DNA of 64,000 nucleotides from Hydrogenophaga sp. (GTDB taxonomy: Bacteria; Pseudomonadota; Gammaproteobacteria; Burkholderiales; Burkholderiaceae_C). Position numbers and translations under genes: made by a program. Below, in pieces: positions 1 to 64,000 of this stretch. The notes beneath the pieces are model-generated. The model made no database searches, was not told the origin of the DNA, and was given only the letters and a program-made list of their open reading frames with translations. Location: assembly GCA_011391495.1 (NCBI GenBank), contig JAABQK010000003.1, positions 124,001 through 188,000 of the forward strand. The letters are read 5' to 3'. The stretch's first letter is position 1. Each line of letters begins with the position of its first letter.

Positions 1-48
1 TTCTCGGGTCAGTCCGCAGATCTTGATACGGGTGCGAAGAAGGGGCAT
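1..48 (-). CDS. trpF: phosphoribosylanthranilate isomerase, 5' end only (runs off window)
   Basis: Reverse-strand translation from 48 reads MPLLRTRIKICGLTRE, the TrpF N-terminus; follows truA as is common in this lineage. Confidence 0.75.
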   Translation of the reverse strand, partial: MPLLRTRIKICGLTRE

Positions 49-160
49 GTCGCGAAATGGAAGGGTTTGGGTAGAAAACACCGCGAAACCGGCGTGACCG
101 GCTCGCCGAGCCTTTGCCAAGGGGCCACCTCTCCATCTGGAAGCGGCGAAGGAGGGAGGG

Positions 161-994
161 TTATGGTAACCAGTCAAACGGCGGCGTGCGGGTGGGCAAG
201 CCCAAAGAGTCTTCGTACACCGGCCCCAGAAAGTACAGACCGTCAGGGGAAAAGGTGGGGGCTGCCGCATCTCGACTTCTGGCCTGGAGTACCTCCGCCA
301 TCCACTCCGCTTTTTGGCTGCCGGTACCGATGGCAATCAAGCAGCCCATGATGTTGCGGATCATGTGGTGCAGAAACGCCGTCGCCTCGAATTCAAACGT
401 CCAGTAGGCGCCACGTCGCGCGATGCTGATGCGCAGCATATTCTTGACCGGCGAATGGGACTGGCATTGCGCTGCGCGAAACGATGTGAAGTCGTGTTCA
501 CCTATCAAGGTGCCGGCGGCCTGTTGCATGGCTTCCATCTGGAGCGGACGGAACACCCAGCCGACACGACCCAGGTCGACACTCGGCCTCACCGCGGATT
601 CAAGCAGCACGTAGGCGTAGCGGCGAGACTGTGCGCTGGCCCGGGCGTGGAAGCTGTGTGGGACCTTGCGTGCCCACTGCACCGCAATGTCCGGCGGTAG
701 GAAACGGTTGGTGCCGCGCACCCAGGCGTTCTCTGTGCGGTCGACCGGGCTGTCGAAATGCACCACCTGCATGAGGCCGTGCACGCCCGAATCGGTCCGG
801 CCGGCGCAGAGGGTGCTGATGCGATCCAGTGCGGTGAACTGAGCCAGCGCGCGCTCCAGTTTGTCCTGTACGGTGAGGCCACTGAGCTGACTTTGCCAGC
901 CTTCGTAGGCCCGACCGTTGTAACTCACCCCCAGCGCAATGCGGGTCCTCTGCGTATCGCCTGATGCAGAGTCTGCTGTTGCGTCGGTTGACAA
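161..994 (-). CDS. truA: tRNA pseudouridine synthase A
   Basis: ORF with RIALGVSYNGRAYEGWQSQ and CAGRTDSGVHGLMQVVHFDS motifs. Confidence 0.95.
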   Translation of the reverse strand: MSTDATADSASGDTQRTRIALGVSYNGRAYEGWQSQLSGLTVQDKLERALAQFTALDRISTLCAGRTDSGVHGLMQVVHFDSPVDRTENAWVRGTNRFLPPDIAVQWARKVPHSFHARASAQSRRYAYVLLESAVRPSVDLGRVGWVFRPLQMEAMQQAAGTLIGEHDFTSFRAAQCQSHSPVKNMLRISIARRGAYWTFEFEATAFLHHMIRNIMGCLIAIGTGSQKAEWMAEVLQARSRDAAAPTFSPDGLYFLGPVYEDSLGLPTRTPPFDWLP

Positions 995-1020
995 GGCTGG
1001 GCTGTGCAGGAACTGGTGGT

Positions 1021-3756
1021 TCAGACCAGATCAGCCAGGAAGGTGCTGGCCTTCGTCTTGAGCGTGCCAGAGGCCTCGGCGAGCACTTCCTCTGCCAGTG
1101 AGCGGGCTCCCTCAAGGTCACCGATGGCGCGAAATTCTTCGGCCAAGGAGAGTTTGGTATCCAGCGGACTCTCTTCGGTCAGGCCCTTGCCCGCGGTCGA
1201 AGCGTCGACTGCCTTGTCGCCAAGGTCCAGGCTGATGTCATTCAGATCAAACGACATCAGCTCAGCCGGAGAGCTGGGCTGGCTATCAATGGCTGGCACC
1301 GGCGCTGGCTCTGACGTGTCTTCATCCGGCATGGACAAGGCCATGGGTTGCGGTTCGTCAAGCGAGAAATCAGGCAAAACTTCACCATCATCGAAAGTCG
1401 GCGTGTTTTCTGCCGGCGCTGGAGACACCGACACTTCACCAGTCGCGGGCATGTCCAGTGCCACAGGCTCGGAGGGAAAGTCGAGATCAAAATCCATCGA
1501 CATGGAGGAGGGGCCAGCCTTCTCTTCCACGTTGCTGGTCAGCACTTCGGTGCTGTTGAGATCGTCCAGGCCGGACATGGCGGCTTCAGTGGGAGCGGGA
1601 AGATGGCCTGCAGAGGCAAGATCTGCGCGGGAATCGTCGATCGAGAAATCAAGGTCAAGATCCAGATCCGCTGTGCCGACACCTGGCCCGGTGGCATTCG
1701 CAAGGGTGCTGCTACCGAAGGGTATCGTGTTCATGGCACCCCCCGCAGCGATGGGTACGGCGCCTGCCTTGACGGCGGGAGCCCCGCCCGGCTGGTACAG
1801 GGGGTTGGCTGGATCAAGTTCGCGCCCCAACGCACAGGCTTGGTCCCATTCCGGGCCCTGTCCCTGGGTAAGACCATAGGCCTCGGTCGCTACCACCTCG
1901 AAGGCCTTGGCATCGCGGCGCTTGGCGTAGATCTCGAGCAGCTTGTTGTGAATGGCCACCCGCGTGGGTGTGCTGCGCATGGCTTCTTTGAGAATCTCCT
2001 CTGCCTGGAGATCACGCCCGTAGGCCAGGTAGACATCGGCTTCGGCCACCGGATCCACGTCACCGGCGGCGTCGAGCTGGCTGGGTGAGTACACCATGGA
2101 AGACCCGGACGCACTGGCTTCGGCGGTGTCGATGCGCTGGCCTCCGCTAGAGCCGAAGAACGAGTCTGGCTGCAGGCGGCTTTCCAGGAACGAGCTGTCC
2201 ACGCCCGAGCCTTTCTTGCGCTGGCGCATACGGTAAAAACCAAATCCTGCGAGCAAGGCCAGCAAGCCGCCCGCTGCGGGCAGGACCATCGGGTTGTCGC
2301 GAAGCTGGTCCATGAAGGTCGCTTCCTCGGGCACCGGCATCGGCACTGGAGGCGTGGTGGGTGCTACTGCGACGGATGGCGACGCCTCGACGGCCGCACT
2401 GGCGCTGGCGGTCGCTGTTGCCTCAGGGGCGCTCTCGGTGGCAGCGCTGGGCATGGACGTGGTCTGGGCCACGGTCGTCGAAACCGCTGCGGGCGCTGCG
2501 GTGGGGACGGTCAGCGCGACCCCGGTTGTCGCGGTGCTGGGCGACGCCGCTGCAGATGCAGTGGGTGCAACCGCTGATGTGCTGGTACCGAGTTTGGCCA
2601 GCTCCTCGATGTTGCGCGAGAGCTCGGCAACTCGGGTCGAAGCATCCTGGGCCTGTTTTGCCTGGGCAATCTTCTCCTCGCTCGCGGTTTGCCCAGGTGT
2701 CGTCCCCTTGGAGAGGGTCAATTTGTCCTGCGTGGGGGCAGCGGGCTTCTTGTCTTCCACCTCTGCCTGCACCCGGCCGGTGGCCTGACGGTCTTCTGAG
2801 TCCACCGCTGCGGCTGGCACTGTGCCTGCCAGGCGACGGCGGAATTCATTGAAGTCACGGCTCTGCGCTGCGATGATCTGGCGTGCCTCGCCCTGCGCCA
2901 CCGCACCGGCGTCGCTGGCTCCCGGCAGATCAATCACCGAGCCTGATTTGATTCGGTTGACGTTGCCGCCGATGAAGGCATTCGGGTTGGCCCGCAGCAT
3001 CGCGACCAGCATCTGATCCAGCGAGACATTGGACGGCCGGTAGGCCGCTGCTAGCCGGCCGGCTGTGTCGCCTGCCTTGACCTGAACCTGGCCGCCGCCA
3101 CCCTCGGCGGGGGGCGCTGGTTCCGCCTGTGCGACAGACGTGGGTGGCGCAACACGTGGGCGTGCCGCGGGCGCAGCCATCGGGGGCTGGACCTGTGCCG
3201 CAGGGGTACTGGGTCGGGCCACGGGCGCCGGCTGGGCGCTGACACCTGCAGGCAGGGGCGCCACAGGCGCGGCCCCGCGCAGGCTGGGCGGGTCGAACAG
3301 CAGCGTGTAATCGCGCACGATGCGGCCAGAGGCCCAGTTGGCCTCGACGATCATGTCGACGAAGGGCTCTGTAACCGGGCGTGAACTGGACAGGCGAAGA
3401 AAGGCACTTCCGTTGGCGCGCCGTTGCAGACTGATCTGAAGGCTGGTCAGCGCCGGGTTGAAATCCATGCCTGCAGCACGGAACGCCTCTCCAGAGGCCA
3501 GTCCGACGCGCAGGCTGGCTGCTTCGTCGGGGTTGATGTCGGGAACGTCGATTTCTGCCCGCAGGGGTTCACCCAGAGCCGATTGCACCACGATGCGCCC
3601 CAGCGCCAGCGCCTGGGCCTCGCCCGTTTGTGCCAGTCCGGTACACAGGACCACCGCGGCGGCCACCGCGTTCAACCGCGCAAGACCGTTTGAAACAGCC
3701 CCCCTTGGACGGGTTGAAGCTTGGTGAGATGGGGTGTAGCGGGTGTTGGATGGCAC
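1021..3756 (-). CDS. fimV: FimV/HubP-like polar protein with LysM domain
   Basis: N-terminal LGRIVVQSALGEPLRAEIDVP, LysM-like VKAGDTAGRLAAAYRPSNVSLDQMLVAMLRANPNAF, single TM, acidic C-terminus with FimV C-terminal motif (DTKLSLAEEFRAIGDLEGARSLAEEVL). Confidence 0.9.
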   Translation of the reverse strand: MPSNTRYTPSHQASTRPRGAVSNGLARLNAVAAAVVLCTGLAQTGEAQALALGRIVVQSALGEPLRAEIDVPDINPDEAASLRVGLASGEAFRAAGMDFNPALTSLQISLQRRANGSAFLRLSSSRPVTEPFVDMIVEANWASGRIVRDYTLLFDPPSLRGAAPVAPLPAGVSAQPAPVARPSTPAAQVQPPMAAPAARPRVAPPTSVAQAEPAPPAEGGGGQVQVKAGDTAGRLAAAYRPSNVSLDQMLVAMLRANPNAFIGGNVNRIKSGSVIDLPGASDAGAVAQGEARQIIAAQSRDFNEFRRRLAGTVPAAAVDSEDRQATGRVQAEVEDKKPAAPTQDKLTLSKGTTPGQTASEEKIAQAKQAQDASTRVAELSRNIEELAKLGTSTSAVAPTASAAASPSTATTGVALTVPTAAPAAVSTTVAQTTSMPSAATESAPEATATASASAAVEASPSVAVAPTTPPVPMPVPEEATFMDQLRDNPMVLPAAGGLLALLAGFGFYRMRQRKKGSGVDSSFLESRLQPDSFFGSSGGQRIDTAEASASGSSMVYSPSQLDAAGDVDPVAEADVYLAYGRDLQAEEILKEAMRSTPTRVAIHNKLLEIYAKRRDAKAFEVVATEAYGLTQGQGPEWDQACALGRELDPANPLYQPGGAPAVKAGAVPIAAGGAMNTIPFGSSTLANATGPGVGTADLDLDLDFSIDDSRADLASAGHLPAPTEAAMSGLDDLNSTEVLTSNVEEKAGPSSMSMDFDLDFPSEPVALDMPATGEVSVSPAPAENTPTFDDGEVLPDFSLDEPQPMALSMPDEDTSEPAPVPAIDSQPSSPAELMSFDLNDISLDLGDKAVDASTAGKGLTEESPLDTKLSLAEEFRAIGDLEGARSLAEEVLAEASGTLKTKASTFLADLV

Positions 3757-3860
3757 TTGAACCTCGACGTATAAAACCGAAAATTGAACTTAACATCAAC
3801 AGATTACAGTGACAAGCTGAGAATCCGCTTGAGTTTCATTGCCTACCTTTTGTCGGTGCC

Positions 3861-3896
3861 GTCGCACCGTTCACGTTGCAAAGTTGCAACGTGAAC
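3861..3896. promoter_or_regulatory. Two adjacent inverted repeats upstream of fimV: CGGTGC-CGTC-GCACCG and GTTCACGTTGCAA-AG-TTGCAACGTGAAC
   Basis: Perfect 13-bp arms with 2-nt spacer at 3869-3896; second 6-bp dyad immediately adjacent. Confidence 0.55.
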
Positions 3897-3938
3897 AAGT
3901 TGGCATTTGTGACATTCCAACAAAATTGCTTTGCCGTC

Positions 3939-5069
3939 TCAGTCGCCCAGCAGGATGCGCAGCATACGGCGCAGCGGCTCGGCAGCACCCCACAGCAGCT
4001 GGTCACCGATGGTGAAGGCACCCACGTATTCCGGACCCATCGCCAGTTTGCGGATGCGGCCGACCGGGATGGTCATGGTGCCGGTGACGGCCACGGGCGT
4101 CAGGTCCTTGATGGTCGCTTCGCGCGTGTTCGGCACCACCTTGGCCCAAGGGTTGTCGGCGGCGATCATGGCTTCGACGTCTGCCACTGGCACGTCCTTC
4201 TTCAGCTTGAAGGTCAACGCCTGGCTGTGGCAGCGCATGGCGCCCACGCGCACGCAGAAACCGTCCACGGGAATGGCGGCTGAGCCGAAGCCCTCGCCCG
4301 TGCCGAGGATCTTGTTGGTTTCGGCCATGCCCTTCCACTCTTCCTTGGACATGCCGTTGCCCAGGTCCTTGTCGATCCAGGGGATCAGCGAGCCGCCCAG
4401 CGGCACGCCGAAGTTGGCTGTTTCGGCGCCAGTCAGCGCGCGTTGCTTGGCAATCACCTTGCGGTCGATTTCCAGGATGGCGCTCTTGGGGTCGTCCAGC
4501 AGGGCTTTCACTTCGGCGTTGAGCGTGCCGTACTGCGTCAGCAGTTCGCGCATGTGCTGGGCACCGCCACCAGAAGCCGCCTGGTAGGTCTGGGTGCTCA
4601 TCCACTCGACCAGACCGGCCTTGTACAGCGCACCCACGCCCATCAGCATGCAGCTGACGGTGCAGTTCCCGCCGATCCAATCCTTGCCGCCGTTGGCCAG
4701 GGCATTCTTGATCACCGGCATGTTCACCGGGTCGAGGACGATGACCGCGTCTTTTTCCATGCGCAGCGTGGAAGCTGCGTCGATCCAGTGGCCTTTCCAG
4801 CCAGCGGCGCGCAGCTTGGGAAAGACCGCACTGGTGTAGTCGCCACCTTGGGCGGTGATGATGATCTCGCAGCGCTGGAGAGCGGCGATGTCGTGCGCAT
4901 CCTGCAGCGTGGTCTCGTTTTTGGCCATCGCAGGCGCCTTGCCGCCAGCGTTGGACGTGGAGAAAAACAGCGGTTCGATCAGATCGAAGTCTTTTTCCTC
5001 GATCATGCGGTCCATCAGCACGGAGCCGACCATGCCGCGCCAGCCCACCAGTCCTACGAGTTTCGTCAT
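3939..5069 (-). CDS. asd: aspartate-semialdehyde dehydrogenase
   Basis: [39 protein letters not shown] active-site region. Confidence 0.95.
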
Positions 5070-5099
5070 GTCAATGCCCTTTCAAAAAACAAAATGAAT

Positions 5100-5137
5100 C
5101 AGGGGACAGGCCATGCTGAAGTGGCTGCTGTCCCCTG
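5100..5137 (-). terminator. hairpin between leuB and asd, possible terminator
   Basis: CAGGGGACAG...CTGTCCCCTG 10-bp perfect arms followed on the minus strand by a T-rich stretch (ATTCATTTTGTTTTTTG). Confidence 0.5.
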
Positions 5138-5191
5138 CTGGTATCCCCCGACTCGTCGTGCCAGGGGAGGGCGTGACGAACCGGAGCTGGA

Positions 5192-6280
5192 TCAGCCCTT
5201 GGTAATGGTTTTGGTGATGGCTGCCACGACCGCATCGCCCATCTGGACGGTGCTGACCTTGGTGGTCCCCTCGGACCAGATATCCGCCGTGCGCAGGCCA
5301 GACGCGAGCACGCTCTGGACCGCCGACTCAATGCGGTCAGCGGCCTGGGCTTGGTTGAGAGAGAAGCGGAGCATCATGGCGGCAGACAATATTGTAGCCA
5401 GCGGGTTTGCAATATTCTTACCAGCGATGTCGGGCGCGCTGCCATGGCTGGGTTCGTACAGGCCCTGGTTCTTCGCATTGAGCGAGGCCGAGGGCAGCAT
5501 GCCGATGGAGCCGGTGAGCATCGAGGCTTCGTCGGACAGGATGTCGCCGAACATGTTGCCGGTGACCACGACGTCGAACTTCTTGGGCGCGCGCACCAGT
5601 TGCATGGCTGCGTTGTCCACGTACATGTGCTCCAGTTCAACGTCAGGGTACTGGGCGTGCACTTCGGTCACCACGTCCTTCCAGAACTGGAAGGTTTCCA
5701 GCACGTTGGCCTTGTCCACGCTGGTGACCTTCCTGTTGCGCTTGCGTGCCGCCTGGAAGGCCACGTGGGCGATGCGCTCGATTTCTGGTTTGCTGTAGCG
5801 CATGGTGTCGAAGGCCTCTTCGGCGCCCGGGAAGTGACCGTCGGTGGCAACGCGTCTGCCGCGTGGCTGGCCGAAATAGATGTCCCCGGTGAGTTCGCGA
5901 ATGATCAGGATGTCCAGGCCCGAAATGATTTCGGGTTTGAGGCTGGATGCACCCACCAGTTGCTCGTAGCAGATGGCCGGGCGGAAGTTGGCGAACAGAC
6001 CCAGGTGCTTGCGCAGGCCCAGGATGGCCTGCTCGGGACGCAGCGGTCGGTCCAGCTTGTCGTACTTCCAGTCGCCCACCGCGCCAAACAGAATGGCGTC
6101 GGCCGACTTGGCCAGGTTCAGCGTGGACTCGGGCAGTGGGTGTCCGTGAGCCTCGTAGGCGGCGCCCCCCACCAGGGCGGACTCCAGCTCGAATGGCAGG
6201 TCGAGCACTTTGAGGACTTTGACCGCCTCGGCCACGATTTCGGTGCCGATGCCATCACCCGGAAGGATTGCAATTTTCAT
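5192..6280 (-). CDS. leuB: 3-isopropylmalate dehydrogenase
   Basis: [49 protein letters not shown]. Confidence 0.96.
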
Positions 6281-6407
6281 GTTGAAGAGCTATTGAAAAG
6301 AAGAGGAGGCATCTGGCAGCGTCACGGAACGGACCCGGTCACTGGCGCTGCGCCCTTTTTGGGCGAAGCGGCTGCTCGAGGTGATACGAGCGAAGAGCGT
6401 GAGTGAC

Positions 6408-7058
6408 TCACACCACCATGGTGTGTGCCAGCCAGGGTTTGGTCGCCAGCCGCTCAGCCTCGAAGGCGGCGATCTTGTCCTTGTGGCGCAGCGTCAGTCC
6501 GATGTCGTCCAGGCCGTTGAGCAAGCAGTACTTCCGGAAGGGCTGCACATCGAACGGAATTTCTTCGCCCTGAGGTTTTACGATCACCTGCCGCTCCAGG
6601 TCGATGGTCAGCTGGTAGCCCGGGAAGGCGAACACCTCGTCGAACAGCTGGCTCACAGTGATCTCGGGCAGCACGATGGGGAGCAGACCGTTCTTGAAGC
6701 AGTTGTTGAAGAAGATGTCGGCATAGCTGGGCGCAATCAGCGCGCGAAAGCCATATTGTTCGATGGCCCAGGGCGCATGTTCGCGGCTGGAGCCGCAGCC
6801 GAAGTTCTTGCGAGCCAGCAGGACGGAAGCACCCTCGTAGCGCGGCTGGTTGAGTACGAATTCGGGGTTGGGCTTGCGGCTGAGCGGGTCTTGGCCGGGC
6901 TCGCCCTTGTCGAGATAGCGCCATTCGTCGAACAGGTTGGGGCCAAAGCCGGTCTTGCGGATCGACTTCAGGAACTGTTTGGGAATGATCGCGTCGGTGT
7001 CGACGTTTTCGCGGTCCATCGGGACCACCAAGCCCTTGTGTACGGTGAATTTGTTCAT
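6408..7058 (-). CDS. leuD: 3-isopropylmalate dehydratase small subunit
   Basis: [45 protein letters not shown]. Confidence 0.96.
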
Positions 7059-7190
7059 TTATTTCTTCTTCACGGCGTCTTCGATGACCTGACCACCCCT
7101 CTGGATGTCCTGGCCGAGGCCTTCGATGGTGTTGCAGCCGGCAAGGGCGAACAAGGCGCTCAGCGTGAGCAGGGAAGCAAGCCTTTTCAC
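7059..7190 (-). CDS. entericidin A/B-family small lipoprotein (43 aa, GTG start)
   Basis: Not in the ORF track (short). Reverse translation: (M)KRLASLLTLSALFALAGCNTIEGLGQDIQRGGQVIEDAVKKK*, with lipobox LAGC and entericidin-like GLGQDIQRGGQ. Confidence 0.85.
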   Translation of the reverse strand: MKRLASLLTLSALFALAGCNTIEGLGQDIQRGGQVIEDAVKKK

Positions 7191-7202
7191 AGAAGACTCC
7201 TT

Positions 7203-8624
7203 TCAGGCAAATTGGCGAACATCGACGAAATGACCGTGTACGGCGGCTGCCGCAGCCATGGCCGGTGAGACGAGGTGCGTGCGACCACCCGCACCCTGGC
7301 GGCCCTCGAAGTTTCGGTTGCTGGTGGAGGCGCAGCGCTCGCCCGGTTCCAGCCGGTCGGCGTTCATCGCCAGGCACATCGAGCAACCCGGTTCGCGCCA
7401 CTCAAATCCGGCGGCCTTGAAGATTTCGTGCAGGCCTTCCCGTTCGGCCTGTTCCTTGACCAGGCCAGAACCCGGAACCACCATCGCCAGTTTGATGTTC
7501 TTGGCCACTTTCTGGCCCAGCTTTTTCACCATGGCCGCAGCTTCTCGCATGTCTTCGATGCGGCTGTTGGTGCAGGAACCGATGAACACCTTGTCGACAA
7601 AGATGTCGCCGAGCGGCTTGCCGGGTACCAGGTTCATGTAGGTCAACGCCCGCTCCATGGCACCTCGTTTGTTGGCGTCCTTTTCCTTCTCGGGGTCTGG
7701 CACGCGGGCGTCGATGCCCAGCACCATTTCGGGCGAGGTACCCCAGGTGACCTGCGGCACGATCTGTGATGCATCGAGTTCGACCACGGCGTCGAAGCGG
7801 GCATCGGCGTCCGATTGCAGGGTCTTCCAGTAGGCCACGGCCTGGTCCCACTCCACGCCGGTAGGCGAGAGGGGGCGGCCTTTGACGTATTCGATGGTCT
7901 TCTCGTCCACGGCCACCAGGCCGGCGCGCGCACCGCCTTCGATGGCCATGTTGCAGACCGTCATGCGTCCTTCCATGCTCAGGGCCCGGATCGCACTACC
8001 GCCGAACTCGATGGTGTAGCCGGTACCGCCGGCGGTGCCGATCCTGCCGATGATGGCCAGCACGATGTCTTTCGCAGTGCAACCACGCTGCAGCGTGCCA
8101 TCCACCTTCACCAGCATGTTCTTGGCCTTTTTGGCCAGCAAGGTCTGCGTCGCCATGACGTGTTCCACCTCGCTGGTGCCGATGCCGTGCGCCAGCGCGC
8201 CAAAAGCGCCGTGGGTCGAGGTGTGGCTGTCGCCGCAGACCACTGTCATGCCCGGCAGGGTGGCGCCGTTTTCGGGGCCGATGACATGCACGATGCCCTG
8301 GCGCTTGGACATGAAGGGGAAGAAGGCCGCTGAGCCGAACTCGGCGATGTTGCTGTTGAGCGTGGTGATCTGCTCTTTGCTGATCGGGTCGGTGATGCCG
8401 TCGTAGCCGCGTTCCCATCCGGTGGTGGGGGTGTTGTGGTCGGCCGTGGCCACGATCGAACTAACACGCCACACCTTGCGGCCAGCCTGGCGCAGACCTT
8501 CAAAGGCCTGCGGGCTGGTGACTTCGTGCACCAGATGACGGTCGATGTACAGTACGGCGGTGCCGTCCTCTTCGGTGTGAACGACGTGTTCGTCCCAGAT
8601 CTTGTCGTAGAGCGTGCGTCCCAT
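7203..8624 (-). CDS. leuC: 3-isopropylmalate dehydratase large subunit
   Basis: [45 protein letters not shown] matches the usual LeuC N-terminus; AGGA 5 nt before ATG at 8624. Longer ORF starts (8669, 8690) fall inside the TnpB element end. Confidence 0.93.
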
Positions 8625-8662
8625 GGATGTCCTGAGGAGGTCTTGGTAACCCGTGATTTTAG

Positions 8663-8860
8663 TTGACATCCTCTCCCCCCCCTTTGGCATTTGGCTACCG
8701 CTTGCGCGGGAAGGAGGGAGATTCCTACCGAGTCAGCCGTGCGCAGCATGGCTGATCTCCTTGGTGGGTTCCTGCTTCACCGGAGCTGCACGCCCAGCGC
8801 TTGCGCGCCGGCCGCGTCTGACGGCTCCTCCACAGGCATCGGGCGAAGGAGCTTGCTCCT
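8663..8860 (-). ncRNA. candidate omega-RNA (reRNA) scaffold overlapping tnpB 3' end; 5' limit approximate
   Basis: Minus strand ...GCCTGTGGAGGAGCCGTCAGACGCG...GTGAAGCAGGAACCCACC...GGTAGGAATCTCCCTCCTT[loop]AAGGGGGGGGAGAGGATGTCAA resembles TnpB-associated 3' RNAs as I recall them. Confidence 0.65.
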
Positions 8861-10022
8861 TTGCCCAGGCCGCGTGCCCCGCGGCCAGAATGTTCTTCGC
8901 GGCGTGAACGTCCGCGTGCTCTGTGTGGCCGCAGGCAACACAGATGAAGGCGCTTTGCGTCTTCCGGTTCTCTGCTGCCTCGTACCCGCAGACGCGGCAC
9001 GTGCGGCTGGTGTACGCCGGGTTGACCAGGATGGTCTGCCCACCGCGCCACTGCGTCTTGTACCCGAGCTGGCGCCTGAACTCGCCCCAGGCGGCATCCA
9101 GGATGCCGCGGTTGAGCCCGGCCTTCTGGCGCACCTTCTTCCCCGGCTTCTCAGCCGTGCCTTTGGCACAGCTGCTCATGTTCTTGACCTTGAGGTCTTC
9201 CAGCGCAATGACGGGGTGGCGGTCCGCCAGATCCGTCGTGAGCTTGTGCAGCCAGTCTGCTCGCTGCCTGGCGATCTTCCTGTGCAAGTTGGCCAGTCTG
9301 GCCACTGCCTTGCGGCGGTTGGCCGATCCTTTCTGCTTGCGCGAGACCGCACGCTGGTACCGGTGTAGCCGGCACTGCTGCTGGGCCATGGCCTTCAAGG
9401 GCGCCACGATCTCGCCCTGCGAGGTAGCGGCAAACACCGAGAGCCCCAGGTCGATCCCCAGCGTGGGCGCGACGCCGAGCGCTGCGATGGTCTCACCGGT
9501 TTGCACCTGAATGCTGGCGCTCCAGCGCGCCGAGGCGCCCGCGCCTTCGCGTGTGAGGCTCACGTTGCGCAGCACACCAGTGAACTCCTGGCTCATGCGC
9601 ATGCGCACCCAGCCCAGCTTGGGGAGCTGGATGCGGCCGTTGGCCACATCAAGCCTGAACTGCTTGGGGTCGGGGAACCGGATGCCCGGTTCCTTGCCCC
9701 GGCGCTTGAACGATGGGAGCCCGCCGGTCTTGGCAAAGAAGCGCTTGTACGCTTCGTCCAGGCGGCGCAGCACCTGCTGCTGCGGGTGCACCGGGCCTTC
9801 AGAGAGCCACATCGTGCCCGGCGCGTTGCGCCAGGCGGTGAGCCATTTGCACATCTCGGCGTGGCCAGCGTACCGCTCACCCCGTGCGTGGCGTGCGCGC
9901 TGCTCGGCCAGCGCCTGGTTCCAAACCCAGCGCAAGCCCCCGGCGATGTGCCGCAGCGCCGCGCCCTGCGCGGGGCGCAGGCGCAGCTGGAAGCGGTAGG
10001 CCTTGATGCTGGACACAAGCAC
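8733..10022 (-). CDS. tnpB: TnpB RNA-guided endonuclease / OrfB-type transposon protein
   Basis: RuvC motifs GIDLGLS (D), ALEDLKVKNM (E), HADVHAAKNIL (D); CxxC zinc ribbon CRVCGYEAAENRKTQSAFICVACG; N-terminal HTH_OrfB-like region. Confidence 0.93.
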   Translation of the reverse strand: MLVSSIKAYRFQLRLRPAQGAALRHIAGGLRWVWNQALAEQRARHARGERYAGHAEMCKWLTAWRNAPGTMWLSEGPVHPQQQVLRRLDEAYKRFFAKTGGLPSFKRRGKEPGIRFPDPKQFRLDVANGRIQLPKLGWVRMRMSQEFTGVLRNVSLTREGAGASARWSASIQVQTGETIAALGVAPTLGIDLGLSVFAATSQGEIVAPLKAMAQQQCRLHRYQRAVSRKQKGSANRRKAVARLANLHRKIARQRADWLHKLTTDLADRHPVIALEDLKVKNMSSCAKGTAEKPGKKVRQKAGLNRGILDAAWGEFRRQLGYKTQWRGGQTILVNPAYTSRTCRVCGYEAAENRKTQSAFICVACGHTEHADVHAAKNILAAGHAAWAKEQAPSPDACGGAVRRGRRASAGRAAPVKQEPTKEISHAAHG

Positions 10023-10086
10023 AAGCTAAAGGCGATCGGGAAAGTAGGCAAGCCCGACGGGACTTGCCGCGCATTTGGGTCAGTGC

Positions 10087-10123
10087 AAAGAAAACGCCCG
10101 CATCGCGGGCAAGCGTGCGGGCG
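10087..10123 (-). terminator. gltA rho-independent terminator
   Basis: Minus strand CGCCCGCA-cgcttgcccgcga-TGCGGGCG followed by TTTTCTTT. Confidence 0.8.
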
Positions 10124-10165
10124 TCGGTCAGCTGGCGGCAGCGCAAAGGCCGCCAGCAGCGGGGA

Positions 10166-11476
10166 TCAGCGCTGAGCCAGCGGCTTGACGTCGCGGCGCT
10201 CGGAGCCGGTGAACAGCTGGCGTGGACGGCCGATCTTGTACTCGGGATCGCTGATCATCTCGTTCAGCTGCGCGATCCAGCCCACGGTGCGGGCCAGCGC
10301 GAAGATGCCGGTGAACAGGTTGACCGGGATGCCGATGGCGCGCTGCACGATGCCGGAGTAGAAGTCCACGTTCGGGTACAGCTTGCGCGACACGAAATAC
10401 TCGTCTTCCAGCGCGATCTTCTCCAGCTCCTTGGCCAGTTTGAACAGCGGGTCGTTTTCGAGGCCCAGTTCCTGCAGCACTTCGTTGCAGGTTTCCTGCA
10501 TCAGCTTGGCGCGCGGGTCGTAATTCTTGTACACGCGGTGACCGAAGCCCATCAGCTTGACGCCGGAGTTCTTGTCCTTGACCTTCTCCATGAACTCGCC
10601 GACCTTGGACACACCACCCTGGCGCTGGATGTCTTCCAGCATGTTCAGGCAGGCTTCGTTGGCGCCGCCGTGGGCCGGGCCCCAGAGGCAGGCCACGCCC
10701 GCAGCGATGGCGGCGAACGGATTGGTACCCGAGGAGCCGCACAGGCGAACGGTGGAGGTGGAGGCATTCTGCTCGTGGTCGGCGTGCAGGATGAAGATGC
10801 GGTCGAGTGCGCGCTCCAGAACCGGGTTGACCTTGTACTCTTCGCACGGCGTGCCGAACATCATGCGCAGGAAGTTGCCCGAGTAGCTCAGGTCGTTGCG
10901 CGGGTACATGTAGGGCTGGCCGATGCCGTACTTGTAGGCCATGGCCACCAGAGTGGGCATCTTGGCGATCAGGCGGATCGCGGCGATACGGCGGTGTTCC
11001 GGGTTGTTGATGTCCGTGCTGTCGTGGTAGAAGGCCGACAGCGCACCGACCAGACCCGTCAGCACGGCCATCGGGTGTGCGTCACGGCGAAAGCCACGCA
11101 GGAAGAACTGCATCTGCTCGTTGACCATGGTGTGGTTGATCACGAGCTTGTGGAAGTCGCCGCGTTCCTTCTCGTTGGGCAGTTCTCCGTTGAGCAGCAG
11201 GTAGCAGGTGTCGAGGTAGTCGCAGCCTGTGGCGAGCTGCTCGATGGGGTAACCACGGTACAGCAGTTCGCCCTTGTCGCCGTCGATGTAGGTGATGGCC
11301 GACTGGCACGACGCGGTGGACAGGAAGCCGGGGTCGTAGGTGAACATGCCGGTCTGTGCGTACAGCTTGCGGATGTCGATCACGTCCGGACCGATGCTGC
11401 CGGCGTACACCGGCAGTTCGACGCTGGGGCTGCCGTTGGAGAACGACAGGGTGGCTTTGTTGTCAACGAGTTTCAT
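10166..11476 (-). CDS. gltA: citrate synthase
   Basis: [57 protein letters not shown]. Confidence 0.96.
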
Positions 11477-11501
11477 GCGGGTTCCTTTTAAGGAGGTCTT
11501 C

Positions 11502-11792
11502 TTAAATGGGTTGCCGGGCTGCGCGCAGCATGCCCAGCACGTGCGTGACATCGTCACGGGCCAGTTCGCCCTCGGGTGGTTTGCGGCCCAGCAACAGATC
11601 AAGCAGATCGTTGTCAGACAGGTCCATCAGAACACCCAGAGCTTCAGCCTGCCTGACAGTCAAGCCAGATGCATGCCTGGCAAAGAACTTCTCGATGAAC
11701 AGGTCGTTCTCGAGCAGCCCACGGCGGCAGCGCCAGCGCAGCTTGCTCAGAGCGCGTTCGTCGAGCAGGGCGTCACGGGTGCTGGCATCCAT
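11502..11792 (-). CDS. sdhE: succinate dehydrogenase flavinylation factor SdhE
   Basis: [23 protein letters not shown] (RRGxxExD motif); position in sdh operon. Confidence 0.92.
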
Positions 11793-11811
11793 AGCGGTCA
11801 GGGAAATGCAC

Positions 11812-12516
11812 TCAGACCGAGCGCATCACCATCATTTCCTTGATCTTGCCGATCGCCTTGGTCGGATTCAGGTTCTTCGGGCAGACGTCGACGCAGTTCA
11901 TGATGGTGTGGCAGCGGAATAAGCGGTACGGGTCTTCCAGGTTGTCCAGGCGTTCACTGGTGGCTTCGTCGCGGCTGTCGGCGATGAAGCGGTAGGCCTG
12001 CAGCAGACCGGCGGGCCCGACAAACTTGTCCGGGTTCCACCAGAAGCTGGGGCAGCTGGTCGAGCAGCTGGCGCACAGGATGCACTCGTACAGGCCGTTA
12101 AGCTCTTCGCGCTCCTCGGGGCTCTGGAGCCGTTCCTTTTCAGGCGGCACGCTGTCGTTGATCAGGTAGGGCTTGATGCTGTTGTACTGCTTGAAGAACA
12201 GCGTCATGTCGACGATCAGGTCGCGCACCACCGGCAGGCCGGGCAGGGGCTTGAGGGTGATCACGCCAGGCAGCGTGTTCATGTTGGTCAGGCAGGCCAG
12301 ACCGTTCTTGCCGTTGATGTTCATCGCGTCCGAACCGCAGACGCCTTCGCGGCAGGAGCGACGGAACGATATGGACGGGTCCACCGCCTTGAGCTTCATC
12401 AGCGCATCCAGCAGCATGCGTTCATGACCGTCGAGTTCCACCTCGATGGTCTGCATGTAGGGCTTGGCGTCCTTTTCCGGGTCGTAGCGGTAGATCTTGA
12501 ATGTGCGTTTGGCCAT
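11812..12516 (-). CDS. sdhB: succinate dehydrogenase iron-sulfur subunit
   Basis: SFRRSCREGVCGSDAMNINGKNGLACLTN; CILCASCSTSCPSFWW. Confidence 0.97.
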   Translation of the reverse strand: MAKRTFKIYRYDPEKDAKPYMQTIEVELDGHERMLLDALMKLKAVDPSISFRRSCREGVCGSDAMNINGKNGLACLTNMNTLPGVITLKPLPGLPVVRDLIVDMTLFFKQYNSIKPYLINDSVPPEKERLQSPEEREELNGLYECILCASCSTSCPSFWWNPDKFVGPAGLLQAYRFIADSRDEATSERLDNLEDPYRLFRCHTIMNCVDVCPKNLNPTKAIGKIKEMMVMRSV

Positions 12517-12558
12517 GGTCTTGTTCTCCGGGCTTGTGGTGTGCTTGGGGCAGGTGCT

Positions 12559-14364
12559 TCAGAAGGTGCGGACCTTCGGGGGCACCGACTCCACGGTCAG
12601 CGGCTTCAAGTTGACGGGTTTGTACGACAGGCTGTTGGTGGCGCTGTCCCACAGGGTGTGCTTCATCCACTCCGCGTCGTTGCGGCCCAGCGGGAACTGG
12701 GCGTCGTCAGCCGGGCGCTCGTAGTCGTTGACGGTGTGGGCGCCGCGGCACTCGTGACGGGCAGCCGCCGAGGTCATGGTGGCCTGGGCAGCTTCCATAA
12801 GGTTCTCCACTTCCAGTGCCTCGATGCGCGCGGTGTTGAACACCTTGGACTTGTCCTTCAGCGCAATGGCGTTGACACGGGCACGCATGGCGTTGATCTT
12901 CTGCACCCCTTCGTCCATGCTGGCCTGGGTGCGGAAGACGCCGGCGTGCTGCTGCATCGCTGCACGCAGGTCGTTGGCCACGTCTTGCGCGTATTCGCCA
13001 CTGGTCGTGTTGTCCAGGCGGGCGAGGCGCGCCAAGGTCTTGTCGGCGGCGTCGGCCGGCAGTGGCTTGTGTGTCTTGTTCTTGTCGTTGAACTGCACGA
13101 TGTGGTTGCCGGCAGCGCGGCCGAACACCAGCAGGTCGAGCAGCGAGTTGGTGCCGAGGCGGTTGGCGCCGTGCACGCTCACGCAGGAGCATTCGCCCAC
13201 GGCATAGAGTCCGTTGACGACTTTCTGGTTGCCCTGTCCATCGGGTGTGACGACCTGGCCGTTGATGTTGGTCGGAATGCCGCCCATCTGGTAGTGGATG
13301 GTGGGCACCACCGGTATAGGCTCGCGCGTGATGTCGACGTTGGCGAAGTTCACGCCGATCTCGTACACCGAGGGCAGGCGCTTGTGGATGGTCTCTGCGC
13401 CCAGGTGGTCGAGCTTCAGGAGCACGTAATCCTTGTTCGGTCCGCAGCCGCGGCCTTCCTTGATCTCCTGGTCCATGCAGCGGGAGACAAAGTCGCGCGG
13501 CGCCAAGTCTTTCAGGGTCGGCGCGTAACGCTCCATGAAGCGCTCGCCTTCGCTGTTGAGCAGGATCGCACCTTCACCGCGGCAGCCCTCGGTCAGCAGC
13601 ACGCCCGCGCCGGCCACGCCGGTGGGGTGGAACTGCCAGAACTCCATGTCCTGCAGCGGGATGCCGGCACGCGCCGCCATGCCCAGGCCGTCACCGGTGT
13701 TGATGAAGGCGTTGGTGGAGGCCGCGAAGATGCGACCGGCGCCACCGGTGGCCAGCAGCGTGGTCTTGGCTTCCAGGATGTAGGTCTCGCCGGTTTCCAT
13801 TTCCAGTGCGGTCACGCCCACCACGTCGCCGCTGGCGTCGCGGATCAGGTCTAGCGCCATCCACTCCACGAAGAAGGTGGTGCGGGCCTGCACGTTCTGC
13901 TGGTACAGCGTGTGCAGCATCGCGTGGCCGGTGCGGTCGGCCGCGGCGCATGCGCGCTGGACCGGCTTTTCACCGTAGTTGGCGGTGTGGCCGCCGAAGG
14001 GGCGCTGGTAAATGGTGCCGTCGGGGTTGCGGTCGAAGGGCATGCCGAAGTGTTCGAGCTCGTACACCACCTTCGGTGCTTCCCGGCACATGAACTCGAT
14101 GGCGTCCTGGTCGCCCAGCCAGTCAGAGCCCTTGATGGTGTCGTAGAAGTGGTAGTGCCAGTTGTCCTCGCTCATGTTGCCGAGCGAGGCGCCAATGCCA
14201 CCTTGCGCGGCCACGGTGTGCGAGCGGGTCGGGAACACCTTGGAGAGCACGGCCACTTTCAGGCCCGCGCGGGCCAGTTGCAGCGAGGCGCGCATGCCGG
14301 AGCCGCCAGCGCCCACGATGACGACGTCAAATTGGCGCTTGGGAAGATTGCGAGTTGCGGTCAT
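12559..14364 (-). CDS. sdhA: succinate dehydrogenase flavoprotein subunit
   Basis: FDVVIVGAGGSGMRASLQLARAG; SHTVAAQGGIGASLGN. Confidence 0.97.
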   Translation of the reverse strand: MTATRNLPKRQFDVVIVGAGGSGMRASLQLARAGLKVAVLSKVFPTRSHTVAAQGGIGASLGNMSEDNWHYHFYDTIKGSDWLGDQDAIEFMCREAPKVVYELEHFGMPFDRNPDGTIYQRPFGGHTANYGEKPVQRACAAADRTGHAMLHTLYQQNVQARTTFFVEWMALDLIRDASGDVVGVTALEMETGETYILEAKTTLLATGGAGRIFAASTNAFINTGDGLGMAARAGIPLQDMEFWQFHPTGVAGAGVLLTEGCRGEGAILLNSEGERFMERYAPTLKDLAPRDFVSRCMDQEIKEGRGCGPNKDYVLLKLDHLGAETIHKRLPSVYEIGVNFANVDITREPIPVVPTIHYQMGGIPTNINGQVVTPDGQGNQKVVNGLYAVGECSCVSVHGANRLGTNSLLDLLVFGRAAGNHIVQFNDKNKTHKPLPADAADKTLARLARLDNTTSGEYAQDVANDLRAAMQQHAGVFRTQASMDEGVQKINAMRARVNAIALKDKSKVFNTARIEALEVENLMEAAQATMTSAAARHECRGAHTVNDYERPADDAQFPLGRNDAEWMKHTLWDSATNSLSYKPVNLKPLTVESVPPKVRTF

Positions 14365-14368
14365 GGCT

Positions 14369-14734
14369 TCAGAGCCTCCAGAGAACTTGAACAGCCCAGC
14401 CCAGACAGGCCACGAGCCAGACGATGGTGAAGATGTGCAGTGCGAGGCGGACGCCCACCGGCTTGACGTAGTCCATCCAGATGTCGCGCATGCCGAACCA
14501 GACGTGCCAGGCCAGCGCCACGAAGACGACGAAGGTCAGGGCTTTCATCCACTGGGCAGCGAAGATGCCGGCCCAGGTTTCGTAGCCGATGGGGCCCTTC
14601 GAGAAGAGCATCTGTGCGAGCACGATGACCGTGAACAGGGCGATGAGTGCCGCGGTGATGCGCTGGGCGAGCCAGTCGCGCAGGCCGTAGTGGGCGCCGG
14701 TGACGACGCGCTTGGAACCGTAATTGACAGACAT
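14369..14734 (-). CDS. sdhD: succinate dehydrogenase membrane anchor subunit
   Basis: Three-TM protein (GLRDWLAQRITAALIALFTVIVLAQ...) between sdhC and sdhA. Confidence 0.92.
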   Translation of the reverse strand: MSVNYGSKRVVTGAHYGLRDWLAQRITAALIALFTVIVLAQMLFSKGPIGYETWAGIFAAQWMKALTFVVFVALAWHVWFGMRDIWMDYVKPVGVRLALHIFTIVWLVACLGWAVQVLWRL

Positions 14735-14759
14735 GTTCTTCAATCCTTTTGTGTGGCGC

Positions 14760-15191
14760 TCAATACAGGCCGAACAGTTTGGCGCCCAGCACCAGCGTGA
14801 GGCCGATGCTCAGTGCCAGCGTGACGATGGCGGACGACTTGCCGAACTCTTTGCTCACGGCGTGGAACATGTCCATGTACAGGTGGCGGACGCCCGCGAT
14901 CAGGTGGTGCAGGTAGGCCCAGATCAGGCCCAGCACCACCAGCTTGAACAACCAGCCGGGTACAAAGCCCAGACCTGCCAAGAACGCCGAGCTGAACCGC
15001 TCGAAGGAAATTTCCGACGACACGGAGGTGTCAAACATCCAGACGATCAGCGGCAGCAGGATGAACATCAGGCCGCCGCTGGCGCGGTGCAGGATCGACA
15101 CCCAGCCCGCCAGCGGAAGGCGGTAGGTGGTGAGGTCCTTGAAGGCGTTGATGTTCCGAAACTCGGGCCGCTTCTTGCTCAACTCGGTCAT
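14760..15191 (-). CDS. sdhC: succinate dehydrogenase cytochrome b556 subunit
   Basis: RPEFRNINAFKDLTTYRLPLAGWVSILHRASGGLMFI. Confidence 0.94.
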   Translation of the reverse strand: MTELSKKRPEFRNINAFKDLTTYRLPLAGWVSILHRASGGLMFILLPLIVWMFDTSVSSEISFERFSSAFLAGLGFVPGWLFKLVVLGLIWAYLHHLIAGVRHLYMDMFHAVSKEFGKSSAIVTLALSIGLTLVLGAKLFGLY

Positions 15192-15353
15192 GGTGGGGCT
15201 TTCTTCCGGAGAGGGATGCTGGGAGTGGAAGGGTGTTGGTAACTCGGTGGTAACTCAGACCACGAGCCGCCAAATTCTATTGCAACGCAGCATACCGGAG
15301 CCTGACACTCGGGTGCTTTCGCTGACTTTCCATGCATGGATGGCACAAGGGTT

Positions 15354-16184
15354 TCAGCTCAGTTCGTTGCGGTAGTGGCGCGAGTCGGTGCGGTACAGAC
15401 CGCGACGCAACTCCATGGGGGTGTCGTTGTAGGTATAGGCCAGACGCTCCACGCTGAGCAGGGGGTGGCCCTCGGGCACGTCCAGCAGGCGGGCGGCATC
15501 CGCGTCGGCGCTCACCGCCTTGATTTTTTCCACCGCGCGTACCATGCGGACACCGAACTGGGTCTCGAACAGGGCGTACATCGGCCCTTTGTCGTCGGAC
15601 AGGGTTTCCACGGTCAAGCCCTTGAAGGGCCCGCCGGGCAGCCAGAGGTCTTCCAGAATGGCCGGCGTGCCCGAGAAGGCCAGCACGCGCTTGACTTGCA
15701 GAATCGGGTCGCCGCTGCGCAGGGCCAGCTGGCGTGCCACCTCAGCGCTCGCCCGCAGGCGGCGGCATTCGATGATGCGGCGTTCGGCCGGGCCCTGGCT
15801 GTCCAGGTCGCCGGTGTCGGGCAGCAGCCGCAGAAAGCGGTACTGGATGTGTTGCTCGGCGTGGGTGGCAACGAAGGTGCCCTTGCCCTGGCGGCGCACG
15901 AGCAGGTTGTCGGTGGCGAGCTCGTCGATCGCCTTGCGCACCGTGCCCTGGCTGACGCGGAAACGGGCCGCCAGATCGAATTCGCTGGGGATCGTGTCGC
16001 CTGGCTTCCATTCGCCGGCCTGCAGGCTGCGCAGGATCAGCATCTTGATCTGCTGGTACAGCGGGCTGAAGGTGGGCGCGCCCTGTGCCAAACCTGGGGC
16101 GACGCCGTCACCCGGGGCAGACGCAAGCGCATCCGGTCCGTCCGCAGACGTTGGTTCGTGTGACAAATCAGGTGAGGTGGCCAT
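15354..16184 (-). CDS. GntR-family (HutC/UTRA-type) transcriptional regulator
   Basis: wHTH GDTIPSEFDLAARFRVSQGTVRKAIDELATDNLLVRRQGKGTFV plus UTRA-like C-terminus. Confidence 0.9.
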   Translation of the reverse strand: MATSPDLSHEPTSADGPDALASAPGDGVAPGLAQGAPTFSPLYQQIKMLILRSLQAGEWKPGDTIPSEFDLAARFRVSQGTVRKAIDELATDNLLVRRQGKGTFVATHAEQHIQYRFLRLLPDTGDLDSQGPAERRIIECRRLRASAEVARQLALRSGDPILQVKRVLAFSGTPAILEDLWLPGGPFKGLTVETLSDDKGPMYALFETQFGVRMVRAVEKIKAVSADADAARLLDVPEGHPLLSVERLAYTYNDTPMELRRGLYRTDSRHYRNELS

Positions 16185-16228
16185 GGGTTCTCGGGGGTCG
16201 GCAGTGCCGCTCGGAGATCGCAATCATA

Positions 16229-16281
16229 TCTTATATAAGACATAAGACAAATTGACGTATCAGGGTTTGCGAGGGTACACT
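16229..16281 (+). promoter_or_regulatory. mdh promoter with upstream palindromic operator candidate
   Basis: TCTTATATAAGA at 16229-16240, TTGACG at 16252-16257, 18-nt spacer, TACACT at 16276-16281; lies between divergent GntR gene and mdh. Confidence 0.6.
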
Positions 16282-16396
16282 CACCGACTGAGTTCGATCC
16301 ATGGATCTCGGGTTTCCCGTGCGTTTGTGGCCTCTGTCTCGGGGTTCGCCCTCCGAATTTTTTTCTTTCCCACCGTCCTTTTCTGGAGTTTTCACC

Positions 16397-17383
16397 ATGA
16401 GCAAGAAGCCCGTTCGTGTTGCCGTTACCGGTGCCGCTGGTCAGATCGGTTACGCCCTGCTGTTCCGTATCGCTTCCGGCGAGATGCTGGGCAAAGACCA
16501 GCCCGTGATCCTGCAATTGCTCGAAATCCCCGACGAAAAGGCCCAGAAAGCGCTCAAGGGCGTGATGATGGAAATTGAAGACTGTGCCTTCCCGCTGCTG
16601 GCCGGCATGGAAGCCCACAGCGACCCGATGACCGCGTTCAAGGACACCGACTACGCCCTGCTGGTCGGTTCGCGTCCCCGTGGCCCCGGCATGGAGCGCG
16701 CTGAACTGCTGTCCATCAACGGTGCCATCTTCACCGCGCAGGGCAAGGCCCTGAACGCCGTGGCCAGCCGCAATGTCAAGGTGCTGGTGGTCGGCAACCC
16801 CGCCAACACCAACGCCTACATCGCCATGAAGGCCGCTCCGGACCTGAAGCCCGGCAACTTCACCGCCATGCTGCGCCTGGACCACAACCGCGCCGCCAGC
16901 CAGCTGGCCGCCAAGACCGGCAAGGCCGTCTCCAGCATCAAGAAACTGGCCGTCTGGGGCAACCACTCGCCCACCATGTACGCCGACTACCGCTTCGCCA
17001 CCATCGACGGCGCCTCGGTCAAGGACATGATCAACGACCAGGTCTGGAACAAGGATGTGTTCCTGCCCACCGTGGGCAAGCGCGGCGCAGCCATCATCGA
17101 AGCGCGTGGCCTGAGCTCCGCTGCCTCGGCCGCCAACGCCGCCATCGACCACATGCGCGACTGGGCCCTGGGCACCAACGGCGAGTGGGTCACGATGGGC
17201 ATCCCCTCGCAAGGCTGGTACGGCATTCCCAAGGACATCATGTTCGGCTTCCCCGTCACCTGCGCGAATGGCGAGTACAAGGTCGTCGAAGGTCTCGAAA
17301 TCGACGCCTTCTCGCAAGAGTGCATCAACAAGACCCTGGCCGAGCTGCAGGGCGAGCAGGACGGCGTCAAACACCTCCTGTAA
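16397..17383 (+). CDS. mdh: malate dehydrogenase
   Basis: [42 protein letters not shown]. Confidence 0.97.
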
Positions 17384-17401
17384 CCCGCTGGTAACCACGG
17401 C

Positions 17402-18424
17402 GTGATCCATCCGCGCGACATCCTTCTCGGTGCCCAGGCCGGCGCGTTCGCGCTGCCGGTCTGTGACCACTACAGCGGGGTGGAGGCGCGGATGCGCAAG
17501 AGCCTGCAGGTGCAGGCAGAGATGGCGGCCGAGTTCGGTACCTGCGTCTTCGACGTCACGCTCGACTGCGAAGACGGCGCCCCGGTTGGCGGCGAGGCGG
17601 ATCACGCGGCGCTGGTGACGGCGCTCGCGCTCGGTGCTGCGCCCGAAGCCCGCGTGGCGGTGCGCGTGCACCCGGTGGACCATCCGGCCTTCGACGCCGA
17701 TGTGGCGACCATTGCCGGGCAGGCGGGCTCGCGCCTGACGCACCTGATGGTGCCCAAGGTCGAGTCGGTGGCGGATGTGCAGCGCGCTGTCGCGGCGATG
17801 GACGCCGCCGGCGCCACCGCTCTGCCGCTGCAGGTCTTGATCGAGTCGCCCGCAGCGGTGCACCGCGCTTTTGACATCGCGGCACACCCGCGCGTGCAGT
17901 CGCTCAGCTTCGGTCTGATGGATTTCGTGTCGGCCCACGGTGGCGCGATTCCGGCCGGCGGCATGGGCGTGGCGGGGCAGTTCAGCCATCCGCTGGTGCT
18001 GCGCGCCAAGATCGAGATCGCCTCGGCCTGCCATGCGCACGGCAAGGTGCCTTCGCACTGCGTGGTGACCGAGTTCAAGGACCTGGCAGCGCTGCAGACC
18101 GCCGCACACAAGGCCGCCCGCGAGCTCGGCTACACCCGCATGTGGAGCATCCACCCGGACCAGATCCGGCCCATCCTGGCGGCGTTTGCGCCCGAAGACC
18201 ACGAGATCCATGCCGCCGCCGACCTCATCGGCTGTGCCGCGGACGCCGACTGGGCGCCGGTGCAGTTCGAAGGCCGCCTGCACGACCGCGCCAGCTACCG
18301 TTTTTACTGGCAAGTGCTCGAACGCGCGCACCAGACCGGGCACGCCCTGCCCGACAACGTGCGCCACTGGTTCGCGCCAGCGTCCAACCCAGTCGCTGCG
18401 GCGGGCTCCGCTGTGCGGCAATGA
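17402..18424 (+). CDS. HpcH/HpaI aldolase / CitE-like (citryl- or malyl-CoA lyase family) protein
   Basis: [60 protein letters not shown]. Confidence 0.88.
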
Positions 18425-18489
18425 GTTTGCTTGCCCGATCCCACGCACACTTTCACCACGATTCCTTCCCCACCCCTCTGGAGAACACC

Positions 18490-21090
18490 ATGTCGACCTT
18501 CCTGACCGACTACCGCGCCCATGCCGCCGAACGCGCTGCCCTGGGCATTCCCCCACTGGCGCTCGACGCCAAGCAGGTGGCCGACCTGATCGAACTGATC
18601 AAGAACCCACCCGCGGGTGAAGACGCGTTCCTGATGGACCTGCTCACGCACCGCGTGCCGCCGGGCGTGGACGATGCGGCCAAGGTCAAAGCCTCGTTCC
18701 TGGCCGCTGTCGCCCATGGCGACCTGAAAGTCGGCCTGATCTCCAAGGCCAAGGCCACCGAGCTGCTCGGCACCATGGTGGGTGGCTACAACGTGCATCC
18801 GCTGATCGAGCTGCTGGACGACGCCGAGGTGGCGGCGGTGGCCGGCGCAGCGCTGAAGAAGACGCTGCTGATGTTTGATTACTTCAACGACGTGGCCGAG
18901 AAGGCCAAGGCCGGCAACGTGGTGGCCAAGGAAGTGATGCAGAGCTGGGCCGATGCCGAGTGGTTCACCAGCCGCCCCGAAGTCGAGAAGAAGATCACCG
19001 TCACCGTGTTCAAGGTGCCCGGCGAGACCAACACCGACGACCTGTCGCCCGCGCCGGACGCCACCACGCGCCCGGACATCCCGATGCACTACCTCGCGAT
19101 GCTGAAGAACACCCGCCCCGATGCGGCCTTCAAGCCCGAGGAAGACGGCAAGCGCGGCCCGATGCAGTTCATCGAAGACCTGAAGAAGAAGGGCAACCTG
19201 GTCGCCTACGTGGGCGACGTGGTGGGCACCGGTTCTTCGCGCAAGTCCGCCACCAACAGCGTGATCTGGGCCACCGGCCAGGACATCCCGTTCGTGCCGA
19301 ACAAGCGCTTCGGCGGCGTCACGCTGGGCGGCAAGATCGCCCCCATCTTCTTCAACACGCAAGAAGACTCGGGCTCGCTGCCGATCGAAGTCGACGTGAG
19401 CAAGCTGGAAATGGGTGACGTGATCGACGTACTGCCCTACGACGGCAAGCTCGTCAAGAACGGCGAAACCGTGGCCGAGTTCAAGCTCAAGAGCGACGTG
19501 CTGTTCGACGAAGTGCGTGCTGGCGGTCGCATCAACCTGATCATCGGCCGCTCGCTCACCGCCAAGGCGCGTGAGTTCCTGGGCCTGCCCGCGTCCACGC
19601 TGTTCCGCCTGCCCAGCGTGCCCGCCGCCACCAAAGCCGGTTTCACGCTGGCGCAGAAGATGGTCGGCCGTGCCGTTGGCCTGCCGGAAGGCCAGGGCGT
19701 TCGCCCCGGTACGTACTGCGAGCCGAAGATGACCACCGTGGGCTCGCAGGACACGACGGGCCCGATGACCCGCGACGAGCTGAAAGACCTGGCCTGCCTG
19801 GGCTTCAGCGCCGACCTGGTGATGCAGTCCTTCTGCCACACCGCGGCCTACCCGAAACCGGTGGACGTGAAGACGCACCGCGAACTGCCCAAGTTCATCA
19901 GCAGCCGCGGTGGCGTGGCCCTGCGCCCGGGCGACGGCGTGATCCACAGCTGGCTCAACCGCCTGCTGCTGCCCGACACCGTGGGCACCGGCGGTGACTC
20001 GCACACCCGCTTCCCGATCGGCATTTCCTTCCCCGCCGGCTCTGGCCTCGTGGCCTTCGGTGCCGCCACCGGCGTGATGCCGCTGGACATGCCCGAATCG
20101 GTGCTGGTGCGCTTCAAGGGCCAGATGCAGCCAGGCGTCACCCTGCGTGACCTGGTGCACGCGATCCCCTTGTACGCCATCAAGGCCGGTCTGCTGACCG
20201 TGGCCAAGGCCGGCAAGAAGAACGTGTTCTCCGGCCGCATCCTGGAAATCGAAGGTCTGCCGGACCTGAAGGTCGAGCAGGCGTTCGAACTCTCCGACGC
20301 ATCGGCCGAACGTTCCGCGGCGGGATGCACCATCAAGCTCAACCCCGAGCCGATCAAGGAATACCTCACCAGCAACATCGTGCTGATGAAGAACATGATC
20401 GCCGACGGCTACGAAGACAAGCGCACCCTGCAGCGCCGCATCGAGAAGGTAGAAGCCTGGCTTGCCAGCCCGAACCTGCTTGAAGCCGACAAGGACGCCG
20501 AATACGCCGCCGTCATCGAAATCGACTTGGCCGACATCAAGGAGCCCATCCTGTGCTGCCCGAACGATCCGGACGATGCCAAGACCCTGTCCGACGTGGC
20601 CGGCACGAAGATCGATGAGGCCTTCATCGGTTCGTGCATGACCAACATCGGCCACTTCCGTGCCGCGGCCAAGCTGCTTGGCGGCCAGCGCGACATCCCG
20701 GTCAAGCTGTGGGTGGCTCCGCCGACCAAGATGGACGAGAGCGAGCTGATCAAGGAAGGCCACTACGCCAGCTTCGGCGCCGCCGGTGCCCGCACCGAAA
20801 TGCCGGGCTGCTCGCTGTGCATGGGCAACCAGGCGCAGGTGCGCGAAGGCGCGACCGTGGTGTCCACCTCGACCCGCAACTTCCCGAACCGCCTGGGCAA
20901 GAACACCAACGTGTACCTGGCCTCGGCCGAACTGGCCGCGATTGCGTCCAAGCTGGGCCACATCCCCACCGTGGCTGAATACCACGAAGCCATGGGCATC
21001 GTGAACAAGGACGGTGCGGCGATCTACAAGTACCTGAACTTCGACCAGATCGAGGAGTATGTGGAGAACGCCAAGGAAGCGACTGCCTGA
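18490..21090 (+). CDS. acnB: bifunctional aconitate hydratase 2 / 2-methylisocitrate dehydratase
   Basis: [66 protein letters not shown]. Confidence 0.97.
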
Positions 21091-21112
21091 GAGGCTTCTC
21101 GCTGAGCGAACA

Positions 21113-21143
21113 GAAACGGCCCTTCGGGGCCGTTTCTTCTTCC
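21113..21143 (+). terminator. acnB terminator
   Basis: AAACGGCCCTTCGGGGCCGTTTCTTCTT. Confidence 0.85.
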
Positions 21144-21189
21144 CTTGCAAAGTATGCGTAGAGCGGGGAGGAGCCAGGTGCAGCGCCGA

Positions 21190-21441
21190 CATCTGGCCAA
21201 TACTTGATCACCTCGCGGACGATCTTGACCTGCGCGTTGAACGCGTTCACGTTCAGCGGCTTGGGATTCTTCTTGCCGCGCCCCATGGTCCAGGGGCCCA
21301 CCAGCGGGCCTCGGCCTGGCCGTCCATGAACATGGCCCCCGCCCAACCGTCGTCGTCTTCGTTTTTGATCACGCGCGCCGTCCAGCGCTCGTCGCTCCAT
21401 AGCCGGTCTTCGTGCAGGGGGTCCTGTGTATCTGGCCTCAT
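21190..21441 (-). pseudogene. frameshifted and truncated small hypothetical protein
   Basis: MRPDTQDPLHEDRLWSDERWTARVIKNEDDDGWAGAMFMDGQAE in one frame continues as GPWTMGRGKKNPKPLNVNAFNAQVKIVREVIK in the next frame; single-base indel near 21300. Confidence 0.65.
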
Positions 21442-22427
21442 GCAGCGATGGTACGCGGGTGTCCGGCCGCTGCAGCAACTGCGCTTTCTGCCACAGTGGT
21501 CAGGATCAGCGGGCCACCGGGGTCTTCATTGAGCTCGCTGTACACCAGCGCGTCGACCGCCTGTCCGTCGGACCTCAGCCAGCGCACGCGGCACCAATCG
21601 GTGCATCCCTGGGCAAACAACAAGCGGCTGTGTGCCTGCCACTGCTGATCTTCTGCCCACAGGAAGTCCGCCTTGAGGCCTGCCACCTGGTCGCCCGTGT
21701 AACCCCAGTTGCGCTCGAAGGCCGGGTTGACCTCCATGATGGCTTGCGTGTCGGCCCGCTGGACCAGGAGGGCATTGGGGTTCAGCCGGAAGATCCGACC
21801 GAACCGCCGGAAGGACTGGTCCCGCTCGTGCTCCAGACGCAGGCGGTCTTCTATCTGGTTCAGGCGGCGCAGGTACGCCTCGTCGGTGGCCTGGCGAGTG
21901 TGGTGCAACAACGCCCCGATCACCACCACCACCACGCTGGCCATGACCCAGAAACGGAAATCGGCGCTCATTTGCGGTGTTGTCAGGCGCCCGGTCGCCT
22001 CTGCCCAGGTCAGCGCTCCCAGCACGAGCACACTGGCACCGGTGGTCGCCAGCAGCGCGGGCAAGCGCTGGTAGGTGCCTGCCAGCACCACCACCCCCAG
22101 CAGGGCGAGCGAAGAAGCCGCCCGCACCGACCCGTAGCTGTACATCGCCAATCCGGTGAGGACCAGGGCGCTCGTCACCAGCAACGGGACCACCCACTGC
22201 CCGCGGCCGGCCAGCAGAAACTGGTGCGCCAGCAAGGCCAAGCCGCCCATCAGCAAAGAGATCGCGAACCGGAAATCCCCGGGTGGCGCCAGCAGCACGT
22301 CGACCACGGCTTGGAACGCCATCATCACGGCAATCCCCAGCAGCAACCAGCGCAGGCTGCGCTGGCGACGCCGGCGCTCGCTGCGCTCGATTGCCGTCGG
22401 GTCTTCCAGTGGGCGCGAATCAAGCAC
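21438..22427 (-). CDS. multi-TM sensor with C-terminal PAS domain and no output domain
   Basis: About six hydrophobic helices then FRRFGRIFRLNPNALLVQRADTQAIMEVNPAFERNWGYTGDQVAGL (PAS-like); ends shortly after PAS. Confidence 0.75.
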   Translation of the reverse strand: MLDSRPLEDPTAIERSERRRRQRSLRWLLLGIAVMMAFQAVVDVLLAPPGDFRFAISLLMGGLALLAHQFLLAGRGQWVVPLLVTSALVLTGLAMYSYGSVRAASSLALLGVVVLAGTYQRLPALLATTGASVLVLGALTWAEATGRLTTPQMSADFRFWVMASVVVVVIGALLHHTRQATDEAYLRRLNQIEDRLRLEHERDQSFRRFGRIFRLNPNALLVQRADTQAIMEVNPAFERNWGYTGDQVAGLKADFLWAEDQQWQAHSRLLFAQGCTDWCRVRWLRSDGQAVDALVYSELNEDPGGPLILTTVAESAVAAAAGHPRTIAA

Positions 22428-23466
22428 CGGAATGGCCCTCCGAGCTCAGCAACCAGGAGGAGCTTTCCACATCCGGCGGCGGCTGCACGGGTTCCACAGT
22501 CGCCTGATCTCCCTGCACACACATGAACGTGATGACCAACCTCTCCTGCGGATCCTCGTCCCGCTCCCTGCAAATCAGCACCGGAAGGTGCTCGCCGCCA
22601 TTGCGGATCGCGTTGACCGGCATCCAATCGGTCCGAAGCGTGCTGCGCCGGTCGCGTACAAAGTGCTCGTACTGCTGGTCGTGCACCCACAGGAAGCTGT
22701 CCCGTCTGTCCACCAAGTCCTTGCGCGGGTAACCCAGGGCGCGTTCGCAGGCCGGGTTCACGTCCAGGATCCTGCCGGTCTGCGCCGACTGCACAAAAAT
22801 CGGCGTCGGGCTGGAGAGGAACAGCCGCTTGAAGCGCCCGTGGCCCAGGTCCCTGTCCAGCTGGGCCTGAAGCCGCTGGTGCGCTTCCTGCAGGTGCAGG
22901 TCCTGCGCCGCGCGCATCTGGGTGCGGTTGAGGTACATCATGACGGCCACTCCCACTAGGCAGGCAGCCTGGGACAAAAAAGTGCGCAGACCCACGCCAA
23001 AATCCGGCGTTCCCAGCAGCAGGCCCTGTGCGTCGGCCCAGGCCAGCACGCCGAGCAGCGCGGTGGTGCCCACCGTGGTCCAGACCAGCGCCTGCCGGCT
23101 CAGGAAAATGCCCACCACGATCTGTCCGACCAGAATCAGGGCGTTGTCCACCGTCCGGACCGACCCGAAAAAGTAGGTCGAGGCTGCAGCCATCGAAAAA
23201 AGACAGGCCACCAGAAACCAGGCCGCGCCAGCGTAGTACTGCTTCTGCAAGAGAAACCAGGCCACCAGACTAGCGCCGGCCAGGAAAAGGCTCAGATAAC
23301 TGTCAGCGTCCAGCGGCACGCCCATGAACCGTTCGATCGCGAACAAGCCCAGCGCCAGGACCGAAACCAGCAAGGCCACTTCTTTGGCCACGCTTGTCCG
23401 CGCGGCCACGATGGGCGGCGATTCAAGCCATGACACGGGGACAATCGGGTTTGTCAAAACGGTCAA
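22420..23466 (-). CDS. multi-TM sensor with C-terminal PAS domain, paralogue of the adjacent gene
   Basis: Same architecture: TM region then FKRLFLSSPTPIFVQSAQTGRILDVNPACERALGYPRKDLVDR; overlaps downstream gene by 8 nt. Confidence 0.75.
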   Translation of the reverse strand: MTVLTNPIVPVSWLESPPIVAARTSVAKEVALLVSVLALGLFAIERFMGVPLDADSYLSLFLAGASLVAWFLLQKQYYAGAAWFLVACLFSMAAASTYFFGSVRTVDNALILVGQIVVGIFLSRQALVWTTVGTTALLGVLAWADAQGLLLGTPDFGVGLRTFLSQAACLVGVAVMMYLNRTQMRAAQDLHLQEAHQRLQAQLDRDLGHGRFKRLFLSSPTPIFVQSAQTGRILDVNPACERALGYPRKDLVDRRDSFLWVHDQQYEHFVRDRRSTLRTDWMPVNAIRNGGEHLPVLICRERDEDPQERLVITFMCVQGDQATVEPVQPPPDVESSSWLLSSEGHSGA

Positions 23467-23530
23467 CCAGTACCAAAGAAGAGGACGCCAACGGCCAAGG
23501 TTCCGGGTCAGAAAAGACCAGGCATGCCCG

Positions 23531-23550
23531 GACAGAGGTCAACCTCTGTC
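23531..23550. repeat. perfect hairpin GACAGAGG-TCAA-CCTCTGTC upstream of the PAS gene pair
   Basis: 8-bp perfect arms, 4-nt loop, in the region upstream of the 23466 start. Confidence 0.6.
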
Positions 23551-23643
23551 CTCTTCGACGCAGCACCGAAAACAAGCCAAACACTCTGTCCCATAGGACG
23601 CAAGGGCACACCTAGAAAAGGGGGCCATTGTGAATCAAAATCA

Positions 23644-23660
23644 TGCACCGATATGGTGCG
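23644..23660. promoter_or_regulatory. 17-bp dyad resembling an NtrC box
   Basis: TGCACCGATATGGTGCG versus the classical TGCAC-N5-GGTGCA type; no clear -24/-12 element seen nearby. Confidence 0.35.
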
Positions 23661-23698
23661 CTAGAGAGTTTCTTTTGCCATCGCTGACATTCGCCACC

Positions 23699-24020
23699 AT
23701 GTCCAACGTACACGCTCCACTGCTCTACCTACCACCGCTTTCCGTACGCCATGCGCGCCCGCATGGCGCTGCCGCAGGCCAGTGTGGCGTTTGACGCACT
23801 TGAAATCGTGCTGCGCGATAAACCGGCCGACCTGCTGGCCCTCTCGCCCAAGGGCACGGTGCCTGTGCTGCACCTGCCGTCCCAGCTGTGCCACATCCCC
23901 ACCGTGGCTGAATACCACGAAGCCATGGGCAACGTGAACAAGGACGGCGCGGCGATCTACAAGTACCTGAACTTCGACCAGATCGAAGAGTACGTGGACA
24001 ACGCCAAGACGGTGGCTTGA
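23699..24020 (+). pseudogene. chimeric remnant: glutathione S-transferase N-terminus fused to an AcnB C-terminus
   Basis: HRFPYAMRARMALPQASVAFDALEIVLRDKPADLLALSPKGTVPVLHLPS (GST-like) runs directly into [39 protein letters not shown] (AcnB tail); upstream start MSNVHAPLLY is out of frame. Confidence 0.8.
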
Positions 24021-24037
24021 TTGACCTAACTGTCACC

Positions 24038-24072
24038 AGAAAAGATGGCCCTTCGGGGCCATTTTTTTGGGT
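24038..24072 (+). terminator. terminator following the duplicated acnB tail
   Basis: AGATGGCCCTTCGGGGCCATTTTTTTGGG, similar in layout to the acnB terminator at 21113. Confidence 0.85.
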
Positions 24073-24421
24073 GTATCCAGTGGTCATCTGACCCACGCGC
24101 CGTTGGTCAGCTTTGAACAGGATCCGACCGATCAGTCTGACTTTGTTGAAGCGACGAACAGGTGGCGCCGCGCTGTCTGCACCGGATCCGGAGTTCCATT
24201 CGATCCATGGTCCGAAAACCGCAGGCGTGAAAGCGCCGTTGAAAGAGATTTTTGACTGAACGGTGCGGCCGGCCGCTGGCTGTGCCTTCGCTTGCGCTTC
24301 CCCAGTTGGTTTGCTGGGTTATCCTTTTTAAGGTTTATCAAAATGTTTTGACTGTGGATTTGAAGCGAGCGGCTGGGGCTGCCGCTGTGATCCCAACATT
24401 GAAGAAGGGCGCTCACCCGTC

Positions 24422-25216
24422 ATGAGACGACAAGGGATCAGTCCAGTCTGGTGGTTCCGTTCGCTGCATCGCCGGATCACCGGACGTTCAACCACCCTCG
24501 ACGCCCGACTCATTCACCGTGAGAAGGATCTGGCGGTGGCATGGTTGCCTGGCCGTTCGCCAACACTGGTGCTCGTGTTCATCAGCATCCAGCGGGCGGC
24601 GCTGCATCCGGACACACTCGAGTTCCGGGCGATCGCGTCCGACCACGGTCGCCACCATGTGCTGTTCATCAACGACCGCGAGCGCAGCTGGTACTCGATG
24701 CCGGACAAGCGCGAACGGGTTGAAGCAGTGGTGCGCCGTTTCATCGAAGCACAGGGGATCGAGACGGTCTGGTCGATGGGCAATTCCATGGGCGGGTACA
24801 GCGCGATCCTTTTCTCCGACCGACTGCCGATCTCGCGGGTGGTCGCCTTTGTGCCGCAGATCCTGATGACGCCAGCGGTGATCGATCATTGGTCCAGCCA
24901 CCTGACCAAAATTCAGGGCAACATCGAGCGGGATCTGACGCCCATCATGGCCAAGTCCCGCTGTGAGTTTCGCCTCGTGACGAACGACTCCTACCCGGAT
25001 GATCTGATCCATTTCGGCCACCTGCGGGCGCAGCTGTCGTACGCTCGGCATATTAGGATCGTGATCGTGCCTGGTCAGGGTCACCATGTCGCTGCCTGGC
25101 TCAAAAAACAGGGTCAGCTCGCGCCTCTGGTGGCGGCGCTGTGGACAGATGACCGCGAGGGACTGGAAAACTGCAGCAAGGCGCTGGAACGTCCCCTGGA
25201 TCTGAGTCTTGCCTGA
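24422..25216 (+). CDS. hypothetical protein with alpha/beta-hydrolase-like nucleophile elbow
   Basis: VWSMGNSMGGYSAILFSD (GNSMGG elbow) and C-terminal GQGHHVAAWL; preceded by a long lower-GC noncoding stretch. Confidence 0.65.
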   Translation: MRRQGISPVWWFRSLHRRITGRSTTLDARLIHREKDLAVAWLPGRSPTLVLVFISIQRAALHPDTLEFRAIASDHGRHHVLFINDRERSWYSMPDKRERVEAVVRRFIEAQGIETVWSMGNSMGGYSAILFSDRLPISRVVAFVPQILMTPAVIDHWSSHLTKIQGNIERDLTPIMAKSRCEFRLVTNDSYPDDLIHFGHLRAQLSYARHIRIVIVPGQGHHVAAWLKKQGQLAPLVAALWTDDREGLENCSKALERPLDLSLA

Positions 25217-25245
25217 GCTGGCGAGAGGAACGGCAGTCGCCGGTT

Positions 25246-26118
25246 TCAGGAGTTGACCGTTCGGCGGGTGTACCGCCAGCTGTCGGCCGAGTACAGCAGT
25301 AGCGCCGTCCAGATGAGCGCGAACCCGACCATGCGCGGGCCGGAAAACGGCTCGTCGTAGAGCAGGGTGCCCAGGAACAGCAGGATGGTGGGCGTGATGT
25401 ACTGCAGCACGCCCATGGTGGACAGCGGGATGCGCCGCGCGCCGGCCGAGAACAGCAGCAACGGCACCGCGGTGACCGGGCCGCTGAGCGCAAACAGCAG
25501 CCAGGTGTGCGCGTCCTGCTCAGGCAGGGCGCCGCTGTGCTGGCCCCAGAGCAGCACCACCGCAGCCACGGGCGCCAGCAGCAGGGTTTCCAGCGACATG
25601 CCTTCGAGCGCGCCCAGCGGTGCCAGCTTGCGGATGAGGCCGTAGAAACCGAACGAGACCGCCAGGGCCAGCGCGATCCAGGGCACATGGCCGGTGAGCA
25701 GGGCCAGCCACAGCACGCCGGCCGCGGCGATGCCGAACGCAAGCCACTGCGCGGGGCGCGGGCGTTCGTGCAGGAACAGGAAGCCCAGCGCCACGTTCAC
25801 CAGCGGCAGGATGAAGTAGCCCAGGCTCGCATCCAGCACGTGGCCGTTGTTCACCGCCCAGATGTAGGTGAGCCAGTTGCTGGCCAGCAGCGCCGATGAA
25901 GCGGCAAAGGTGGCCAGCAGCCGCGGGCGCCGGCGCACATCGCCCAGCCAGGCCCAGCGTCGCAGCACGGCCAGCACCAGCAGCACGAACACCAGCGACC
26001 AGACCATGCGGTGCAGCACCACTTGCAACGACGCGACATGCTGCAGTTGTTTGAAGAAGAACGGGAATAGGCCCCAGAGCCCGTATGCCAGGGTGCCGTA
26101 GATCAGACCCTGGCGCAT
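25246..26118 (-). CDS. rarD: EamA-family transporter RarD
   Basis: GLIYGTLAYGLWGLFPFFFKQLQHVASLQVVLHRMVWSLVF. Confidence 0.92.
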   Translation of the reverse strand: MRQGLIYGTLAYGLWGLFPFFFKQLQHVASLQVVLHRMVWSLVFVLLVLAVLRRWAWLGDVRRRPRLLATFAASSALLASNWLTYIWAVNNGHVLDASLGYFILPLVNVALGFLFLHERPRPAQWLAFGIAAAGVLWLALLTGHVPWIALALAVSFGFYGLIRKLAPLGALEGMSLETLLLAPVAAVVLLWGQHSGALPEQDAHTWLLFALSGPVTAVPLLLFSAGARRIPLSTMGVLQYITPTILLFLGTLLYDEPFSGPRMVGFALIWTALLLYSADSWRYTRRTVNS

Positions 26119-27014
26119 CAGGGGCTGCCGGTGAGTGCGCGCCAGCCGGGCCAGCCATCGCGCGCGATGGCGAACTTGCGCGTGGCGCTGCTCCAGCTCT
26201 CACCGGCGGCCATGGCAGCGGTGAACGTGGCAGGGTCCGTCACGCGGGTGCCGCCCAGCAGGGTCACGCCGCGCTCGAACAGCGCGTCGGGCCACAGACC
26301 GGCCGATGGGCCGATCACGGCAAAGCGCTGCGCGTTCGGTGCGGCGGCGAGCATGTCGTCCAGCGTGTGGTTGAGCAGCATGGTCGAGGTGCCCACCACC
26401 AGGTTGCAAGGCGCCAGCAGCGCGCGGTCCAGGCCGATGGTGATGTTCGGGTAGCGCTCGTGCTGGCGCGCCACCATCTCGGGGTTCATCTCCACCACGG
26501 AGAGGCGCCCGCCGGCCTCGGCCACGCTGCGCACGAGTGGCGGAAAGAAGCCGATCATGCCGAGGTGGTCCTGGGCGGTGAGCGTCACGTCGCCGAGCGA
26601 ATTGCTCGCGGGCGGTGGCTCGTAGCCCACCCGCCGCCACACCGAGTCGGTGAGGGCATTGACCGCTGCCAGCGCGACGGCCCGTTCCACCGGGCTGCCG
26701 CCGTGAAGCCGGTGCGCGAGCAGCATCGGGTCGGCGCCTGCGAGCGGCGCGGCGCCGTCGTTGTCGTGGGTGCGCAGCAGGGCGTCTAGGGTGTCGCCGA
26801 GCAGCACGTAGGACAGACCGAAGGCACCGTCTTCCAGTTCGATGGCGCAGAACTCCGCGTCGTGCTCGCCGCCGGCTGCAACCCGTCGCGGCACATGCAG
26901 CCGCGCCACGCGCGGGTTCGGGAAGTGCAGGGCGATGTCCTCGAGCTGCGCGAGCAACGCAAGGGCGATGGCGGGCCGGGCGGCGCGGCCTTCGGTGTCG
27001 GTGTGGCTGATCAT
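26118..27014 (-). CDS. DUF364-family protein (Rossmann-like, putative chelatase-type fold)
   Basis: GMIGFFPPLVRSVAEAGGRLSVVEMNPE; LVVGTSTMLLNHTLDDML; AVIGPSAGLWPDALFERGVTLLGGTRVTD. Confidence 0.7.
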   Translation of the reverse strand: MISHTDTEGRAARPAIALALLAQLEDIALHFPNPRVARLHVPRRVAAGGEHDAEFCAIELEDGAFGLSYVLLGDTLDALLRTHDNDGAAPLAGADPMLLAHRLHGGSPVERAVALAAVNALTDSVWRRVGYEPPPASNSLGDVTLTAQDHLGMIGFFPPLVRSVAEAGGRLSVVEMNPEMVARQHERYPNITIGLDRALLAPCNLVVGTSTMLLNHTLDDMLAAAPNAQRFAVIGPSAGLWPDALFERGVTLLGGTRVTDPATFTAAMAAGESWSSATRKFAIARDGWPGWRALTGSP

Positions 27015-27051
27015 GGGTGTCGGCCGTGGTGGGGAACGCCCCGCGCAGCGC

Positions 27052-28440
27052 TCAGAGCAGGCGCGCGATCAGCGCGCCTTCGGTTGGCGCACCCAGCGGC
27101 AGCCACACACGCAGGGGGCTACCCGGTGCCACTTCGATGGGCTGGTCCTCGGCGTTGCGCATCGCGTCCAGCGTGAGCACGCGGTTGCCTCCGGGGTGGA
27201 TCACCTCCAGCCGGTCGCCGACGGCGAAACGGTTCTTGGTTTCCACCTCGGCCCAGCCGTCTTCGCGCACGCGCAGCACCTCGCCCACGAACTGGCTGCG
27301 CTGGCTCTCCGAACTGCCGCTGAGGTAGTTCTGGTAGTCCTGGCTGGGGCGCCGTTCCAGCAGGCCGCCGGTGTAGCCGCGGTTGGACAGGCCTTCGAGT
27401 TCCCGCAGCAATTCGGGATTGAACGGCCGGCCGGCCACGGCGTCGTCGATGGCGCGGCGGTAGACCTGCGCGGTGCGCGCCACGTAGTAGTGGCTCTTGG
27501 TGCGGCCTTCGATCTTCAGCGAGTCCACGCCGATCTGCACCAGCCGGGCCACGTGCTCGACGGCGCGCAGGTCCTTGCTGTTCATGATGTAGGTGCCGTG
27601 CTCGTCTTCCATGACGGGCATGAGCTCGCCGGGGCGTTCCTTTTCCTCCAGCAGCCAGACGCGGTCGGCCAGCGGGTGGCGTTGACCGCCGCCACAGGTC
27701 GAGGCGAACTCGCTGGCGGCGTCGGCGTCTTCCTTCGCGAAGTTGAAGTCGGAGCCCAGTGGTTCCAGCGGCAGCGCCTCACCCGTGTCGCTGTCGGTGC
27801 TGGCGCCATGGGTCCTGTATTCCCAGCGGCAGGCGTTGGTGCAGGTGCCCTGGTTGGGGTCGCGGCGGTTGAAGTAGCCGCTGAGCAGGCAGCGACCCGA
27901 GTAGGCGATGCACAGCGCGCCGTGCACGAACACCTCGATCTCGATGTCGGGGCAGGCGTCGCGGATGGCGGCCACTTCGTCCAGGCTGAGTTCGCGCGAG
28001 AGGATGACGCGGCTCACCCCCTGCTTCTGCCAGAACTTCACCGCCGCGCTGTTGGTGGTGTTGGCCTGAACCGAGAGGTGGATCGGCACCTCGGGCCAGC
28101 GGCCGCTGTCCATCTCTTCGCGCACCAGCATGATGAGCCCGGCGTCGGCCATGATGAGCGCGTCGGGCTTCAGGGCCACCACCGGCGCCAGGTCACGGAT
28201 GTAGGTGCGCAGCTTGTCGTTGTGCGCGATCAGGTTGCTGGTGACGAAAAACTTCTTGCCGCGGGCGTGGGCTTCTTCAATGCCCTGCGCGATCTGTTCC
28301 AGGCGGAACTCGTTGTTGCGCGCGCGCAGGCTGTAGCGCGGCTGGCCGGCATAGACGGCGTCTGCGCCGAAGTCGTAGGCCGCGCGCATGCGTTGCAGCG
28401 TGCCGGCGGGGAGCAGGAGTTCGGGGGCTTGGAGGTTCAC
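27052..28440 (-). CDS. U32 family peptidase-like protein (YegQ/TrhP-like)
   Basis: APELLLPAGTLQRMRAAYDFGADAVYAGQPRYSLR; SLKIEGRTKSHYYVARTAQVYRRAIDDA; likely GTG start at 28440. Confidence 0.88.
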   Translation of the reverse strand: MNLQAPELLLPAGTLQRMRAAYDFGADAVYAGQPRYSLRARNNEFRLEQIAQGIEEAHARGKKFFVTSNLIAHNDKLRTYIRDLAPVVALKPDALIMADAGLIMLVREEMDSGRWPEVPIHLSVQANTTNSAAVKFWQKQGVSRVILSRELSLDEVAAIRDACPDIEIEVFVHGALCIAYSGRCLLSGYFNRRDPNQGTCTNACRWEYRTHGASTDSDTGEALPLEPLGSDFNFAKEDADAASEFASTCGGGQRHPLADRVWLLEEKERPGELMPVMEDEHGTYIMNSKDLRAVEHVARLVQIGVDSLKIEGRTKSHYYVARTAQVYRRAIDDAVAGRPFNPELLRELEGLSNRGYTGGLLERRPSQDYQNYLSGSSESQRSQFVGEVLRVREDGWAEVETKNRFAVGDRLEVIHPGGNRVLTLDAMRNAEDQPIEVAPGSPLRVWLPLGAPTEGALIARLL

Positions 28441-28562
28441 GTTGGAATTGTCCCGCAATCCGGAGCCGGGCCGATGCCGGTGCATCTGCCGGCATGTTCG
28501 CCAGCGCACAGACCGATGCCTTGCCGAGCCCTACGCTGGCAATCTACCGGTTGGGCAGATAG

Positions 28563-28949
<387 letters not shown>

Positions 28950-28978
28950 ATATCCACCTCGCACATCAGGAGAGACGT

Positions 28979-29137
28979 ATGAGTATTGGAACCATTTTGT
29001 TGATTGTGCTGGTCCTGATGCTGCTCGGTGCCATCCCGAGCTGGCCGCACAGCAAGGGCTGGGGCTACGGACCCAGCGGGGGACTTGGCCTGTTGCTGAT
29101 CATCGTCGTGATCTTGCTGCTGACCGGCAGGCTCTGA
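28979..29137 (+). CDS. DUF3309-like small hydrophobic protein (52 aa)
   Basis: MSIGTILLIVLVLMLLGAIPSWPHSKGWGYGPSGGLGLLLIIVVILLLTGRL; preceded by AGGAGAG. Confidence 0.85.
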   Translation: MSIGTILLIVLVLMLLGAIPSWPHSKGWGYGPSGGLGLLLIIVVILLLTGRL

Positions 29138-29183
29138 TCCGCAGTCACCACCCTCCATCGCGGATGGTGGGCTGATTGATAGA

Positions 29184-29220
29184 AAGCCCCCGCAGGATTG
29201 CTTCCTGCGGGGGCTTTTTT
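29184..29220 (+). terminator. rho-independent terminator
   Basis: AGCCCCCGCAGGA-ttgct-TCCTGCGGGGGCTTTTTT. Confidence 0.9.
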
Positions 29221-29315
29221 GTGTGCCTGGCCTGGGCGCCTGCCTGCTGGCACAAATGGCTGGCTGTGCCCACGGAACCGGGTGGTTGGTGGCGGCGGCA
29301 CCGCAAGAACAAGAA

Positions 29316-29348
29316 AGGGGCGCCTCCTGTGTGGAGGCGCCCCTTGTG
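29316..29348 (-). terminator. hairpin downstream of the OmpA-like gene
   Basis: GGGGCGCCTCC-tgtgt-GGAGGCGCCCC; on the minus strand followed by TTTCTTG. Confidence 0.65.
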
Positions 29349-29374
29349 CCGAAACCTATCCAGGCCGGCGTGGC

Positions 29375-30535
29375 TCAGCGCGTGCCGGTCACATCCACGT
29401 CCACGCGGCGATCTGGCTGCAGGCAGGCCACGAGCGCGGCGGTGCGCTGGTTGCCCTTGCAGTCTTCGGTCTTGGTCAGGGGTTCGGTCTCGCCTTTGCC
29501 CACGGCCGAGATCTTGCTGCCGTCGAGTTTGCCGGAGATCACCAGGTGGTTCTTCACCGCTGCGGCGCGTTGCTCCGACAGCTTCTGGTTGTAGGCATCC
29601 GGGCCCAGGCGGTCGGTGTGACCTTCCACGCTGATCGACTCGTAGCGTGTGCCTGCCAGATCGCGGGCGAACTGGTCGAGCGCCGAGCGCCCTTCGGGCT
29701 TGACGGTGTCGGCATCAAAGCCGAACAGCGATTCGGCCGAGAGGCTCACGCGCCTGGGCGGAACCACCGCAGGCACGACGGGCGCGGGCGGTGGTGGCTG
29801 CACGACGACGGGCGCCGGGGCAGGCTGCGCGACCACCAGCGCGGGCTCGGATGCCGAGGCGCGCGGGGTGGGCTGGGGCGCCGGGCCCCCGAAGCGGTAC
29901 ACCAGGCCCACCGACACCATGTCGATGTCGCCCTTGTTGCCGATGGCATCGTTCACGCGGTAGCGCTCGACCTCCAGCCGCATGGCGAGCGCATCGCTGA
30001 ACGCGTAGTTCAAGCCCACGCCGTATTTCACGTTGGCTTCGCTCTTGCTCGCGGTCGGGTTGCTCACGTTGACCGCACCAGTGCCGGAAAACTGGTCACT
30101 GACGCGGGCGACGTTCACACCGACACGGCCGAGCGCCGAGAGCTTGCCGGTCAGCGGCAGCGTGCCCACCAGGTCCAGGTTCAGTCCCTTGACTCGCATC
30201 TCCCCGTTCAGCGTGCCTGCCGGGACGGTGTTGGCGGTGTAGCCGAACTTGCCCAGGTCAAAGTAGCCACCCTCCACCGCGAAGTGGGGGCTGAACTGGT
30301 AGCCACCGTAGAGTTTGAAGCCGGTGTCGCGGTCGTGGTCATTGATCGAGGTGGTGCTGAATCCCTGCGCTGCCAGTCCACGGGTGATGCGCGGGTCGTC
30401 GATCTCGGCACCCGTGCGACCTGCGTTGGCACCGGCATACCAGCCTGTCGATTGCGCCAGAGCCTGGGGGTGGGCGAACAGGGCCAGGGTCAGCAGGCTC
30501 AAAGCGCCTGCGCCTTTGTTGATGGTGGGTTTCAT
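29375..30535 (-). CDS. OmpA-family outer membrane protein
   Basis: Signal peptide, TGWYAGANAGRT beta-barrel, proline-rich linker, OmpA C-terminal SISVEGHTDRLGPDAYNQKLSEQRAAAVKNHLV. Confidence 0.9.
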   Translation of the reverse strand: MKPTINKGAGALSLLTLALFAHPQALAQSTGWYAGANAGRTGAEIDDPRITRGLAAQGFSTTSINDHDRDTGFKLYGGYQFSPHFAVEGGYFDLGKFGYTANTVPAGTLNGEMRVKGLNLDLVGTLPLTGKLSALGRVGVNVARVSDQFSGTGAVNVSNPTASKSEANVKYGVGLNYAFSDALAMRLEVERYRVNDAIGNKGDIDMVSVGLVYRFGGPAPQPTPRASASEPALVVAQPAPAPVVVQPPPPAPVVPAVVPPRRVSLSAESLFGFDADTVKPEGRSALDQFARDLAGTRYESISVEGHTDRLGPDAYNQKLSEQRAAAVKNHLVISGKLDGSKISAVGKGETEPLTKTEDCKGNQRTAALVACLQPDRRVDVDVTGTR

Positions 30536-30570
30536 GGATTCTCCAGTGGGCGGTTGGTGCGTGCGGTGCG

Positions 30571-31482
30571 TCAAGGGGCGGGGACGTTGATCACCGTGTT
30601 CACCAGGGTGACGGACGCATCCAGCGAGAGGGCGCGTCCGTTGAGCGTTGCGACAGCGACGTTGCCCGCGGTGGAGAAGGCCACGCCGGCTTGCGAAATG
30701 ATGGTGCCGACCATGGTGCCGCCGCCCCCTGCGTTGATGGTGGCCGCGCTGCCGACCTGCCAGTACACGTTCTTGGCCAGTGCCCCGCCCACCAGCTGCA
30801 CACTCTGCGGGAATGCCGCGCCCGGGCCGCCCACCGTGAGGGTCTGGGCCATCTGGAACACCCACACCGCATTCGGATCGCCCTGGGCGTCCAGCGTCAG
30901 GTCACCGCCCTCGATCATGAAAGAGCCGGCAGCCGCCGTGTAGACACCGGGTGCAAGCACCAGATGGGCCAGGTTGCCAGCGCCGGGATCGGGGCCACCG
31001 GCCAGACCGGCCAGTGTGTTGTAGGCCGCCAGGGCGTCCGCGCGTGCGGCGGTGGCGATGGCAAACGTGTCGGCCGTGCCTTCGGTCGGGCAGCCGACGG
31101 CGGGCGGCGGCGGGGCGGTGTAGATGGTCCCGTTCACCAGACCCGCGTTGTCGCCCGTCTCCGTGTAGGTGCAGCCGGGGGTGTTGTCATGAAAGCCCGT
31201 GACAGCGGTCGAGACGGCCGTGGTGCCGATGTCGCCATTGATGACGGTGAGTACACCCTGGTTGGTCGTGCCGGCCGAGCCGCCGAAGACGCCGAAGGTC
31301 GAGGCGGAGGCCAGCACGATGGACGTGCTCACCGGCGGCGCAACGGCTGGATCCACAGGGAGCGCGCCGGTGCCGTCAAAGCCGAGCACGGGGTCGCCGC
31401 CGCCGCACGCGGCCACCAGCGTGCTGAGCACCAGGGGAGCGAGCCATTTCCAGGGACGGTGGTGGGTAGGGGACTGTTTCAT
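30571..31482 (-). CDS. DUF3494-type ice-binding-like lipoprotein
   Basis: STFGVFGGSAGTTNQGVLTVINGDIGTT; VLAPGVYTAAAGSFMIEGGDLTLDAQGDPNAVWVFQMAQTLTVG; KNVYWQVGSAATINAGGGGTMVGTIISQAGVAFSTAG. Confidence 0.88.
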   Translation of the reverse strand: MKQSPTHHRPWKWLAPLVLSTLVAACGGGDPVLGFDGTGALPVDPAVAPPVSTSIVLASASTFGVFGGSAGTTNQGVLTVINGDIGTTAVSTAVTGFHDNTPGCTYTETGDNAGLVNGTIYTAPPPPAVGCPTEGTADTFAIATAARADALAAYNTLAGLAGGPDPGAGNLAHLVLAPGVYTAAAGSFMIEGGDLTLDAQGDPNAVWVFQMAQTLTVGGPGAAFPQSVQLVGGALAKNVYWQVGSAATINAGGGGTMVGTIISQAGVAFSTAGNVAVATLNGRALSLDASVTLVNTVINVPAP

Positions 31483-31785
31483 GGGGTTCTCGCTGGCAGG
31501 TTTCTTGGGGTCGCGGCCACGCGCCGGTCTTTCGGTCGTGGACGCCTTGCCCGGACGGCCGCACAGCTTGGGCGTGCGGCGGTTCGGGCAGCGCGAGTTT
31601 CCGGGCGTTGTGCTTCACCGTCGGTGCGGCAGCGCACCAAGGAAAAGAACGTCCTCGTGAATCGGCCTGTGTGAGGCGAACTTCGGGTTCGTTGCTGGCG
31701 GCCCGGAAAACCACTACACCCGGCACGGACTCCGCTGCTGCCAACAGAATGGAGCGGTTCTTTGTGCCTTCCTCTGGAGTTGTTC

Positions 31786-34629
31786 ATGGCCTCATCCGCG
31801 CCCTTCGCGCATCCGTTTGCGAACACCGTCAAAGGTTTCAAGACCGCGTCGGGCAAGAGCGGGCGGCTCTACTCGCTGCCCGCGCTGGCGAAACAGTTTC
31901 CGCATGTCAAACGTTTGCCGGTGTCGCTGCGCATCGTGCTGGAGAGCGTGCTGCGCCACTGCGATGGTGAGCGCGTGACCCCGGCGCATGTCGAACAGCT
32001 GGCCAACTGGCAACCCAACGCGCCGCGCACCGAGGAGATTCCGTTCACCGTGGCGCGCGTGGTGCTGCAGGACTTCACGGGCGTGCCGCTGCTGGCCGAC
32101 CTGGCTGCCATGCGCAGCGTGGCGCAGCGCCTGGGGCAGGACCCGAAGAAGATCGAGCCGCTGGTGCCGGTGGATCTGGTGGTGGACCATTCGGTGATGG
32201 TCGATCACTTCGGCACGAAGAACGCCCTCGACCTGAACATGAAGCTCGAATTCCAGCGCAACCGCGAGCGCTACGAGTTCATGAAGTGGGGCATGCAGGC
32301 GTTCGAGACCTTCGGCGTGGTGCCCCCGGGATTCGGCATCGTGCACCAGGTGAACCTGGAGTACCTGGCGCGTGGCGTGCACCTGAAGGGCGGTCTGTAC
32401 TACCCGGATACGCTGGTCGGCACCGACAGCCACACGACCATGATCAACGGCATCGGCGTGGTGGGCTGGGGCGTGGGCGGCATCGAGGCCGAGGCCGCCA
32501 TGCTGGGTCAGCCGGTGTACTTCCTCACCCCCGACGTGGTGGGATTCGAGCTCACCGGCCGCCTGCGCGAGGGCGTGACCGCGACCGACCTGGTGCTCAC
32601 GGTGACCGAGATCCTTCGGAGCCACAAGGTGGTGGGCAAGTTCGTCGAATTCTTTGGCGAGGGAACCGCCTCGCTCGCGCTGCCCGACCGCGCGACCATC
32701 GCCAACATGGCGCCGGAATACGGCGCCACCATGGGTTTCTTCCCGGTGGATGGCAAGACGCTGGATTACTTTCGCGGCACCGGCCGCAGCCAGGCCGAGA
32801 TCGAGGCGTTCGAGGCCTACTTTCGCGCCCAGGGCCTGTTTGGCGTGTCGAAGGCGGGTGATATCGACTATTCGCAGGTGGTGACGCTCGACCTCGGGCG
32901 CGTCACGCCGAGTCTCGCCGGCCCGAAGCGACCACAGGACCGGATCGAGCTCGGACAGGTGGCGACGCAGTTTGCCTCGCTGTTCAGTCTGCCCAATGCC
33001 GACAACGGATTCAATCGGCCGGCCCATCTGCTGCACCAGCGCCATGCGGTCGTCCCAGCCGAACAGCGGCCCTTGCCGGCGGTACAGCCCGTGCCGGCGG
33101 GTTCACCCCGCTCGGTGGTGGAAATGGTGAGCAACCGGCCGGCGCGCGCGAGCGCACCCGCGGCCACCCCCTTGCGGGGGGTGACGGTCGGCCATGGCGA
33201 CGTGCTGATCGCCGCCATCACCAGTTGCACCAACACCAGCAATCCGGGCGTTCTGCTGGCCGCGGGTCTGCTGGCGAAGAAGGCGGTGCAGGCGGGGCTC
33301 AGCGTCCAGCCCCACATCAAGACTTCGCTCGCGCCGGGCTCGCGCATCGTCACCGAATACCTCACCCAGACGGGCTTGCTGCCCTATCTGGAGCAGCTGG
33401 GCTTTGCGCTCGCGGGCTACGGCTGCACCACGTGCATCGGCAACGCGGGCGACCTCGCGCCCGAGCTCAACCAGGCCATCACACAGAACGACCTGGTGTG
33501 CGCAGCGGTGCTGTCGGGCAACCGGAATTTCGAGGCGCGCATCCATCCCAACCTGAAGGCCAATTTCCTGGCCAGTCCGCCGCTCGTGGTGGCCTATGCC
33601 ATCGCCGGCAATGTCATGACCGACCTGATGACGGAGCCGCTCGGCACAGGCAAGGATGGCCAGACGGTGTACCTGGGTGATGTCTGGCCCAGCAGCGACG
33701 AGATCCATGCGCTGATGAAATACGCGATGCACGGCAAGGCCTACCGGGAGAACTATGCGCGTGTGGCCAGCGAGCCCGGCAAGCTCTGGGAGCGCATCCG
33801 TGGCGTGACGGGCAAGACCTACAACTGGCCCGCCAGCAGCTACATCGCCGAGCCGCCTTTCTTTGAACACTTCGAGCTGGCGCAGCCGGCCGAGCAGGCG
33901 CCCGCGGTGCGCAGCGCGCGCATCATGGCCCTGTTTGGCGACTCCATCACCACCGACCATATTTCGCCCGCCGGCTCCATTCAGGAGAGCTCACCCGCCG
34001 GCCAGTGGCTGCGGGCGCGCGGTGTGCTGAAAGCCGACTTCAACAGCTACGGCGCGCGCCGGGGGCACCACGAGGTCATGATGCGCGGCACCTTTGCCAA
34101 CGTGCGCATCCAGAACCAGATGCTGCCGCCCCGGGAGGGCGGCTCGCGCGAGGAGGGTGGACTGACGCTGCACCAGCCATCCGGCGACAAGCTGCCGATC
34201 TTTGATGCCGCCATGCGCTACCAGGCGGCGGGTGTGCCCACGGTCATCTTCGCGGGCGAGGAATATGGCACCGGATCCAGCCGCGACTGGGCCGCCAAGG
34301 GCACGCAGTTGCTGGGTATCCGGGCCGTGGTGGCGAAGAGTTTCGAGCGCATCCACCGCAGCAACCTGGTGGGCATGGGCGTGCTGCCGCTGCAGTTCAG
34401 GCCCGGCGACTCGTGGGGCAGCCTGGGGCTCACCGGCGAGGAGACAATCGACGTGTTGCCGCACCCGAACCTGCTGCCGCAGAGCGAGGCCACGCTGGTG
34501 ATCACCCGTGCCGACGGTCAGCGCCAGCAGGTCCAGCTGACCTTGCGCATCGACACGCCGGTGGAGGTGAACTATTACCGCGCGGGCGGAATCCTCCCCT
34601 ACGTGCTCAGGCAATTGCTGGGCGCTTGA
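31786..34629 (+). CDS. acnA: aconitate hydratase AcnA
   Basis: [76 protein letters not shown]. Confidence 0.94.
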
Positions 34630-34691
34630 GCCCCGCGCTGCAACGCGGCATGATGTGACGCACCGCCCATCCCGGCGTTTCTGGAGTTGCC

Positions 34692-35630
34692 ATGCGAAAG
34701 CCTGCCCTCTACAGCCGTTCCGCCGGCTCCAGCCCTGTTTTGGAAGGCGGGGGCCCGGATGAGTGTGCAGGGGAGCGCACGTCGGTGCCGGTCCTCGCGC
34801 TGGCTGAAGGGGGTCGAAGGCAGAGGCTGCGGACGGTACTGACGCGCGCGGCGGTCCATCCGGGGGTGATGTGGTCGGTGCTGGCCCTGCTTGGTCTTCT
34901 GCTCCTGGCCAGTCTCTGGCAAGGTGGTCCGCTGGCTGCCAGGGCACTGACGCAGAAAGACATCGACGCGGCGGTCCTGCGCACCCTGAGCACGCAGAAC
35001 ATCCCGTCGGCAGCGGCCCGTGCAGCCGAAAAGATCCGCCCGGCGGTGGTGCGTGTGGTGTCTTACGTCAAGAACAAGAAGGGCGAATCCGTCGAGCACG
35101 GCGTGGGCACCGGCGTCGTGATCGTGGACAAGGGCACCATCCTGACCAACCTGCATGTGGTGCAGTCTGCTCAGACCATCAGGCTGGTGTTTGCCGACGG
35201 TTCCGAGTCGGGCGCCAACCTGACGGGCGTGCAGGCGGAGAACGATCTGGCGGTGCTGCAGGCCCATACGATCCCCGACGACCTGCACGCGGCCACGCTG
35301 CGCAGCACCAACGACCTGGTGCCCGGCGACCAGGTGGTGGCGGTGGGTTTTCCGTTCGGCATCGGCCCGTCCACCTCGTCCGGCGTCATCTCTGGTTTCG
35401 GGCGCTCGTTCCGTTCGCCCGAAGGCGAGAGCGACATTGAAAACCTGATCCAGTTCGACGCCGCGGCCAACCCCGGCAACTCGGGCGGCCCGCTGGTCAC
35501 CATGGACGGCGAGGTGGTCGGCATCGTCACCGGCATCCTCAACCCCACCAGCCACCGCACGTTTGTCGGCATCGGTTTTGCAGTACCGATAGAAAGTGCG
35601 GCCGCTGCTGCCGGACTTCCCCCTTTCTGA
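34692..35630 (+). CDS. membrane-anchored trypsin-like serine protease without PDZ domain
   Basis: One N-terminal TM, GTGVVIVDKGTILTNLHVV, ENDLAVLQ, AANPGNSGGPLV. Confidence 0.9.
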   Translation: MRKPALYSRSAGSSPVLEGGGPDECAGERTSVPVLALAEGGRRQRLRTVLTRAAVHPGVMWSVLALLGLLLLASLWQGGPLAARALTQKDIDAAVLRTLSTQNIPSAAARAAEKIRPAVVRVVSYVKNKKGESVEHGVGTGVVIVDKGTILTNLHVVQSAQTIRLVFADGSESGANLTGVQAENDLAVLQAHTIPDDLHAATLRSTNDLVPGDQVVAVGFPFGIGPSTSSGVISGFGRSFRSPEGESDIENLIQFDAAANPGNSGGPLVTMDGEVVGIVTGILNPTSHRTFVGIGFAVPIESAAAAAGLPPF

Positions 35631-35646
35631 TCACAAGGAGCGATTC

Positions 35647-36648
<1,002 letters not shown>

Positions 36649-36693
36649 AATGAAACCCATCCCCGTTGCTTGCTCGCTGCACGTAGCCGCACA

Positions 36694-36747
36694 CCCCCTC
36701 AAGGGGGCAACACCTGCGGCCCGGCGGAGCCGGTTCCGCGGTGTTTC
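36694..36747. repeat. palindromic repeat, copy A (intergenic)
   Basis: CCCCCTCAAGGGGGCAACACCTGCGGCCCGGCGGAGCCGGTTCCGCGGTGTTTC; 42/54 identical to copy B by hand alignment. Confidence 0.8.
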
Positions 36748-36807
36748 GCAGGCATGCGCCTCGCGCGTTGCACACCCGTTGTCCCGTCGCGTTGTGGAGT
36801 AGTCCAA

Positions 36808-37893
36808 ATGCTGTTTGGTCTGTTCAAATCCCGTCCGGCGGAACCCCCACCTCCATCGGCGGTGCCAGCGGAAAAGCCCGAGGCGCTGCTGCGCCGGCTG
36901 GAATGGACCGTGATCCGCCGCCTTGACGGCCTGCTGCAGGGCGACTACCGAACGCTCATGCGCGGGAGCGGGCTCGACCTGGCCGACCTGCGCGAATACC
37001 AGCACCACGACGATGTGCGGCACATCGACTGGAACGTCACCGCGCGGCTGCAGACGCCACACGTGCGCGTGTTCACCGAAGACCGCGAGATGGCAGCCTG
37101 GTTCCTGCTCGACCTCAGCCCCTCGGTGGACTTTGGCTCGGGCGAACAGCGCAAAAGCGAGGTGCTGAACGGTTTTGTGGCGGTGCTCGCACGGTTGATC
37201 AGTCGCCATGGCAACCGGGTGGGCGCGATGCTGTATGGCGCACGCGGTCAGCCGGTGGTGGACGCGGTGCTGCCCGCGCGCGGCGGGCGCAACCAGGTGC
37301 TGCAGCTGCTGCAGCTGATGGGCTTGGAGCACACCCCCGCCGCGCTGCGCGCGACCCCCTCCAGGGGGCGACACCAGCCGTCCGGCAAAGCCGGCCCGGC
37401 GGTGTCCCCCGGGAACGCTGCTTCGAATGGCCCGACGCGCCTGGCCGACCTGCTGCGCGCCGCCAGCCACACGGTGCTCCAGCGCTGTACCGTGTTCGTG
37501 GTGTCCGACTTCATCAGCGAACCGGGCTGGGAGCAGCCGCTGGGTGAACTGGCCCGGCGCCACGACGTGGTGGCTGTGCGCCTGCTGGATCCGCTGGAGC
37601 TGGATCTCCCCGACCTCGGGCTGGTGACGGTGCGCGACGCCGAGACCGGCGAACAGCTGCTGGTGGACACGCACGACAGCGGCTTTCGTCAGCGCTTTGC
37701 CCGTATCGCCGCACAGCGCGAGGCGCAGCTTCGCGAGAGCCTGACCCGCGCGGGGGTGGACACGCTGGAGCTGAGCACCGACGACGACTTGGCCGACGCG
37801 GTGCTGCGCTTCGTGGACCTGCGAAAACGCCGCCAAAGCGTTCGCCCCGGCCAGCGTGCGGTCTGGCCCGCGCATCTGGGAGCACGCGCATGA
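36808..37893 (+). CDS. DUF58-domain protein
   Basis: MRGSGLDLADLREYQHHDDVRHIDWNVTARLQTPHVRVFTEDREMAAWFLLDLSPSVDF. Confidence 0.92.
   Translation: MLFGLFKSRPAEPPPPSAVPAEKPEALLRRLEWTVIRRLDGLLQGDYRTLMRGSGLDLADLREYQHHDDVRHIDWNVTARLQTPHVRVFTEDREMAAWFLLDLSPSVDFGSGEQRKSEVLNGFVAVLARLISRHGNRVGAMLYGARGQPVVDAVLPARGGRNQVLQLLQLMGLEHTPAALRATPSRGRHQPSGKAGPAVSPGNAASNGPTRLADLLRAASHTVLQRCTVFVVSDFISEPGWEQPLGELARRHDVVAVRLLDPLELDLPDLGLVTVRDAETGEQLLVDTHDSGFRQRFARIAAQREAQLRESLTRAGVDTLELSTDDDLADAVLRFVDLRKRRQSVRPGQRAVWPAHLGARA
37355..37408. repeat. palindromic repeat, copy B, inside the DUF58 coding sequence
   Basis: CCCCCTCCAGGGGGCGACACCAGCCGTCCGGCAAAGCCGGCCCGGCGGTGTCCC; translated in frame as ...TPSRGRHQPSGKAGPAVSP... 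Confidence 0.8.
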
Positions 37894-38966
37894 ACGCCCT
37901 GCAGAACCTGCCCGTTTCGTTCCTCTGGCCTCAGTTCCTGTGGGCGCTGCTGCTGTTGCCCGCTCTGGTGCTGCTCTATTGGTGGTTGATGCGGCGGCGT
38001 CGGCAGGCGTCGCTGCGCTTTGCCAGTCTGTCCATCGTGCGCGAAGCCATGGGCCGGGGGCCGGGGTGGCGCCGGCATGTGCCGCCCGTGCTGCTGCTGC
38101 TGGCCTTCGCCGCGATGCTGCTGGCTTCGGCACGGCCCGTGGCCACCATCACGCTGCCCTCGACGCAGCAGACCATCATCCTGGCCATGGACGTGTCGGG
38201 CAGCATGCGCGCCACCGACGTGGAACCCAACCGGCTGGTGGCGTCGCAGCAGGCGGCCAAGGCCTTTCTGGCCGAGCTGCCGCGCCATGTGCGCGTGGGG
38301 ATCGTCGCATTCGCCGGCACGGCGCAGGTGGTGCAGCCGATCACGCTGAGCCGCGAAGACCTGAACGCCGCGATCGACAAGTTCCAGCTGCAACGCGCCA
38401 CGGCCATCGGCAGTGCCATCGTGGTGTCGCTTTCGGAGCTGTTTCCGGGCGAGGGCATCGACCTGGGCAACATGACCTTCGGCCGCCACAACGATCCGTT
38501 CGCGCCGCAGGGCCGTTCGCTGGACCAGCCCAGGGATGGGCAGAAGCCGTTCACGCCCGTGGCACCCGGCTCGTACACCTCGGCGGCCATCGTCCTGCTC
38601 ACCGATGGCCAGCGCACCACCGGCGTGGACACGCAAGAGGCCGCACAGATGGCGGCCGACCGCGGCGTGCGCGTCTACACCGTGGGTGTCGGCACGGTGG
38701 ACGGAGAGGTGATCGGGTTCGAGGGCTGGTCCATGCGGGTGCGGCTCGACGAAGACTCCCTCAAGGCGGTCGCACGCAGCACCCAGGGAGAGTACTACTA
38801 CGCGGGCACCGCGGAGAACCTGAAAAAGGTCTATGAAACCCTCAGCACGCGGCTCACCGTGGAGAAGAAGGAAACCGAAGTCTCGGGCCTGCTGGCGCTG
38901 CTGGCTTCCCTGCTGGTGCTGCTGTCGGCGGGACTCTCGCTGCTGTGGTTCAACCGCGTCCTCTGA
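37890..38966 (+). CDS. VWA domain-containing membrane protein (BatA-like)
   Basis: TIILAMDVSGSMRATDVEPNRLVASQQAAKAF (MIDAS DxSxS); TM helices at both ends; 4-nt overlap with DUF58 gene. Confidence 0.92.
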   Translation: MNALQNLPVSFLWPQFLWALLLLPALVLLYWWLMRRRRQASLRFASLSIVREAMGRGPGWRRHVPPVLLLLAFAAMLLASARPVATITLPSTQQTIILAMDVSGSMRATDVEPNRLVASQQAAKAFLAELPRHVRVGIVAFAGTAQVVQPITLSREDLNAAIDKFQLQRATAIGSAIVVSLSELFPGEGIDLGNMTFGRHNDPFAPQGRSLDQPRDGQKPFTPVAPGSYTSAAIVLLTDGQRTTGVDTQEAAQMAADRGVRVYTVGVGTVDGEVIGFEGWSMRVRLDEDSLKAVARSTQGEYYYAGTAENLKKVYETLSTRLTVEKKETEVSGLLALLASLLVLLSAGLSLLWFNRVL

Positions 38967-39048
38967 ATACGCTCTCGAAGAGCCGGCCCGCCGGGGAACG
39001 AGGGCGCGGCATCCAGGCAGAGCGCTGGAGCGGGCACAATGCCCAGCC

Positions 39049-40275
39049 ATGAAACAAGATGTGGTGGTGGCCGGAGGCGGCATCGGGGGGCTGGCCTGTG
39101 CGCTGGGGCTCGCGCGGGCGGGGCAGGGGGTCCGGTTGCTGGAACAGGCGGCCGGTTTCGGCGAGGTGGGTGCCGGTCTGCAACTGGGACCCAACGCCGT
39201 GCGCGTGCTCGACGACTGGGGCCTGCTGCCCGGGCTGCACGCCCGCGCCGCTTTCCCGGATGAGCTGCGCGTGCGCGATGCCCACGACGGTCAGCGGCTC
39301 GGCCTGCTGCGGCTGGGGGCGACGATGCGCGCCCGCTACGGCCAGCCCTACGCGACCATCCACCGCGCCGATCTGCACGGGCTGCTGCTCGAAGCCGTGC
39401 AGCGCCAGGGTGGTGTGCGCCTGCACTTGGACGCGCGTCTGGCCGCCTACGAACTCGCGTCGAATTCGGTGCGCGTGACCTGCGAGGACGGTTCGGTGTT
39501 CCAGGGCGCTGCGTTGATCGGCGCCGACGGCCTGTGGAGCCGCGTGCGCACCCAGCTGCTCGGCGCGCAGCCTGTGCGCGCCAGTGGTCATCTGGCCTAC
39601 CGCGGCATGGTGCCTGCTGAGGCGCTGCCCGCTTCCCTGCGTGCCCCGGTGGTCACGGCCTGGCTCGGTCCGCGCCTGCACGTGGTGCATTACCCGGTGC
39701 GGCGCGGTGAGTGGTTCAACGTCGTGGCGGTGGTGCACGGTGTGCTGGGGCAGGGCCATGGTGGTCCGCCCGGCAGCGATCCGCAGGGCTGGAGCCACGA
39801 AGCGCGCACCCAGGACCTGCAGCGCGCGCTGGGGCCGGTCTGCACCGACCTGAAAGACATGCTGGACGCGGTGACCGAGTGGAAGCTCTGGGCGCTCAAC
39901 GACCGGCCTCCCATGGCGGGACCGCATGAGCACGCCCGAGGCCGTGTGGCCCTGCTGGGCGATGCGGCACACCCGCTGCGGCCCTACCTGGCGCAGGGCG
40001 CGGCGATGGCGATCGAAGACGCGTGGACGCTGGGCCGATTGCGGCAGGATGCACCGAGCGGCACGGCGGTGGACTGGCCCTTGCTGCTGCAGCGCTATGC
40101 GCGCACGCGCTGGTCGCGCAACGCCCGCGTGCAGAGCCGCTCGCAACGCAATGGCACGATCTTCCACGCCAGCGGCCTGCTGCGCTGGGGGCGCAACACA
40201 TCGATGAGCCTGCTGGGCGAGTCGCTGCTGAACAACCCCTGGCTCTACAGCGGTCCGCCACAGCCCGTGGCCTGA
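39049..40275 (+). CDS. FAD-dependent aromatic-ring monooxygenase (salicylate / 3-hydroxybenzoate hydroxylase-like)
   Basis: VVVAGGGIGGLACALGLARAGQGVRLLEQA; LLGDAAHPLRPYLAQGAAMAIEDAW. Confidence 0.88.
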   Translation: MKQDVVVAGGGIGGLACALGLARAGQGVRLLEQAAGFGEVGAGLQLGPNAVRVLDDWGLLPGLHARAAFPDELRVRDAHDGQRLGLLRLGATMRARYGQPYATIHRADLHGLLLEAVQRQGGVRLHLDARLAAYELASNSVRVTCEDGSVFQGAALIGADGLWSRVRTQLLGAQPVRASGHLAYRGMVPAEALPASLRAPVVTAWLGPRLHVVHYPVRRGEWFNVVAVVHGVLGQGHGGPPGSDPQGWSHEARTQDLQRALGPVCTDLKDMLDAVTEWKLWALNDRPPMAGPHEHARGRVALLGDAAHPLRPYLAQGAAMAIEDAWTLGRLRQDAPSGTAVDWPLLLQRYARTRWSRNARVQSRSQRNGTIFHASGLLRWGRNTSMSLLGESLLNNPWLYSGPPQPVA

Positions 40276-40333
40276 CCCGGCGAGCCTGCCAGGCTGTCCA
40301 ACCTGATCCGATCCATCGACCCGAGGAGCCACC

Positions 40334-41341
40334 ATGAAGACGACAAACACCACCCCAACGTTGCCGGGCCGCCGCCTGGCCTGGACAGGCGCCGCTGCGC
40401 TGCTGCTGTCGGCTGCGTGGCCGCTGGCCCACGCGCAAGGCGCCGCTGCCTGGCCCAGCCGGCCGATCAAGCTGCTGGTCGGATTCCCTGCCGGCAGCTC
40501 GCCCGACCTGATGGCCCGCGCGCTGGCCGAGCCGCTCGCCCAGGTCCTGGGCCAGCCGGTGGTGGTGGAGAACCGCCCGGGTGCTGGCGGCAACATCGCA
40601 GCCGGCCTGGTGGCGCGCGCCACCGACGACCACACCCTGGGCCTGATGATCAACGGCAACCTGACGATTGCCAAGATCCTGAATCCCGCCACCCCCTACG
40701 ATCCGCTGAAGGACCTGACCCCGGTGTCGCTGATCGCCACCGCACCCCTGGTGCTGGCGGCACCCCTCAGTGCCCCGGCCGCTGGTGCCGAGTTCTTTGC
40801 CGCCGCACGGCAGGCGGGCGACCGCTGGAACTACGGCACGCCGGGCATCGGTACCGTGGCCCATCTGGGCATGGAACTCATCAAGTCGCGCGCCGGCATT
40901 TCACCGGTGCATGTGCCTTATGCCGGCAACCCGCAGGTCGTCACGGCGATGCTGGGCGATCAGGTGCAGATGGCCTTGCTGCCGCCCGGGCTGGCGATGG
41001 CGCAGGCGCGTGGCGGCAAGCTGCGCGCGATCGGCGTCACCTCGAGCGGGCGCAGCAGTGTGGTGCCCGAGGTGCCCAGCCTGGGCGAGGCCGGCGTGAA
41101 GGATCTTCAGCTGGAGATCTGGAACGCGGTGGCAGCACCCAACAGCCTGCCCAAGGTCCATGTGAACCGTCTGGCCGCCCTGCTGGCCGAGATCGTGCGC
41201 CGCCCCGAGATGCGGCAGAAGATCCTGGCGCAAGGCTGGCAAGTGGCAGGCACTTCCTCCGAAGGCCTGGCCAACCGTATCCGCAAGGACACGGCGGCGA
41301 TGGCGGATGTGATCCGTCGCAACAACATCCAGCCGCAGTAG
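40334..41341 (+). CDS. Bug/TctC-family tripartite tricarboxylate transporter substrate-binding protein
   Basis: WPSRPIKLLVGFPAGSSPDLMARALAEPLAQVLGQPVVVENRPGAGGNIAA. Confidence 0.92.
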   Translation: MKTTNTTPTLPGRRLAWTGAAALLLSAAWPLAHAQGAAAWPSRPIKLLVGFPAGSSPDLMARALAEPLAQVLGQPVVVENRPGAGGNIAAGLVARATDDHTLGLMINGNLTIAKILNPATPYDPLKDLTPVSLIATAPLVLAAPLSAPAAGAEFFAAARQAGDRWNYGTPGIGTVAHLGMELIKSRAGISPVHVPYAGNPQVVTAMLGDQVQMALLPPGLAMAQARGGKLRAIGVTSSGRSSVVPEVPSLGEAGVKDLQLEIWNAVAAPNSLPKVHVNRLAALLAEIVRRPEMRQKILAQGWQVAGTSSEGLANRIRKDTAAMADVIRRNNIQPQ

Positions 41342-41378
41342 AAGAACATCCCTGACACACGCGCTGGGCCTGTGTTGG

Positions 41379-42227
41379 TCACAGCGCTGTGCGCAAGGTC
41401 CAGATCTCCGGGAACAGCACCACGTCCAGCATCTTGCGCAGGTAGCTCACGCCGCCGGTCCCACCGGTGCCGCGCTTGAAACCGATCACGCGTTCCACCG
41501 TGGTCACATGGCGGAAGCGCCAGAGGCGGAAGGCGTCTTCCAGGTCGGTGAGTTCTTCGCCGAGCTGGTACAGGTCCCAGTGTTCCTTCGGGTTGCGGTA
41601 CACCTGCAGCCAGGCCTGCTCGACCGCTTCGCTGGCCTCGTAGGGTGTCGTCCAGTCGCGTTCCAGGTGGGAGGCGGGCACGGCGATCCCGCGGCGTGCG
41701 AGCAGACGCAAGGCTTCGTCGTACAGCGACGGCGCTTCGTACGCGGCCTGCACCATGGCCAGGCGCTCGGGGCTGTGGGCGTGTGGCTTGAGCATGGCCG
41801 CGTTCTTGTTGCCCAGCGCGAATTCGATGCAGCGGTACTGGAAGCTCTGGAAGCCGCTGGAGTTGGCGAGGTAGGGCCGGATGGCGCTGTACTCGGGTGG
41901 GGTCATGGTGGCGAGCACGTCCCAGGCGTGCACCAGCTGTTCCATGATCTTGCTGACGCGCGCCAGCATCTTGAACGCGGCGGGCAGTTCGTCGGCTGCA
42001 ACGTTCTTCACCGCTGCGCCCAGCTCGTGCAACATGAGCTTCATCCAGAGTTCGCTGGTCTGGTGCTGCACGATGAACAGCATCTCGTCGTGCGCAGGAG
42101 AAAGCGGCTTCTGGGCGCTGAGGATGGCGTCGAGCTGCAGGTAGTCGCCGTAGCTCATGTCGCGGCTGAAATCGAGCTGGGCCTTTTCTTCGGCGACGAT
42201 GGCTTCGGTGTGGTGGGGGCAGGACAT
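41379..42227 (-). CDS. kynA: tryptophan 2,3-dioxygenase
   Basis: [50 protein letters not shown]. Confidence 0.96.
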
Positions 42228-42241
42228 GGCAGGGCTCCGGT

Positions 42242-43516
42242 TCAGGTCACGGCGTGTTTGCGGGTGAATTCGGGACGCTGCCACTCGCCGCTCGCCAGCA
42301 CCTGGCGCAGCTGCTCGACCGCGTTCCACACGTCCACAAACCCGATGTAGAGCGGCGTGAAGCCGAAGCGCAGGATGTCCGGGTGGCGCCCGCCGTCACC
42401 GGCGCGGAAGTCGCCGACCACGCTGCGCCCGATCAGGGCCTGCACGATGGCGTAGGCTCCTTCGTCCCGGGTCAGGCAGACCTGCGAGCCACGGTGTGCG
42501 TGCGCCCTTGGCGTGGCCAGGCCCAGACCGTGGCCGGCACAGCGCTCTTCCACCAGCGCGATGAACAGGTCGGTGAGCGCCAGGGACTTGGCACGCAGTG
42601 CCGCCATGCCACCCAGCGCATCGGCGGCCAGCAACGTGTCCACGCCACACTCCAGCGCAGCCAGGCTGATGATGGGCTGGGTGCCGCACTGGTAGCGCGT
42701 GATGCCCGGGGCGGGTTGGTAGTCGGGCGTGAATTCGAAGGGTGCTGCATGGCCCCACCAGCCAGCCAGGGGTTGCCAGAAGCGGTCGGCATGCAGTGGA
42801 TTGACCCAAACGAAAGCCGGCGCGCCCGGGCCGCCATTGAGGTACTTGTAGCCGCAGCCCACGGCGTAGTCGGCTCCGGCGCCTTTCAGGTCCACCGGGA
42901 CGGCACCTGCGCTGTGCGCCAGGTCCCACACGGTCAGGATGCCTTCTGCGTGTGCGGCGGCGGTCACGGCGTTCATGTTGTGCATGGCGCCGGTGCGGTA
43001 GTTCACGTGTGTGAGCATCAGCACGGCCACGTCGGCGGTCAGTGCGGCTGCGATGCCTTCCGGCTCCACCAGTTGCAGCTCGTAGCCGCGTTCGCGGCAC
43101 AGGGCTTCGGCGATGTAGAGGTCGGTCGGAAAGTTGCTGCGCTCGCTCACGATGCGCTGGCGCCCCGGGTGGTCGGCTGCAGCCTGGTGCAGCGCGGCCG
43201 ACAGCACCTTGTAGAGGTTGATCGAGGTGCTGTCGGTGGCGACCACTTCGCCCGCGCCGGCACCGATGAGGCGTGCGATCTTGTCGCCCACTTTCTGCGG
43301 CATGGCGAACCAGCCCGCCTTGTTCCAGCTCTGGATCAGGTCCTGACCCCATTCGCGGGTCACTGTGTCGGCCACGCGCGCCGGCGTGGTGCGGGGCATC
43401 ACGCCGAGTGAGTTGCCGTCCAGGTAGATCATGCCGAGCGGCAGTTCGAAGAGGTCTCTCAGTTCACGCAGCGGGTCTTGCGCATCCAGGGCCTGGCAGT
43501 CTTGCAGGGTGGTCAT
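42242..43516 (-). CDS. kynU: kynureninase
   Basis: [62 protein letters not shown]. Confidence 0.96.
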
Positions 43517-43541
43517 GGTTGTATTTCCAGGGTTGTGGTGT

Positions 43542-44168
43542 TCACAGTTCGCGCAACACGGCGCGCACCGGGCTAGCGTCGGCGGTCATGAGTTTCAGGG
43601 GCAGGGCGATCAGTTCGTAGTCACCCTCCGGCACCTCGTCGAGCAGCAGGTTTTCCAGCACGCGCAGGCCGCGCCGGCGGATCACCTGGTGGCTCTCCAG
43701 CGTCTTGCTGCTCGCCGGATCGATGCTCGCGCTGTCGATGCCGACCAGCCGCACGCCGAGGTCGGCCAGCTGCTCGATGGTCCCGGGCGCAAAAGCGGGA
43801 AGGCTCTCGTCGAACCGGTCCTGCGGCATGCGCCGGTACACACGGACCAGCACGCGCGGCGGCAGTCGGTCCATGGCGTGCGCCAGGTGCTCCGGCCGCA
43901 CCAGCGGCCCGCAGCCGATGGCATGGATGACGCGGCAGGGCCCGAGAAAAGGGGCCAGGTCCAGCAGGCCGACGGCGGTACCGGCCGGGTCGTAGTGCAG
44001 CGGAGCGTCGGCGTGCGCGCCGGCATGCGGCGAGAGGGTCAGGGCGCTGACATTGACCGGACAGCCCGGTCCGAGCGTCGCTGTCCAGGTCTGCTGATAG
44101 GCGGTGTCGCCCGGAAAGACCGGCGTGTCCGCCTGCAGTGGCGGTGAGATGTCCCAGATGCGTTTCAT
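43542..44168 (-). CDS. kynB: kynurenine formamidase
   Basis: IWDISPPLQADTPVFPGDTAYQQTW; SPHAGAHADAPLHYDPAG; adjacent to kynU/kynA. Confidence 0.95.
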   Translation of the reverse strand: MKRIWDISPPLQADTPVFPGDTAYQQTWTATLGPGCPVNVSALTLSPHAGAHADAPLHYDPAGTAVGLLDLAPFLGPCRVIHAIGCGPLVRPEHLAHAMDRLPPRVLVRVYRRMPQDRFDESLPAFAPGTIEQLADLGVRLVGIDSASIDPASSKTLESHQVIRRRGLRVLENLLLDEVPEGDYELIALPLKLMTADASPVRAVLREL

Positions 44169-44251
44169 GACCGGGGAAATTAACGGAGCTGTGGCGCCGT
44201 GGTGTCGGTTATTTCCAACAAGGCGATGGAAAGATGGCGAAAGTGCATCGT

Positions 44252-44275
44252 ACTAGAATGGGAATTATTTTCATC
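44252..44275 (+). promoter_or_regulatory. possible Fur-type AT-rich site upstream of feoA
   Basis: AATGGGAATTATTTTCATC in an otherwise GC-rich region; only a partial match to the Fur consensus. Confidence 0.3.
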
Positions 44276-44277
44276 TG

Positions 44278-44601
44278 GTGTCTGTGGTGCATTCCCTGCT
44301 GTCCCCCGAAAAGCCGCCATCTGCCGAGATGGGCCTGCACCAGCTGCCCAGGCAGGTGCCTGCCTGCGTGGTGGGGCTCGACACCGCGGGCGATCAGGAG
44401 CAGCGCGAGGTGGTGCTGAGGCTGCTCGAGATCGGCTTCCTGCCCGGCGAGACGGTGCGGGTGATCGCCCAGGGTTTTCCGGGCAACGATCCGCTGGCGG
44501 TGCGCGTGGGGCACACCACCTTTGCCCTGCGCAGCCACGAGGCCGCGTTGATCCGTGTGCGCCCGCTCGACCGGGTGGCCGCCGGTGGAGCCCGCGCATG
44601 A
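44278..44601 (+). CDS. feoA: ferrous iron transport protein A
   Basis: SH3-like FeoA: LRLLEIGFLPGETVRVIAQGFPGNDPLAVRVGHTTFALRSHEAALI. Confidence 0.88.
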   Translation: MSVVHSLLSPEKPPSAEMGLHQLPRQVPACVVGLDTAGDQEQREVVLRLLEIGFLPGETVRVIAQGFPGNDPLAVRVGHTTFALRSHEAALIRVRPLDRVAAGGARA

Positions 44602-46499
44602 GCGCCACCACGCCGCTTGACGCGGTTTCTGCGCCTTTGCGCATTGCGCTGCTGGGCAATCCGAACTGTGGCAAGACCGCGCTCTTCAACCTGCTGACCG
44701 GCAGCCGCCAGAAGGTGGCCAACTACGCGGGCGTGACGGTGGAGCGCAAGGAGGGCGAGCTGCACACACCCCTGGGACGCAAGGTGGTGGTGCTGGATCT
44801 GCCGGGGGCCTACAGCCTCAACCCGCTGAGTGCCGACGAAGCCGTCACGCGCGACATCGTCACCGGGCAGCGTCCCCGCGAGCCACTGCCCGATCTGATC
44901 GTGTGCGTGGTCGACGCCACCAACCTCAAGCTCAACCTGCGTCTGGTGCTGGAGGCGCGTGCGCTGGGCCTGCCCATGGTGCTCGCGCTCAACATGTGCG
45001 ACCTGGCACGGCAGGCCGGCATCACGGTGGACCGGGAGATCCTCTCGCGCGAGCTGGACATGCCGGTGCTGGAAACCGTGGGCGTGCACCACGGCGGCGC
45101 GCGTGAACTGATCGTGCAGCTGGATCAGGTGCAACCACGGGCTGCTGTGGCCCGCAGCCCGCAGCCCTGGCACGGCAGCACGGTCGACGGGGTACTGGCC
45201 ACGCAGCAGACGGTGCGACAGATCGTGGCCGCGGCGGTGCGCGAGCCGCCCGACACCCTGCACCAGGACGACGCGATCGATCGCTTCGTGCTGCACCCGC
45301 TGTGGGGCATGCTGCTGCTCGCGTTCACGCTGTTCATGATGTTCCAGGCGGTGTTCAGCTGGGCGGCCTGGCCCATGGAGCAGATCAAGCTGGGTGTTCA
45401 GGCGCTGGCCGGTCTCGTTCGGACGCAGTTGCCCGCCGGCATCCTGAACAGCCTGCTGACCGATGGCATCATCGCCGGCGCGGGCGGGGTGCTGGTCTTC
45501 CTGCCGCAGATCCTGGTGCTGTTCTTCTTCATCCTGGTGCTGGAAGACTCGGGCTATCTGCCTCGCGCGGCCTTCCTGCTGGACCGTGTGATGGGCACCG
45601 TGGGGCTCTCGGGACGCTCGTTCATTCCGCTGCTGTCCAGCTTCGCCTGCGCGGTGCCCGGCGTGATGGCCACGCGCACCATCACCCACTGGCGTGACCG
45701 GCTGGTCACCATCCTGATCGCGCCGCTCATGACCTGCTCGGCGCGGCTGCCGGTGTACGCCCTGCTCATCGGTGCCTTCATCCCCTCGCGCACGGTCTGG
45801 GGCGTGTTCAACCTGCAGGGGCTGGTGATGTTTGCGCTGTATCTGGCCGGCATCCTCTCGGCCATGGCGGTGGCGGGTGTGTTCATGCTGTGGCGGGGTC
45901 ACGCGCGGCCGACGCCGCTGCTGATGGAGCTGCCTTCGTACCACTGGCCCAGCGTGCGCAACCTGGCCCACGGTCTCTACGAGCGTGCCGTGATCTTCAT
46001 CCAGCGCGTGGGCGGCATCCTGCTGGCGCTGATGGTGCTGCTGTGGTTTCTCTCCTCATTCCCCGGCGCTCCCGCCGGTGCGACCGGTCCGGCCATCCAG
46101 TACAGCTTTGCCGGCCGCATGGGCCAGGCGCTGGAAGTGCTGGTGGCGCCGATCGGTTTCAACTGGCAGATCGCGATTGCCCTGGTGCCCGGCATGGCCG
46201 CGCGCGAGGTGGCCGTGGGCGCGCTCGGCACGGTCTATGCCCTGTCGGCCACCGGTGAAGACGTGGCCAGCCAGCTGGGGCCCCTGATCGCCCAGAGCTG
46301 GTCGATGGCCACGGCGCTGTCCCTGCTGGTCTGGTACGTGTTTGCCCCGCAATGCATTTCCACCCTGGTGGCCGTCAGGCGCGAGACCAACAGCTGGCGC
46401 TATCCCCTGCTGCTGACCGTCTATCTCTTCGCACTGGCCTATGGCGCCAGTTTCGTCACTTACCGCGTGGCGCTCCTGTGGTCCACGGGAGGCGGGTGA
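44598..46499 (+). CDS. feoB: ferrous iron transporter B
   Basis: RIALLGNPNCGKTALFNLLTGSRQKVANYAGVTVERKEG; DLPGAYSL; long multi-TM C-terminus. Confidence 0.96.
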   Translation: MSATTPLDAVSAPLRIALLGNPNCGKTALFNLLTGSRQKVANYAGVTVERKEGELHTPLGRKVVVLDLPGAYSLNPLSADEAVTRDIVTGQRPREPLPDLIVCVVDATNLKLNLRLVLEARALGLPMVLALNMCDLARQAGITVDREILSRELDMPVLETVGVHHGGARELIVQLDQVQPRAAVARSPQPWHGSTVDGVLATQQTVRQIVAAAVREPPDTLHQDDAIDRFVLHPLWGMLLLAFTLFMMFQAVFSWAAWPMEQIKLGVQALAGLVRTQLPAGILNSLLTDGIIAGAGGVLVFLPQILVLFFFILVLEDSGYLPRAAFLLDRVMGTVGLSGRSFIPLLSSFACAVPGVMATRTITHWRDRLVTILIAPLMTCSARLPVYALLIGAFIPSRTVWGVFNLQGLVMFALYLAGILSAMAVAGVFMLWRGHARPTPLLMELPSYHWPSVRNLAHGLYERAVIFIQRVGGILLALMVLLWFLSSFPGAPAGATGPAIQYSFAGRMGQALEVLVAPIGFNWQIAIALVPGMAAREVAVGALGTVYALSATGEDVASQLGPLIAQSWSMATALSLLVWYVFAPQCISTLVAVRRETNSWRYPLLLTVYLFALAYGASFVTYRVALLWSTGGG

Positions 46500-46741
46500 T
46501 GCAGGCCTGGATCGTCGGTCTCGTCGTGGTCTTGGCTGCGGCCTACGCCATCTGGTACTGGCTGCCGGCCGGCCTGCGCAGCCGCCTGGGCCGTCTGCAC
46601 GAGGCCCTGGGCCGGGCGCCTGGTTGCAACGCCTGCCAGAGCACCTGCGCCGGCTGTGACCGCGCCGCGCCAGCGGCAGCGCCACCGCCGGGCGCGAAGA
46701 GGATCGTCCCGATCCACTCCGCACCACCCTCAGACGATTGA
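46499..46741 (+). CDS. DUF6587-like small membrane protein with Cys cluster
   Basis: MQAWIVGLVVVLAAAYAIWYWLPAGLRSRLGRLHEALGRAPGCNACQSTCAGC; TGATG overlap with feoB stop. Confidence 0.75.
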   Translation: MQAWIVGLVVVLAAAYAIWYWLPAGLRSRLGRLHEALGRAPGCNACQSTCAGCDRAAPAAAPPPGAKRIVPIHSAPPSDD

Positions 46742-47050
46742 GTCCAGGGGCGGCAGGCCGTGCCGCTGCCGGGCGCGCAGGCAGGCCGTGCTGCCCTCTT
46801 CAAATTCGCGACAGGGCGCGGGGCGCCATTCGTAGATGCCGCAGCCCACCTGCTCGCCCAGCCGGCCGGTGAGCGCCGCGCAGCGGGGTGGCGAGTGGTC
46901 GGTGCCGCGCATGCGGCAGGTGCTGGCGGTCACGTCCACCGCCAGTCCGTCGGGGACCGGGCCGCCTTCTGCCTGGGTTTCCAGCACCGAAAAGTCCACC
47001 CGGAAACTGGCGCAGCAGGCGCCACAGGTCTGGCAGGCGTTCAAGGACAT
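46730..47050 (-). CDS. YkgJ-family cysteine cluster protein
   Basis: MSLNACQTCGACCASFRVDFS; CGIYEWRPAPCREFEEG. Confidence 0.85.
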   Translation of the reverse strand: MSLNACQTCGACCASFRVDFSVLETQAEGGPVPDGLAVDVTASTCRMRGTDHSPPRCAALTGRLGEQVGCGIYEWRPAPCREFEEGSTACLRARQRHGLPPLDSIV

Positions 47051-47063
47051 GGTGTGTGCGGCA

Positions 47064-48014
47064 TCAGGCCGGTGGCAGTGGCTGGCGCGGTCCTGCGGGC
47101 GGCACCTCAGGTGCCCGGTAGAGCAGCACCTTGAGCGCGCGTTCGTCCGAGACGTCGGCAAAGGCGGGCGGGTTGGGCAGGCGCTGCTCGAACCGGAGTT
47201 CGGGCGCCGCCTCGCGCATCCGGTCCTGCAGAAAAGCCAGGTCCAGTTCGGGGGCGTTCAGGCACAGCAGCACCTGGCCACCGGGGCGCAGCAGGTCCGG
47301 CAGGCGCCGCATCAGCCGCTGGTAGTCCTTCGTCGCGACGAAGCTGCCCTTCTGGTAGCTCGGCGGGTCGACGACGATCAGGTGGTACGGACCGGAGCGG
47401 GTGATCTTGCCCCAGGTCTTGAAGATGTCGTGGGCCATGAAGCTCGCACCCGCAGACAGGCCGTTGAGCGCGTGGTTCTGTTGCCCGATGCCCATGGCGG
47501 CGGCGCTCATGTCCACATTGATCACCTGCCTGGCACCGCCTTGCAGCGCCGCCACCGAGAAAGAGCAGGTGTAGGCAAAGAGGTTGAGCACCCTGGCTCC
47601 CACAGCGTGTTCGCGCACCCACTGCCGCCCCTCGGCCATGTCGAGAAACAGGCCGTGGTTCTGGCCTTTCTGGAGATGCACCCGGTAGCGGGCGCCGCGC
47701 TCGCTCACCACGTGCGGCTCGGGCACGGTGCCGGCCATGAGCCGCGTTTCGGTGCGACCTTCGTGCCGGAGCTGGAACACCCAGTTCAAGGGGGCGTTCG
47801 GCGACAGTTCGGACCAGCGCGCCGACAAGGCCTCGTGGAGGGTCGCCAGTTCGGCGTCCGTGACCGGCTGGAAACTGGTGAGCAACCAGACCGGCGGGTA
47901 GGCATCCAGCGCCCACTGCTCACAGCCCGGGTGCAGCCCACCCCGGCCATGGAAGACGCGCCGGGCATCGGTGGGCAGGTCCATCCGTTCGATGGCGTCT
48001 AGCAGGGCTTGCAT
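47064..48014 (-). CDS. class I SAM-dependent methyltransferase (RlmI/RlmK-like fold)
   Basis: QNHGLFLDMAEGRQWVREHAVGARVLNLFAYTCSFSVAALQGGARQVINVDMS; VVDPPSYQKG. Confidence 0.88.
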   Translation of the reverse strand: MQALLDAIERMDLPTDARRVFHGRGGLHPGCEQWALDAYPPVWLLTSFQPVTDAELATLHEALSARWSELSPNAPLNWVFQLRHEGRTETRLMAGTVPEPHVVSERGARYRVHLQKGQNHGLFLDMAEGRQWVREHAVGARVLNLFAYTCSFSVAALQGGARQVINVDMSAAAMGIGQQNHALNGLSAGASFMAHDIFKTWGKITRSGPYHLIVVDPPSYQKGSFVATKDYQRLMRRLPDLLRPGGQVLLCLNAPELDLAFLQDRMREAAPELRFEQRLPNPPAFADVSDERALKVLLYRAPEVPPAGPRQPLPPA

Positions 48015-48101
48015 GGGCGGGGATGTGGCACAGATCCAGCCGTGTGCTGACCGGTCCGCTGCCAGCGTGACCAGAACCGCAGGGCCATCTGCTTTGGTTG
48101 T

Positions 48102-49046
48102 TTACAGACGGCCCAGCAGCAGGTATTCCATCAGCGCTTTCTGCACGTGCATCCGGTTTTCTGCCTCGTCCCAGACGACCGACTGCGGACCATCGATCAC
48201 CTCGGCGCTGACCTCTTCGCCGCGGTGGGCCGGCAGGCAGTGCATGAAGAGGGCGTCGGGCCTGGCCGCACGCATCATGTCCTCGTCCACACACCAGCGC
48301 GCGAAGGCTTCGCGGCGCACCTCGTTCTCGGCCTCGTAGCCCATGCTGGTCCACACGTCGGTGGTCACCAGGTCGGCGCCGGCACAGGCCTCGCGCGGAT
48401 CCTTGAACACCTTGAAGCAGGCCCGGTCGGATATGCCAGCCAGCGCCGGGTCCACCTCGTAGCCTCCCGGTGTGCTCACGTGCACGGTGAAACCCAGCAA
48501 CTCGGCGGCCTGCAGCCAGGTGTTGGCCATGTTGTTGCCGTCGCCCACCCAGGCCACCACCTTGCCGCGGATCGCGTCCAGCGGCTGGCCGCTGGCGGCG
48601 GGCCGGTACTCCACCAGGGTGAACAGGTCGGCGAGGATCTGGCAGGGATGGAACTCGTTGGTCAGGCCGTTGATGACGGGTACCCGCGAGTGCGCGGCGA
48701 AGCGCTCGATCTTGCTCTGCTCGAAGGTGCGGATCATGACCAGGTCCACCATGCGGCTTATGACCTTGGCGCTGTCCTCGATCGGTTCGGCGCGTCCGAG
48801 CTGGCTGTCACCCGTGGTCAGGTGCACCACCGAGCCGCCGAGCTGGTACATGCCGGCCTCGAAGCTCACACGCGTTCGCGTGCTGGCCTTCTCGAAGATC
48901 ATGGCCAGCGTGCGGTCAGGATCGGCAAACGGCTGGTGCTTCTCGACCGCCTTGAACTTGTGCTTGATGAAGGCCGCGCGCGTGAACAGGTAGCCGTACT
49001 CGTCGGCGCTGAGGTCCTTGAACTGGAGGTAGTGTTTCAGTTGCAT
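48102..49046 (-). CDS. argF: ornithine carbamoyltransferase
   Basis: IFEKASTRTRVSFEAGMYQLGG; MHCLPAHRGEEVSAEV. Confidence 0.96.
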   Translation of the reverse strand: MQLKHYLQFKDLSADEYGYLFTRAAFIKHKFKAVEKHQPFADPDRTLAMIFEKASTRTRVSFEAGMYQLGGSVVHLTTGDSQLGRAEPIEDSAKVISRMVDLVMIRTFEQSKIERFAAHSRVPVINGLTNEFHPCQILADLFTLVEYRPAASGQPLDAIRGKVVAWVGDGNNMANTWLQAAELLGFTVHVSTPGGYEVDPALAGISDRACFKVFKDPREACAGADLVTTDVWTSMGYEAENEVRREAFARWCVDEDMMRAARPDALFMHCLPAHRGEEVSAEVIDGPQSVVWDEAENRMHVQKALMEYLLLGRL

Positions 49047-49054
49047 GGCGGGTG

Positions 49055-50266
49055 TCACTCGGCAAGGAAGGCTTCGATCAGCGGCAGCAGGATGGCCGCC
49101 ACCTCATCGGCTTCGGCGATGGTCATGATCAGCGGTGGCACGAGCCGGATCACGCTGTCGGCCGTCACGCTCAGCAGAAGGCCCGCGTCGGCCGCGCGCT
49201 GCGTGATCACGCCGCAGGGCTTGGCCAGCTCGATGCCGATCATCAGGCCCTGGCCGCGGACCTCTTTCACGCCAGGTTTGCCCAGAAGGGAGGTCAGGAG
49301 CCTGGTTTGCAGGTGCAAGCCCACGCGCGCGGCGTTGTCCAGCAGACCGTCTTCTTCCATGATGCGGATCGTTTCCACGCCGGCGCGCATGGCCAGCGGG
49401 TTGCCACCGAACGTGGTGCCGTGGTTGCCTGGCTGAAAAATGGTCGCGGCCTTGGGGCCTGCGACCACCGCGCCAATCGGCACGCCAGAACCCAGGCCCT
49501 TGGCCAGCGGCATCACGTCGGGCACGATGCCGGCCCACTGGTGGGCGAACCATTTGCCGGTGCGGCCCATGCCGCACTGCACCTCGTCGATCATCAGCAG
49601 CCAGTCCTGTTCGTCACACAGGGCACGCACGTCCCGCAGGTACTGCACACGCATCGGGTTCACGCCGCCCTCGCCCTGGATGGTCTCGAAAAAAACCGCC
49701 ACCACGTTGGGATTGCCTGCGGTGGCCTTCTTCAGCGCATCGATGTCGTTCACCGGCACGCGGATGAATCCTTCCACCAGAGGACCAAACCCGGCCTGGA
49801 TCCTGGCGTTGCCGGTGGCCGAAAGGGTCGCGATGCTGCGGCCGTGGAAGGCCTTTTCGTAAACCACGATTTCCGGGCGCTCGATGCCCTTGTCGTGTCC
49901 GTACTTGCGCGCCAGCTTCAGGGCGGCCTCATTGGCTTCCAGGCCACTGCTGCAGAAAAACACGTTCGTCATGCCCGAACGCTCGACCAGCATCTGCGCG
50001 AGGCGCTCCTGGTCGGGTACGTGGTAGTAGTTGCAGCAGTGCATCATCTTGGCCACCTGGTCCTGCAGTGCAGGCACCAGTTTGGGATGGCCGTGGCCCA
50101 GTGTGTTGACGGCGATGCCGGCCAGCGCGTCCAGGTATTCCTTGCCATTGACGTCCCAGACGCGCACGCCGCGGCCGTAGGACATCGCGATCGGCAGGCG
50201 GCCGTAGGTGTTCATCACATGCGGCGACGACGGAACGGTAGGGGCAGCGGATACGGCGGCATTCAT
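49055..50266 (-). CDS. argD: acetylornithine transaminase
   Basis: VFFCSSGLEANEAALKLARKYG; LMIDEVQCGMGRTGKWFAHQ. Confidence 0.95.
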   Translation of the reverse strand: MNAAVSAAPTVPSSPHVMNTYGRLPIAMSYGRGVRVWDVNGKEYLDALAGIAVNTLGHGHPKLVPALQDQVAKMMHCCNYYHVPDQERLAQMLVERSGMTNVFFCSSGLEANEAALKLARKYGHDKGIERPEIVVYEKAFHGRSIATLSATGNARIQAGFGPLVEGFIRVPVNDIDALKKATAGNPNVVAVFFETIQGEGGVNPMRVQYLRDVRALCDEQDWLLMIDEVQCGMGRTGKWFAHQWAGIVPDVMPLAKGLGSGVPIGAVVAGPKAATIFQPGNHGTTFGGNPLAMRAGVETIRIMEEDGLLDNAARVGLHLQTRLLTSLLGKPGVKEVRGQGLMIGIELAKPCGVITQRAADAGLLLSVTADSVIRLVPPLIMTIAEADEVAAILLPLIEAFLAE

Positions 50267-50454
50267 GCGAGGGCTCCGGAAGGAAGGATCAAAAAGAAAG
50301 CGGCTCAACGCCTGTTGCAAGCAGGTTGAGCCGTCGAAAAGGGATTCTAGGGGCTGGGACGGGCACCATCATGGCTTGTTGTGCATCGCTGTCATGCAGC
50401 CATGACGGCAGCTGCGCCAGCCGCTCTGGTGGTCGGGTAATCCCTGATCTTGAG

Positions 50455-50466
50455 TCTTATATAAGA
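50455..50466. promoter_or_regulatory. TCTTATATAAGA palindrome, second copy
   Basis: Exact 12-bp palindrome also present at 16229-16240; lies between divergent argD and the DUF3579 gene. Confidence 0.55.
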
Positions 50467-50557
50467 TAGAATACCCAGCATCCACTCCGGTGAGCGATCC
50501 TCCGTCCGGTGGTGGCCATGCCTCCCTTCCAGGGCCCTCCATCCGAAGGCTTCTCCG

Positions 50558-50878
50558 ATGGTTTCACCGACTGCCAAACAAGTCTTCATCCAGGGTGTCA
50601 CCCAGAGCGGTCGCACCTTTCGCCCCAGCGACTGGGCCGAGCGCCTGGCGGGCGTGATGAGTCAGTTTCGCCCCGGCGGTGCCCATCCGGGCAGCCACCT
50701 GAGCTATTCGCCCTGGTGCGTGCCCAACACCATCAACGGCATCAAGTGCGTGGTGGTGCACACCGATCTGCGCGAGGCCGAGCCAATGGCCTGGGACTTT
50801 GTGATGCACTTCGCTCGCGACAATGACCTGCAGGTGGTGGAAGCCTGTCTGATGCCGGACGCCACCCCCAGGAGCTGA
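50558..50878 (+). CDS. DUF3579-family protein
   Basis: VFIQGVTQSGRTFRPSDWAERLAGVMSQF. Confidence 0.82.
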   Translation: MVSPTAKQVFIQGVTQSGRTFRPSDWAERLAGVMSQFRPGGAHPGSHLSYSPWCVPNTINGIKCVVVHTDLREAEPMAWDFVMHFARDNDLQVVEACLMPDATPRS

Positions 50879-50914
50879 GCCTGGCCGACTGTCGGGACCC
50901 GATTTCCGACGCCC

Positions 50915-50950
50915 AACAAAAAACCGCCCGAAGGCGGTTTTTTGCTTTTT
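50915..50950. terminator. bidirectional terminator between DUF3579 gene and rpsT
   Basis: AAAAAACCGCC-cgaa-GGCGGTTTTTTG. Confidence 0.88.
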
Positions 50951-51043
50951 TTGCTGGCAGCGCACCCGTTTCAAACGGCAGACCCCAAAGTCGGTGCATC
51001 GGGGTCCGGGCTGTTGGCCTGAGGGATCAGGCCGGGGAGGTCG

Positions 51044-51343
51044 TCAGGCAGCGGCGAGAGCCAGTGCCTTGACCTTGGTGGACAGACGGCTCTTGTCGCG
51101 AGCGGCCTTGTTCTTGTGGAAGATGCCCTTGTCGGCGACGATGTCGACGACTTGCTGCATCTTGGCGAACAGTTCGGTCGCCTTCGTCTTGTCGCCAGCC
51201 AGAACGGCTTTTTCAACGTTCTTGACGGCGGTGCGGTATTTGGAGCGCAGCGAGGTGTTCGCGGCGTTGATCTTGACGTCCTGGCGGACGCGTTTGCGGC
51301 CAGATGCCAGGCGGGGGTTCTTTTTCTTCGGCTTGGTTGCCAT
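51044..51343 (-). CDS. rpsT: 30S ribosomal protein S20
   Basis: [46 protein letters not shown]. Confidence 0.97.
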
Positions 51344-51461
51344 GGTGAATTTCCTTCAGATGTTTGGGGATGATGCCAGCAAAGCCCGCAATTTTAGCAT
51401 GCTCGCCGGTGGATGCAAAGGCAGAGGCAGGTCAGCGGTTCACAGCCGATACACTGTGGCG

Positions 51462-53027
51462 GTGTCCCTCTTCAAATCCGCCTCCCTGGTCTCTCTGCTG
51501 ACGCTGGTTTCCCGCATCACCGGTCTCGTGCGCGAGTTGCTCATGGCGGCGACGTTCGGTGCCAGCGCACTGACGGACGCCTTCAACGTTGCCTTTCGCA
51601 TCCCGAACCTGCTGCGCCGCCTGTTCGCCGAAGGCGCCTTCAGCCAGGCCTTCGTGCCGGTGCTGGCCGGCGTGCGCGCGAAGGAAGGCGATGACGCCAC
51701 GCGCCAGATGGTGGACCAGATCGCCACCGTGCTGGCCTGGGCACTGACCCTGACCTGCGTGCTGGGGGTGGCGGGTGCGCCGGTCCTGGTCTGGGCCATG
51801 GCGAGCGGCCTGAAGCAGAGCCCGCAGGGGTTTGAAGCCGCCGTCTTCATGACGCGCTGGATGTTCCCTTACATCGCCTTCATGTCCTTCGTGGCGCTGT
51901 CGGCCGGCATCCTGAACACCTGGAAGCGGTTCGCCGTACCGGCGGCGACGCCGGTGCTGCTGAACGTGGCCATGATCGCCGCCGCCTACTGGGGTGCCCC
52001 ATGGTTCGGCTCCCTGGGCATCGAGCCCATCTACGCCATGGCCGGTGGTGTGTTGCTGGGCGGCAGCCTGCAGCTGGGGGTCCAGATTCCCGTGCTGCAC
52101 CGTCTGGGCATGCTGCCGCACGTCCGCGTGCGCTGGTCAGCCCTGAAGGCCGCCTGGAACCATCCCGGCACGCGCCGCGTGACCACGCTCATGCTGCCGG
52201 CGCTGCTGGGTGTGAGCGTGGCGCAGGTCTCTCTGCTGATCAACACCCAGATTGCGTCGCACCTGGTGACCGGCAGCGTGAGCTGGCTCACCTACGCCGA
52301 CCGCCTGATGGAATTCCCCACCGCCATGCTCGGGGTGGCGCTGGGTGTGGTGCTGCTGCCGCAACTGGCCGCCGCGAAGGCCGCCGACGACGCCGTGCGC
52401 TACAGCGGCCTGCTCGACTGGGGCCTGAGGCTGGTTGTACTGCTGGCGGTTCCTTGTGCGGTGGCCCTGCTGACGTTTGCGAGGCCCCTGGTGGCGGTGC
52501 TGTACCACTACGGCGCCTTCACCGAGGCCGACGTGCAGCAGACCTCGGTCGCCTTGATGGGTTATGGCGCGGGCCTGCTGGGCCTGATCGCCATCAAGGT
52601 GCTTGCACCCGGGTTCTATGCACGGCAGGATATCAAGACGCCGGTCAAGATCGCCGTCGTGGTGCTGCTGCTGACCCAGGCCATGAACCTGCTGTTCGTT
52701 CCCTATCTGGCGCACGCTGGCCTCGCGCTGGCCATTGGCCTGGGCGCCATGGTGAACGCGCTGTGGCTCCTGATCGGACTGATGCGCCGTGGGGCCTACA
52801 CCCCCACGCCCGGCTGGGCGCGCTTTGCCCTGCAGGTGCTGGCGGCCAGCGCGCTGCTGGCGGTCTTCCTGATGTGGACCGCCGCACGCTTCAACTGGAC
52901 CGGTTTTGAAGGACAGGCCCTGCAACGTGTGGGCTTGCTGGGCCTGTGCATCGGCGGTGCAGTCGGGGTCTATTTCCTGACGCTGATGCTGGCCGGTTTG
53001 AACTTGCGCCAGTTCATCCGAAAATAG
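51462..53027 (+). CDS. murJ: lipid II flippase MurJ (MviN)
   Basis: GTG start; SLVSLLTLVSRITGLVRELLMAATFGASALTDAFNVAFRIPNLLRRLFAEGAFSQAFVPV. Confidence 0.95.
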   Translation: MSLFKSASLVSLLTLVSRITGLVRELLMAATFGASALTDAFNVAFRIPNLLRRLFAEGAFSQAFVPVLAGVRAKEGDDATRQMVDQIATVLAWALTLTCVLGVAGAPVLVWAMASGLKQSPQGFEAAVFMTRWMFPYIAFMSFVALSAGILNTWKRFAVPAATPVLLNVAMIAAAYWGAPWFGSLGIEPIYAMAGGVLLGGSLQLGVQIPVLHRLGMLPHVRVRWSALKAAWNHPGTRRVTTLMLPALLGVSVAQVSLLINTQIASHLVTGSVSWLTYADRLMEFPTAMLGVALGVVLLPQLAAAKAADDAVRYSGLLDWGLRLVVLLAVPCAVALLTFARPLVAVLYHYGAFTEADVQQTSVALMGYGAGLLGLIAIKVLAPGFYARQDIKTPVKIAVVVLLLTQAMNLLFVPYLAHAGLALAIGLGAMVNALWLLIGLMRRGAYTPTPGWARFALQVLAASALLAVFLMWTAARFNWTGFEGQALQRVGLLGLCIGGAVGVYFLTLMLAGLNLRQFIRK

Positions 53028-53068
53028 CGCCCATCGCCGGTCCGCGTCGATTTCAGGCCCTGTCCACC

Positions 53069-53926
53069 ATGTCCTCTGTATTTGACTTCTCCGCGCCCAC
53101 GCCGTTGGGCTACTTCGCCACCCTGGTGGGTGACGAGGACAGCCTGCCGTTGCTGGAGGCGGTCGCGTCGGTTGCCCAGGACGAATACCCCGACCTGGAC
53201 GTGCAGCAGGTGCTGGGTGATGTCGACCAGTTGCTCGCGCGCATCCGTCGGCGCTGCGCGGACGCCACCGAACCGCTGCAGCGCCTGCGTGCGCTGAACC
53301 AGTTCTTCTTTCGGGACATGGGCTTTGGCGGCAACGTCAACAACTATTACGACCCCGACAACAGCTTCCTCAACGTGGTGCTGAAAACGCGCCGTGGCAT
53401 CCCCATCACGCTGGCCGTGCTCTGGCTGGAGCTGGCGCAGGGGCTGGGCCTGAAGGCACGTGGCGTCAGCTTTCCCGGGCATTTCATGGTCAAGGTCAAC
53501 CTGCCCAACGGCCAGGTGGTGATCGATCCGTTCAGCGGCCAGTCGCTCAGCCGCGAAGACCTGTCGGAACGGCTGGAGCCGTACAAGCGGCGCAATGGTC
53601 TGGTCGACGATTTCGACGTCCCTGTGGGCCTGTACCTGCAGGCGGCCACGCCGCGCGAGATCCTGGCGCGCATGTTGCGCAACCTCAAGGAAATCCACCA
53701 CACGCAGGAAGACTGGACGCGCCTGATCGCCGTGCTGGACCGTTTGCTGATCCTGCTGCCCGACGCCTGGAACGAATACCGCGACCGTGGCCTGGCATGG
53801 GCCGAGATGGGCGACAACCGGCTGGCCGTGAACGACCTGGAAACCTATGTCGCCCACACCGACGATTCGCTGGACCGTGAAGCCATTGGCGAGCGGCTCG
53901 AGGCCCTGCGCCGCGAGCTCAACTGA
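53069..53926 (+). CDS. SirB1-family transglutaminase-like/TPR protein
   Basis: LNQFFFRDMGFGGNVNNYYDPDNSFLNVVLKTRRGIPITLAVLWLELAQGLGL. Confidence 0.88.
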   Translation: MSSVFDFSAPTPLGYFATLVGDEDSLPLLEAVASVAQDEYPDLDVQQVLGDVDQLLARIRRRCADATEPLQRLRALNQFFFRDMGFGGNVNNYYDPDNSFLNVVLKTRRGIPITLAVLWLELAQGLGLKARGVSFPGHFMVKVNLPNGQVVIDPFSGQSLSREDLSERLEPYKRRNGLVDDFDVPVGLYLQAATPREILARMLRNLKEIHHTQEDWTRLIAVLDRLLILLPDAWNEYRDRGLAWAEMGDNRLAVNDLETYVAHTDDSLDREAIGERLEALRRELN

Positions 53927-54095
53927 GCATGCTTGCCGGGTGCTCTGGGCCCTCGCGCTTCCGCTGGCGCGCGGGAGACGTCGTGTGTCTGCGTGTAAGC
54001 CGCATTGACGGAACCGCGTTCCTGGACGACGATCCGAAGTGGCCGGCTGCTTGCCAAAAGTTTGCTGCGTTTTAATCTGTTTGCGAGTTCTATCC

Positions 54096-54488
54096 ATGCT
54101 GAAAACTTTCAATCGCCTGCTGGCGACCGCGCTCATTCCCTGCATCACACTCGCCGGAGTGCCTTTGACGGCTCAGGCCTCCATCATCTCCTCCGAGCAG
54201 GCCATGGTCACGCCTGCAGGCGATGCCAGCCGCGAGCGCGTCGCCGCCTTTCTGGCACGAGACGACGTGCGAACCGAGTTGCAGGCGCAGGGCGTGAGCG
54301 CCGACGATGCCATCGCCCGCGTGCAGGCCATGTCGGACGCGGAAGTGGCCCAGCTGGCTGACCGGGTCGACCAGGCCCCTGCCGGCGCTGGCGTGGTGGG
54401 CGTGCTGTTCAGCATCTTCCTGATCCTGCTGGTGACCGACATCCTGGGCCTCACCAAGGTCTTCCCGTTCACCCGCGCCGTTCGATGA
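54096..54488 (+). CDS. PA2779-family protein
   Basis: RVAAFLARDDVRTELQAQGVSADDAIARVQAMSDAEVAQLADRVDQAPAGAGVVGVL then C-terminal TM. Confidence 0.85.
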   Translation: MLKTFNRLLATALIPCITLAGVPLTAQASIISSEQAMVTPAGDASRERVAAFLARDDVRTELQAQGVSADDAIARVQAMSDAEVAQLADRVDQAPAGAGVVGVLFSIFLILLVTDILGLTKVFPFTRAVR

Positions 54489-55447
54489 TCCTGCGCTCCC
54501 CGCGCCGCACAACCCCCGCCCTGGCGGGGGTTGTGCTTTGTGTGCTGCTCTGGCTGTCGGGTTGCGCGGCCACGCTGCAGGGCCGGGCACTGCAGGCGGA
54601 CTGGCCAGCGCGCTGGCCCGACCGTGTGCTGCTCGGGACGGTGCCGTTCTTTCCGCAGGACGACCATCTGTGCGGTCCGGCCTCGCTGGCCATGGTGGCG
54701 CAGGCGGCGGGCAGCACGGTCACGCCCGAGCTGCTCACGCCGCAGGTCTACCTGCCCGGGCGCCAGGGGGCCCTGCAGGTGGAGATGCTGGCGGCGGCGC
54801 GCCGCCAGGGGCTGGTGGCCTATCTGCTCGCCCCCGAGCTGTCCGCCGTGTTCGACGAGGTGGCTGCGGGCCACCCGGTGCTGGTGCTGCTGAACCTCTC
54901 GCTGCCGATTTCACCGATGTGGCATTACGCGGTCGTGGTCGGCTACGACCGGCAGCGGCAGCAGGTCATCCTGCACTCGGGCACCACCCCGCGCATGACG
55001 ATGCCCCTGGCCACTTTCGAGCACACCTGGGCACGGTCGGATCGCTGGGCCCTGCGCGTCACGACACCGGCACAGCTGCCGGCCACCGCACAGCCCGATG
55101 CCTGGGCCAGTGCCGTGGCCGCACTGGAGCGGGTGGATGCCCGTGCGGCGTACACCGCCTGGAGCACCGGTCTGCAGCGCTGGCCCGACCACCGCATCGG
55201 GCTGCTGGGTCTGGGCAATGCGGCCTACGCCCTGGGTCAGCAGGCTCGCGCCGCCCAGGCTTACGAGGCAGCCGTCCAGGCCCACCCCGACTTTGCCGAT
55301 GCGTGGCACAACCTGGCACAGGTGCGGCTGGAGCTGAACCAGCTCGATGCCGCACAGCGGGCGGCTTTGCAGGCGGTGTCCCTGGGTGGGGTGCGGCTGC
55401 CGGCGTACCGCGCACTGCTGGAAAAGATCGAAGCCAGGCGGCGCTGA
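54485..55447 (+). CDS. PA2778-family C39-like cysteine peptidase lipoprotein with TPR
   Basis: Lipobox LSGC; VPFFPQDDHLCGPASLAMVAQAAG; WHYAVVVGYD; C-terminal TPR-like repeats. Confidence 0.87.
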   Translation: MILRSPRRTTPALAGVVLCVLLWLSGCAATLQGRALQADWPARWPDRVLLGTVPFFPQDDHLCGPASLAMVAQAAGSTVTPELLTPQVYLPGRQGALQVEMLAAARRQGLVAYLLAPELSAVFDEVAAGHPVLVLLNLSLPISPMWHYAVVVGYDRQRQQVILHSGTTPRMTMPLATFEHTWARSDRWALRVTTPAQLPATAQPDAWASAVAALERVDARAAYTAWSTGLQRWPDHRIGLLGLGNAAYALGQQARAAQAYEAAVQAHPDFADAWHNLAQVRLELNQLDAAQRAALQAVSLGGVRLPAYRALLEKIEARRR

Positions 55448-55490
55448 GCCCGGGCTGCCGCCAGCACCTTGTTTGCATTGAGGAGCACCG

Positions 55491-56123
55491 ATGACAGCCG
55501 TGATGCTGGTAGGGGCCACCGGTCTGGTGGGACAGGCCGTGCTGCGGCAGGCACTGGCCGATGCGCGCGTGACGCGGGTGGTGGCGCCGACGCGGCGCGC
55601 CTTGCCTGCGCACCCGAAACTGTTCAATCCGCTGGTGGATTTCGAGCACTTACCCGAAGACGCTGACTGGTGGGCGGTGGACGCGGTGATCTGCACCCTG
55701 GGCAGCACCATGGCCCAAGCCGGTTCGCAGGCTGCGTTTTACCGTGTCGATCACGACCACCCCTTGCGCGTGGCTCAGCTCGCCCTGCGGCAGGGCGCGA
55801 AGGCTTTTGCGCTCAATTCGGCACTCGGGGCCGATGCCCGTTCGCGTGTCTTCTATTCGCGCACCAAAGGAGAGCTGGAACGCGACCTGCGGGCGCTGGG
55901 CTACCCGTCGCTGACGCTGGTTCGTCCGGGGCTGATCGGCGGCGAACGCCAGGAGCGCCGTCCGGTCGAGCAGCTGGCGGTGACGCTGTCTTCCTGGCTG
56001 CAGCCTCTGCTGCCCCGCCGCTACCGCGTGGTGCCGGCCGAACGCATCGCCCACCACCTGCTGGCGTGTGCCCTGGCAGCGGCACCCGGGGTGCGGGTGC
56101 TGCTGTCGGAGCAGCTGGTCTGA
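55491..56123 (+). CDS. NAD(P)-binding Rossmann-fold (atypical SDR) protein
   Basis: MTAVMLVGATGLVGQAVLRQAL; YSRTKGELERDLRALGYPSLTLVRPGLI. Confidence 0.85.
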   Translation: MTAVMLVGATGLVGQAVLRQALADARVTRVVAPTRRALPAHPKLFNPLVDFEHLPEDADWWAVDAVICTLGSTMAQAGSQAAFYRVDHDHPLRVAQLALRQGAKAFALNSALGADARSRVFYSRTKGELERDLRALGYPSLTLVRPGLIGGERQERRPVEQLAVTLSSWLQPLLPRRYRVVPAERIAHHLLACALAAAPGVRVLLSEQLV

Positions 56124-56147
56124 TCGTGACCTGCAGGATCGAGAGGG

Positions 56148-57338
56148 TCAATGCCCGGCAATGCGCCGCTGCAGACCGAGCCCGAGCAGTGCCAGCACGG
56201 CAAACAGCCCACCGGCGAGAAAGGTGCTGGCAGCACCCAGCTGGTCCCAGAGCAGGCCGGCCAGTGCGCTGGCGACCAGCATGGTCACACCACAGACCAG
56301 GTTGAACACGCCGTAGGCGGTACCGCGCAGGTCGGGTGGCGCCGTGTTGGCCACCATGGCCGCCAGCAGGCCCTGCGTCATGGCCATGTGCAGGCCCCAG
56401 AGCGCGACGCCGGCCCAGAAGGTGGCGCCGCTGTTGCTCAGCGCGAGCAGCGCATCGGCGGCGATCAGCAGCACCAGGCCGGCAGCCAGCAGGGTGGTGT
56501 GGCTGACCGAATCGGCCAGTTTGCCCAGCGGGTAGGCGCCTGCGGCGTAGACCAGGTTCATGGCGATCAGCACCATGGGCGTCCAGGCCAGCGGCAGCCC
56601 GCCCTGTTGCGCGCGCAGCACCAGAAAAGCTTCGCTGAAGCGCGCCAGGGTGAACACCGCGCCGATCAGCACCACCCAGCCGTAGCGGCGATCCAGCCGC
56701 CGCAGGTTGTCGCGGCTGATCGGGTTGGTGCGTTGGTGGCCGGCAGGCCGCTCGGGTTCCTGCACCCCCAGCACCAGCAAGGCCACACACAGAAATGCCG
56801 GGACGGTGGCGACCCAGAACACGGCGCGGAAGTCGTTGGCCCACAGCAGCATCAGGCCCATGGCCAGCAGGGGGCCGAGGAAGGCGCCCACGGTGTCGAG
56901 CGACTGGCGCAGGCCGAAGGCGGCGCCGCGCTGGTCGGGCGGTGCGATATCGGCCACCAGCGCGTCGCGTGGCGCGCCGCGGATGCCTTTGCCCACCCGG
57001 TCCATCAGGCGGGCGGTGACCACCAGCCCGGTGGTGGTGGCCAGCGCAAACAGGGGTTTCGACAGGGCACCCAGGCCGTAGCCGAGCACCGCCAGGGGTT
57101 TGCGCTTGCCCCACCAGTCGCTCAAAGCGCCGGAGAACACCTTGACGATGAGGGCGGTGGCTTCGGCCGCGCCTTCGATGAGGCCGATGGTCAGCATGCT
57201 GGCCCCGAGCACGGTGGCCATGAAGACCGGCAGCAGGCTGTGGATCAGCTCGGACGAAACGTCCATCAGCAGGCTGACGAAACCCAGCGCCCAGATGGCG
57301 GCAGGGAGCCGGCGCGTTGGCAGGGGCGCGCCGTTCAT
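56148..57338 (-). CDS. MFS transporter
   Basis: 12-TM pattern; SDWWGKRKPLAVLGYGLGALSKPLFAL; RLMDRVGKGIRGAPRDALVAD. Confidence 0.9.
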   Translation of the reverse strand: MNGAPLPTRRLPAAIWALGFVSLLMDVSSELIHSLLPVFMATVLGASMLTIGLIEGAAEATALIVKVFSGALSDWWGKRKPLAVLGYGLGALSKPLFALATTTGLVVTARLMDRVGKGIRGAPRDALVADIAPPDQRGAAFGLRQSLDTVGAFLGPLLAMGLMLLWANDFRAVFWVATVPAFLCVALLVLGVQEPERPAGHQRTNPISRDNLRRLDRRYGWVVLIGAVFTLARFSEAFLVLRAQQGGLPLAWTPMVLIAMNLVYAAGAYPLGKLADSVSHTTLLAAGLVLLIAADALLALSNSGATFWAGVALWGLHMAMTQGLLAAMVANTAPPDLRGTAYGVFNLVCGVTMLVASALAGLLWDQLGAASTFLAGGLFAVLALLGLGLQRRIAGH

Positions 57339-57352
57339 GAAAGACCTGCGCG

Positions 57353-58390
57353 TCAGGCCACCGTGACCGAGGCGCCCTCGCCCTTGGCCGCGATGGCACC
57401 GATTTCATGCACCGTCTCGCCCAGCTCGCGCAGCGTGGCGGCACAGGCAGCGGCTTCGGCGGCATCAATCACCACCACCATGCCGATGCCGTTGTTGAAG
57501 GTGCGGTTCATCTCGATGTCGTCGATGCCGGCGGTCTTCTGCAGCCAGGCGAACAGCTCGGTCTGCGGCCAGCTGCCCTTCTTGAGATGGGCGGCGGTGC
57601 CTTCGGGCAGCACCCGTGGAATGTTTTCCAGCAGGCCGCCGCCGGTGATGTGGGCCAGCGCTTTCACCGGGTGTTTTGCGAGTGTGGCCAGCACGTTCTT
57701 CACGTACAGGCGGGTCGGTTTCATGATGGCCTGCTTGAACGGCTGGCCGTCCAGCGTGGCGGGCAGGTCGCTGCCAGCGCGCTCGATGCACTTGCGCACC
57801 AGCGAAAAACCATTGGAGTGCACACCGTGCGAGGCCAGGCCGAGCACCACGTCGCCGGGCTTGACACTCTGACCCGTCAGGATCTTGCTCTTCTCGACCG
57901 CGCCGACGCAGAAGCCCGCCAGGTCGTATTCACCGGCCGGGTACATGCCGGGCATTTCAGCGGTTTCGCCGCCGATCAGCGCGCAGCCGCTGAGTTCGCA
58001 GCCCTTGGCGATGCCGCCGACCACCGCTGCGGCCGTGTCCACGTCGAGCTTGCCGCAGGCGAAATAGTCCAGGAAGAACAGCGGCTCGGCGCCCTGCACC
58101 AGCACATCGTTCACGCTCATGCCCACCAGGTCGATGCCCACGGTGTCGTGCATGTTCCATTCAAAAGCCAGCTTGAGCTTGGTGCCCACGCCATCGGTGC
58201 CGGACACCAGCACCGGCTCCTGGTAGCGCTTGGGTACCTCGAACAGCGCGCCGAAGCCACCGATGCCGGCCAGCACGCCTTCGCGCATGGTCTTTTTCGC
58301 CAGCGGCTTGATGCGTTCAACGAGCGCGTCACCGGCATCGATGTCAACGCCGGCGTCTTTGTAGGAGAGGGGGGTGGTGCTGGAAGTCAT
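57353..58390 (-). CDS. purM: phosphoribosylformylglycinamidine cyclo-ligase
   Basis: [46 protein letters not shown]. Confidence 0.97.
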
Positions 58391-58550
58391 GCAGAAGAGG
58401 CTACGAAGGCGGTTGGGGTCGGGTGGTTGGCGTCGGGATGCCGGTTCCGGCAGCCGTTTGCGGTGTCCCCAGAGGTGGACGACTAGAATTTGCCCAGATT
58501 TTAAGGGTTTGCCCCTTGCCCACCATCTTCCCCCACCGACCCATCCGTTC

Positions 58551-59675
58551 ATGACATTCACTTCCAATCAGATTCGCGCCGCCTCGTGGGGCCTGATTGC
58601 GGTTGTGGTCTGGCTGTTGCTGACACTGCTGGCGCCGGTGCTCATGCCTTTCGTGCTGGCGGGTGTGCTGGCCTATGCGCTGCAACCCCTGGTGGAACGG
58701 CTGCATGCGCGGCGCATCCCCCGCTGGCTCGGTGCCGGTCTGGCCATCGCGATGCTGATGCTGGTGATGCTGGCGGTGGTGTTGCTGATCGTGCCGGTGA
58801 TCACCAAACAGGTGCCGTTGCTGCGCGAGCAGGTGCCCGTGCTGCTGGAGAACATCAACGTCTGGCTGGTGCCGCTGCTCGGGCGTTTTGGTATCGAGCT
58901 GCAGGTGGACGTGTCCCTGGTGCGCGAATGGATGCAAAAACTGGTCAGCGGCCACGAGAGCCAGCTGATCGACGGCCTGCTCTCGTCGCTGCGCATCGGC
59001 GGCAGTGCGCTGGCCGCGGTGTTCGGCAACCTGATACTCGCGCCCATCGTGGCGTATTACCTGCTGCTGGACTGGAACGGTCTGGTCGCGCGCAGCAAGC
59101 TGCTGATTCCGCTGCGCTGGCTGCCCGCGACCCAGCGTTTCCTCGACGAGACCGATGCTGTGCTGGGGCAATACCTGCGCGGGCAGCTGCTGGTGATGGG
59201 CGTGCTGGCGGTTTTCTACACGGTGGCGCTGGCGCTGGTGGGACTCAAGCTCGCGCTGCCGATCGGTGTGTTCACCGGTCTGGCGGTGTTCATTCCCTAT
59301 CTGGGATTCGGTGTGGGCCTCGTCATGGCGCTGCTCGCGGCGGTGCTGCAGTTCCAGGCCTTGCTGGGCGTGGCGCTGGTGGGTGCGGTGTACGTGGTGG
59401 GGCAGGTGGTCGAGAGCATGTACATCACCCCGCGCCTGCTGGGTGAGCGCATCGGCCTGCACCCCATTGCGGTGATTTTTGCGCTGATGGCCTTTGGGCA
59501 GCTGTTCGGTTTTGTCGGCATTCTGGTGGCCTTGCCGGCCAGTGCCGTGCTGCTGGTGGCGCTGCGGCGCGCGAAGGACACCTACCTGTCCAGCCGGCTG
59601 TACCGCGAAGCGTCCACCGCTGCGCCGGCGCCTGCGGCAGTAACGCCACCTGCCCAGCCTGGAGATCCGGTGTGA
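58551..59675 (+). CDS. AI-2E family transporter (PerM-like)
   Basis: Eight-TM pattern; [66 protein letters not shown]. Confidence 0.92.
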
Positions 59676-60379
59676 GCAGCGGCCAGCCTCCAATGAAGCA
59701 GATGGCGCTGGACATCGGTCTGGCGCCCGTGCCCACGCTGGGCAATTTCGTGGCTGCCGGCAACGAGGCCGCGCTGGACCACCTGCGCCTGTGGGCCGGC
59801 AACCCGATGCGTTCTCCCGTGCCCACCTTCCTGTGGGGAGAGGGCGGCAGCGGCAAGACGCACCTGCTGCGCGCCGTGCGGGAAGCCCTGCGCGACCACG
59901 GCAGCCGGGTGGGCTGGATGGACGCCGCGACGCTGCACCCGGGCGAGTACGACGAACACTGGGACGCCGTGCTGCTCGACGATTGCCACCTCTACACCGC
60001 CGAGCAGCAGGCGGCGGCCTTCAACTGGTTTGTCAACGCCCAGAGCCCGGCGCACGGACTGGCGCGCTGGGTGCTCGCCGCCGCCGACCGGCCGCCTGCC
60101 GATCTGCAGCTGCGCGAAGATCTGCGCACCCGCCTGGGCTGGGGCCATGTGTTCCAGCTGCACGCGCTGGGCGAAGCCGAGCGCCGCTCGGTGCTGCGCC
60201 GTGCGGCCGACGAGCGTGGCGTGTTTCTGGGTGACGAGGTGATGGACTTCATGCTCACCCGCTTCTCGCGCGACCTCTCCAGCCTGATGCTGCTGCTGGA
60301 CCAGCTGGACGCCTATGCGCTGCGCACCCAGCGTGCCATCACCATTCCGCTGATCAAATCGATGCTGGAAAACGAATAG
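59672..60379 (+). CDS. hda: DnaA regulatory inactivator Hda
   Basis: MKQMALDIGLAPVPTLGNFVAAGNEAALDHL; TFLWGEGGSGKTHLLRAV; LLDDCHLYTAEQQAAAFNWF. Confidence 0.92.
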   Translation: MSSGQPPMKQMALDIGLAPVPTLGNFVAAGNEAALDHLRLWAGNPMRSPVPTFLWGEGGSGKTHLLRAVREALRDHGSRVGWMDAATLHPGEYDEHWDAVLLDDCHLYTAEQQAAAFNWFVNAQSPAHGLARWVLAAADRPPADLQLREDLRTRLGWGHVFQLHALGEAERRSVLRRAADERGVFLGDEVMDFMLTRFSRDLSSLMLLLDQLDAYALRTQRAITIPLIKSMLENE

Positions 60380-60385
60380 AACCTG

Positions 60386-61054
60386 ATGAAACTTGCGCTT
60401 TTTGACCTCGACTACACGCTGCTGCCCCTCGATTCCGACTACGCCTGGGGCCAGTTCACCGTTTCACTGGGCTGGCGTGACGCCGAAAGCCACACCCGCG
60501 CCAACGATGCCTTCTACGAGCAGTACAAGGCCGGCACGCTGGACATCGTCGAGTACATCCGGTTCGCCACCAGCGCCCTGCGCGAGCACGGGATGGCCAC
60601 ATCCGATTTGGCGCACGAGCGCTTCATGGCCGAGGTGATCCGCCCGGCGATCCGGCCCGAGGCGCTGGAGCTGGTCCGGGCGCACCAGGCCGCTGGCGAC
60701 GCGGTGATCATCGTCACCGCCACCAACGAATTCGTCACCCGCCCGATCGCCGAGGCCTTCGGTGTCTCTGAGCTGATCGCCATCGAACTGGAACGTGACG
60801 GCGAAGGCCATCTGACCGGTGCGATTCGCGGCACGCCCTCGTTTCGCGAGGGCAAGGTCGCGCGTGTGGAACAATGGCTGGCTTCCCGCGGCCTTTCCTG
60901 GGCCGCTGTGGACCACAGCACCTTCTACAGCGATTCCATCAACGACCTGCCGCTGCTGGAAAAGGTGCACGAGCCCGTGGCCACCAACCCGGACCCCCGG
61001 CTCCTGCCCATCGCCACCGAGCGGGGCTGGCGCATCCTGAACCTATTCGAATGA
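60386..61054 (+). CDS. HAD-IB family hydrolase
   Basis: MKLALFDLDYTLLPLDSDYAWGQF; DSINDLPLLEKVHEPVATNPDPRL. Confidence 0.92.
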   Translation: MKLALFDLDYTLLPLDSDYAWGQFTVSLGWRDAESHTRANDAFYEQYKAGTLDIVEYIRFATSALREHGMATSDLAHERFMAEVIRPAIRPEALELVRAHQAAGDAVIIVTATNEFVTRPIAEAFGVSELIAIELERDGEGHLTGAIRGTPSFREGKVARVEQWLASRGLSWAAVDHSTFYSDSINDLPLLEKVHEPVATNPDPRLLPIATERGWRILNLFE

Positions 61055-62775
61055 TCAAGAAATTCATCGACAAGCTGCTGGGCAAGTCCGGCGCATCCAA
61101 GGCCAGCAAGGTCTCCAAGTTCGGCAAACGCGAAGATGTGCCGGTGCAGGTGCATGGCATCGACCGCAACCTGGTGGACCAGCGCGCACTCGACGTGGTG
61201 CACACGCTCAAGGCAGCCGGTTTCGAAGCCTACATCGTGGGCGGTGCCGTGCGCGACCTGCTGCTGGGCCTGCGCCCGAAGGACTTCGACGTCGCCACCA
61301 GCGCCACCCCCGAGCAGGTGAAAAGCCTCTTCCGCCGTGCCTTCATCATCGGCCGGCGCTTCCGCATCGTGCACGTGGTGTACGGCCGGGGGCGCGAGCA
61401 CGAGATGATCGAGGTCTCGACCTTCCGCGCCTACATGGACAGCGCCGATGCCGAGCAGGTGGCTGGCAACGAGCGCACCAGCAAGGGCGAACTCGCGGGC
61501 ATGAAGCACGCGGTGGACGCCAGCGGGCGCGTGCTGCGCGACAACGTCTGGGGTCCGATCGAGCAGGATGCGGCGCGGCGTGACTTCTCCATCAATGCCA
61601 TGTACTACGACCCGGAATCGCAGGTCGTGGTCGATTTCCACCACGGCATCCGCGACGCGAAGAAAAAGACCCTGCGCATGATCGGCGATGCGGCCACGCG
61701 TTACCGCGAAGACCCGGTGCGCATCATCCGTGCCGTGCGTTTCGCGGCCAAGCTCAGCGGCCTGGGGTTCAAGTTCGACCCCCACACGCTGGAGCCGCTG
61801 GCTTCTTCGCGCCATCTGCTGGCCGATGTGCCGCAGAGCCGCCTGTTCGACGAGATGCTCAAGCTGCTGCAGACGGGCCATGCACTGGCCAGCGTCGAGC
61901 AACTCAAGGCGGTGGGCCTGAACACGGGCATCTATCCGCTGCTCGACGTGGTGGTGGAACGTGCCGACGACCCGTTTGTGAAGCTGGCCTTGCAGGACAC
62001 CGACCGCCGCGTCGGCGAAGGCAAGCCGGTGGCGCCGAGCTTCCTGCTGGCCTGCGTGTTGTGGGCCGATGTGCGCAAGGGCTGGAGCCAGCGCCTGACG
62101 CCGCCGCGCCCTGGTCAGCGCCCGCCGCCACCTTTCAGCGCCTTGCAGGATGCCGTGGACGACGCGTTCGAGGCGCGCATCGGTGACGTGTCGGGCCGCG
62201 GCAAGCTGGGCGCCGACATGCGCGAGATCTGGATGATGCAGCCCCGCTTCGACAAGCGCGTCGGCACCTCGCCCTTCAGCCTGGTGGACCAGGCCCGTTT
62301 CCGCGCCGGTTTCGACTTCCTGCGCCTGCGCGCCCAGGTGGGGGAAATCGAAGAAGAACTGGCCCACTGGTGGGAGACCTTCCAGCACGCGAGCGACGAA
62401 ATCCGCGAAGACATGGTGGACGCGCAGCGCAAGGTCAACCAGCCCAAGGGCGGTGCGGGCGGCGCGCGCCGCGTGAAACGCAGCGACACCGACCACCCCG
62501 GCAGCAGCGCACCGGCACCCGATCCCCGCTTCCAGGCGGTGGACGGCGACGAAGTACCGGCACCGCGCCCGGCACCCGCCCGCTCGTACGGCAGCGCCTT
62601 TGCGCCGGACAGCGAGGTGGCTGACGACGCCGAGGCGGGTGACGAAACCGAAGGCGGCGAAGGCAGTGAGGGTGCAGCCCAGGCTCCGGCCAAGAAACGC
62701 CGCCGCCGTCGCCGCAAGCCATCGGGCGGTGGCGGTGCGGCAGGTGACAGCGGCCCGGCCCCTGCGGCCGATTGA
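61051..62775 (+). CDS. pcnB: poly(A) polymerase I
   Basis: AYIVGGAVRDLLLGLRPKDFDVATSATPEQVKSLFRRAFIIGRRFRIVHV; basic C-terminal tail KKRRRRRRKPSGG. Confidence 0.95.
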   Translation: MIKKFIDKLLGKSGASKASKVSKFGKREDVPVQVHGIDRNLVDQRALDVVHTLKAAGFEAYIVGGAVRDLLLGLRPKDFDVATSATPEQVKSLFRRAFIIGRRFRIVHVVYGRGREHEMIEVSTFRAYMDSADAEQVAGNERTSKGELAGMKHAVDASGRVLRDNVWGPIEQDAARRDFSINAMYYDPESQVVVDFHHGIRDAKKKTLRMIGDAATRYREDPVRIIRAVRFAAKLSGLGFKFDPHTLEPLASSRHLLADVPQSRLFDEMLKLLQTGHALASVEQLKAVGLNTGIYPLLDVVVERADDPFVKLALQDTDRRVGEGKPVAPSFLLACVLWADVRKGWSQRLTPPRPGQRPPPPFSALQDAVDDAFEARIGDVSGRGKLGADMREIWMMQPRFDKRVGTSPFSLVDQARFRAGFDFLRLRAQVGEIEEELAHWWETFQHASDEIREDMVDAQRKVNQPKGGAGGARRVKRSDTDHPGSSAPAPDPRFQAVDGDEVPAPRPAPARSYGSAFAPDSEVADDAEAGDETEGGEGSEGAAQAPAKKRRRRRRKPSGGGGAAGDSGPAPAAD

Positions 62776-62776
62776 T

Positions 62777-63253
62777 GTGAACCCCTCCCAGCGCACGGCC
62801 GTCATTGCCTACGTGGCGCTGGGTGCCAACCTCGGGGACGCCGCGCAGACCGTGCGCGATGCGCTCACCGCACTGGGCCGCACACCCGGCATCCGGCTGG
62901 TGCAGGCTTCCAGCCTCTACCGCACCGCGCCCATCGATTCCAGCGGTCCCGACTACATCAACGCTGTCGCAGAGGTCGCCACCACGCTCAGCGCGCCCGA
63001 TCTGTTGACCGCGTTGCAGGCAATGGAAAACGGCGCTGGCCGTGAGCGGCCTTACCGCAACGCGCCGCGCACGCTCGACCTGGACTTGCTGCTCTATGGC
63101 AGCGCGCGCATTGATTCGCCCGCGCTGACCGTGCCGCACCCGCGCATGTGGGAGCGGGCGTTCGTGCTCATGCCCTTGCACGAGATGGCGCCAGGGCTGG
63201 TGAGCGACGAGATGCTGAACGCTGTGTCAGGGCAAGCGATCCAGCGCATGTGA
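62777..63253 (+). CDS. folK: 2-amino-4-hydroxy-6-hydroxymethyldihydropteridine pyrophosphokinase
   Basis: AYVALGANLGDAAQTVRDALTAL; ERPYRNAPRTLDLDLLLYG; GTG start. Confidence 0.95.
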   Translation: MNPSQRTAVIAYVALGANLGDAAQTVRDALTALGRTPGIRLVQASSLYRTAPIDSSGPDYINAVAEVATTLSAPDLLTALQAMENGAGRERPYRNAPRTLDLDLLLYGSARIDSPALTVPHPRMWERAFVLMPLHEMAPGLVSDEMLNAVSGQAIQRM

Positions 63254-63447
63254 GGCCGTGCCCCGAATCGCGTGACTGCGCCCACGATGCCGTGGAACGG
63301 GCGTTGCCCGGCCACGGGCAGGCCATGCAGAGCGCGCCAGGGTCGCAGCTGCTGGCTCCTCGTTCCGTCCAAGCCTGCGCAGGCAGGTAGGGAGCCGCGG
63401 TCCTCAGCCCCTCTGGGGGTGACGCGAAGCGGCGCGTGGGACGGTGT

Positions 63448-64000
63448 CTACGGCGCCAGCCGCTCGCGCAACCAGCCACCATCGGCCTGCAGCGTGTAGC
63501 GCAGCCGGTCGTGCAGGCGGCTCTTGCGGCCTTGCCAGAACTGCCAGTTGTCGGGCTTCAGGCGGTAGCCGCCCCAGTGCGGCGGACGCGGGGGCTGCAG
63601 CAGGAACTGCGCGCCGTATTTCGCCGCGTTGGCCACCAGCACCGCGCGGTTCGGTATCACCTCGCTCTGCGGACTGGCCCAGGCACCGATGCGGCTGTCC
63701 AGCGGGCGGCTGCGGAAGTATTCGTCGCTTTCTTCTTCGCTGACTTTTTCCACCAGGCCTTCGATCCGCACCACGCGTTCCAGCTCCACCCAGTGGAACT
63801 GCAGCGCGGCATACGGGTTGCCGGCCAGTTCGCGGCCTTTCTGGCTCTGGTAGTTGGTGTACCAGACGATGCCGCGTTCGTCATAGCCCTTGATCAGCAC
63901 CACGCGCGTGCTCGGCCGCAGGTCGGAACCCACGGTCGCCACCGTCATGGCGTTGGGTTCGGGCACCTCGCTGCTGATGGCTTCGGTCAGCCACTGGTCG
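63448..64000 (-). CDS. pdxH: pyridoxamine 5'-phosphate oxidase, 5' end beyond window
   Basis: [58 protein letters not shown]; reading frame stays open to the window edge. Confidence 0.93.

What the first reader, a model, noticed from the sequence alone, without database searches (positions are those of the whole stretch)
8640..8860. Candidate omega-RNA whose guide position is the leuC 5'UTR
In TnpB systems the omega-RNA scaffold overlaps the tnpB 3' end and the guide is the sequence just past the right end. Here that is CTAAAATCACGGGTTACCAA (minus strand, 8662 to 8643), in the leuC leader on the sense strand. Processing of such an RNA could cut the tnpB-leuC read-through transcript just upstream of the leuC start, linking the nuclease system to leucine biosynthesis. 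The terminal hairpin also looks unusual: stem CTCCCTCCTT/AAGGGGGGGGAG encloses a ~27-nt insert containing CCGCGCAAGCGG, where I recall short loops in related elements.
Basis: partly seen in the sequence, partly recalled or inferred. Interest (0 to 1): 0.72.

Follow-up and report, generated by a model that had tools for sequence, protein, structure and literature searches.

The report
TnpB element inserted in leuC promoter
A small jumping gene that carries its own RNA-guided DNA cutter has landed in the promoter of a leucine-synthesis gene, so its guide RNA is a copy of that promoter; this is how such elements normally work, and no sign was found that it controls leucine synthesis.

Summary
A 1,416-bp IS200/IS605-type element (minus strand, 10078 to 8663) carries one intact tnpB (8733-10022). 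A covariance model built from 20 other elements finds a full-length omega-RNA at minus 8836-8663 (E 1.8e-12, the only strong hit in the genome). It starts 104 nt inside tnpB and ends exactly at the right end. The next 20 nt, 8662-8643, are therefore the guide. Copies in other genomes and an empty site in a congener show that the element sits 3' of TGAC (inferred TAM), with no duplication or loss. The insertion point is 1 bp upstream of a conserved TAAAAT, the probable leuC -10 box, so the guide covers promoter plus early leader, not only 5'UTR. The expanded terminal hairpin is real but recurrent. The proposed leucine control is not supported: the arrangement occurs in 1 of 63 congeners with leuC; the guide is sense to leuC; its locus lacks a TAM; and the one TnpB tested elsewhere did not trim RNA on the guide side. 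Most likely it is an ordinary retention/homing nuclease programmed against the empty leuC promoter. Its left end has lost the conserved hairpin, so it may be stranded there.

The parts
8663..10078 (-). whole element, 1416 bp, IS200/IS605-type carrying tnpB only
   Evidence: Right boundary from relatives and five copies in G059; left boundary from relatives' left ends and from the gapless empty-site alignment to L100
10079..10082 (-). TGAC, inferred target-adjacent motif (TAM) directly 5' of the left end
   Evidence: TGAC/TGAT/TCAC/TTAC immediately precede the left end of relatives; TCAC in all five G059 copies
10023..10078 (-). left end; lacks the conserved subterminal hairpin
   Evidence: Alignment with 11 relatives: about 37 nt missing relative to L024 between two GCGCGGCAA repeats
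8733..10022 (-). tnpB, 429 aa, GTG start; RuvC residues D191, E275, D371 and four zinc-ribbon cysteines present
   Evidence: Pfam OrfB_IS605, Cas12f1-like_TNB, HTH_OrfB_IS605; NCBIfam guided_TnpB; alignment to ISDra2 TnpB 8h1j; motif positions
8663..8836 (-). omega-RNA scaffold, 174 nt, of which 104 nt lie inside tnpB
   Evidence: cmsearch with R1: E 1.8e-12, full length; unique in the genome; covariation
8672..8721 (-). terminal (right-end) hairpin with a 26-nt insert at 8710-8685, probably containing CCGC-GCAA-GCGG as a small inner hairpin
   Evidence: the branched form recurs in L005, L007, L021, G816, G240
8643..8662 (-). guide: first 20 nt of host DNA past the right end, CTAAAATCACGGGTTACCAA
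   Evidence: Position fixed by the right-end boundary; the rule that flanking DNA supplies the guide is from PMC8612924
8656..8661 (-). TAAAAT, probable -10 box of leuC, guide nucleotides 2-7
   Evidence: TAAAAT 29-59 nt before leuC in 27 of 30 genus loci read, the window's own among them; 0.12 expected from shuffles
7203..8624 (-). leuC (3-isopropylmalate dehydratase large subunit), start ATG 8624-8622
   Evidence: ORF list; start as in congeners; name from sequence and the leuC-leuD-leuB order, own knowledge
10094..10116 (-). gltA terminator hairpin, upstream of the element
   Evidence: terminator scan; conserved in empty-site relatives
10166..11476 (-). gltA (citrate synthase), left neighbour
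   Evidence: ORF list, start codon chosen by own reading; same neighbour in the empty-site relatives

Best explanation
This is a tnpB-only IS200/IS605-family element that transposed into TGAC|CTAAAAT, one base upstream of the leuC -10 box, without duplicating the target. Its tnpB mRNA ends in an omega-RNA that runs past the right end and takes its guide from the leuC promoter and leader. The TnpB-omega-RNA complex should cut DNA bearing TGAC next to CTAAAATCACGGGTTACCAA, that is, the empty leuC promoter left by excision or brought in on an allele without the element, so that repair from the occupied copy keeps or spreads the element. The occupied locus is spared because TCAA, not TGAC, precedes the guide match. 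The link to leuC is a by-product of where the element landed: the insertion separates the -10 box from its upstream sequence and puts leuC downstream of tnpB with no terminator between. Shown by sequence: boundaries, intact catalytic residues, omega-RNA structure, TAM position, empty site. Inferred from the family: RNA-guided cutting and retention. Inferred from sequence only: the -10 box and read-through.
For: Independent covariance-model hit at exactly 8836-8663, unique in the genome. Compensatory changes in 17 of 31 pairs (66 cells against 21 in shuffles) and in the 5' helices that overlap tnpB coding sequence (22 cells against 5.7). Right end fixed by five copies in one genome. TAM position from the left ends of relatives. 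Gapless empty-site alignment through the junction with L100. Intact D/E/D and zinc ribbon. Guide-from-flank rule and donor-joint cutting model for ISDra2 (PMC8612924); gene-drive use by this family on plasmids (PMC11870625 abstract).
Against: No expression or cleavage data. The left end lacks the conserved hairpin, so the element may no longer excise and its retention role may be idle. The genome carries one Y1 transposase domain, unlinked. No empty allele with both TGAC and the exact guide was found: the closest, L100, has AGCA and three mismatches in 20 nt.
Confidence: 0.87

Rival explanations
1. One reading: omega-RNA maturation cuts the tnpB-leuC read-through transcript and thereby sets LeuC levels, a real regulatory link to leucine synthesis.
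For: Same orientation, leuC ATG 38 nt past the right end, no terminator between tnpB and leuC, insertion directly upstream of the probable leuC -10 box.
Against: One genome of 63 congeners with the leuC locus. AmaTnpB does not process RNA on the 3' side. TnpB 5' processing would fall at or inside the tnpB 3' end, not upstream of leuC. About half of the elements that land upstream of a gene will by chance read towards it.
Confidence: 0.05
2. The element acts on leuC only in cis as an insertion: it destroys the native promoter, and leuC is now driven by read-through or by a promoter in the element. TnpB and the guide are irrelevant to it. (Compatible with the best explanation; concerns the effect on leuC only.)
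For: The insertion lies 1 bp upstream of TAAAAT and replaces everything 5' of it; no sigma-70-type promoter in the element by consensus, so read-through from upstream of the scan's reach or a non-consensus promoter would be needed.
Against: The native promoter also has no recognisable -35 in relatives (sequence reading), so the -10 box may still work.
Confidence: 0.35
3. Dead relic: an element that lost its left-end hairpin, with tnpB and the omega-RNA not yet decayed and no current role.
For: Left-end deletion between short repeats, single copy, no transposase in the element and one unlinked Y1 domain in the genome.
Against: tnpB is full length with all catalytic residues, and the omega-RNA still fits the model end to end.
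Confidence: 0.3
4. A TldR-like repressor: a domesticated TnpB that uses its promoter-matching guide to silence promoters.
For: The guide is promoter sequence, and its near-matches in the genome look like other promoters.
Against: RuvC residues are intact, whereas TldRs are nuclease-dead (PMC13418256). None of the near-matches read is preceded by TGAC. There is no conserved gene partner.
Confidence: 0.02

Closest known systems
ISDra2 TnpB and its reRNA (Deinococcus radiodurans; PMC8612924, structures 8h1j and 8bf8)
   Same: Domain order and RuvC residues; RNA from the 3' end of tnpB plus right end plus flank-derived guide; insertion 3' of a TAM without duplication; right end TCAA as far as I recall
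   Different: Inferred TAM TGAC instead of TTGAT; different omega-RNA; RuvC-III reads HADVH, near the NADxN form of the 'Derived' TnpBs; no adjacent tnpA
AmaTnpB (Alicyclobacillus macrosporangiidus; PMC10278001)
   Same: 4-nt TAM of closely similar form (TCAC); omega-RNA with a 3' hairpin next to the guide
   Different: Its processed scaffold is shorter (106 nt); its RNA processing and cleavage were tested in vitro, whereas nothing has been tested for this element
Betaproteobacterial tnpB elements L019, L020 (70% protein identity), L024 (87%, truncated), G059 copies (58%), G816 and G240 branched-hairpin copies
   Same: Same right-end motif GTAGGAATC-hairpin-GGATGTCAA where the right end is in reach, same omega-RNA model, TNAY-type TAM
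   Different: Those aligned keep the left-end hairpin and sit at unrelated loci; most have a plain terminal loop
TldR, TnpB-like nuclease-dead repressors (PMC13418256)
   Same: A guide that matches a promoter
   Different: TldRs lack the nuclease and keep conserved gene partners; here the nuclease is intact and the locus is unique

Membership tests
IS200/IS605-superfamily TnpB (RNA-guided nuclease) | OrfB/RuvC-like domain, TNB zinc ribbon, N-terminal HTH | tested here: met
   Pfam PF01385, PF07282, PF12323 over cut-off; NF040570 guided_TnpB 285.7 bits, cut-off 100
IS200/IS605-superfamily TnpB (RNA-guided nuclease) | Catalytic D/E/D of RuvC | tested here: met
   D191, E275, D371 align to the RuvC motifs of 8h1j
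IS200/IS605-superfamily TnpB (RNA-guided nuclease) | Omega-RNA spanning the tnpB 3' end and right end, with a hairpin within about 10 nt of the guide | tested here: met
   Model hit 8836-8663; hairpin ends 9 nt before the guide; the feature is described in PMC10278001
IS200/IS605-superfamily TnpB (RNA-guided nuclease) | Insertion 3' of a short TAM, no target duplication | tested here: met
   TGAC, gapless empty site
IS200/IS605-superfamily TnpB (RNA-guided nuclease) | RNA-guided cutting of TAM-bearing DNA | not testable with these tools
   needs a biochemical or plasmid-interference assay
Mobile IS200/IS605 element | Subterminal hairpins at both ends | tested here: not met
   Right end present; conserved left-end hairpin absent, only a smaller one remains. 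It derives from such an element but may no longer be mobile
Mobile IS200/IS605 element | Y1 transposase tnpA in the element or acting in trans | tested here: inconclusive
   No tnpA in the element; one unlinked Y1_Tnp domain in the genome, which is 86% complete
TldR repressor | Inactivated RuvC | tested here: not met
TldR repressor | Guide targeting a TAM-flanked host promoter | tested here: not met
   The guide resembles promoters, but none of the near-matches read carries TGAC

The most novel reading that the evidence does not exclude
An immobilised but still active TnpB, with its guide fixed on the leuC promoter, has become a chromosomal homing system for one housekeeping locus: it cuts incoming leuC alleles without the element, while leuC expression now depends on the tnpB/omega-RNA transcript.
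Probability: 0.06. Interest if true: 0.7.

Novelty: new member of a known kind. Interest (0 to 1): 0.3.

Why it matters
The locus is a clean worked case of how a TnpB element acquires its guide from its landing site: exact ends, TAM, empty site and omega-RNA can all be read. It shows that a guide can consist of a host promoter, here the -10 box, without the element being a promoter regulator. It also documents a recurrent branched form of the terminal omega-RNA hairpin and a left-end deletion that may strand an intact nuclease. If the stranded nuclease proved active, it would be a handle on how TnpBs become domesticated.

Tried and rejected
Rfam, gathering and permissive thresholds: no family. 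A conserved tnpB-leuC pairing: none in 67 congeners. A promoter-silencing role: intact RuvC and no TAM at the near-matching promoters read. Hairpin unique to this locus: rejected. A terminator between tnpB and leuC: none found. Folding energy as proof of the RNA: too weak alone (z = -2.3), so covariation and the independent model were used. MAFFT misaligned the window's terminal hairpin in A1, so A1 was scored only on its 5' helices and the hairpins were compared separately. A literature search for promoter-linked TnpB found TldR work; nothing on read-through into host genes appeared in the hits listed. An LeuC start inside the right end (ATG 8690 or 8670, in frame) was considered but not pursued.

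Full report
WHAT IS THERE. The window lies in a 3.23-Mb, 68-contig, 86%-complete genome. On the minus strand the order is gltA (10166-11476), its terminator (10116-10094), tnpB (8733-10022), leuC (7203-8624), leuD and leuB. TnpB is 429 aa and belongs to the RNA-guided TnpB family. Its RuvC residues D191, E275 and D371 and its zinc-ribbon cysteines are intact. The RuvC-III motif HADVH is close to the NADxN form that PMC10278001 uses to define 'Derived' TnpBs. It is the only copy in the genome.

ENDS OF THE ELEMENT. Relatives were fetched from 250 genomes of the family and from a genome collection. Their right ends share GTAGGAATC-hairpin-GGATGTCAA and then diverge. Five copies at different places in one genome (G059) differ from the first bases after TCAA. 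On the left, relatives share C....GCGCGGCAAG preceded by TGAC, TGAT, TCAC or TTAC; in the window TGAC occupies 10082-10079. Joining the two window flanks gives an alignment with the congener L100 that has no gap through the junction (TTTGCACTGAC|CTAAAATCACGGG against TTTGCACAGCA|CTAAAATCATGGG). The element is therefore 10078-8663, 1,416 bp, inserted 3' of TGAC without duplication or loss.

THE OMEGA-RNA. Thirty-nine right ends were compared. Two alignments, one of 20 elements without the window (A2) and one of 13 close relatives with it (A1), support a common structure: a closing stem CCUG/CAGG, a variable inner arm, the arm ACCGAAGCG...CGCCGUAGG, and the terminal hairpin. In A2, 92.6% of cells pair, 17 of 31 pairs show changes on both sides, and 66 such cells compare with 21 in shuffles; no shuffle reached the observed value. 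In A1 the helices that overlap tnpB coding sequence show 22 such cells against 5.7. A covariance model built from A2 finds the window at 8836-8663 minus, full length, E 1.8e-12, with no other strong hit in the genome, and it finds the other complete relatives too. The tool warns that relatedness inflates these counts; with the partner strand slid by 1-3 columns only 35-49% of cells pair.

THE TERMINAL HAIRPIN. Thirty-five of 39 right ends have a short loop. The window, L005, L007 and L021 carry an insert of roughly 25-30 nt that folds into one or two small hairpins, usually CCGC-GCAA-GCGG followed by a second. A pattern search of 400 family genomes found it in four: the window, G053 (the L007 element), G240 (2 copies) and G816 (5 copies). 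Several copies in one genome mean that elements with this form have spread. Some of these copies lie next to a tnpB and for others none was seen in reach.

WHAT THE GUIDE IS. Nucleotides 2-7 of the guide are TAAAAT. TAAAAT lies 29-59 nt upstream of leuC in 27 of 30 genus loci read (the window's own included), against 0.12 expected from shuffles, so it is the probable -10 box. The -35 is not recognisable. Eight other places in the genome match the first 16 guide nucleotides with up to 3 mismatches. Seven were read; most lie shortly before a start codon, and none follows TGAC. The start of the guide therefore resembles the ordinary -10 region of this organism, which explains those partial matches without any targeting.

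IS THERE A LINK TO LEUCINE SYNTHESIS? Sixty-three of 67 congeners, the window's genome among them, have the leuC locus. The 29 others whose leuC upstream region was read show no element there, and in the remaining genomes every tnpB relative found lies on another contig or far from leuC. Tested AmaTnpB makes only the 5' end of its omega-RNA and leaves a 59-nt 3' extension untouched. Cleavage upstream of leuC by TnpB is therefore not expected; a host RNase could still trim there. The guide has the sequence of the leuC mRNA and cannot pair with it. No terminator is predicted between tnpB and leuC, so read-through is possible. The likely consequence for leuC is that of any insertion in a promoter.

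MOST LIKELY MECHANISM. In the ISDra2 model TnpB cuts the donor joint, TAM plus flank, left after excision, so that repair restores the element (PMC8612924). A related study reports TnpB of this family acting as a gene drive between plasmids (PMC11870625, abstract). Here the matching target would be TGAC-CTAAAATCACGGGTTACC, the empty leuC promoter of this species; no such allele was found in the genomes searched.

A COMPLICATION. The window's left end lacks the hairpin seen in the 11 relatives aligned. About 37 nt are missing compared with L024, between two GCGCGGCAA repeats; a smaller hairpin remains. If this is not an assembly collapse, the element may be unable to excise and its nuclease may be stranded. 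That leaves room for decay or, less likely, for a new role.

LIMITS. The genome is incomplete, only one genome of the species is available, nothing is known about expression, and the TAM and -10 box are inferred.

Noticed in passing
window 10023-10078 (minus): Left end has lost the conserved subterminal hairpin through a deletion of about 37 nt between GCGCGGCAA repeats (compared with L024); the element may be immobile. An assembly collapse is not excluded.
   Followed up: partly
window 8690 and 8670 (minus): Two ATGs in the right end are in frame with leuC and could give an N-terminally extended LeuC ([27 protein letters not shown]); related right ends also carry GGAGGATG.
   Followed up: no
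G816 (L173, L175, L177-L179), G240 (L174, L176): Several copies per genome of right ends with the branched terminal hairpin, some with a tnpB nearby and some where none was seen in reach.
   Followed up: partly
G405, G512, G481 (L129-L131): Genomes with 11 to 34 copies of the same right-end motif, a possible resource for TAM and guide statistics.
   Followed up: no
L161-L167: Near-matches of the guide in the window's genome lie mostly just upstream of start codons; CTAAAATC-CGG looks like the usual -10 region of this organism.
   Followed up: yes
L005, L012, L015, L017, L019, L020, L024 (left-end side): Hairpins on the left-end side of several relatives resemble the right-end hairpin and give weak, mostly partial hits with the omega-RNA model.
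   Followed up: no
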